A stretch of DNA of 29,596 nucleotides from a virus: positions 1-29,596 of IMG/VR virus record IMGVR_UViG_3300034524_000026, one strand, 5' to 3'. This document shows, piece after piece, positions 1 through 29,596 of the stretch. The stretch's first letter is position 1, and every line of letters starts with the position of its first letter. Below the pieces are notes generated by a model. The model did no database searches, was not told where the DNA came from, and saw nothing but the letters and a program-made list of their open reading frames with translations. A program made the translations under genes and the position numbers.

Positions 1-664
1 GTGGTAAACTGTCTGGGCTTGCAAAGCTGCTTATAACTTCACCTGTTGATGGATTCAGTTTGTAAATTTTATTTGTGCTATCTCCTGCAAGCCACAAATT
101 CGTTCCATCCCATGCTAGACCCCGTGGGGAACTGTCTGGGCTTGCAAAGCTGCTATACTTAAATTGTAATAGATATGAATATGCCCATATAATTGTTTGG
201 AATGTTCCATTCGCAGCATGTGTAGGCCAGTCAAATACAAGATGTATTCTTAAATATTTATTATAATTTATATTTGATTCTGATAAATTTATAGTTCCTC
301 TTAATGTATCAGTGCCTGAATAAGTATATAAATTAGAATATCCAACTAAGTTACCTTCATTTGGATATGGTTCATCTTTTTCTGGTTCATTTGCTGAATA
401 TAATGCAATCATATTAAATGGGTTGTTAAATGTAGGTTTTGTAAATGAAGAGTTTCGTATTATTCCATCCTGTATTGCCCATCTGAAATACTCATATCCT
501 AATGCCGTTATTATATTTTCTGTTTTAGCTTCCAGTATTTTTTTGCCGCTGTCTTTATCGAATAAATTAACCTTAACAATACCTCTTATTTTTGAATCCT
601 TTTCTTTAAATTTTACCACTTCAATATTCTTTGAATAATCTTTTAGTGTCGATGCTATTAACAA
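1..664 (-). CDS. Partial phage tail protein with beta-propeller-like repeats
   Basis: The reading frame runs off the left edge of the window. The start chosen is TTG at 664, because GGAGG lies 8 bases upstream and the gene begins 3 bases after the previous stop. The first ~140 residues look like a virion-attachment region and match nothing I recognise. From about residue 171 there is a 41-residue repeat containing SSFASPDS, GLAWDGTNLW and KIYKLNPSTGEV, the pattern of NHL/Kelch-like beta-propeller blades; a second copy begins at the window edge. It is the last visible gene of the tail module, where receptor-binding or fibre proteins usually sit, so a distal tail or adhesin role is inferred. 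The full length and number of blades cannot be seen. Confidence 0.75.
   Translation of the reverse strand, partial: MLIASTLKDYSKNIEVVKFKEKDSKIRGIVKVNLFDKDSGKKILEAKTENIITALGYEYFRWAIQDGIIRNSSFTKPTFNNPFNMIALYSANEPEKDEPYPNEGNLVGYSNLYTYSGTDTLRGTINLSESNINYNKYLRIHLVFDWPTHAANGTFQTIIWAYSYLLQFKYSSFASPDSSPRGLAWDGTNLWLAGDSTNKIYKLNPSTGEVISSFASPDSLP
7..154 (-). repeat. 25-bp direct repeat pair (7-31 and 130-154), period 123 bp
   Basis: The two copies are identical over 25 bases and lie exactly 123 bases (41 codons) apart. They encode the SSFASPDS start of consecutive blades of the partial tail protein. Near-identity at DNA level suggests recent duplication or gene conversion of blade units. Confidence 0.8.
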
Positions 665-667
665 TGT

Positions 668-1612
668 TTACACCTCCTTCAAGATTATGTTCACTTGTGT
701 GTCTATATGTTGTTCGATAAAACACTCTACACTTTTAGTAATATTAGATGGAAATATAGCAGTTGCACTTGAGGTTATTAAAATTTTATCCACTTTCTGT
801 GAAATAGTTACATACGGAGATGCCCCTAAACCACTGCTCTGTATAAATCTTCCCTGTCCAATAAGTACAGCATTCCCAATCCCTACTTTAAAAGTCCCTG
901 TTGATACACTTGCCATGAGATTGAGGGTATGCACCCCTGCTTTTAATAAAACTAATAAGTCTCCACTTAAAGTTACCTGTTCATTAGCATTTGCGATGTT
1001 TCTGGCAAGAATAGGTTTTATTTGTGTGTTATCCACATTCAAATAAACTGTTAAAACTTGCGCTGCTGATGATGTACCGGTTATTGTGATATGCACTACT
1101 GCCGCGGTATCTCTCGTATTTTCCAAGACATGTGTAAGAATTAATGTTGAAGTTGTCCCTATCGTTAGTTCTTGTGTATTCTCTGCAAAAAAGAGTACAA
1201 GTAGCTCTTTTTCCATTATTTCTTGTGCTTCTTTGCCTAGAAGTGAATGTTCTAGAGACAAAAAAACCTTAGCGCCATCCTTTGCAAAAATAGATAAGTA
1301 GAAAAATTTAGCTGTCCTCTCATTTGTGTAAAATATCGCTTCTTCATTTTTCGTTTCTTTATCTACAAACATCTGCAAATATTCTCTTCCACCATCAAAA
1401 GGCATATCTAAATCAACGTAAACATCATTATCTGCATTAATAGAGATTTTTATTGCTTCTGCACCCAAAAGCCAGCTATAAACATCTATTTTCATTTTTA
1501 CAGCGCCATTTACCCCCAGCTCTAAGCTATTATCAGCATAATTGTATCTTGCATTGGTATATTCCCATAGCTCCGGATTTAAAGTTTTTATTATATCATC
1601 TGTCCATTTCAT
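668..1612 (-). CDS. Phage tail/baseplate structural protein, unknown family
   Basis: A 314-residue protein with no recognised domain. It has no signal peptide or membrane segment and is rich in beta-strand-type stretches, as virion proteins often are; an N-terminal part (to about residue 130) and a C-terminal part seem separable. It lies between two other distal tail genes, 14 bases after the preceding stop and 3 bases before the next start, so it is co-transcribed with the tail module. An AAAGG-type ribosome binding site precedes the ATG. A role in the tail tip or baseplate is inferred from position only. Confidence 0.7.
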   Translation of the reverse strand: MKWTDDIIKTLNPELWEYTNARYNYADNSLELGVNGAVKMKIDVYSWLLGAEAIKISINADNDVYVDLDMPFDGGREYLQMFVDKETKNEEAIFYTNERTAKFFYLSIFAKDGAKVFLSLEHSLLGKEAQEIMEKELLVLFFAENTQELTIGTTSTLILTHVLENTRDTAAVVHITITGTSSAAQVLTVYLNVDNTQIKPILARNIANANEQVTLSGDLLVLLKAGVHTLNLMASVSTGTFKVGIGNAVLIGQGRFIQSSGLGASPYVTISQKVDKILITSSATAIFPSNITKSVECFIEQHIDTQVNIILKEV

Positions 1613-1626
1613 ACAATCACAACCTT

Positions 1627-2412
1627 TTAAGACATTTCAATAATGCGCACTGGTACATCAGCAACGTCGGCAATAGCGTAAACGGGAGTATATACATTAG
1701 GATTAAAATCTAGTTCTATTTTTTGTTTTGGCAATATAGGAAAACCATCATCCGCAGTAATAAGTTCACCGCCTATATATACAATATCTGTTTCGGACTC
1801 ATTATAAATAATCATCTTAAACCTATTTTGTACTGCTGTATCTTTTGCAAAGAGCTCCACTGCACTTGTTCCTATTAGTTTTTTGCCTGTAACAAGAGGA
1901 TTATTTATTCTTATCTGACTAAAATAGTTATTCTGACTGTTTATAAGCGTTTTTATATCCCCTAAGGTTACTTCTGTAGCTACTATACCTTTAATGTCGT
2001 TTAAAGCCGTTTTAACGCCGTTTAACGTCGCTTCTGTTGCAACTTTGCCTTTTAAGTCTGTTATATTTGAATTCACATTATTTATTGAAGTATTTATAGT
2101 ATCCTGTTTATCAGATGTAGCTGCCCCAGTCGGTAATGGCGGGGCTATGTCTGTTCTAACAATTAGCCTACCTTGCGGGTCAAAACTTGCTTCTACTCTT
2201 GTTCCTGCATTAACTCCCGTAGGCATATTCGAAGGATTAACAGCTTTACCGCCTATTTTAACAGGATTAGTATCATCCGCTTCACCTTTTGCTTTATCTC
2301 CAGTAACCAGCATAGCCCCTTCATTGCTTCCTCTCGCTGGTACAAAATTCCCATCCGCCTTAACCAATTGTGGGATGGGATAATTAGCATCATCTCTAAG
2401 TAGTTTAGGCAT
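1627..2412 (-). CDS. Tail tip/baseplate-type structural protein
   Basis: A 261-residue protein. The middle carries a stretch ending PLPTGAATSDKQDT that I have seen in many phage tail-tip proteins, followed by a short coiled-coil-like region (about 95-160) containing two copies of a VATE(A/V)TL unit. The C-terminal ~90 residues look like a beta-rich domain (around KMIIYNESETDIVYIGG) that may sit on the tail surface. The ATG overlaps the previous stop as TAATG, indicating translational coupling. The exact role is unknown; membership of the tail module is well supported by context. Confidence 0.7.
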   Translation of the reverse strand: MPKLLRDDANYPIPQLVKADGNFVPARGSNEGAMLVTGDKAKGEADDTNPVKIGGKAVNPSNMPTGVNAGTRVEASFDPQGRLIVRTDIAPPLPTGAATSDKQDTINTSINNVNSNITDLKGKVATEATLNGVKTALNDIKGIVATEVTLGDIKTLINSQNNYFSQIRINNPLVTGKKLIGTSAVELFAKDTAVQNRFKMIIYNESETDIVYIGGELITADDGFPILPKQKIELDFNPNVYTPVYAIADVADVPVRIIEMS

Positions 2413-3644
2413 TACATCACCTCCGTTTCAAATTCAATAGAGAAAAATGGCAAAATGAATGCTGTACTTCTGATTGCAACAGGTTTTATTGCCTTCCCTC
2501 TAGCAATAAAACCATTCCCTGCTTTTTCTATATCTACGGATGAAATTATTGCTATCTCATCTAAATAGCGACTTCGTAAGTATACTACGTCGCCTACAGA
2601 AGGTTTTTGGTTTGTTAAAATACTAAACTCATATACATTGTTGTATACTGACGAAAAAGACCTTATTCTGTTGTTTATCAGTTCTGCAGATTCCCTTGAA
2701 AAAATATATAACATTTCTAATAGGTTGCTGCCTGCTTTTGTTGTGCCAAATGTCATAACAACAGGTTTACCAAAGACTTTTACTTCCGACGTGATTACAT
2801 CTACAGTTTCATTTATTACTTCTATTTCTACTTTGCTTGTTGATACATCTAAAACTCTGCATTTTGCATTTGTGCTGTTTGCATACAAAAACAGCGCAGG
2901 CTCAAAAGTCACCTCTACCACCTGCACTGTCTTTGGCGCTAATTCTATTGTTGTTTTTGCAAGTTCTTTTTGTTCTCCTAACCTAATATCTGTAACAAAC
3001 TTTATACCTGCTTCTGTTGTAATTTTTTGGGTAGGGAATAGCTCCGGTGCATTTTCAAAAGTATCAATAATTAGAGGATTTTCTCTATTTCTACCAAACC
3101 CTATATCATATATACCGATTTGATTACCCCCCTCATATTTTGCAAAGATGAGTAGTGATTTTGCTATATTATCCCATGCTTCATCTGCTTTTGATGTTAT
3201 CCAAAAAAGAGGAAATTTTTCGTTTCTTACTGTATAAAATACAGTTTCAAATCCTAAAGCTTCCCAAAATAACTTTACTGCATCCTGCCCTTTTATATTT
3301 CTTTTCAGCCTAATAAATGGTGCTTTCTGTTCTAAGGCCATAGAGGCTTTGTCAATTCCTCTTATTCTTGCATTTGATGATGAAATTGGTGCATCCCATT
3401 CAGTAATGATAAATTCCATCCCCTCAACCTCTATAATGCATCCGGTCCCAATACGCCCATAGTATGGGCTGTTTACATTTTCTAAAGACCATTCTCCATT
3501 TAGGTTTGGTATTTCAATCTCAACCTCTAAAACGGCGATTGTTCCTATATTGCTTATTATTTCATGAGCAAGTTTTTCATGGAATTTTAGCTGCAAATCT
3601 TCTGTTTCAATTATAGTGCCATCTAATAAATATATTTTCACCAT
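2412..3644 (-). CDS. Tail-associated hub-like protein
   Basis: A protein of about 410 residues following the small distal-tail protein, the place where siphoviruses of Gram-positive hosts encode the tail hub or tail-associated protein. The N-terminal ~110 residues are beta-rich (GTGCIIEVEGMEFIITEW), as in hub domains that bind the tail tube; no lysozyme or peptidase motif is evident. The ATG at 3644 is preferred, with a GGTGA element 6 bases upstream; an in-frame GTG at 3653 overlaps the previous stop and could also be used. The function is inferred from gene order and general sequence character. Confidence 0.65.
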   Translation of the reverse strand: MVKIYLLDGTIIETEDLQLKFHEKLAHEIISNIGTIAVLEVEIEIPNLNGEWSLENVNSPYYGRIGTGCIIEVEGMEFIITEWDAPISSSNARIRGIDKASMALEQKAPFIRLKRNIKGQDAVKLFWEALGFETVFYTVRNEKFPLFWITSKADEAWDNIAKSLLIFAKYEGGNQIGIYDIGFGRNRENPLIIDTFENAPELFPTQKITTEAGIKFVTDIRLGEQKELAKTTIELAPKTVQVVEVTFEPALFLYANSTNAKCRVLDVSTSKVEIEVINETVDVITSEVKVFGKPVVMTFGTTKAGSNLLEMLYIFSRESAELINNRIRSFSSVYNNVYEFSILTNQKPSVGDVVYLRSRYLDEIAIISSVDIEKAGNGFIARGKAIKPVAIRSTAFILPFFSIEFETEVM

Positions 3645-3649
3645 TTTAA

Positions 3650-4024
3650 TCACCGCTCTATAAAAGGTATTGAAACATCTCTGTAAATTTTTTGCCCATC
3701 CTTGATAAAATATAATCCTGTTTTGATATCTCCACGATAAGCAGTAATATCATACTGCCTTCCTGCATATTCAAACTGCAGCCTAAAAAACGGGCTACCT
3801 GTTGTTCTTTTATTAGCGTCGAGAATATTTTTTATCTGTGCTAATTTATCTTCAGTGATAGCCTTCCATGTAACATCTATTCTTATTTTTGAATTTATCC
3901 ATTTTGCAAATAAATCACCTGTTTCCGGGCTTCTACCAGCTTCCTTCAATATGTCTGCATCTAAAAACTCAATATCAGATGGGGCTGGTAGTTTCTGCCC
4001 GTTTACGTAAATATCATACCCCAT
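3650..4024 (-). CDS. Small distal tail protein (DUF6711-like)
   Basis: A 124-residue protein beginning MGYDIYVNGQKLPAPSDIEF. This N-terminus, the length, and the position directly after the tape measure gene match the small distal-tail proteins of the DUF6711 type; family assignment is from memory. It has an aromatic-rich C-terminal half (FFRLQFEYAGRQYDITAYRG) and no membrane segment. A GGGGGG-type ribosome binding site precedes the ATG, and the stop overlaps the possible GTG start of the next gene. It probably helps connect the tail tube to the hub. Confidence 0.65.
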   Translation of the reverse strand: MGYDIYVNGQKLPAPSDIEFLDADILKEAGRSPETGDLFAKWINSKIRIDVTWKAITEDKLAQIKNILDANKRTTGSPFFRLQFEYAGRQYDITAYRGDIKTGLYFIKDGQKIYRDVSIPFIER

Positions 4025-4039
4025 AAACTTTGCCCCCCT

Positions 4040-7000
4040 CTATCCAAATTTAATCCCCAGCCTTTTTGCTACTGTTGCAAAATCTTCAATTGTGGCTCTT
4101 GCTAATTCACGTCCATTGATTTCAAGTACAATCACTTTTTCATCATTTCTACTACTCTGTACAATTGCTTCTGATAATGCTGTTCCAATTGCATTATATA
4201 CAGCATCATATATAGCCCTAACAAATGGACTTGATGTGCTTAATGGTATAACTGCTTCTGGCCCGGCTTCGCCAATTAGTGCAGGTGTAGGCTTTGTAAC
4301 AACTCCTCCAGCAGCCATAGGGAGAAGAGAAATGTATGGTATGTTAAATCCCCATGATTTCCCGCCTAATACAGGTACCCAACTTGGTATGCTAAAATGT
4401 ATTCTGTTTAATTGCCCAATCATCCAATTCAAAGCTTTTAAAATACTGTTTACTACGCTTTTTATTGAATACAGTAACCCATTAAAAGCTTGACTACCTA
4501 CGTTTTGAATACTAGAGAACACCTGCAATAACCTATTTTTAATTGATTCAAAGATATTTATCAAAGTTGTCTGAAGACCTGTTGTTATGTTAACTAAAGT
4601 ATTTCTTAAACCAGAAAAAGCAGAAGCACCAAAGTTTTTAATAGCAGTCCAATTATTAATGACGTAATTCTTGATTGCTCCCCATATCTGCATTGTAAAC
4701 TCCTTTGTTATCGTCCATTGATTAATAATAAAATCCTTAGTAGTGCTCCATACAGAAGAAGCAAAATCTTTTATAGATGTCCAGTTATTAATTAAGAAAG
4801 TTTTAATGTCATTCCATAATTGTGAACTAAACTGCTTTGTTAATGTCCACTGATTTCTTATAAAATCGTTAACCGCTGTCCAAATATTAAATCCGAAGTC
4901 TTTAATTAAATTCCACTGGTTGAAAAGAAAATCTTTTATCGCTCCCCATACACTTATAACAAAAGTTCTTAAATCAATTTTGCCTTTGATTAAATCGCTT
5001 ATATTTGTCCATATATTCCCTGCAAATGTTTTTATGTTTTGCCATGTGCCAATGACAAAGTCAGATATACTCTTCCATATGTTTATCGTAAATTGTTTTA
5101 TATTCTGCCATGTTCCTGAGACAAAATTGTATATATTCAAGAAAATATTTTTTGCAAATTGTAATAGATTACTCCATAAATTTACTACAAAATCTACAGT
5201 TGCCTTAGTCGTTTCAACTGAAAATGTAAAAATGTTTCTGAAAGTACCTACTACAAAATCTTTTAGAGCTTTCAATATATCAACAGTTAAAGTTTTCGCA
5301 TTCCCCCATATCGTGCCTATTAACTGCCCTACAGGCGCTAGATATGGTCCTACATTCGTTCTTAACCAATCCCAAGTATTCCCCACTTTTTCTTTAATCC
5401 AATCCCATACAGTACCTGTTTTCTCTTTAATCCAATCCCATGTGGTACCTGTTTTTTGTTTAATCCAATCCCATGCATTCGCAAAACCTTGCTTAATCCA
5501 GTCCCAAAAGCCAGCAAGTGTAGGCTTTACTTGTTCTATTGCGCTTAAATCAATGCCAGGCATTTTTGCTAAATCGCCTAAATTCCCTAAACCACCAATT
5601 TCACCTAATTCCGGCATTTGTGGTTCAGTGCTGCTTATATCTTCCATAACAGAATGTATTTCGTCAAATGACTGTAGGTTATCATGTGCCGCTTTGCTTG
5701 CCTTTTTAGTCTTATCTGACAAATCCCCCATATTATCTGCGGCTGTTTTTGTATATTCAGCGCTATCAGCAAACTGTTTATTCTGTGCTTCCATTACTTT
5801 TTCTAAATTTGCTTTTTCTACACTTGATACATATTTCATCCATAAACCTATTCCTGCGGTAAGTGCTGCTGATACTCCTATTATAGCCCAACCCAATGGC
5901 CCTAACGCCGCCCATACCGAATATAACGCTGTTCGTATTGTCTGTAATACTCCAACGTGAGTTATCCCCGCCATAGATGCAAGATGTAGCTGAAGGCGGT
6001 ATATTTGTACTGCCCTTGCAACGAAATTAAGTATGCCGGATGTTGCGACTGCTTCCCCACGTAACACTGCCATTACAAAAGCAAGACCACTAACGGCTTT
6101 TTGAGCAAGTGTTATAATCAATGTTGCTAATTTAAACGATAAAAAGGCCGTCGCTGCTCCTAGCACTATCGGCCTTATTATCGCCCAGTTTCTTGCTATA
6201 CTCTGCGCTACTGCCCTTGCAGTGTTCCAAAAGCCTCGCAATATCGACGTTATTGTCGATATTACCCCAGCAAATTCAGCACCAAACATTTTAGTCAAGG
6301 CTGCATTCAAGCCAAACTGACGGAAGGTGTTATAAAACTCCGTTGCCCATTCCCTTACTCCTTGCAGCCAGCGAACTAATCCTTTGAACAAATTAGAAGT
6401 CAACGCCCCTATTGTCATTCGCCAAACATCTCGAATAGTTGAAGTTACGCCTTCCCATGTGTTCTCCATATTCTGCATCATATTCGGAAAGCGTTTCTCC
6501 ATGCCTTCAACTAGTATCTGTATAGCTTGATTCGCCGGGATAAGACCTTTTTCGGAAAGTTTCATGACCTCGGCGGTGGATTTGCCCATCGCCTCGGCCA
6601 GTATCTCCCAGGCCGGTATCCCTGCCTCGGTCAACTGGCGCATCTCCTCGCCGCTCACCTTCGATTTCGCCCTCATCTGGCCCAGGGCAAGAGTAATCCG
6701 GTCAATACCTTCTTTGCCCAGGCCTAAGCCCGCAGCGGCATCGCCGACAGCTCGCAAAGTTGGCAAGACCTCTTCGGCAGCAAAGCCCATGGCCATCATG
6801 CGCTTGGCCGCATCCAGCAGTTCGGGGTACTCAAACGGTGTCCTAGCGGCAAAAGCAGCCATTTCGTCCAAGAAAGCCTGAGCCTTCTCCGCGCTACCTA
6901 GCATAGTAGTAAAGCCAATCTGAGCCTGCTCCATCATGGCATTGAAGTTTACTGCTTCACCTACTACGGTCTGAAAGCCTCGGCGTATAGCTTCGAATAA

Positions 7001-7150
7001 ACCCATGCCCAGAGTAAAGGAGAGCGCATTTTTAAATATATCGCCAATCCTAAGCCCAGCAGCCTTGGCCTGCTTTTCAGCTTGAGCCAAGTCTTTATTA
7101 AACTGGGAAAAGTCAGCACCAAGCCTTACTATCAATTCTCCTATAGTCAT
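4040..7150 (-). CDS. Tail tape measure protein
   Basis: A 1036-residue protein that sets tail length and passes through the tube during DNA ejection. The N-terminal ~240 residues match the conserved tape-measure start domain (ANFSQF-like opening, then GFTTMLGSAEKAQAFLDEM and the GLGLGKEGIDRITLALGQM region). A hydrophobic middle (about 325-445) contains possible transmembrane stretches. Residues ~545-840 have tryptophans at a constant 11-residue phase. Near the C-terminus is the family hallmark AAGGVVTKPTPALIGEAGPEAVIPLS in two parts. A RBS (AAAGGTGGTGA) precedes ATG 7150. The first ~600 bases of the gene are markedly GC-richer than the rest, which suggests the N-terminal part was acquired separately. 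Confidence 0.93.
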   Translation of the reverse strand: MTIGELIVRLGADFSQFNKDLAQAEKQAKAAGLRIGDIFKNALSFTLGMGLFEAIRRGFQTVVGEAVNFNAMMEQAQIGFTTMLGSAEKAQAFLDEMAAFAARTPFEYPELLDAAKRMMAMGFAAEEVLPTLRAVGDAAAGLGLGKEGIDRITLALGQMRAKSKVSGEEMRQLTEAGIPAWEILAEAMGKSTAEVMKLSEKGLIPANQAIQILVEGMEKRFPNMMQNMENTWEGVTSTIRDVWRMTIGALTSNLFKGLVRWLQGVREWATEFYNTFRQFGLNAALTKMFGAEFAGVISTITSILRGFWNTARAVAQSIARNWAIIRPIVLGAATAFLSFKLATLIITLAQKAVSGLAFVMAVLRGEAVATSGILNFVARAVQIYRLQLHLASMAGITHVGVLQTIRTALYSVWAALGPLGWAIIGVSAALTAGIGLWMKYVSSVEKANLEKVMEAQNKQFADSAEYTKTAADNMGDLSDKTKKASKAAHDNLQSFDEIHSVMEDISSTEPQMPELGEIGGLGNLGDLAKMPGIDLSAIEQVKPTLAGFWDWIKQGFANAWDWIKQKTGTTWDWIKEKTGTVWDWIKEKVGNTWDWLRTNVGPYLAPVGQLIGTIWGNAKTLTVDILKALKDFVVGTFRNIFTFSVETTKATVDFVVNLWSNLLQFAKNIFLNIYNFVSGTWQNIKQFTINIWKSISDFVIGTWQNIKTFAGNIWTNISDLIKGKIDLRTFVISVWGAIKDFLFNQWNLIKDFGFNIWTAVNDFIRNQWTLTKQFSSQLWNDIKTFLINNWTSIKDFASSVWSTTKDFIINQWTITKEFTMQIWGAIKNYVINNWTAIKNFGASAFSGLRNTLVNITTGLQTTLINIFESIKNRLLQVFSSIQNVGSQAFNGLLYSIKSVVNSILKALNWMIGQLNRIHFSIPSWVPVLGGKSWGFNIPYISLLPMAAGGVVTKPTPALIGEAGPEAVIPLSTSSPFVRAIYDAVYNAIGTALSEAIVQSSRNDEKVIVLEINGRELARATIEDFATVAKRLGIKFG
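4631..5512 (-). repeat. 11-residue tryptophan repeat array inside the tape measure gene
   Basis: Two visible layers share one phase. At 5368-5510 a 33-bp DNA repeat encodes (A/T)WDWIKxKTGT units; the copies at 5393, 5426 and 5459 are exactly 33 bases apart. At 4631-4950 a 22-residue unit (NQWxxIKDFxxxIWxxxKDFI) repeats about five times with tryptophans 11 residues apart. The units between (GTWQNIKQF, NIWKSISDF) keep the same spacing. This fits a long hendecad-type helix that acts as the ruler. Confidence 0.8.
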
Positions 7151-7186
7151 TTTTTCACCACCTTTTAAAAGAAAAAAGAAGGAATT

Positions 7187-7217
7187 TTGATGATTTTGTA
7201 GAAATTATTAGTATACA
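7187..7217 (+). promoter_or_regulatory. Possible promoter of the moron unit
   Basis: TTGATG at 7187-7192 could act as a -35 element, with TAGTAT at 7209-7214 (16-base spacer) or TATACA at 7212-7217 as -10. It lies in the only non-coding stretch before the + strand lipoprotein gene. The match is moderate, and AT-rich DNA gives chance hits. Confidence 0.4.
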
Positions 7218-7238
7218 AAAACAGGGGAGGTATAAAAC

Positions 7239-7763
7239 ATGTTCCAAAAAAGTAAGATTGTTTTTTTAATCTCCACGCTGTTAGTACTTTTATTTTTGTT
7301 AGCAGGTTGTGGAGGCCCAAGTTCAACTACTAACACCAATTCAAGTAACACTCAAAAAGAACAAGTTAAAGAATTTTACCAAGTAGGAGAAACTGCTGCA
7401 ATTAATGGAACAGAAATAACAGTATTAAAAGTTGAAAAATCAAAAGGTACTGAATTTGATAAACCTAAAAGCGGTATGGAGTTCGTAATTGTTACTGTAA
7501 AGATAAAGAACACAGGTAAAGACAAACTATCCTACAATCCACTTTACTTTAAAATGCAAAATAGCAAAGGTCAAATAACCGACATAGCATTTTCAACTAT
7601 AAATCAAGATACCGCATTGCAATCGGGGGACCTTGCCCCTGGCGGCGAAGTAGAAGGAACCTTAATTTTTGAAGAACCAATCAATGATTCAGGTTTAATA
7701 CTACAATATCAGAATAATATATTTAGCAAGGAAGCAAAATTGCAATTTAAATTAAATCAATGA
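7239..7763 (+). CDS. Secreted lipoprotein, DUF4352-type (phage moron)
   Basis: A 174-residue protein with a lipoprotein signal: basic start (FQKSK), hydrophobic core (residues ~8-21), lipobox LLAGC with the lipidated cysteine about residue 24, then a Ser/Thr/Asn-rich linker. The remaining ~120 residues (YQVGETAAINGTEITVLKVE, GMEFVIVTVKIKNTGKD, DLAPGGEVEGTLIFEEP) match the Ig-like DUF4352 fold of surface lipoproteins. RBS GGGGAGG lies before the ATG. It is encoded against the late operon, between the tape measure and tail-chaperone genes, with its own promoter region and terminator, the usual form of a lysogenic-conversion gene. Surface display in the lysogen and a role in superinfection exclusion or host fitness are inferences. 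Confidence 0.88.
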   Translation: MFQKSKIVFLISTLLVLLFLLAGCGGPSSTTNTNSSNTQKEQVKEFYQVGETAAINGTEITVLKVEKSKGTEFDKPKSGMEFVIVTVKIKNTGKDKLSYNPLYFKMQNSKGQITDIAFSTINQDTALQSGDLAPGGEVEGTLIFEEPINDSGLILQYQNNIFSKEAKLQFKLNQ

Positions 7764-7782
7764 ACGTGAAAGGAGAATTTTT

Positions 7783-8127
7783 ATGAAAATAGCATCAGGT
7801 ATAATTTCTTTGTTATTTGCAGTTATCATATTTTTCCAGTCATCAGTCGCTTATCTAGGCGGTTCAGTCTTTGACGAAGAATCAACAGCACAAGGAGGAA
7901 GTGTAGGTATCTTAGTTGCTCTCATGTATATAATCGGAGGTGCATTTGCATTTAAATTGCCAAAAGTGGCTATGGTATTTTCTATTATAGCAGGGATTCT
8001 TGGCATCGCTGTTGGTACAACAACTCCATATAAGGACATGACTGTTTGGGGAGTTATCGCTCTAATTCTTGCTGTAATGGAATTCTTTGCAGGACGCAAA
8101 CCACAAAAAGTAGATAAACATGCTTAA
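7783..8127 (+). CDS. Small integral membrane protein (phage moron)
   Basis: A 114-residue protein with about four hydrophobic segments: residues ~4-26, 42-58, 62-80 and 85-102, ending in a basic tail (GRKPQKVDKHA). The fold resembles small four-helix membrane proteins of the DUF4064 kind; this is tentative. It starts 19 bases after the lipoprotein stop behind AAAGGAGAA, so the two form an operon. Its stop codon abuts the stop of the convergent tail-chaperone gene with no base between them. The function is unknown; it may act with the lipoprotein in the envelope of the lysogen. Confidence 0.8.
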   Translation: MKIASGIISLLFAVIIFFQSSVAYLGGSVFDEESTAQGGSVGILVALMYIIGGAFAFKLPKVAMVFSIIAGILGIAVGTTTPYKDMTVWGVIALILAVMEFFAGRKPQKVDKHA

Positions 8128-8466
8128 TCACCATGGGCCTTTTAGGCCCTTTTCTTTTGCCTCTTCAATTAATTCATCCCATTGCTTTCCTTCCTGTTGT
8201 TCTCCTGTTAGTTTTTTAAATCTCTTTTTCAATTCTTCTCCTAAAAAATCATCAGGCTCTACTGACTTAGGCTTCTTCTTGCTAAACATTCCTGCTATAG
8301 TAGCTATGGCATTTGTAATAACGGAAGCAATAAAAGCCCACTTATTACGCATTTCTGAATATTCCTGCAAAAATCTCTGTCTTTCTAATTCTTTTAAAAT
8401 CGCAATTAACTCAGAAGGTCGCAATTCCCTCATTTCATCTATTGTCCATCCAAATTCACGAGCCAA
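8128..8466 (-). CDS. Tail assembly chaperone, GT (frameshifted) part
   Basis: This frame encodes the downstream domain of a G-GT tail chaperone. The open frame extends upstream beyond the TTG at 8466 to at least 8538, adding RSQETIETNADIGSDWLN and AETIVLLAREFGWTIDEMR, a typical GT-domain start. The TTG has no usable ribosome binding site. The frame is -1 relative to the upstream gene, so I expect translation mainly as a fusion of about 227 residues. Residues after the GT core include a hydrophobic stretch (AFIASVITNAIATIAGMF) and a basic, acidic-tailed end. In lambda-like tails the T part recruits tail tube subunits to the tape measure. Normally the tape measure gene follows directly; here the moron unit lies between. 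Confidence 0.8.
   Translation of the reverse strand: MAREFGWTIDEMRELRPSELIAILKELERQRFLQEYSEMRNKWAFIASVITNAIATIAGMFSKKKPKSVEPDDFLGEELKKRFKKLTGEQQEGKQWDELIEEAKEKGLKGPW
8135..8158 (+). terminator. Intrinsic terminator of the moron operon
   Basis: GGGCCT (8135-8140), loop TTT, AGGCCC (8144-8149), then TTTTCTTTT. It lies 7 bases past the membrane-protein stop on the + strand. The same bases encode the last residues (GLKGPW) of the - strand tail-chaperone gene, so the terminator is embedded in coding DNA. Confidence 0.7.
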
Positions 8467-8471
8467 GAGAA

Positions 8472-8810
8472 CTATTGTTTCTGCATTAAGCCAGTCTGAG
8501 CCAATGTCAGCATTGGTTTCAATAGTTTCTTGAGACCTAAAAAATTTACGTCAATAAAGGCCTCCAACAAAGCTTCAATTTCGCTCATGTAGGCATTTTT
8601 TATATCATCTTTTGTAAGTTCAGGAAAGATTATCGGTAATTTTTTATAAAGCAAATCAAAATCTAAATCACTGAATTCTTTGAAATCAATATTGGCTATC
8701 TTGCCCTTGCTAGATGGAAAAAGTTCGGTAATTAGTTTTTCTAATTCCCCTATTCTCTTTTCCTCAACCCTAATTTCTTTTCCCGCAAAAGATACAACTT
8801 TATTGCGCAT
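8472..8810 (-). CDS. Tail assembly chaperone, G part
   Basis: A 112-residue, helix-rich soluble protein directly after the tail tube genes, the standard position of the G chaperone that coats the tape measure protein during tail assembly. AGAGGAGGG lies before ATG 8810, and the start overlaps the previous gene by 11 bases. Near the 3' end, codons 88-91 contain a run of A and T bases that forms canonical slippery heptamers. Ribosomes that slip there continue into the downstream frame, the others end at 8472. Confidence 0.82.
   Translation of the reverse strand: MRNKVVSFAGKEIRVEEKRIGELEKLITELFPSSKGKIANIDFKEFSDLDFDLLYKKLPIIFPELTKDDIKNAYMSEIEALLEAFIDVNFLGLKKLLKPMLTLAQTGLMQKQ
8538..8547 (-). other. 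Programmed -1 ribosomal frameshift site (G/GT)
   Basis: Read on the - strand in the frame of the G gene, the codons are GTA AAT TTT TTA. This gives two overlapping X XXY YYZ heptamers: A AAT TTT (8547-8541) and T TTT TTA (8544-8538). After slippage at the second, the next codon starts at 8538 and reads RSQETIET onward with no stop until 8130. Frame arithmetic agrees: G codons start at positions equal to 2 mod 3, the GT frame at 0 mod 3, a -1 change. Confidence 0.85.
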
Positions 8811-9234
8811 GTTTACCCTCCTCTTTAATTACTTTAATCGGTCCTAAACCTGTGAAAGTAATTTCTGCCTTGTTAATTTTATTTGTACTTCCCTCTAAAT
8901 TAGTCGGGATTTCTACATAACCTTCTATGCAATCTAGTTTACTTCCAGAAGAGATAAACAGTCTTATAAAAGCTATTCTGCCTTTGTTTTTAAAAAATGT
9001 TTCACTACCCCAAAAAGCTTCTGCTGTTATTCTCCAGCCTGTAATAAAGTTGTGCTCTTCTGGCATTTCATTGCTAATTCCATTACTAAAAGTTAGTGTA
9101 GATTGATTATCGACCTCTACCTCCCACAAAAAAACTACGCCTTCTTGTGTCATGTCAATGTCATCTGGTTCTTTTTCTAAAGAGGCAGGAGCAGCCTTTA
9201 AAATGTAGACTGCTCCTATTTTCCCTTTTACCAT
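8800..9234 (-). CDS. Tail protein, possible second tail-tube-like protein
   Basis: A 144-residue protein between the major tail protein and the tail chaperones. Its N-terminus (GKIGAVYILKAAP) resembles that of the neighbour (GYGGAVYVKPAG), and both end with a beta-rich domain (NKINKAEITFTGLGP here), so it may be a diverged paralogue of the tube protein or a tail decoration protein. It lacks the IDVTNFDSNGW hallmark of its neighbour. RBS AGGGGA precedes ATG 9234. Tail membership is secure by position; the precise role is uncertain. Confidence 0.65.
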   Translation of the reverse strand: MVKGKIGAVYILKAAPASLEKEPDDIDMTQEGVVFLWEVEVDNQSTLTFSNGISNEMPEEHNFITGWRITAEAFWGSETFFKNKGRIAFIRLFISSGSKLDCIEGYVEIPTNLEGSTNKINKAEITFTGLGPIKVIKEEGKHAQ

Positions 9235-9244
9235 ATTAAATCCC

Positions 9245-9673
9245 CTATACTGCTGTAGATGGTGCTGTAGCTAATCCTTCTACATTTGGCTTGCCACTAC
9301 CCTTAAAATCAAAAGAAATGCTAACTTTGTCGTCTACAGGAGTATCAATATTAGCACTTAATTTGGCTTTGCCACTGAATTTCACTGCGTTATTAACATG
9401 TAGTTCAATTTCAACTAAAGTTTTATTTAGTATTGCATTAATAATAGCTACCTGCCCACCGACATCGTCTGGATTAAAATTGCCTTCAAAACTACCATCC
9501 CATTCTCCTAAGCCATTGATAAATTCTTTCCACCCATTACTATCAAAATTTGTTACGTCTATTTCATCTACATTTATATTTAATGACCATTTCGCTATTT
9601 CTAATACTTTCGTTGATGTCGTCGCCCCTGCTGGTTTAACATAAACAGCACCGCCATAACCTACAATTGCCAA
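9245..9673 (-). CDS. Major tail (tube) protein
   Basis: About 142 residues. The motif pattern W-SLNINVDEIDVTNFDSNGWKEF followed by GLGEWDGSFEGNF and a C-terminal beta strand (KVSISFDFKGSG) is characteristic of siphophage tail tube subunits. It forms the stacked hexameric rings of the tail. The TTG at 9673 is chosen because AAGGAGG ends 9 bases upstream; the in-frame TTG at 9682 touches that element. The start lies next to the stop of the tail terminator gene, in normal head-tail gene order. Confidence 0.85.
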   Translation of the reverse strand: MAIVGYGGAVYVKPAGATTSTKVLEIAKWSLNINVDEIDVTNFDSNGWKEFINGLGEWDGSFEGNFNPDDVGGQVAIINAILNKTLVEIELHVNNAVKFSGKAKLSANIDTPVDDKVSISFDFKGSGKPNVEGLATAPSTAV

Positions 9674-9674
9674 T

Positions 9675-10055
9675 TTAACCAACCTCCTTAATCACTCTAA
9701 AATTTACAACAAAAATAGCCCTCCCGTTTTTATCTCGCTCAAGAAAGAAAGGGCTTTGCTTCGCCTGAATAAGTAAATATCTTACGTTGTTTATGACCTG
9801 TTCTGATACACCGTGTAAAACCCGTACTGTCTGCTCAATCTTTTGCCTGCCCGCAGGATAACTCTTGTTTCTGACTAAAACCTGCAAGCCCGGATATTCT
9901 AAGTTTGCATCTGTTAAATCCTGCGGTTCACCTGCGTATTCAAACAATGCGATACAATTATCCGGACTTACTGGCAGCTGCCCCTTGAATATGTCCGTGC
10001 CAACTACACCAACACCTTGCTGCTGCAGATACAAGGCAATATCATCTAGCAGCAC
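9675..10055 (-). CDS. Tail terminator / minor capsid protein (Minor_capsid_3-like)
   Basis: About 126 residues. LLDDIALYLQQQGVG, NCIALFEYAGEPQ, PGLQVLVRNKSYPAGRQK match the family annotated as phage minor capsid protein 3, which structurally corresponds to tail terminators that cap the tube. GTG 10055 is chosen because GGGGAGGG lies upstream and homologues start close to LLDDI; an ATG at 10085 inside the previous gene lacks a ribosome binding site. It lies between the HK97 gp10-like protein and the tail tube gene, as expected. Confidence 0.78.
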   Translation of the reverse strand: MLLDDIALYLQQQGVGVVGTDIFKGQLPVSPDNCIALFEYAGEPQDLTDANLEYPGLQVLVRNKSYPAGRQKIEQTVRVLHGVSEQVINNVRYLLIQAKQSPFFLERDKNGRAIFVVNFRVIKEVG

Positions 10056-10074
10056 ATCGGCATCACCCTCCCCT

Positions 10075-10443
10075 TTACCGCTCATTTTTTAATGCTCGTT
10101 TAACAGCATTTTTGATAAATTTTTCGTATCGTGCCTTATTTTCATTAAATGGGTCTTCCAAATATTTTGCCTTGCCTCCCTTTGGATGATTAAAATCCAG
10201 CCTCTCATGCTGTACTATTGCATAAGGCAGGTCATACCCAACAGAATGATAAACTTCAGCACCCTCATGCTTGAGCGGGCTAACAGAACAGTTGCTTCTT
10301 AAATCGCCTGTATCGATTGGAGCTTGATTGGCGCTTTTCCCTTGCAAATCTGCAGCGCATTTCTGGAGTGCTCCCGCTCCTGCACCAAGTGCAACCTTTA
10401 TCGCTTCATCTCCTCGCCATTTCAAGATATATCCCTTGGCCAT
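10075..10443 (-). CDS. HK97 gp10-like tail completion / minor capsid protein 2
   Basis: A 122-residue protein with the family signature APIDTGDLRSNCSVSP, then SVGYDLPYAIVQHERLDFNHP and GKAKYLEDPFNENKARY. Proteins of this type join the head to the tail. Its ATG overlaps the stop of the upstream head-closure gene, preceded by GAGGTGG. No membrane segments. Confidence 0.8.
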   Translation of the reverse strand: MAKGYILKWRGDEAIKVALGAGAGALQKCAADLQGKSANQAPIDTGDLRSNCSVSPLKHEGAEVYHSVGYDLPYAIVQHERLDFNHPKGGKAKYLEDPFNENKARYEKFIKNAVKRALKNER

Positions 10444-10736
10444 TATAAAGCCACCTCGTAATAAACAATATTGCCGTCAAGGTCTACAATCTCGCTGACG
10501 GCAATAACTGTATATTCTATACCTTTATATTCAACTTTATCATCTGGACCTATCGGTTCAATACAATACATTCTTGCTTCTGACACTACTTCATTACCTT
10601 GTTTATCTCTAACAAGCCTTCGTTTCATTTCAAACCTACATGGTATATTTTTTGTGCTTACAATCGGTTCTCCATATTCGTTATAACCAGTTGTAGATTT
10701 TAATACTGCAGTTTGATTTAAATAATCTTTTATCAT
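10443..10736 (-). CDS. Head closure protein / minor capsid protein 1
   Basis: A 97-residue, beta-rich protein: AVLKSTTGYNEYGEPIVSTK, IPCRFEMKRRLVRDKQGNEVV and a C-terminal YKGIEYTVIAVSEIVDLDGN. This is the pattern of the small stopper or head-closure proteins annotated as minor capsid protein 1. GGTGGTGATTAA before the ATG supplies the ribosome binding site, and the stop overlaps the next ATG. Confidence 0.78.
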   Translation of the reverse strand: MIKDYLNQTAVLKSTTGYNEYGEPIVSTKNIPCRFEMKRRLVRDKQGNEVVSEARMYCIEPIGPDDKVEYKGIEYTVIAVSEIVDLDGNIVYYEVAL

Positions 10737-10764
10737 TTAATCACCACCAATAAAAAAGAGCAAT

Positions 10765-11271
10765 CTAAATAATAGCGACTGCCCCTGCAATATAAGGCTT
10801 TAACAATTCATAAGCTTCCTTACTGTATAATTTGCCAAGTCCTTTGTATTCTTCGCTTACATTTCCGAAGTCCACTTGCACTACGTTTTGTTCCTGCAGC
10901 TTTGCCCTTGTGCTATTGCCATACTTGAGCAATGCAAGTGCTTCTTCACATTGTGCAGCCTTCACTTCTTCTGGGACTTTATCCTGCACAATATAAGCAA
11001 GCGTATAATCAAAGTTAAATTGTCTTTCTCGTGGATATAGTGGCATCCCTACCGCTGGCAAAGCTCTTGGAAACTGCAATACCTGCGTATCTGGGTCCGC
11101 TTTAATTCCCTTGAATTGCAGTCGTTCAATCCTTCTACATGCCGTTAAGAGTGCTTTTTCTTTCGTTGCTGTGTCTGCGTTGTCCCACTCATCTGTGTAA
11201 AGTCGTTCTGAGAAATATTGCTCGGCTTCGTCGATTGTGACATAGCTGTTGATTCCGACTTGGATTGCCAT
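10765..11271 (-). CDS. Head-tail connector (adaptor) protein, DnaT-like
   Basis: A 168-residue helical protein: SYVTIDEAEQYFSERL, then KEKALLTACRRIERLQFKG, VLQFPRALP and EVKAAQCEEALALLKYG. This order is typical of the head-tail adaptor that follows the major capsid gene in Firmicute phages, often annotated 'DnaT-like ssDNA-binding'; an adaptor role is more likely here. GGAGG lies 10 bases before ATG 11271. The first 127 bases overlap the previous gene in another frame. Confidence 0.75.
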   Translation of the reverse strand: MAIQVGINSYVTIDEAEQYFSERLYTDEWDNADTATKEKALLTACRRIERLQFKGIKADPDTQVLQFPRALPAVGMPLYPRERQFNFDYTLAYIVQDKVPEEVKAAQCEEALALLKYGNSTRAKLQEQNVVQVDFGNVSEEYKGLGKLYSKEAYELLKPYIAGAVAII

Positions 11272-11414
11272 ACAGGATCATCCTCCACTTTATAGCCATT
11301 CTCCTTAAACCACATGAGCAGCCATCTATCTTCTGTTTCTCCCGTGCCATTTACAAAGGATACACCGGCCACAACACCAGTGTATCCTTTGTTAGGTGCA
11401 AAAACCTTAGCCAT
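11145..11414 (-). CDS. Small head protein with overprinted C-terminus
   Basis: The first ~47 residues (KGYTGVVAGVSFVNGTGET, LLMWFKENGYKVED) match a conserved short phage protein usually found right after the major capsid gene; its role is not established. Start ATG 11414 overlaps the capsid stop and has AAAGGTGA upstream. The remaining ~42 residues are Ser/Thr/Gln-rich and low-complexity because the frame continues 127 bases into the adaptor gene. I trust the N-terminal part; the tail is probably a by-product of a lost stop codon. Confidence 0.65.
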   Translation of the reverse strand: MAKVFAPNKGYTGVVAGVSFVNGTGETEDRWLLMWFKENGYKVEDDPVWQSKSESTAMSQSTKPSNISQNDFTQMSGTTQTQQRKKKHS

Positions 11415-12406
11415 TATTTCACCTTTATATTTCTTAATACTCCGGCTGCTCTTGTGGCTTTCAAAGCGACGGCCGCAATCATTTCGACTTCACCTTTCTT
11501 GACAGCGCCCGGTTGATTGAAATCAGGAAGATACGTCTTTATTATTTTGTTTCCTGTCACAGTTACACCATGAAAACCGTCTAATCCTAACCTTACAGCA
11601 TATAAATCTGTAAGCCCTGTTACAACATTTACTCCATCTGGTGCCCTTGTATCTACGATTGGGACTACTGGTACAGTAGTTCCAACGTCATTTACATAAT
11701 ATCCTAAATCAACTAATGGTATACCATCATAAGCATCAACTTTTCTTCCAAATGCATCTTCTGATTGGGTAAGGTATCCTGCTCTTCTTGCTACCGCTTT
11801 TATTTTTGCAATCAGTTTTGAATTACCCATCAACATGGATGGTTTACCATCAAGCTCGGACAGAAACTCATCTAGCATATCTAAAAATAGCTTGTAGTTA
11901 GTATCTATAGCATTAGATGTAGATAAATCAATATAGTTATTTACATTGAATTCAGTAGAGCTACCCACAAGAGCTTTATTTAAACCATCAAAGGCATTTG
12001 CATCTACAGCAGAGTCGCCATTCACTACAGTATAGTGGAATAAGTTAGTTGCAGCGATAATTTTCTGTTGTAATTGAAATTTTACCTCATCTATTGCACC
12101 AGAAGTATCTGCGATAACTCTATCTATTTCAAAAGCACCACCAAAGATTTTTAGTGTTACAGTATACATTTTTCTTACAGCTTCTTGCGTGGTATATTCA
12201 GTGTTTATTGCTCTAAATCCAGCTTTTGCAGGTGTTTTAAGTCTCATATATCCATAAGTAAGTGTGCTACCACCAGTTCCAGGGCTCACGGCGTCATCAA
12301 AAATCATCTGGTCTAATAATAAAGAGCTTCTTCTAAATTCGTCAATTACCATTTGGTCTACTTTATCAGCCATTCCAACTTTCGCTTGCGCTAATGTCAA
12401 TGCCAT
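11414..12406 (-). CDS. Major capsid protein (HK97 fold)
   Basis: A 330-residue protein after the scaffold gene. An N-terminal helix (MADKVDQMVIDEFRRSSLLL), a E-loop-like segment (GGSTLTYGYMRLKTP, FRAINTEYTTQEA), a P-domain with DELSSEL-like helix (DMLDEFLSELDGKPSMLMG), and a beta-hinge A-domain end (AVRLGLDGFHGVTV, MIAAVALKATRAAGVLRNI) are the pattern of HK97-type capsid subunits of SPP1-like phages. AGGAGGTTG lies before ATG 12406. No N-terminal protease-cleaved delta domain is present; a separate scaffold gene fits that. Confidence 0.88.
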   Translation of the reverse strand: MALTLAQAKVGMADKVDQMVIDEFRRSSLLLDQMIFDDAVSPGTGGSTLTYGYMRLKTPAKAGFRAINTEYTTQEAVRKMYTVTLKIFGGAFEIDRVIADTSGAIDEVKFQLQQKIIAATNLFHYTVVNGDSAVDANAFDGLNKALVGSSTEFNVNNYIDLSTSNAIDTNYKLFLDMLDEFLSELDGKPSMLMGNSKLIAKIKAVARRAGYLTQSEDAFGRKVDAYDGIPLVDLGYYVNDVGTTVPVVPIVDTRAPDGVNVVTGLTDLYAVRLGLDGFHGVTVTGNKIIKTYLPDFNQPGAVKKGEVEMIAAVALKATRAAGVLRNIKVK

Positions 12407-12420
12407 ACTAATTCAACCTC

Positions 12421-12969
12421 CTATTTCTTGTAATATAATCTCAAAGCATCATCTAAAGTTTTAATTTCATCAAAATTATTCTTTTGCGAGGGATTTGTCC
12501 CACTGCCTATTTTGCTAGGCTGGATATTAAGAAGCTTTTTTAGTTCTTCTACATCTTGTCTTATTTCTTCTTCTGTTGTTCCAAAAATGCGATTTGCCCA
12601 AGATTTAGGGAGTCCCATTTCGTCTAAAATTCTCAATTTTGTTGCTTCAAGCCTAGCCTCTGCAGCTTCTCTTTCTTTTTCTAAGAGCTGTCTTTCATAT
12701 TCAGCTAATTTAGCTTGCAGTTTCTCCTGTTCTGTCATTTGAGACTCCTTTATCTTTTGTAATTCCTCAGCAGCCTTTTTAAACTGCTCATAATCCTTGT
12801 ATTTTTCTCTTTCTCTTTTAAGCCTCTCTGCAATGATTTTTTCAAGCTCTTCCTGCGTAAAAGTTTTTTGCTGCTGAGTAACATTATCCGCTGTTTGATT
12901 AGTATCATGAGCGCCCTGCCCAGCGTCAGCAGGATTGCCTTGTATTGTTTTATTCATATCATCAACCAT
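12421..12969 (-). CDS. Capsid scaffolding protein (DUF4355-like)
   Basis: A 182-residue, highly charged protein. After a Gln/Asn-rich disordered start comes FTQEELEKIIAERLKRE, a long coiled coil (about residues 37-120), then LPKSWANRIFGTTEEE and a basic C-terminal helix (LDDALRLYYKK) expected to bind capsid subunits. This is the DUF4355 scaffold architecture. AAAGGAGG lies 8 bases before ATG 12969; it directly precedes the major capsid gene. It guides procapsid assembly and leaves the mature head. Confidence 0.85.
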   Translation of the reverse strand: MVDDMNKTIQGNPADAGQGAHDTNQTADNVTQQQKTFTQEELEKIIAERLKREREKYKDYEQFKKAAEELQKIKESQMTEQEKLQAKLAEYERQLLEKEREAAEARLEATKLRILDEMGLPKSWANRIFGTTEEEIRQDVEELKKLLNIQPSKIGSGTNPSQKNNFDEIKTLDDALRLYYKK

Positions 12970-13029
12970 TATCTTTACCTCCTTTTATTCCAGCGATTAA
13001 CCGCTCGCTGTCAGCGTAAGTTTTTATGC

Positions 13030-13058
13030 AAAAATAAAAGCACTCTTGATTGAGTGCT
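13030..13058 (-). terminator. Intrinsic terminator before the scaffold gene
   Basis: On the - strand AGCACTC, loop AATCAA, GAGTGCT, then TTTTATTTTTG. It begins 3 bases past the stop of the 13061 gene, so late transcription must read through it, or scaffold and capsid need their own promoter. Confidence 0.7.
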
Positions 13059-13060
13059 TA

Positions 13061-13408
13061 TCAGCTATTTTGTTTTGGCTTCATGCCTGCAAGTTTGAGT
13101 ATGCTCTCAGGTGGCTCTTCATCAAGCATATTGCGGTATAAACTCACAAGCTTTTTAGCTGCTTTGCGTTTTTCTTCCATTGGTGCATCTACGCCTCCAC
13201 GAGCTCCAGCCAAAGCTGCAGCTGCTGCATGAATGCCATTTCTGTTTAAAGTACCATCAGGTTCACGGACTGGCAGTTTACACTGCTCCTTACTTGTATA
13301 TTCGCTTTTCGGCACAAGATGTATCAAACAAGCATTCCACCATTGTTCTTTATCATAGTCACTTTCACTAAAATTGCTCCATTGCTTATTAGACACCTTC
13401 TCAGCCAC
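13061..13408 (-). CDS. Phage head-module protein with a conserved Ala-rich domain
   Basis: A 115-residue protein. The GTG at 13408 is chosen because AAGGAGGTGA sits 7 bases upstream; an ATG at 13456 would lie inside a terminator hairpin. The body (WSNFSESDYDKEQWWNACLI, then KLPVREPDGTLNRNGIHA, AAAALAGARGGVDAP, AAKKLVSLYRNML) is a conserved phage domain I have seen near or fused to prohead proteases and other head proteins; its activity is unknown and no protease triad is visible. It lies between the MuF/immunity pair and the scaffold gene and is bracketed by a terminator on each side. Confidence 0.65.
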   Translation of the reverse strand: MAEKVSNKQWSNFSESDYDKEQWWNACLIHLVPKSEYTSKEQCKLPVREPDGTLNRNGIHAAAAALAGARGGVDAPMEEKRKAAKKLVSLYRNMLDEEPPESILKLAGMKPKQNS

Positions 13409-13437
13409 TTGGTACTCACCTCCTTGTAAGAAGGCAT

Positions 13438-13472
13438 AAAAATACCGCCCTGGCATATCGTGCCTTGGCGGT
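13438..13472 (-). terminator. Intrinsic terminator after the immunity-like gene
   Basis: On the - strand ACCGCCAAGGCA (13472-13461), loop CGATA, TGCCAGGGCGGT (13455-13444), two mismatches in a 12-bp stem, then ATTTTTAT. It lies 16 bases past the stop of the 13488 gene and before the RBS of the 13408 gene. Confidence 0.65.
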
Positions 13473-13487
13473 TACTCTTGACGGTTA

Positions 13488-13742
13488 CTAATGAGCTATT
13501 ACCTCAAGCTCAGTTACAATATCCTTAATCGGCTTTCCGTCCAGTTTGAAATTATTAATAAAGTCATCAATTCCGTTAAATGTTTGCTCCGTCTCTTGTT
13601 TAAAACTTTCTGCGATGTTTATTTTCTCGCCATCATAATCCAAAGAATATTCTTCCCCGTTATATTGGAATATTATCTCTCCAACATCGTCTATATCAGT
13701 TATAAATTCTTTAAGATTTTTGTATTTATCATAAGGCATCAT
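13488..13742 (-). CDS. Putative immunity protein for the MuF-linked toxin
   Basis: A small acidic protein of 84 residues (MMPYDKYKNLKEFITDIDD, GEIIFQYNGEEYSLDYDGE, FNNFKLDGKPIKDIVTELE in part). No membrane segment, no DNA-binding motif. Size, acidity and the pattern 'EIxFxYxGxxYS ... DGKxxKDI' resemble cytosolic immunity proteins encoded beside polymorphic toxins; the resemblance is from memory. Its ATG overlaps the stop of the MuF-toxin gene (ATGA), so the two are translationally coupled, and a terminator follows. The immunity role is inferred from arrangement. An alternative is a small head accessory protein. Confidence 0.6.
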   Translation of the reverse strand: MMPYDKYKNLKEFITDIDDVGEIIFQYNGEEYSLDYDGEKINIAESFKQETEQTFNGIDDFINNFKLDGKPIKDIVTELEVIAH

Positions 13743-15136
13743 ACATCATCACCATCCCATATATCCTTTATAAACTCTTTTTCCTGTTCTGTAGGCTTAC
13801 GCCATTTTTTCGACCGTTTGCCATCAATCCATTCATGTACATGTGGTACATCATGTGCCCATGGCTTATTATGGTCTGTAAGGTCAATATCTATTTCCGC
13901 ATTTCCTTTTTCATCGTAAAATCTCCTCTGAATTATTTTATTCAATTTGGGATTAATTAAGTCTATAACTGCATTAGGAAAAGCTTTTGTGCTTTTGTTT
14001 GCGGTACCTTTAATAGTAATTATACCACGTTCATCGTCAATTTTCACTATGTTGTTTATATTCAAATTTGCAAGGTATTTATCCAACTCATTCAAATAAT
14101 GTTTATCGATATTGTTTATCTTGTCACCTACTTTTTCATAGCTCTTTTTCAATTTTCCAGCAGCTTTTAGCCGTTCTATCAATGGAGCTTGCTCATTGTA
14201 AAGCACTTCCCTTGCTCTTCGCCTGATAGTCTGTATTGTTACCTTATCACGCATTTCTTTGTAGTCCTGCTTCTCTTTTTCGCTTCTCGGATCCTCGGTT
14301 AATGATGTATTACTATACTTTTCTGTTTCTTCAGCATTAGGGTCAAGTTCTCGCACATATGGCATTAATACATGTCTACAGTTCGGATGACGGGGAATAA
14401 CTACGCCATCTTCCCCATATTTCGGATATCTCTTATCTTTGCCTGAAAGGCTGTATACTTTGCCTTGAATTGGAGCACATAAATGACATGTCGGATAGTG
14501 TGTAGAAATTTTCACCAAATCAATATCGAATTCCTGGCAGGCATTAATTGTCGCAACTGTTGCTGCTTCTCTCGTTAGTGTCCTTGCAACCATTTCGGCA
14601 TAACTATCAAGTCGCCATTCTCTGCCTAACCTGTCTTTAAATCCTGTTAGCCCTTTACTAAGCAAGTCCTCCATCAAATTCTTTTTCATTTGCTGCCATG
14701 TCTCACCGCTAACATATTTCCTGCCTGCTGCTTCTAAACTTGCTTTTCTAAAATAATCATCAAATTTACGCCCCACAAATTGAGTTGCATCTCTAAGATT
14801 GTCATAAAGGTTTTGCGCTAATACATCTATAGCTCTCTGATGTATTTGACTAAAACTCGGATTTTGTATTGCCTCACCTTTTAATTGTTTAATAAATGCC
14901 ATTACTTCAACATAATTTTTCTGATATATTTTTGGTACATTTTCCTCAATCCACTTTGCAGCGTTTTGGTCCAACTGCTCTAAAATCTCAATAATCTGCT
15001 TCAATATGTCTTTGAAATACACTGTATTCTGCTTCTTTGCTTCTTTTTCCAATATGACCTTGAGCACATTCAAAAAGCCCTGCCGATAAAGTTCGACAAG
15101 GCTTTGTATTAGTTTTTCTTCATCAAAGTTAGGCAT
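13739..15136 (-). CDS. MuF-type minor head protein with putative C-terminal toxin domain
   Basis: A 465-residue protein after the portal gene. Residues ~1-265 match the minor head protein (SPP1 gp7/Mu F, Phage_min_cap2) family: helical N-terminus, the LDSYAEMVARTLTREA region (176-191), zinc-type ligands C217-x2-C220 and HPNCRH (250-255). A linker follows (about 266-330). Residues ~331-465 are not part of the usual protein: RRFYDEKGNAEIDIDLTDHN (404-423) and H428, PH 431-432, H434, W436 form an Asp/His-rich motif like those of polymorphic toxin nuclease tips. MuF proteins are injected with phage DNA, so the C-terminus may be delivered into the infected cell. MuF part is firm; toxin activity is inferred. 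Confidence 0.82.
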   Translation of the reverse strand: MPNFDEEKLIQSLVELYRQGFLNVLKVILEKEAKKQNTVYFKDILKQIIEILEQLDQNAAKWIEENVPKIYQKNYVEVMAFIKQLKGEAIQNPSFSQIHQRAIDVLAQNLYDNLRDATQFVGRKFDDYFRKASLEAAGRKYVSGETWQQMKKNLMEDLLSKGLTGFKDRLGREWRLDSYAEMVARTLTREAATVATINACQEFDIDLVKISTHYPTCHLCAPIQGKVYSLSGKDKRYPKYGEDGVVIPRHPNCRHVLMPYVRELDPNAEETEKYSNTSLTEDPRSEKEKQDYKEMRDKVTIQTIRRRAREVLYNEQAPLIERLKAAGKLKKSYEKVGDKINNIDKHYLNELDKYLANLNINNIVKIDDERGIITIKGTANKSTKAFPNAVIDLINPKLNKIIQRRFYDEKGNAEIDIDLTDHNKPWAHDVPHVHEWIDGKRSKKWRKPTEQEKEFIKDIWDGDDV

Positions 15137-15141
15137 TTATA

Positions 15142-16581
15142 TCACTCACTTTGTTGTTGCTGATTCTGTTGTGTTTGTAATGTTGTTGTAAATAGTGCCG
15201 GTGTTTCCTGTGCTGTTTCAACTGCTATCTTTGCTAATTCTTGTTTTAAAGTCTCTGCATCAAATTCAAATAAATGCTTTAAAGCTGTTTCTCTGCTAAT
15301 AAGCCCGTTTTGAACAAGCATTGAATAGATTTCTGCCTGCTCTTTTTCGTCATCTGGTAATCCATCGTTCCAAGCTATATTAATTGTCTCTAGTTCTATT
15401 CCATTGCCATATAAAGCCTCTAATTTGCTTGCAAGCCATAAAACTTTCTTTATAGCAGGGTCAAACCTCATGCGTATTCGGTTTACTTTTGCTAAAGGTG
15501 CCATCATTAACCTTCTCAATGCACTTCCGCTTTCTGCTAAACCCTGTTTAAGTTGCCCAAAAGCTGCTGCTGATGTCTCTGATAGCGCATAAAATTGCTC
15601 CATTAGCAGGTCTATTTCTCTAAATGCAGCATCAAGCTTCCCATCCCACACCACATAACCCGGTGGTTGTTCGCCTTGTTCTACAGGAAAATATTTTCCT
15701 CCTCCTCTGACAACCCACTCACCAAGCTCGTTTTGTTCAAGTGCTGCAGCAGGTCCATACATATTAGGGTCTGCGTGCTTGTCAAGGATTCGGCTAATTT
15801 GTGCAATTCTAATTTCAATCTCTTGAATAATACTATCAAGGTCGCTGTAATCATCAAGTCCGTATATTCTGTCGCTTGTCTGCATATTATGGACGGGTAC
15901 CACTAAGAAATCATCAATTCCCGTATATATTTCCGGTTCTAAATCCGGGTAAAAAGTTTTTATATCAATTTCGTTTTTTATGGTTCCATCTTTCAATTCA
16001 AAAAGTCTATTTGTGATTTTACCTCTTTCGTGTATTTCAAGTCTAAGATAAGTGGTCTTTTTGTCCTTGCTTAGCAACGTCGGCGTCGGCACTTCGAATG
16101 TCCAAGCTATGATGTGAGCTTGCACATCTTTTATGTTGTCTGCAGTCACAACAGGAAACCAAAGCGATGGTGGAACTGCTTCTATAATTGCTCTTTTATC
16201 ATATCTCGTTTTAAATATGCCATCGCCATATCTGCTCAAATCTATTGCTACTTCGTAAGCTGTGTTTAAAAAGTTATTGCTTTTGATAATTTTGTCTAAC
16301 TGTTCCTGCTCTTTACTTCCTGTTTCTCCTGCTGTTATTCTAGGTGGTTCTCCAAGAAGTAGGTCAGCCCACAATGTTGATAAACGTCTTGGCCAATTTA
16401 AAATAATTTCAAGTGTTGCTTTTTTGTCATCTCTGAGTAATCTTATCCAATCTTTAAATACAAGTTCATGTCTGCCTTCAAAGAGCTTCCTATTTTGGTC
16501 ATATCGTTGTAATCTTTCCATTTCACTGTCTGGAGGCCACTTCTGCCCAATATTAAAATAACTCAAGTCGGTTATCATCAT
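15142..16581 (-). CDS. Portal protein (SPP1 gp6-like)
   Basis: A 479-residue protein between the large terminase and the MuF protein. Features of the SPP1-type portal family: WPRRLSTLWADLLLGEPP (about 63-80), VAIDLSRYGDGIFK, DDFLVVPVHNMQTSDRIYG, YSDLDSIIQEIEIRIAQISR, and the late SGSALRRLMMAPLAKVNRIR helix followed by a crown-like C-terminus rich in glutamine. It forms the dodecameric ring through which DNA enters. GGCGGTGAT precedes two adjacent ATG codons (16581 and 16578). Confidence 0.9.
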   Translation of the reverse strand: MMITDLSYFNIGQKWPPDSEMERLQRYDQNRKLFEGRHELVFKDWIRLLRDDKKATLEIILNWPRRLSTLWADLLLGEPPRITAGETGSKEQEQLDKIIKSNNFLNTAYEVAIDLSRYGDGIFKTRYDKRAIIEAVPPSLWFPVVTADNIKDVQAHIIAWTFEVPTPTLLSKDKKTTYLRLEIHERGKITNRLFELKDGTIKNEIDIKTFYPDLEPEIYTGIDDFLVVPVHNMQTSDRIYGLDDYSDLDSIIQEIEIRIAQISRILDKHADPNMYGPAAALEQNELGEWVVRGGGKYFPVEQGEQPPGYVVWDGKLDAAFREIDLLMEQFYALSETSAAAFGQLKQGLAESGSALRRLMMAPLAKVNRIRMRFDPAIKKVLWLASKLEALYGNGIELETINIAWNDGLPDDEKEQAEIYSMLVQNGLISRETALKHLFEFDAETLKQELAKIAVETAQETPALFTTTLQTQQNQQQQSE

Positions 16582-16619
16582 ATCACCGCCTTATTATACG
16601 AAACTAAACTTTCGCCTAA

Positions 16620-17834
16620 TTACCAACCCACTGGCTTATCTATAACCTTCATACTATGCCTCATTGTATATAAACCATAACGTTCGGCATCACTTGCATG
16701 GTCATTTTGTTTGAGTGGCTTATCTTCACCTTTCTGTTGTGCCTTCATATCCCAAACATAAGAAGCTTTTTCTTTTATCAAATTTTTGCAACTCTCATGG
16801 ACGAAATATCTATTGTTGCTTAGCAGCGTTGATACATGCCTAATACCATCAAGGACCTCATTATCTGCTTTCTTGACATTAAAAAACCCGTTCTTTCGCA
16901 GCTGTGCGATAAAGCTCGCTGCCGACGGGTCAACAATTATTGCAGTTACTTTTTTGTCTCCTATGAATTCTTTTAAGTCTTTTGCATACTCAACATCTGT
17001 TTTTTGTCTTCCTGTTTTTGTGCTGTCATAGTAATACTCTTTAAGCGTGTAATATACATTGCCTTTCTGTCCTTGCAGTAAAAATACTGTTGGATTGTTT
17101 GTTCCATAGTCAACTGCAACCCAATATCTTTCGCATTCTGGCATCTCGCTTATAACATGCTTTCTCTCGTCAAACATGTCATAAACAACACCTTCTGCCA
17201 TTACCCATAATCCGTCTATGTAGCGCTTCTTCCAAAGTCCTGTGTATTCCTTTTTGAGCTGTTCAATGTAGTTAGGGTCAAGGTTAGGATTATCTTCAAG
17301 CCTAAAACTAAAAACCTTGATGTCAAGTTCATTTGCTCTATCAATGTAATTAACCTTTAGCCAGTGATATGGACTATCAGGGTTTGTTGTGCCAAAAAGT
17401 TTTGCCCCCTTAACTGACAGTCTTGACAGAAGCATTGTCCAAAAACTTTCTGGATAAAGTGTAATCTCATCGCAATATGCACCAGCCAATGTTAAACCTC
17501 TTATTTTCCCTTCAGCTCTCTCATCATTTGCACCAACAATGTAAATGCGCCTACCAAAAATATAAACCTCACCTTGACCTTGATTCAACTTATAGTTTTT
17601 ACTCCCAACTATACTCTCAATAACATCAAGAATGTTTCTTTTTAGCGTTCTCTCTGTTTTGCCACACATTAGCAAGTCGCCTTTAGGACCTGTCTCGATA
17701 TAATCAAGCCACCTTACAATACTGCTTATTGTCTTACCGCTTCTAACTGACCCTTCCCAAATGTTAATGCGTGCATTGCTCTCTCGAATAGATTTCAATG
17801 CTTTCTTGCTAAACTTACCCCATTCAAAGCTCAT
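16620..17834 (-). CDS. terL: Terminase large subunit
   Basis: A 404-residue packaging motor. ATPase domain: Walker A GSVRSGKT (28-35), Walker B LAGAYCDEIT with D122/E123, coupling motif GTTNPDSP (148-155). RNase H-like nuclease domain: VAVDYGTNN with D242, AIIVDPSAASF with D302, and NDHASDAERYGLY with D378/D382. All catalytic residues appear present. Its ATG overlaps the small subunit's stop (ATGA). The length and the neighbouring SPP1-like portal suggest a headful (pac) phage, but this is not proven. Confidence 0.95.
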   Translation of the reverse strand: MSFEWGKFSKKALKSIRESNARINIWEGSVRSGKTISSIVRWLDYIETGPKGDLLMCGKTERTLKRNILDVIESIVGSKNYKLNQGQGEVYIFGRRIYIVGANDERAEGKIRGLTLAGAYCDEITLYPESFWTMLLSRLSVKGAKLFGTTNPDSPYHWLKVNYIDRANELDIKVFSFRLEDNPNLDPNYIEQLKKEYTGLWKKRYIDGLWVMAEGVVYDMFDERKHVISEMPECERYWVAVDYGTNNPTVFLLQGQKGNVYYTLKEYYYDSTKTGRQKTDVEYAKDLKEFIGDKKVTAIIVDPSAASFIAQLRKNGFFNVKKADNEVLDGIRHVSTLLSNNRYFVHESCKNLIKEKASYVWDMKAQQKGEDKPLKQNDHASDAERYGLYTMRHSMKVIDKPVGW

Positions 17835-18313
17835 TGAAGTTCACTCTCTTCAGCAGCACTTTCCCTGATTGCCCTGACTAATTCCTTCAAGCTCTCGTTG
17901 CTTGTCTCAGTTTGATTATCTAACCCCAAAGCAAGCCTCTGCCCTTTTTGCGCCTTTTCCATCACATTCGCAAATTTTTCAAGAATATAGGCACTAATTC
18001 TACCTTGTTTGTTCAGAAGATTTTCCTTGTCGGCTAAAGCCTCTTGCAATATATTCAAAAACTCACCCCAAAGCTTGAGGTGAGTTGTATTGTAGTCAAC
18101 TTCTTGTTCAATTTGCTTTTCTGTAACCTTTTCTATGATTCTACTTCTCTTTTGCTTCTCTTTTACTTCTTTTTCCTCAATCCATCCTTTTACACGTTTA
18201 AAAAAATAACTGGATTTATAATTAAGGCCCTCACGTTCTGCAAATTCCTTAAGGCTTTTATAATCACCTAGCAAAAATTTTTGTTTCAATTCTTCCCAAT
18301 TATATCTCGCCAC
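17831..18313 (-). CDS. terS: Terminase small subunit
   Basis: A 160-residue protein immediately upstream of terL with a 4-base overlap. The N-terminal ~45 residues (ARYNWEELKQKFLLGDYKSL, KEFAEREGLNYKSSYFFKRV) form a helix-turn-helix that would bind the packaging site; the middle (EKVTEKQIEQEVDYNTTHLK, LWGEFLNILQEAL) is helical for oligomerisation, and the acidic C-terminus would contact TerL. GTG 18313 has GAGGTGAT just upstream. It is the first gene of the late operon. Confidence 0.85.
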   Translation of the reverse strand: MARYNWEELKQKFLLGDYKSLKEFAEREGLNYKSSYFFKRVKGWIEEKEVKEKQKRSRIIEKVTEKQIEQEVDYNTTHLKLWGEFLNILQEALADKENLLNKQGRISAYILEKFANVMEKAQKGQRLALGLDNQTETSNESLKELVRAIRESAAEESELQ

Positions 18314-18338
18314 ATCACCTCACCACCTCAACGCATGT

Positions 18339-18360
18339 AAAAAGAGCTCTGTTAGAGCCC
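18339..18360 (-). terminator. Intrinsic terminator upstream of terS
   Basis: On the - strand GGGCTCT, loop AAC, AGAGCTC (one G-U pair), then TTTTT. It follows the small 18384 gene and precedes the terminase operon. Confidence 0.65.
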
Positions 18361-18383
18361 TTTTTATCCAAAAAATAGTTGAT

Positions 18384-18506
18384 TTATTCTTCATCACAAA
18401 TTAAAATTAAATTACCATTGCTATCCAACCATTTTTCTTTTATAACATACTTAGTATAATTAGAGATGACCATAAAATTGGCTAAAATCCATTTTAATAC
18501 CCTCAT
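18384..18506 (-). CDS. Possible 40-residue micro-protein before the late operon
   Basis: The frame starts at ATG 18506 and encodes 40 residues including KYVIKEKWLDSNGNLILICD, a composition and length typical of phage micro-proteins. No good ribosome binding site precedes it, so the start is uncertain (another ATG lies 11 codons in). It sits alone between two terminators at 18571-18605 and 18339-18360. No function recognised. Confidence 0.35.
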   Translation of the reverse strand: MRVLKWILANFMVISNYTKYVIKEKWLDSNGNLILICDEE

Positions 18507-18570
18507 TCTTAAAAATATTTTTATAAATATATTCTACACTAACATAAATTCCCCTGCTAAAATTTCTCAC

Positions 18571-18605
18571 AAAAAAATCTCAAGCCCGGCGGGGGTGACC
18601 GGGCT
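18571..18605 (-). terminator. Intrinsic terminator ending the early operon
   Basis: On the - strand AGCCCGG (18605-18599), 9-base loop, CCGGGCT (18589-18583), TGAGA, then seven T. The GC-rich stem stands out in AT-rich DNA. The interval 18314-18701 holds this hairpin, one possible micro-gene and a second terminator; I see no other gene in it. Confidence 0.75.
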
Positions 18606-18701
18606 GAAGTTTATTAAACGCAATTAATCACTATAGTCATGATAACATATTTCTGTCAAATTTCAATATGAGGCTAATTGTTAAAAAATTGTTAAGGAAA
18701 A

Positions 18702-19139
18702 TTATTCCACAACATTGATAAGATGTTTTTGTACGGCAATCAATAAAACTAAGTCAATTATATCATTATCCCATTTTCTAAACGTGTCTATATCTATCTT
18801 AAGTTCATTTATCGCTTCATTTGTTCTCACATTCTGAAAATACTTTAATATAAGCAGATTATATTTTCCACGATGTTCTTTTTTTAAAATTTCTATAACG
18901 GTATCTATAGTTTCAACCCATTTATAATTTTTACTTTGAAGTATTTTTTCCTTCGATAATACAGCTCTCGCAGTAGGGTCTGAGTAATGCCCCTGTGTAG
19001 TAGATATTTTGGCAAATACTGCTTGCGTATATTCTAAATCTTTTAGCTGTTCCTCTATTTCTTTTTTTAAAACAGGGTAGTTATATAGTTTTTCTCTCAC
19101 AATTTTATAAGTGCACTTCAAATATTTAATCAAATTCAT
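18702..19139 (-). CDS. ArpU/RinA-like late transcription regulator
   Basis: About 145 residues. The C-terminal ~50 residues (LLILKYFQNVRTNEAINELK, IDIDTFRKWDNDIIDLVLLI) form a sigma-region-4-like helix-turn-helix as in the ArpU/RinA group that turns on phage late genes. The N-terminal part is helical with a long charged helix (residues ~20-50). It is the last gene of the early operon, just before the terminase operon, exactly where such activators sit. ATG 19139 (or GTG 19142) follows a weak GGAG. Regulation of the late promoter is inferred. Confidence 0.75.
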   Translation of the reverse strand: MNLIKYLKCTYKIVREKLYNYPVLKKEIEEQLKDLEYTQAVFAKISTTQGHYSDPTARAVLSKEKILQSKNYKWVETIDTVIEILKKEHRGKYNLLILKYFQNVRTNEAINELKIDIDTFRKWDNDIIDLVLLIAVQKHLINVVE

Positions 19140-19146
19140 CACTCCA

Positions 19147-19332
19147 CTAATTTATTTGCCTTAACCTGTCTAAGGTTTCTTTACTCACCAGCTCCGCAAT
19201 CGGTACATGCAGCCTGGCTTCCTTCTCATATATTTTCATTGCCCGTCTAACATAGAAGTTGAATAATGCCATGTCACCGCTCATATATCTCACAATTGCC
19301 CTTGAGCAATATTGCAACACCTCAGGGCTCAT
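19147..19332 (-). CDS. Small phage protein, unknown
   Basis: A 61-residue helical protein (EVLQYCSRAIVRYMSGDMAL, MKIYEKEARLHVPIAELVSK). No domain recognised. ATG 19332 has GGAGGTATC 7 bases upstream and overlaps the RusA stop as TGATG, so it is translationally coupled to it and sits just before the late regulator. A real gene by position and RBS. Confidence 0.6.
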   Translation of the reverse strand: MSPEVLQYCSRAIVRYMSGDMALFNFYVRRAMKIYEKEARLHVPIAELVSKETLDRLRQIN

Positions 19333-19697
19333 CACGATACCTCCTCTATTTCAATTTCCATTTTCTCTTTTCCTTTGTCATCCACATAATATATGCCTGT
19401 CCCTTCTCCATACCGAACTATCTGCTTATCGTTAGGAATAACTCCCGCATACTGGAGTCCGTCCTCTACTGCTTTTATGTAGTTGCTTAAATCTCCATGC
19501 TTTTTACCAAAAACATATATTTTAACTGTTAGTGAGAGCAAACCTTCCAAAACTGGTATTTGAGCTGCCTTGGCGTACCAAGCAATAGTTTGTTGATATG
19601 CCAGGCTTTTTTGAGCTCGTACCGATACCCATTTATTTTTTTGTGTCATCCTTGCTGCTGGCACTGGTCGGCCGGGTACCACAATTTTATACATCAT
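19332..19697 (-). CDS. rusA: RusA-family Holliday junction resolvase
   Basis: About 121 residues from ATG 19697 (GGCGGTGA is adjacent; a second ATG follows at 19694). VPGRPVPAARMT near the start and the catalytic region KHGDLSNYIKAVEDGLQ ... GVIPNDKQI carry the three acidic residues of RusA (about D69, D79 and D90). It cuts branched DNA produced by recombination-dependent replication, so that packaging can proceed. It lies among early genes between MazG-like and the late regulator, the usual place. Confidence 0.88.
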   Translation of the reverse strand: MMYKIVVPGRPVPAARMTQKNKWVSVRAQKSLAYQQTIAWYAKAAQIPVLEGLLSLTVKIYVFGKKHGDLSNYIKAVEDGLQYAGVIPNDKQIVRYGEGTGIYYVDDKGKEKMEIEIEEVS

Positions 19698-19707
19698 TTC
19701 ACCGCCT

Positions 19708-19905
19708 TTAATTCTTATTTGTTTCTCTCCTAATATCACTTGACACTTTCAGCCTCCAGTTAGCCTTTTTGATTCCAAAATCAGGCCTCGATGGGAACAA
19801 ACATTTTGAATGAACTATAAAATTCCCTGCTACTTCCCAATCCTCATCTTCCCACACAAACTCCTCGCATACAAGGCATGTTCCTAAAATTCCGCCACTT
19901 GCCAT
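19708..19905 (-). CDS. Small zinc-finger-like protein
   Basis: A 65-residue protein with CLVC (residues 10-13) and HSKC (32-35), a CxxC...HxxC treble-clef or zinc-ribbon pattern, followed by a basic tail (KKANWRLKVSSDIRRETNKN). GAGGAAGGA precedes ATG 19905. It is one of several small zinc proteins in this early operon. The target is unknown. Confidence 0.6.
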   Translation of the reverse strand: MASGGILGTCLVCEEFVWEDEDWEVAGNFIVHSKCLFPSRPDFGIKKANWRLKVSSDIRRETNKN

Positions 19906-19925
19906 TCGTATCCTTCCTCACTCAT

Positions 19926-20252
19926 TTAAAATTCTTTCCCATGCTTATATGGCCTGTTTTTGTTATACGACATCTTTATTTCAATGGCTTTTTCTAAATC
20001 TATTCCATATTTACCACAGGTATCACAAATACGAATTATACAGTCTGCCAATTCAATTGGAATGCCTGCTGGTTTCTCATCATTTTCTAGGTAAACTTCT
20101 GTCATACCGTGTCCATTTCTTGCTTCTTCTAATGCTTCGGATAATTCACTGTGCATAAGTGCAATTTGTTCTGCAAAGCTTCTTTCTTCATCCCACCAGC
20201 CATGTTGGACCGCTATATCATGAGCTTTTCTACAAAGTTCATTTATTGTCAT
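19926..20252 (-). CDS. MazG-like nucleotide pyrophosphohydrolase
   Basis: A 108-residue protein. LMHSELSEALEEARN (33-46, with E36, E39, E42/E43) and IELADCIIRICD (66-77, E67/D70) are the metal-binding helices of all-alpha NTP pyrophosphatases. It may hydrolyse (d)NTPs or alarmones and adjust the nucleotide pool or dampen the stringent response during infection. The AGGAGGGATTGA ribosome binding site lies within the 3' end of an upstream micro-gene, which couples their translation. Confidence 0.85.
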   Translation of the reverse strand: MTINELCRKAHDIAVQHGWWDEERSFAEQIALMHSELSEALEEARNGHGMTEVYLENDEKPAGIPIELADCIIRICDTCGKYGIDLEKAIEIKMSYNKNRPYKHGKEF

Positions 20253-20253
20253 T

Positions 20254-20328
20254 TCAATCCCTCCTGTAATTTTCTTTTCTCAGTCGTATTCTCTTTATCG
20301 TTTCTTCAATTAAGCCTTTGTAAGACAT
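20254..20328 (-). CDS. 24-residue basic micro-protein
   Basis: ATG 20328 is preceded by GAGGAGGAGATAAAGC, one of the best ribosome binding sites of the operon. The frame encodes 24 residues with a basic helix (GLIEETIKRIRLRKENYRRD) and ends TGA just before the MazG-like ATG; its last codons supply the AGGAGG of that gene. It overlaps the end of the zinc-ribbon gene by 23 bases. It may be a true micro-protein or a translational-coupling leader. Confidence 0.5.
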   Translation of the reverse strand: MSYKGLIEETIKRIRLRKENYRRD

Positions 20329-20506
20329 GCTTTATCTCCTCCTCTAACTTAAAACTAAAACTCATAAATTCCGCACCACACCGAGGACAAACCATGTGAG
20401 TTATTTCATATGGCCTGAAAACTTTTGGGACTTCAGCTATGTATTTTGCACCGCAGTTTTTACACTCGAAAATTATATATTCTTTCATCCGTCTGCGACC
20501 TGACAT
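20306..20506 (-). CDS. Small zinc-ribbon protein
   Basis: A 66-residue protein with two knuckles, CKNC (15-18) and CPRC (40-43), around ITHMVCPRCGAEF, and a helical C-terminus. The N-terminus SGRRRMKEY is basic. Start ATG 20506 has AGAGGTG upstream. It probably binds nucleic acid or a polymerase subunit; the role is unknown. Confidence 0.65.
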   Translation of the reverse strand: MSGRRRMKEYIIFECKNCGAKYIAEVPKVFRPYEITHMVCPRCGAEFMSFSFKLEEEIKHVLQRLN

Positions 20507-20508
20507 GT

Positions 20509-20628
20509 TTACACCTCTAAATCAAAATATCTTTTCCAGCAACTTTTAATATCATTTTCATCACATCCTCCGATTTCAACACATATCTCATCAAAAACTC
20601 TATCATGACCTATAAAAACAAGGGACAT
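20509..20628 (-). CDS. 39-residue micro-protein
   Basis: ATG 20628 lies inside the end of the 20610 gene, with GAGGAAC about 10 bases upstream. The 39 residues (MSLVFIGHDRVFDEICVEIG, then two cysteines and KRYFDLEV) end with TAA two bases before the next ATG. It fills an otherwise empty interval in a tightly packed operon, which supports it. No family recognised. Confidence 0.5.
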   Translation of the reverse strand: MSLVFIGHDRVFDEICVEIGGCDENDIKSCWKRYFDLEV

Positions 20629-20786
20629 GGTTCCTGTTCCTCTATTGTGCCGTCCGGATAAGTAATTCTTATTGTACCTGCCATAATTTCGTCAATAAGT
20701 CTTTCTCTGTACTGTTCTCTATCCTCTATCCTGTCAGGTTGAATTAACTGAACTAATAGTATCTTCTCAAATACTTTTATGCTCAT
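20610..20786 (-). CDS. Small phage protein, unknown
   Basis: About 58 residues; the end IRITYPDGTIEEQEPCP resembles short beta-hairpin proteins frequent in Firmicute phages. ATG 20786 is preferred, with GGGGTGAAG 7 bases upstream; a GTG at 20795 overlaps the upstream stop. The function is unknown. Confidence 0.6.
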   Translation of the reverse strand: MSIKVFEKILLVQLIQPDRIEDREQYRERLIDEIMAGTIRITYPDGTIEEQEPCPLFL

Positions 20787-20791
20787 CACCT

Positions 20792-21148
20792 TCACCCCTT
20801 TCTCATTTTAATCTCTTCTAAAGCCTCTTGAAATCCTTTCTTGTTTTTATTTCTCTCATACCATTTGGCATAATTGCTTTGTGCAATTTCAACCGGGTCC
20901 ATTATTTCTGTTATGACCGGTATTCTATAGTTGCTTTTGTTTTTTGTGCATTCTTGCCCTTCGTATCTATATTCATTTCCTTTTTCACACGTACATCTCG
21001 CCACTTTTTCAGCAGTGTACCATTCTACAAGTTCTTGATACAGGATAAATCCTTTATCCATACAAATAAAGCAGTTTGGCACTTTTACTACTTCATCCTC
21101 TGTCTTTTTTCCCGTCGGTCTCTTTATTAACCCCTCCAAACTTTCCAT
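20792..21148 (-). CDS. Helicase-loader-associated zinc protein
   Basis: A 118-residue protein with CFIC (26-29) and CTC (about 52-54) cysteines plus a third Cys, around GFILYQELVEWYTAEKVARC. Short Cys-rich proteins of this sort often follow phage dnaC genes and resemble the detached N-terminal zinc part of DnaC/DnaI. It overlaps the loader gene by 56 bases, and GGAGGG precedes ATG 21148. A role in helicase loading is inferred. Confidence 0.6.
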   Translation of the reverse strand: MESLEGLIKRPTGKKTEDEVVKVPNCFICMDKGFILYQELVEWYTAEKVARCTCEKGNEYRYEGQECTKNKSNYRIPVITEIMDPVEIAQSNYAKWYERNKNKKGFQEALEEIKMRKG

Positions 21149-21800
21149 ACATAACCCTCCAGTCAGGTAAATTCATTACTATAGGCTCACATATTTCAGT
21201 CAATCGTGATACTATTGCTTCTCCCCTATCCCCAAGCAGTTCTACAAGCTGTTGACTGCTGTAATTGGTTGTAATAACAATCAATTTTTCATCTTCGTAT
21301 ATGCGATTAATTATCTGGTAAAGTAGTGAGCTTGCATATTCGGAAAATTTCTCTTTCCCCAAATCATCGATTATAAGAAGGTCAGGTGAAGTGAGAGTAT
21401 CAATAATTTCTAGAACTGATTTGTTCTGTTGATATGCTTCTTTTGCTAGAGAAACAATATCGGCTGCATTCTTGAATATGACAGTATAAAACTTCTGTAC
21501 AAGTGCATTCGCAATAGCTGCTGCTAAATGTGTTTTGCCTGCTCCAACGGGTCCAATTAATATCAATCCTTTTGTATTTGGAAAATCCTCGACAAATCGC
21601 ATAGCTTTTACTTTTGCTACTTTTGCCGTCTGTGAGTGTTCTATAAAATTATCAAACGTACGTTTCAAAAATCTCCTCCCTAACCCGCTTCTTTTAAGAA
21701 TCTCCTCAATCTTTTTTCTCTCCTTCTCAAACAATTGTTTCCGTGCTTCTTTTTCATTCTGTTCAATCTGAAGCAGGATGTATTTGAAATATTCCTCCAC
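21093..21800 (-). CDS. DnaC/IstB-like replicative helicase loader
   Basis: An AAA+ ATPase of about 235 residues. With the GTG start at 21800, Walker A GPVGAGKTHLAAA is at 83-95 and Walker B PDLLIIDDLG around 139-148; sensor-1 VITTNYS and the GEAIVSRLTE arginine region follow. This is the DnaC/DnaI pattern that loads DnaB-type helicase at the phage origin. GTG 21800 is preferred since AAAGGGG lies upstream and it does not overlap the initiator gene; ATG 21839 and 21872 lack ribosome binding sites. It is directly downstream of the initiator gene. Confidence 0.87.
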   Translation of the reverse strand: MEEYFKYILLQIEQNEKEARKQLFEKERKKIEEILKRSGLGRRFLKRTFDNFIEHSQTAKVAKVKAMRFVEDFPNTKGLILIGPVGAGKTHLAAAIANALVQKFYTVIFKNAADIVSLAKEAYQQNKSVLEIIDTLTSPDLLIIDDLGKEKFSEYASSLLYQIINRIYEDEKLIVITTNYSSQQLVELLGDRGEAIVSRLTEICEPIVMNLPDWRVMYGKFGGVNKETDGKKDRG

Positions 21801-21804
21801 CTTG

Positions 21805-22656
21805 CTACCAGCCCCTTTCGCTCTGTTTCGCCTGCTCATAATCAACCATTTTAGCCCTAAACCGCCTGTCATTGTCGTACGTGCCTTCGAGAACTTTTAT
21901 CATGTTGTTATAGTTCACAAGCCAATCAAAATTGCAGCCCAACCATTTCCCACTCCGCCCGGAAAGAAAATCGCTTTTCTCTGCCTTTTCAAATACTTCT
22001 CTAAAAGGCTCTATACTCTTAAACTTATTCCATGCAACTTTTATATGCCTTCTTCTTCTATCATTCAGGGATTTTACTTTTGGCAGAAGGGTAACAGTAG
22101 AATTGTAAAGTTCGACTATTTCCTGATAGGGAATGTGGTCGTCGACACTCTGTGTCGACATACTCTCTTCGTAAGAAGAGAGTATATTATTAATATCATT
22201 CTTACCATTCTTTCCATTCTTACCATTCTTGTTTGTGTTCATTTGTTGTTCATTTGTTGTTCGTTTGTTGTTCACTTTGCTGTTCATTTGTTGTTCATTT
22301 TGCTGCTCAGTTTGCTGTTCACTTTGTAACTGGTCATTCTGATAAAAGTCCCAATTTACAATGGTTATAACGGAAAATTTGTTGTTCGACTTGATGTTTA
22401 GGTTGCCTAACAATTCTAGTTTCTTAATCAATCTATAAACCTTTGCTTCTGACATGTTTAATTCGATTGCAGCTTTTTTTCGTCCAAATACAAATTGTCC
22501 ACTTTTTAAATGGATTTCTTGAAGTCCTATTACTTGTGTGTGGTCAACATGGGAAGCTTTCAAAAGACACCATATCCATACTTTAAGTAAATCGGGGTTG
22601 TCAAAAATAGGACTTTCAAGTAGCTTTCTATATAGCTTTATCCAACCATCATGCAT
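21805..22656 (-). CDS. Phage replication initiator (replisome organizer)
   Basis: A 283-residue protein. Residues 1-100 (WIKLYRKLLESPIFDNPDLL, VWIWCLLKASH, FGRKKAAIELNMSEAKVYRL) are the winged-helix N-terminal domain of phage replisome organizers. A low-complexity Gln/Asn linker (about 110-150) is encoded by iteron-like DNA. The C-terminal part (HIPYQEIVELYNSTV, RRRRHIKVAWNKF, WLGCNFDWLVNYNNMIKVLE) is the DnaD-like helicase-loader contact region. It would bind the origin inside its own gene and recruit the DnaC-like loader encoded next. AAGGGGG precedes ATG 22656. Confidence 0.87.
   Translation of the reverse strand: MHDGWIKLYRKLLESPIFDNPDLLKVWIWCLLKASHVDHTQVIGLQEIHLKSGQFVFGRKKAAIELNMSEAKVYRLIKKLELLGNLNIKSNNKFSVITIVNWDFYQNDQLQSEQQTEQQNEQQMNSKVNNKRTTNEQQMNTNKNGKNGKNGKNDINNILSSYEESMSTQSVDDHIPYQEIVELYNSTVTLLPKVKSLNDRRRRHIKVAWNKFKSIEPFREVFEKAEKSDFLSGRSGKWLGCNFDWLVNYNNMIKVLEGTYDNDRRFRAKMVDYEQAKQSERGW
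22141..22185. other. Two abutting perfect hairpins in the initiator gene
   Basis: GTCGACAC-TCT-GTGTCGAC (22141-22159) is followed with no gap by ATACTCTCTTC-GTAA-GAAGAGAGTAT (22160-22185): 8-bp and 11-bp perfect stems. An AT-only stretch (ATTATTAATAT) follows. Lying about 55 bases from the iteron cluster, they may be part of the replication origin. Confidence 0.65.
22238..22326. repeat. Iteron-like repeats, candidate phage replication origin
   Basis: About eight imperfect units of 11-12 bases close to TTCATTTGTTG (starts at 22238, 22249, 22260, 22271, 22283, 22294, 22306, 22318). Because unit length is not always a multiple of three, the same DNA is read in different frames (EQQMN and TTNEQ). 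Lambda-like phages place the initiator-binding iterons within the initiator gene, as here. Confidence 0.65.
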
Positions 22657-22700
22657 TTTATTTCCCCCTTGCGTGTGTATAATTGGGGAAGTGTTTAAGG

Positions 22701-22721
22701 GAGGCGGAATTAATCCGCCTC
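22701..22721. promoter_or_regulatory. Hairpin in the leader of the initiator gene
   Basis: GAGGCGGA, loop ATTAA, TCCGCCTC: an 8-bp perfect stem in the 110-base gap before the initiator gene. No T tract follows on either strand, so it is a weak terminator at best; a control element for initiator translation or mRNA stability is possible. Confidence 0.5.
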
Positions 22722-22766
22722 GTATTTACCATAATCCATAAAGTCTGTCTCCATTAATTTTTTGTA

Positions 22767-22991
22767 TCAAACAGTTCTATCTAGCCTTTCATGTAGCCTG
22801 TCTAATTTTGCGATAAACCTTATTAATTCATAAGTTTCTAATGCACCGAAGACTATTAGTTTTTCTGAATCGTGTGCGTTTCTTGGAATGTATCTTATTA
22901 CAAGCCTGCCGTCGCTTTGAATATCTGAATTTTCATTGCTTATTTTTTCTTTTTCTGATTCTACCCTGCGTTTAATAATCTCAATTGCCAT
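22767..22991 (-). CDS. Small phage protein, unknown
   Basis: A 74-residue protein: charged N-terminus (IKRRVESEKEKISNE), central beta part (GRLVIRYIPRNA, KLIVFGALE) and a helical end (YELIRFIAKLDRLHERLD). No family recognised. It overlaps the end of the candidate annealing-protein gene by 11 bases, so it is translationally coupled to that gene and may assist recombination. Confidence 0.6.
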   Translation of the reverse strand: MAIEIIKRRVESEKEKISNENSDIQSDGRLVIRYIPRNAHDSEKLIVFGALETYELIRFIAKLDRLHERLDRTV

Positions 22992-24021
22992 CTTCTTCTT
23001 CCTCCCACGGTAGTTTTATGGATTCTAAGTCTATTTCTACCTCTTTATCTGTTTCCTCTTCGGTTTCTTTTTCAATCTCTTCTCCTAATTCTTGTTGTTC
23101 TTCTGGTTTTTGTTTTGCTTTTTCAGCTTCCTTTTCTTTCTTTAGCTCTTCTATTCTTTTGCATATTTCATCATAGTCTTTTTTTAAGACATCTTTACTA
23201 TGCTCATAACCATATTCATTCAAGACTTGGCGAACAATTGTTTCATCATTTGCTAAAGCAAACATTCGTTTTGCTTGTGCTATAGAAATCTTCTCATCAG
23301 TTTTTGCTTTGGATTTTTCTTCTTTTGTTTCTTTTTGTACTGAAGGTTCAGGTTCAACTGTATATAAGGCATCAACAACTTCTGCGTTTTCAACCCACTC
23401 AGCTAAATCTTCGACATCTTGAGTGAATATACCTGAGGACCTTGTGGCTGATAGTGTAGCGTCTATAAGTGCTCTCTTTTTTGCCATTTTTAACACGGTG
23501 TTCCATAATGTCCACGGGTCCGTGTTTTCAAGCTTATAGAATTTAATTTTTTTGCCTTTTTTGTCTGCTTTTATTTCGTATTGCAGTTTGCTTGTATCTG
23601 TACCTTCCGGTAATTTCCATTCGGGGACCCATCTCCATCTATATCTATTTTCCATTGTGTTTGCTTCACCGACTCCTTCAGCGACTACTACTTTACTTTT
23701 TCTGTGTATGAGAGCAATTACCACTCGTGCTCTATAAAAACCTGTTTCCGTATTTTTTTCTTCATTGATTTCTTTTATGACAGGAGCATATCCATATAGT
23801 TCACAAAGCTTTTCTGCTCCTGCTTTTAATAATGTGGGACGTTCTGTCCCCGGTATAATCCCATAATCTTGCCCTTCGACCATTACTTCTTTAAAAAATC
23901 TTTGTACTAGAGTTAATGTCTTTTTCATATCGACCAATTTTGTAGCCATTTCCTCAAAAGATGAAGTAATATCTACTGTTACTGTTTTGGTCTCTTCATA
24001 TTTAACCAAATCCTTTTCCAT
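22981..24021 (-). CDS. Candidate recombination (single-strand annealing-type) protein
   Basis: A 346-residue protein. The core (QRFFKEVMVEGQDYGIIPGT, PTLLKAGAEKLCELYG, VVVAEGVGEANTMENRYRWR, WNTVLKMAKKRALIDATL) defines a phage family I know by pattern but whose function I cannot name with certainty. The C-terminal third is a Lys/Glu-rich, flexible region with an acidic end (EVEIDLESIKLPWEEEED), as in SSB-like tails. It is encoded downstream of a PD-(D/E)XK nuclease and a coiled-coil protein, the layout of exonuclease/annealase pairs, so single-strand annealing is inferred. GGAGGAGAGGG precedes ATG 24021. Confidence 0.7.
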   Translation of the reverse strand: MEKDLVKYEETKTVTVDITSSFEEMATKLVDMKKTLTLVQRFFKEVMVEGQDYGIIPGTERPTLLKAGAEKLCELYGYAPVIKEINEEKNTETGFYRARVVIALIHRKSKVVVAEGVGEANTMENRYRWRWVPEWKLPEGTDTSKLQYEIKADKKGKKIKFYKLENTDPWTLWNTVLKMAKKRALIDATLSATRSSGIFTQDVEDLAEWVENAEVVDALYTVEPEPSVQKETKEEKSKAKTDEKISIAQAKRMFALANDETIVRQVLNEYGYEHSKDVLKKDYDEICKRIEELKKEKEAEKAKQKPEEQQELGEEIEKETEEETDKEVEIDLESIKLPWEEEEDGN

Positions 24022-24036
24022 TTTCCCTCTCCTCCT

Positions 24037-24666
24037 TTACTTGGTTTTTACCGCTAATTCTTCTTTTTGGAATATTCGGACACCCGGTATGTCCCTCACA
24101 CCTGCTTTTATTGCAGCCCTAATAGCTTTTTCATTTACCATCAAATATTCACGGGGTATTTTTGATTCATCTACTATTTCAAAGTCCCATACAAGCCTTG
24201 CTGTAACCTGTGCCGAATCTGTTTCTACAGTTTTTTCTTGCTGCTGTAATGTTATTTGTGGCATTGGTGGAGGCAAAGGGAGTCCTTTCTTTTGTGCTTT
24301 TTTCAATTCTTTTTCATATTGTTTTTTCAGTAGTTCTTCTTGTTGTTTCCTAGCTTTCTCAACTTCTTCTCTGTACTTTAAAATTTCATTTTTGACAATG
24401 TTTTCAGCATTTTCTAATGTCATTATTCTTACCTTGAAAAATTCGTTAATCTTTCTAATTTGCTCATTTAAAGGCTTTACAAAAAACTGTCGCCTTTCTT
24501 CTAATTGTTTTTTTGCTTTTGCTACTTTCCCTAAAAATTCTGTAGCTTCTTTTAACGTTTTTTCGTCTTTTACTACAATCATTTGTGCTTGTAATTCTAT
24601 GTAATTTGCTTCATGGGATAATTTATGGATTTCATCTTCAGTCATTAACTCTAACGATATTGACAT
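24037..24666 (-). CDS. Coiled-coil protein of the recombination operon
   Basis: About 209 residues. A long coiled coil (residues ~20-130: KEATEFLGKVAKAKKQLEER, FFVKPLNEQIRKINEFFKVR) is followed by GLPLPPPMPQ and a compact C-terminal domain (ARLVWDFEIVDESKIPREYL, MVNEKAIRAAIKAG). The architecture is like DUF1351-type or Gam-like proteins beside phage recombinases; the assignment is tentative. ATG 24666 has GGGGGTA upstream; it overlaps the nuclease gene by 29 bases. Confidence 0.65.
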   Translation of the reverse strand: MSISLELMTEDEIHKLSHEANYIELQAQMIVVKDEKTLKEATEFLGKVAKAKKQLEERRQFFVKPLNEQIRKINEFFKVRIMTLENAENIVKNEILKYREEVEKARKQQEELLKKQYEKELKKAQKKGLPLPPPMPQITLQQQEKTVETDSAQVTARLVWDFEIVDESKIPREYLMVNEKAIRAAIKAGVRDIPGVRIFQKEELAVKTK

Positions 24667-25279
24667 CTTTTTTACCCCCTTCAAAATATTTAAACAATTC
24701 TAAAGCGTACAAAAACATTCGGAAATCGGTGGCATAATCAGGGAATTCATGTACCCTGATTATGCCCGGAACTTTTTTGCTTATGTGGACTATAATTCTT
24801 CTTTTGGGTTTTATACCTGCATCTTCAAGAGCATGTTGGTATGCAGCTAATTGAAGTCCCATTGCTTTTGTAACAATTCCTGAGGTTTTTAAATCTATTA
24901 CAGTTGTTTTTGTCCTATCTCCCTTAAGAATTGCTAGCCTATCTAATCGGCCAGCGTATAGGTAGTGGTCGCAGTTCACAATTTCTTCGATTTTTACCCA
25001 TTCTTTTACCATGCTGTCTACCCACTGCCTGTACGCCTCAAACATCTGTTTTATGTTTTCATTTTCGGAAAGAAATATTTCTTTGTGCCTATCATAAAGT
25101 TCACAAATATCATGAATGGTAGTTCCTAGCTCTGCTGCTTCATCTCTTATTTTGTCTGCTTCTTCATTTCCTAGTTCACCCCTCCAGTATTCTAATTCTT
25201 TGCTTCGTATAATGCTTAATGCTGTTGTCACGGATATATATAATTTATCCCCGATTTGATAATATCTATGTGTATTCAT
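24638..25279 (-). CDS. PD-(D/E)XK exonuclease, RecB/Cas4-like
   Basis: A 213-residue nuclease. H56 (GTTIHD), D113 (YAGRLDRLA), D129-x-K131 (TVIDLKTS) and the QLAAYQHA motif (143-150) form the RecB-type catalytic set. It probably resects double-strand ends for phage recombination, in place of lambda Exo. It is the first gene of the recombination set, followed by the coiled-coil protein and the candidate annealing protein, which all overlap or abut. Confidence 0.85.
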   Translation of the reverse strand: MNTHRYYQIGDKLYISVTTALSIIRSKELEYWRGELGNEEADKIRDEAAELGTTIHDICELYDRHKEIFLSENENIKQMFEAYRQWVDSMVKEWVKIEEIVNCDHYLYAGRLDRLAILKGDRTKTTVIDLKTSGIVTKAMGLQLAAYQHALEDAGIKPKRRIIVHISKKVPGIIRVHEFPDYATDFRMFLYALELFKYFEGGKKDVNIVRVND

Positions 25280-25286
25280 CTATCAT

Positions 25287-25484
25287 TCACCACACTATTT
25301 TTGCACCTATGCCTTTTGCAAGGCAGTAGGTGTCACAGTAAAGATTACCTTCGTATTCAACATATTCAGAGTCATTATATATTTCCTCACCACAATATTT
25401 ACATTTGCCTAGTATTTTTGATTTTCTCTGAGGTTCATGTCCACTAGTTAGCCAGTATTCTGTTACGTTATAATGTGTAATCAT
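25287..25484 (-). CDS. Small zinc-finger protein
   Basis: A 65-residue protein with CKYC (28-31) and CDTYC (50-54) around EEIYNDSEYVEYEGNLYCD, a zinc-ribbon pattern common in phage early operons. GGGAGGAGA precedes ATG 25484, and the gene overlaps the previous stop. The target is unknown. Confidence 0.65.
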   Translation of the reverse strand: MITHYNVTEYWLTSGHEPQRKSKILGKCKYCGEEIYNDSEYVEYEGNLYCDTYCLAKGIGAKIVW

Positions 25485-25693
25485 ACTATCTCCTCCCTTT
25501 CTAGTAGTAATTGGTTGTACTTTACTACCATCAGCGTTTTTCTTATTAATTCTTCCAATTTTGTTAAATCTGTTGTTATGAAGTTTAATGTTCCATCTGG
25601 AGTTTTTATTGTTAATATGAATTCATCCGCAAACTTATCAATGTATACTCTAAACTCATCGCTGTCGTACAAATATATACTTGCTGTCACCAT
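25481..25693 (-). CDS. Small early phage protein, unknown
   Basis: A 70-residue acidic protein with alternating strands (SIYLYDSDEFRVYIDKFADE, FILTIKTPDGTLNFITTDLT) and a C-terminal helix (LEELIRKTLMVVKYNQLLLE). AAAGGAGG lies 8 bases before the ATG. An 11-bp-stem hairpin lies just upstream. No family recognised. Confidence 0.6.
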   Translation of the reverse strand: MVTASIYLYDSDEFRVYIDKFADEFILTIKTPDGTLNFITTDLTKLEELIRKTLMVVKYNQLLLEREEIV

Positions 25694-25716
25694 TTTCTTT
25701 ACCTCCTTTTCCTCTT

Positions 25717-25744
25717 GAGTACAGCACGTTTTTGTGCTATACTC
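25717..25744 (-). promoter_or_regulatory. Leader hairpin before the 25693 gene
   Basis: On the - strand GAGTATAGCAC, loop AAAAAC, GTGCTGTACTC: an 11-bp stem with one G-U pair, ending 15 bases from the AAAGGAGG of the next gene. No T tract follows, so it probably acts in mRNA stability or translation rather than termination. Confidence 0.5.
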
Positions 25745-25763
25745 AATTTGGGATATTTTCTTT

Positions 25764-25785
25764 GTGCCTTTTCAGGCACTTTTTT
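25764..25785 (+). terminator. Terminator-like hairpin on the + strand
   Basis: GTGCCT, loop TTTC, AGGCAC, then six T on the + strand. All nearby genes are on the - strand, where the stem is preceded by A residues and not followed by T. It could block antisense transcription or act as a stem at the 3' end of the 25784 micro-gene. Confidence 0.45.
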
Positions 25786-25936
25786 ATTTGTCTCTTTTTA
25801 TGATGATTTTATGTTTGTCTGCGTCATATGTGACACAAAAGCCTAAACGATATAGTATTTGTGCAATACGTATTGTCATATTTACACCTCCTCCTTGATT
25901 TTCCCTCTCTTTATTGCCAGTCCAACTCATGTTCAT
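25784..25936 (-). CDS. Dual-start micro-protein (50 and 31 residues)
   Basis: Two in-frame starts each have a near-perfect ribosome binding site: ATG 25936 behind AAAAAGGAGGTACAATCGC, and ATG 25879 behind AAGGAGGAGGTGTAAAT. The short form is 31 residues, basic (RIAQILYRLGFCVTYDADKH, then KIIIKRDK); the long form adds 19 residues rich in Gly/Asn (GNKERENQGGGVN), partly encoded by the second Shine-Dalgarno. It sits between the excisionase-like gene and the early operon. The short form may be the true product. Confidence 0.65.
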   Translation of the reverse strand: MNMSWTGNKERENQGGGVNMTIRIAQILYRLGFCVTYDADKHKIIIKRDK

Positions 25937-25953
25937 GCGATTGTACCTCCTTT

Positions 25954-26193
25954 TTAATAAATCTTCCTAATGTACTCTTTAGGTTTTTCTAAAATTTTCT
26001 TCTCCTGTTCTTCCATCCATTTATCAAGCGCCTCTTTTCTGAAAAGTTTACGACTACCACAAGCAATGTAAGGTATCTCGTGCCTTTTAGCCATTTCAAG
26101 AATGAGCCAATAGCTTATTCCTAAATATGCTGCTGCCTCCTTTGCTGACATTGTTACTCTTTCTACGCTTGCTTGTTCTTGAAGATTATCCAT
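25954..26193 (-). CDS. Excisionase-family helix-turn-helix protein
   Basis: 79 residues from ATG 26193, chosen for the strong GAGGAGGTGAGAGAG upstream. VTMSAKEAAAYLGISYWLIL, then IPYIACGSRKLFRKEALDKW is the winged-helix pattern of excisionase-family (MerR-like) DNA-binding domains. It could assist excision or regulate early genes. It follows the Cro-like gene; no integrase is in the window to pair it with. Confidence 0.78.
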   Translation of the reverse strand: MDNLQEQASVERVTMSAKEAAAYLGISYWLILEMAKRHEIPYIACGSRKLFRKEALDKWMEEQEKKILEKPKEYIRKIY

Positions 26194-26206
26194 CTCTCTC
26201 ACCTCC

Positions 26207-26452
26207 TCATGCAGTCTCTGTGTCTTTGTGTTTTGTTCGAGATACTTGAACTTCATCATCAAAAAAAATTTCTTTAATATCAACATTTAAAATTTCGCTT
26301 ATTTTTTTAGCTTTATCTAAAGTCATCCTTACTTTACCATTCTCTAGTTGACAATACCCACTTTTATTTTTATATCCTAAAAATTTTGCCATTTCTTTTT
26401 GGGTAATTTTTTTATCTTTTCGTAATTTCTTTAATTTCTCAGTTATCTGCAT
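26207..26452 (-). CDS. Cro-like repressor (XRE-family HTH)
   Basis: 81 residues from ATG 26452; AAAGGAGG lies 12 bases upstream and an in-frame TTG at 26479 is an alternative. ITEKLKKLRKDKKITQKEMA, KFLGYKNKSGYCQLENGKVR form a classic XRE helix-turn-helix; DVDIKEIFFDDE is the C-terminal helix end. First gene of the lytic operon, opposite the CI-like repressor and behind the operator cluster, hence the Cro role. Confidence 0.82.
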   Translation of the reverse strand: MQITEKLKKLRKDKKITQKEMAKFLGYKNKSGYCQLENGKVRMTLDKAKKISEILNVDIKEIFFDDEVQVSRTKHKDTETA

Positions 26453-26499
26453 CTTAATTTGTTGCCTCCTTTCGTTCAAGCATCAACAACTTCATCTCT

Positions 26500-26529
26500 A
26501 TTATAGTTCAAGTATCATGAACTTGTCAA
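26500..26529 (-). promoter_or_regulatory. Lytic (early) promoter
   Basis: On the - strand TTGACA (26529-26524), 18-base spacer, TATAAT (26505-26500), both hexamers perfect. The operator at 26506-26522 occupies the spacer, so repressor binding would exclude RNA polymerase. It drives the Cro-like gene and the early operon. Confidence 0.85.
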
Positions 26530-26587
26530 TAGTTTTTTGTTAAAAAGTTAAAATTTCATGAACAATATTTTTTATAAATGTTTTAAA

Positions 26588-26596
26588 TGTTATAAT
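26588..26596 (+). promoter_or_regulatory. Repressor promoter, extended -10
   Basis: TGTTATAAT: an extended -10 (TGN plus TATAAT), with only an A/T-rich stretch in the -35 position. The operator at 26599-26615 covers the expected start point (about 26603), which suggests autorepression. The weak -35 suggests activation or modest expression. Confidence 0.65.
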
Positions 26597-26636
26597 AAGT
26601 TTAAGATTCATGAACTTATATATGGGGGTATCAAGA

Positions 26637-27014
26637 ATGGCTACTATAGGTGATAGGATAAAACAATTGCGTTTAGAAAATAACTTAACGCAAGAAGAGT
26701 TTGGAAAGATATTTGGTATAGTTAAGTCGACAGTTTCTATGTATGAAAGTAACAAAAGTACACCGGATGATGAACTGAAAAAGAAAATTGCAGAATACTT
26801 CAATGTATCTCTTGATTGGTTAATGGGAGTTTCCGACATACGCAACCCTGCTGACGAAATCACCGAAGCAGTAAAAGATGATCCAGATCTAAGAATAATT
26901 GAGAGAGCACGACAAAAAATGTCACCTAAAGATCGAGAAAGAATGATGAAAATTTTAAAAGCTTCATTTGAAGATTTCTTCAACGAAGATGAAGAAGAAG
27001 ATGAAAATGAATAG
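26637..27014 (+). CDS. CI-like phage repressor (XRE-family HTH)
   Basis: 125 residues from ATG 26637, chosen for GGGGG 8 bases upstream. Residues ~4-60 (RIKQLRLENNLTQEEFGKIF, GIVKSTVSMYESNKSTPDDE) form the helix-turn-helix, followed by FNVSLDWLMGVSD. No LexA-like peptidase domain is present; instead the C-terminus is acidic (FFNEDEEEDENE). Its gene overlaps the ImmA-like peptidase gene, as in ICEBs1 ImmR/ImmA and related phages, where the peptidase cuts the repressor at induction. Confidence 0.87.
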   Translation: MATIGDRIKQLRLENNLTQEEFGKIFGIVKSTVSMYESNKSTPDDELKKKIAEYFNVSLDWLMGVSDIRNPADEITEAVKDDPDLRIIERARQKMSPKDRERMMKILKASFEDFFNEDEEEDENE

Positions 27015-28083
27015 AATCAAATATAACTCTCCAAGGCTTGGTTATATAAAAAATATTGTTTCTGATCTATATATTAAATTTAAAATAGATTCTTACCCAA
27101 TTGATGTTAAAAAACTTTTCCGCAAAATTCCTAATGCTAGAATTGTTCCATTTAGTAAATTCATGAAAAAGTATAATATTTCTCTTTATGAGGTTTATAC
27201 GTATTTAAATACTGATGAAGGATGTACGATTTATGATCCTAAAACTAATAGGTATATCGTTTATTATAATGACATAAAGTTTAAGTTTATTTATATTAAA
27301 ACCCCCGAAAGACAAAGATGGACCTTGGCTCATGAACTAGGACATATACTATTAAAACATCATACTATTACAAACAAAACCAAAATTTTTAGAAATACCC
27401 TAACAGATAAAGAATATAATTGGATGGAGAGGGAGGCAAACTACTTTGCATCATTGTTGCTTGCTTACCCACTTATATTATACAAATTAAGGATAAAAAA
27501 CAGTACCGATATTGCAAGTATTTGTGGAATATCACAGGAAGCCGCTTCATACAGATTTGAGGATTATAAAAAATGGAGTTTAAATAAAAAGATAGATAAA
27601 AAAGATTTACTAATATTAGAATACTTCAATGATTTTTTATCAAAAAAGCATTGTCCTACATGTGGATATGATACTAAATTACTTGATTATGGTTATTGTC
27701 CTATATGTGGGGCAAAATTAGAAAGGGGAAGTGGTAATATGATATATAATGATGGATATGAACTTGATAAGAATGGCCGAGCTGTTATATGCCCTGTATG
27801 CGGGAATGAAGAGATAGGAGAAGATCCAGATGAACAATATTGTATCATCTGCGGTACGTATTTAGTAAATAAGTGTACTCATGACTATGATGAATTTAAT
27901 AATTTCACAGGTGAAATAATTAAACCTGCATGTGGAAAAATAGTCCCAGGTAATGCAAGATATTGTCCTTATTGTGGTTCAGAAACAACATTTTTTAGAA
28001 ATGGGCTATTACAGCCATGGCAAGAAGCTAAAGAAGAATTAGAGAAAATACCAACAGCCGATATAGATGATTTGCCTTTTTAG
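27001..28083 (+). CDS. ImmA/IrrE-type metallopeptidase with C-terminal zinc ribbons
   Basis: About 360 residues from ATG 27001 (alternatives ATG 26989, 27007), overlapping the repressor stop. Residues 1-200 are the ImmA/IrrE domain: WTLAHELGHILLKHH with HELGH at 111-115 and a distal EREANYFASLLL (143-154) that supplies the third zinc ligand. The C-terminal ~150 residues add zinc ribbons: CPTC (218-221)/CPIC (233-236), CPVC (264-267)/CIIC (281-284), and CPYC (322-325) with CGK upstream. It is expected to cleave the adjacent repressor to trigger induction; the ribbons may sense signals or bind nucleic acid. Confidence 0.85.
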   Translation: MKMNRIKYNSPRLGYIKNIVSDLYIKFKIDSYPIDVKKLFRKIPNARIVPFSKFMKKYNISLYEVYTYLNTDEGCTIYDPKTNRYIVYYNDIKFKFIYIKTPERQRWTLAHELGHILLKHHTITNKTKIFRNTLTDKEYNWMEREANYFASLLLAYPLILYKLRIKNSTDIASICGISQEAASYRFEDYKKWSLNKKIDKKDLLILEYFNDFLSKKHCPTCGYDTKLLDYGYCPICGAKLERGSGNMIYNDGYELDKNGRAVICPVCGNEEIGEDPDEQYCIICGTYLVNKCTHDYDEFNNFTGEIIKPACGKIVPGNARYCPYCGSETTFFRNGLLQPWQEAKEELEKIPTADIDDLPF

Positions 28084-28118
28084 AGATGTAAAAATAACTT
28101 AATATTTAATAAATTTTA

Positions 28119-28146
28119 TTCAACTTATTTCACAAAATGTTATAAT
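28119..28146 (+). promoter_or_regulatory. Promoter of the unknown lysogeny cassette
   Basis: TTCAAC (28119-28124), 16-base spacer ending in TG, then TATAAT (28141-28146) with an extended TGTTATAAT. It lies in the 103-base gap after the peptidase gene, and AAAGGGGG before ATG 28187 supports a separate transcription unit expressed in the lysogen. Confidence 0.65.
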
Positions 28147-28186
28147 ATAATTGTAAGGGTCGAAAGATTTAAAGGGGGATTAACTT

Positions 28187-28795
28187 ATGAACTATAAACT
28201 TGATGGTCTAAATCTTGTAGTAGTATTTTCTGATACTGGTAAACATGCAATAGAAATAAATGAATTAACAAATTTATTCACAAAAGAAGCTCCAGCTATA
28301 TTTTGGGATAATCAAATACCTACAAGTCCAGGGATAATTAGTTATCAAATCTCCGGTTTTGATATATCAATATTTGAAAATCGTTACCAAATACAATCCA
28401 AAGCAATTGATGGTGATATACCGTCTTACTTCCAAAAAACCCTTAAAAAAGCATTGTTAGCCGCGAAAACTAGATATGCAATAGCATATGGATTTAATTT
28501 TTACTTTTCATACAAAGAGAGTAGAGAGGTTAAAGATATATTTAATATAACCATAAGACCCACTTCATTTTCTTATCAGCCAGCAACTTTTTTAAAATTA
28601 ACTTTTAAAAAAGAAGACGCTTTATTCATTATAGAAGTTTCGGATGGTAAGCCAGCTTTAGGAGTACATATCAACATTCACCATGATGAAAATCTTGTGT
28701 TAGAAGTTCTTGCCGAAAAAATTGAAGAAAAGTTAAGTAATGATTTTGAAGCTACAAAACAACTACTCAGCGAGGTGTTTGGAATTGCTAAGTAA
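28187..28795 (+). CDS. Unknown protein of a lysogeny-expressed cassette
   Basis: A 202-residue soluble protein. Sections: a beta-rich first part (LDGLNLVVVFSDTGKHAIEI, IISYQISGFDISIFENRYQI), a middle helix (FQKTLKKALLAAKTRYAIAY), a second beta part (FSYQPATFLKLTFKKEDALF, IIEVSDGKPALGVHINIHH) and a C-terminal helix. I recognise no family and no catalytic motif. It has its own promoter and a strong ribosome binding site, and overlaps the next gene by 11 bases. Position beside the repressor suggests expression in the lysogen, e.g. superinfection exclusion; this is inference. Confidence 0.65.
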   Translation: MNYKLDGLNLVVVFSDTGKHAIEINELTNLFTKEAPAIFWDNQIPTSPGIISYQISGFDISIFENRYQIQSKAIDGDIPSYFQKTLKKALLAAKTRYAIAYGFNFYFSYKESREVKDIFNITIRPTSFSYQPATFLKLTFKKEDALFIIEVSDGKPALGVHINIHHDENLVLEVLAEKIEEKLSNDFEATKQLLSEVFGIAK

Positions 28796-29336
28796 GGGAA
28801 CTTATGAAGAAATTGAAGGATTTAAGAGTACTAATGTAGGAGAATTGCAAACTGGACATGATCTTAAAAAGAGATATGAAGAGAACAAAGTATTGGAAGA
28901 AATCATAAAAAAAATTGAAAAAAGATACCTTAAAATTGAACAAGAATACAAAAAAGTTTTTGGGGGAAAATTCTTTGAAGAAACTTATCAACAGCTTTCT
29001 TCATCAAAGGAGGTTATAAATATGGATTGGCAAGAAAAATATTTAGATAAATTAGATCAAAACATTACAGAAATGAAACAAAGTTTAAGAGATACAGAAA
29101 ATAGAATTGCACAAATGATAAATCAAACTTTATCAGAAATAAGAGATAGAGATAATCAAAGACATCAAGAGTTTCTTCATATAAATCAAAAGGTTGATTA
29201 TTTTACTAATTCTGTTGACAAAAAAATAGACGAGATTCGTAAGGAAATAAAAGAAGATAGAAAGTGGATTATAGGAATAGCAGTTACAACTATTTTAGGA
29301 GTTGCTGCAATGGTTATAACTGTTTTATTGAAATAA
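28785..29336 (+). CDS. Coiled-coil membrane protein, long form
   Basis: About 183 residues from TTG 28785 (GAGGTG upstream). The first ~79 residues (KGTYEEIEGFKSTNVGELQT, HDLKKRYEENKVLEEIIKKI) are helical and charged; the rest is identical to the XhlA-like protein that can start at 29022. No stop separates them, so a long form is possible, but a strong internal start also exists. It is coupled by overlap to the 28187 gene. Function unknown. Confidence 0.55.
   Translation: MLSKGTYEEIEGFKSTNVGELQTGHDLKKRYEENKVLEEIIKKIEKRYLKIEQEYKKVFGGKFFEETYQQLSSSKEVINMDWQEKYLDKLDQNITEMKQSLRDTENRIAQMINQTLSEIRDRDNQRHQEFLHINQKVDYFTNSVDKKIDEIRKEIKEDRKWIIGIAVTTILGVAAMVITVLLK
29022..29336 (+). CDS. XhlA-like single-span membrane protein, short form
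   Basis: 104 residues from ATG 29022, preceded by AAAGGAGGTTATAAAT, a near-perfect ribosome binding site. MDWQEKYLDKLDQNITEMKQ, then a coiled coil (RIAQMINQTLSEIRDRDNQR) and one C-terminal transmembrane helix (WIIGIAVTTILGVAAMVITV) match a widespread Firmicute phage family akin to XhlA. The N-terminal coiled coil is predicted on the cytoplasmic side. The usual location is lysis or lysogeny regions; the role is uncertain. Confidence 0.72.
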   Translation: MDWQEKYLDKLDQNITEMKQSLRDTENRIAQMINQTLSEIRDRDNQRHQEFLHINQKVDYFTNSVDKKIDEIRKEIKEDRKWIIGIAVTTILGVAAMVITVLLK

Positions 29337-29360
29337 AATATTAAAATATTTTGGTGACAA

Positions 29361-29392
29361 ATTGGGGACACAATTTACGATTGGGGACACAA
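29361..29392. repeat. 13-bp direct repeats next to the attachment site
   Basis: ATTGGGGACACAA occurs at 29361-29373 and 29380-29392, 19 bases apart, with a degenerate copy (TTGGTGACAA) at 29351. Direct repeats about 100 bases from the crossover site resemble arm-type integrase sites. The interval 29337-29487 otherwise holds no gene that I can see. Confidence 0.6.
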
Positions 29393-29487
29393 AAACACCT
29401 AATGTAACTTAATTCCAAACTTATAAAACCCGTTTAAATCAAGGCTTTCACAAATTAACACAACCATACAAAATGGCCTTCTACGCA

Positions 29488-29532
29488 CTCCAAAACCGTG
29501 GGCTGCGGGTTCGATTCCTGTCTCCCCTGCCA
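29488..29532 (+). other. Prophage attachment site in a tRNA-Trp 3' fragment
   Basis: The bases form the 3' half of a tRNA: anticodon loop CTCCAAA (anticodon CCA, 29490-29492), anticodon stem ACCGT, variable GGGCT, T-arm GCGGG-TTCGATT-CCTGT, acceptor strand CTCCCCT, discriminator G and CCA. The 5' half is missing: the bases before 29488 cannot pair with ACCGT or CTCCCCT. This is what integration into a tRNA gene leaves at one junction; the whole tRNA should be at the other prophage end, outside the window. Confidence 0.85.
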
Positions 29533-29546
29533 GTAGGAAAAACAAG

Positions 29547-29577
29547 GCTTTCGGAATTAGCCTCCGAAAGCTTTTTT
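29547..29577 (+). terminator. Terminator of the tRNA-Trp locus
   Basis: GCTTTCGGA (29547-29555), loop ATTAGCC, TCCGAAAGC (29563-29571), then TTTTTT. A 9-bp perfect stem 14 bases past the CCA end of the tRNA fragment. It marks host DNA; nothing else is visible to the window's end. Confidence 0.88.
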
Positions 29578-29596
29578 GTTTATCTTAATTAGACCT

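Follow-up and report, generated by a model that had tools for sequence, protein, structure and literature searches.

An antisense cargo slot, probably served by host sigma-H, between the tail chaperone and tape measure genes of temperate siphophages

The junction between the genes for the T part of the tail chaperone and the tape measure protein (TMP) is, judging from comparative sequence analysis, a dedicated exchange slot in temperate siphophages of spore-forming Bacillota. The core reading, a slot for swappable antisense cargo equipped with a host sigma-H promoter, appears probable. In the window, i.e. the whole stretch of DNA analysed here (29,596 bases, taken from an IMG/VR virus record), the slot holds a pair of genes that is best read as a prophage-expressed surface-protein cassette, putatively controlled by a starvation/sporulation sigma factor of the host.

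A moron between the chaperone and TMP genes (HK97) and the use of host sigma-H by a prophage promoter (Staphylococcus aureus int) are already known; searches of openly licensed papers brought up neither an antisense cargo slot next to TMP nor prophage surface cargo driven by sigma-H. The slot provides a single address, across many unrelated-looking phage genomes, for collecting new envelope-acting genes, possibly exclusion factors. If prophage surface cargo is indeed under the control of host sigma-H, lysogenic conversion would be linked to the sporulation decision of the host, a link to which nothing closer than the S. aureus integrase promoter was found as a precedent, and a dormant virus could give its host new surface proteins as the cell prepares for dormancy.

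The two-gene unit in the window

The late genes of the window (terminase, portal, capsid, tail tube, G, T and TMP) lie on the minus strand, and a two-gene unit with a terminator, placed after the G/GT chaperone genes and before the TMP gene, opposes this operon. The relevant features are the following.

4040-7150, minus strand: tape measure protein (TMP), 1036 aa; PF20155 (TMP_3) 1e-31, phrog_12798 6e-66
7178-7206, plus strand: sigma-H-type promoter; -35 box GAAGGAATT (7178-7186), 11-nt spacer (7187-7197), -10 box GTAGAAATT (7198-7206)
7226-7231, plus strand: Shine-Dalgarno (SD) site GGAGGT of the lipoprotein gene
7239-7763, plus strand: DUF4352 lipoprotein, 174 aa, lipobox L21-A-G-C24; PF11611 9e-32, PF16729 2e-7, phrog_806 1e-32
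7783-8127, plus strand: small four-helix membrane protein (4TM), 114 aa, SD site AAGGAG; phrog_9418 3e-25
8128-8466, minus strand: T part of the tail chaperone, made via a -1 frameshift, C-terminus ...AKEKGLKGPW
8135-8149, plus strand: intrinsic terminator GGGCCTTTTAGGCCC+TTTTCTTTT, T tract to ~8158, -9.5 kcal/mol
8472-8810, minus strand: G tail chaperone
8538-8544, minus strand: slippery heptamer T TTT TTA (GT -1 frameshift)
9245-9682, minus strand: tail tube
26610-27014, plus strand: HTH repressor-like protein, the HTH read by eye in the translation
26968-28083, plus strand: ImmA/IrrE-type metallopeptidase with zinc ribbons; PF06114 8e-12, phrog_87

The repressor-like and ImmA/IrrE-type genes run in the same direction as the cassette, which suggests a temperate phage whose cassette has the orientation of its lysogeny genes. 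The ImmA/IrrE gene is followed by two uncharacterised genes on the plus strand (28187-29336), the second of which encodes a C-terminal end made of a coiled coil and a TM helix and could be another prophage-expressed membrane protein.

Both genes of the unit, originally called from the DNA letters, are real: the lipoprotein gene has an SD site, a lipobox and the PF11611 match, and the membrane protein gene has an SD site, the phrog_9418 match and predicted helices. The lipobox LAGC (Cys24) predicts that the lipoprotein is lipid-anchored, and its relative of solved structure is YjhA (3cfu). The 4TM protein has four helices in its predicted structure (pLDDT 82), for which a search against the PDB gave no match at E 0.001 or better; relatives of this protein occupy the same slot either alone or paired. 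Assignment of the 4TM protein to DUF4064 was rejected, since it has no hit in Pfam and does not match the DUF4064 protein of Brochothrix phage BL3.

The stop codon of the 4TM gene abuts that of T, and the hairpin at 8135-8149, confirmed on the plus strand where a terminator had been expected, falls within the last part of the T coding sequence. It is not conserved in most relatives: only the window and, in a different form, L011 have such a T-embedded terminator hairpin. A dual-coded terminator, in which the T tail KGLKGPW encodes the hairpin as it does in the window, was rejected as a family trait, given that the hairpin is absent from most filled loci and the peptide is retained in several empty ones. 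The description of the unit as self-contained, moron-like and directed against the late operon stands, with G/GT, T and TMP all on the minus strand and with a putative promoter and terminator of its own (7178-7206 and 8135-8149), both recognised as sequence motifs.

Cargo exchange at the T-TMP junction

The comparison set consisted of ~70 related loci; the scans with G found 17 and later 59 viral loci, along with 8 bacterial contigs that include Caldicoprobacter, Dethiobacter and Fermentithermobacillaceae. T and TMP are adjacent (gap <90 nt) in ~27 distinct loci, which represent empty slots; this bears out the assumption that GT and TMP normally adjoin and places the window unit, as befits a moron, between genes that are neighbours in relatives. 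Among the filled slots, 24 contain antisense cargo (20 found first, and L163, L164, L171 and L204 in later searches), and three loci have same-strand cargo at this junction. A same-strand slot with a sigma-A-like site is present in Caldicoprobacter. Antisense ORFs with a strong SD site are present at the T-TMP junction in 18 of 54 loci, compared with 1 of ~535 other late junctions (Fisher test ~1e-20, run with 19 instead of 18). Elsewhere among the late junctions, just one antisense gene is well supported (L065:10503-10937); it is located downstream of TMP.

The excess of antisense over same-strand cargo, along with the position of the promoter just beside the TMP ribosome-binding site, is what one would also see if the antisense transcript itself mattered, i.e. 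if sigma-H transcription silenced leaky late expression in starving lysogens by transcriptional interference. Such a role is very unlikely, considering that the cargo ORFs retain strong SD sites, signal peptides and reading frames, that the window terminator would halt the transcript at the T gene and that the slot is empty in many relatives.

Loss of cargo can be traced in L069, a relative of L070 in which the 4TM gene is gone and a scrap of ~22 nt remains. Taken together, the empty, filled, swapped and remnant loci indicate that the slot gains, swaps and loses cargo. A 4TM cargo gene in L007/L008 (6568-7077) is apparently frameshifted after TVWG, and represents either a decayed slot occupant or a sequencing error. 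In an empty-slot relative (L015:1565-2476), T continues into the TMP frame without a stop (KGLHGPCVGEVVAKLGL), which could reflect either fusion of GT with TMP or a misassembly. Larger scans of host genomes for further slots added one new host (G447), and slots by TMPs of other chaperone families yielded two antisense secreted cargos (L230 and L240) that lack the sigma-H motif.

The antisense cargo belongs to at least ten unrelated families, mostly envelope-directed (with TM helices, signal peptides or lipoboxes), including those listed here with the loci that carry them.

4TM protein: window, L007, L010, L027, L033, L070, L171
Copper-amine-oxidase-N plus DUF5067-like secreted proteins: L004, L011, L027
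TM2 protein: L009, L066, L204
Shared ectodomain: L005 (lipobox-anchored) and L043 (anchored by two TM helices)
Gly-zipper protein of 115 aa: L006, L025
SHOCT proteins: L022, L023
Zn-ribbon plus Gly-zipper: L030, L046
2-TM ectodomain protein: L014

Further families exist beyond those listed. In three loci (the window, L027 and L066) the cargo is a pair, with the ectodomain protein first and a small membrane protein second. Membrane attachment is not clear for some of the cargo (SHOCT in L023, Zn-ribbon in L071); predicted envelope anchoring is common to nearly all slot cargos and fits action on incoming phages.

A sigma-H-type promoter ahead of the cargo

Sigma-H promoters have a spacer of 11 or 12 nt (N11/12). 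The window site matches 14 of the 15 positions of RNAGGAWWW-N11-RNNGAATWW, which joins the two consensus boxes RNAGGAWWW and RNNGAATWW (PMC8510167), the -10 box having GAAA in place of GAAT. Taken alone, this site is not significant, with 0.36 expected per window by chance. Across relatives, however, the site keeps its position and its spacing, and the motif with the fixed 11-nt spacing is found upstream of 16 of the 23 testable antisense cargos. The promoter that the original prediction placed ahead of the unit is thus apparently present but of the sigma-H type; the TTGATG at 7187, presumably the site meant there, is unremarkable and sits in the sigma-H spacer. A search of the window's divergent gap for sigma-A promoters gave no candidate scoring 9/12 or better, and nothing there exceeded the shuffles.

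The pattern AGGnnnT-N14-GAA occurs in 14 of the 20 divergent gaps of the antisense cargos (shuffle mean 0.19, maximum 2), with no loci at T-to-GAA spacings of N9-13 and N16-19 and a single locus at N15. As this pattern had been framed with the data already in view, the consensus from the literature was put to a test of its own. At spacer 11, 9 of the 23 loci score at least 14 out of a maximum of 15, compared with at most one locus at each of the other spacers and none on the other strand; discrimination between spacers is seen only at cut-offs of >=13-14, and not at a loose one (>=11/15). The combined shuffle p for the literature consensus is 6e-15, a value that ignores relatedness; combined p values make the evidence look stronger than it is, given the lack of independence among related loci. 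Two slots found after the motif had been defined, L171 and L204, also carry it. The exact motif is missing from 7 of the 23 testable antisense slots, namely L006, where it has a 12-nt spacer, and six others with TATAAT-like sites (L014, L030, L043, L071, L163 and L164), so that the rule is best worded as an own promoter, most often of the sigma-H type.

An alternative is that the promoter is ordinary or phage-regulated and that the motif is shared by descent only. Some promoter regions are clearly homologous (window, L007, L010, L027 and L204; L005 and L011), which would agree with this explanation, as would the TATAAT-like sites, but where just the two boxes and their 11-nt spacing are shared, the rest of the region has diverged. 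The literature-consensus test and a calibration in host genomes further argue against common descent as the sole cause, leaving this alternative unlikely. The calibration relied on spoVS and spoVG, which are established sigma-H genes: among the hosts of relatives, spoVS has the motif upstream in 5 of 6 genomes, and spoVG in 2. Genome-wide, it is enriched over the reversed control in most of the 8 host genomes, and sigH is present in 9 of the 9 hosts of relatives examined. In the divergent gaps of L005 and L011, an inverted repeat GAGG...CCTC overlaps the sigma-H -35 box, and a similar one is found in L023; it is possibly a repressor operator.

Possible functions of the cassette

In a lysogen, with the late operon silent, host sigma-H RNA polymerase would transcribe the opposite strand of the slot from 7178-7206, and the antisense transcript would end at 8135-8149. 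Sigma-H being the transition-state/sporulation-onset factor, expression would be expected at the onset of stationary phase or sporulation. The products, a lipid-anchored Ig-like DUF4352 lipoprotein and a four-helix membrane protein that is presumably its partner, would be directed to the envelope, where the pair would most likely hinder the entry of other phages while the cell starves or begins to sporulate.

The closest precedent is gp15 of HK97, a superinfection-exclusion moron. Its gene, which codes for a small membrane protein, is likewise annotated between those of the frameshifted chaperone and the TMP (NC_002167) and has a putative terminator of its own, as in the window unit. The differences are that gp15 is a single gene of 62 codons on the late strand of an enteric phage, whereas the two genes of the window oppose the late strand and have a sigma-H-type promoter, and that the occupant of the window slot changes family between relatives. 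The original prediction invoked Ltp of phage TP-J34, a superinfection-exclusion lipoprotein, a parallel that holds insofar as both are prophage lipoproteins of Gram-positive hosts with their anchor on the outer side of the cytoplasmic membrane; however, DUF4352 is not the Ltp family, the only Pfam domains of the window lipoprotein being DUF4352/DUF5067 without the Ltp repeat domain, and gp15 is the nearer parallel. Ltp is encoded in the lysogeny module (PMC3952083). In phage BL3, a unit of repressor, DUF4064, DUF4352 and integrase genes resembles the window in that a small membrane-protein gene adjoins the DUF4352 gene (32% identity between the two DUF4352 proteins), but it is located in the lysogeny module and its membrane protein shows no recognisable relationship with the 4TM protein. 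In iLp84, too, the DUF4352 gene lies beside the repressor gene, in the lysogeny module.

The lipoprotein had also been proposed to form a matched pair with the TMP, such that an exclusion lipoprotein would be kept beside the TMP gene and an immunity allele would travel with the matching TMP allele. The same gene position of gp15 in HK97 is in line with this proposal, as are the escape from gp15 of HK97 hybrids with the HK022 tail tube and TMP genes and the TMP changes that overcome Ltp (PMC10883804). Nevertheless, shared cargo families do not predict the type of TMP N-terminus (permutation p 0.57), TMP C-terminus (p 0.40) or GT (p 0.42), and unrelated cargo is found beside nearly identical TMP N-termini (98% for L007/L014, 95% for L022/L025); the 4TM protein, for its part, also accompanies unrelated TMP N-termini (L033, ~20%). 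Matched alleles are accordingly quite unlikely, which does not count against exclusion as such, because an arms-race exclusion locus would also swap its cargo against a constant TMP.

Superinfection exclusion is our leading guess for the function, if a tentative one, ahead of a general role in host fitness; it draws on the shared junction with gp15, on the TMP changes that overcome Ltp and the tail tube and TMP hybrids that escape gp15, and on the presence of DUF4352 genes in lysogeny modules. No link of phage exclusion with either DUF4352 or the 4TM family was found. The possible host-fitness role would be lysogenic conversion without any anti-phage effect, with sigma-H-timed envelope proteins aiding the lysogen in starvation or sporulation. 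It is compatible with the sigma-H promoter, with the typical host envelope domains in the cargo (DUF4352, TM2, SHOCT, copper-amine-oxidase-N) and with distant 4TM relatives in 13 of 291 genomes of the class of one host, but the fast turnover of unrelated cargo beside tail genes is more typical of arms-race loci than of a steady benefit to the host, and domain searches of the cargo detected no sporulation-specific domain. More speculatively, the slot might be a developmentally timed superinfection-exclusion locus, in which a fast-swapping surface slot wired to the sporulation-onset sigma factor would change the exclusion surface as the cell commits to dormancy.

In S. aureus prophages, host sigma-H reads the int promoter (PMC2869324); that promoter drives the integrase, whereas the one in the window would serve genes for surface cargo nested among the late genes. 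Near-identical copies of AGGATTTTTG[GA]ATTTTTTGTCGAATA, several of them near contig ends, are present in seven contigs (C9, C11, C24, C25, C29, C39 and C41) of a Caldicoprobacter genome (G001), which suggests a repeated mobile element with a sigma-H promoter of its own.
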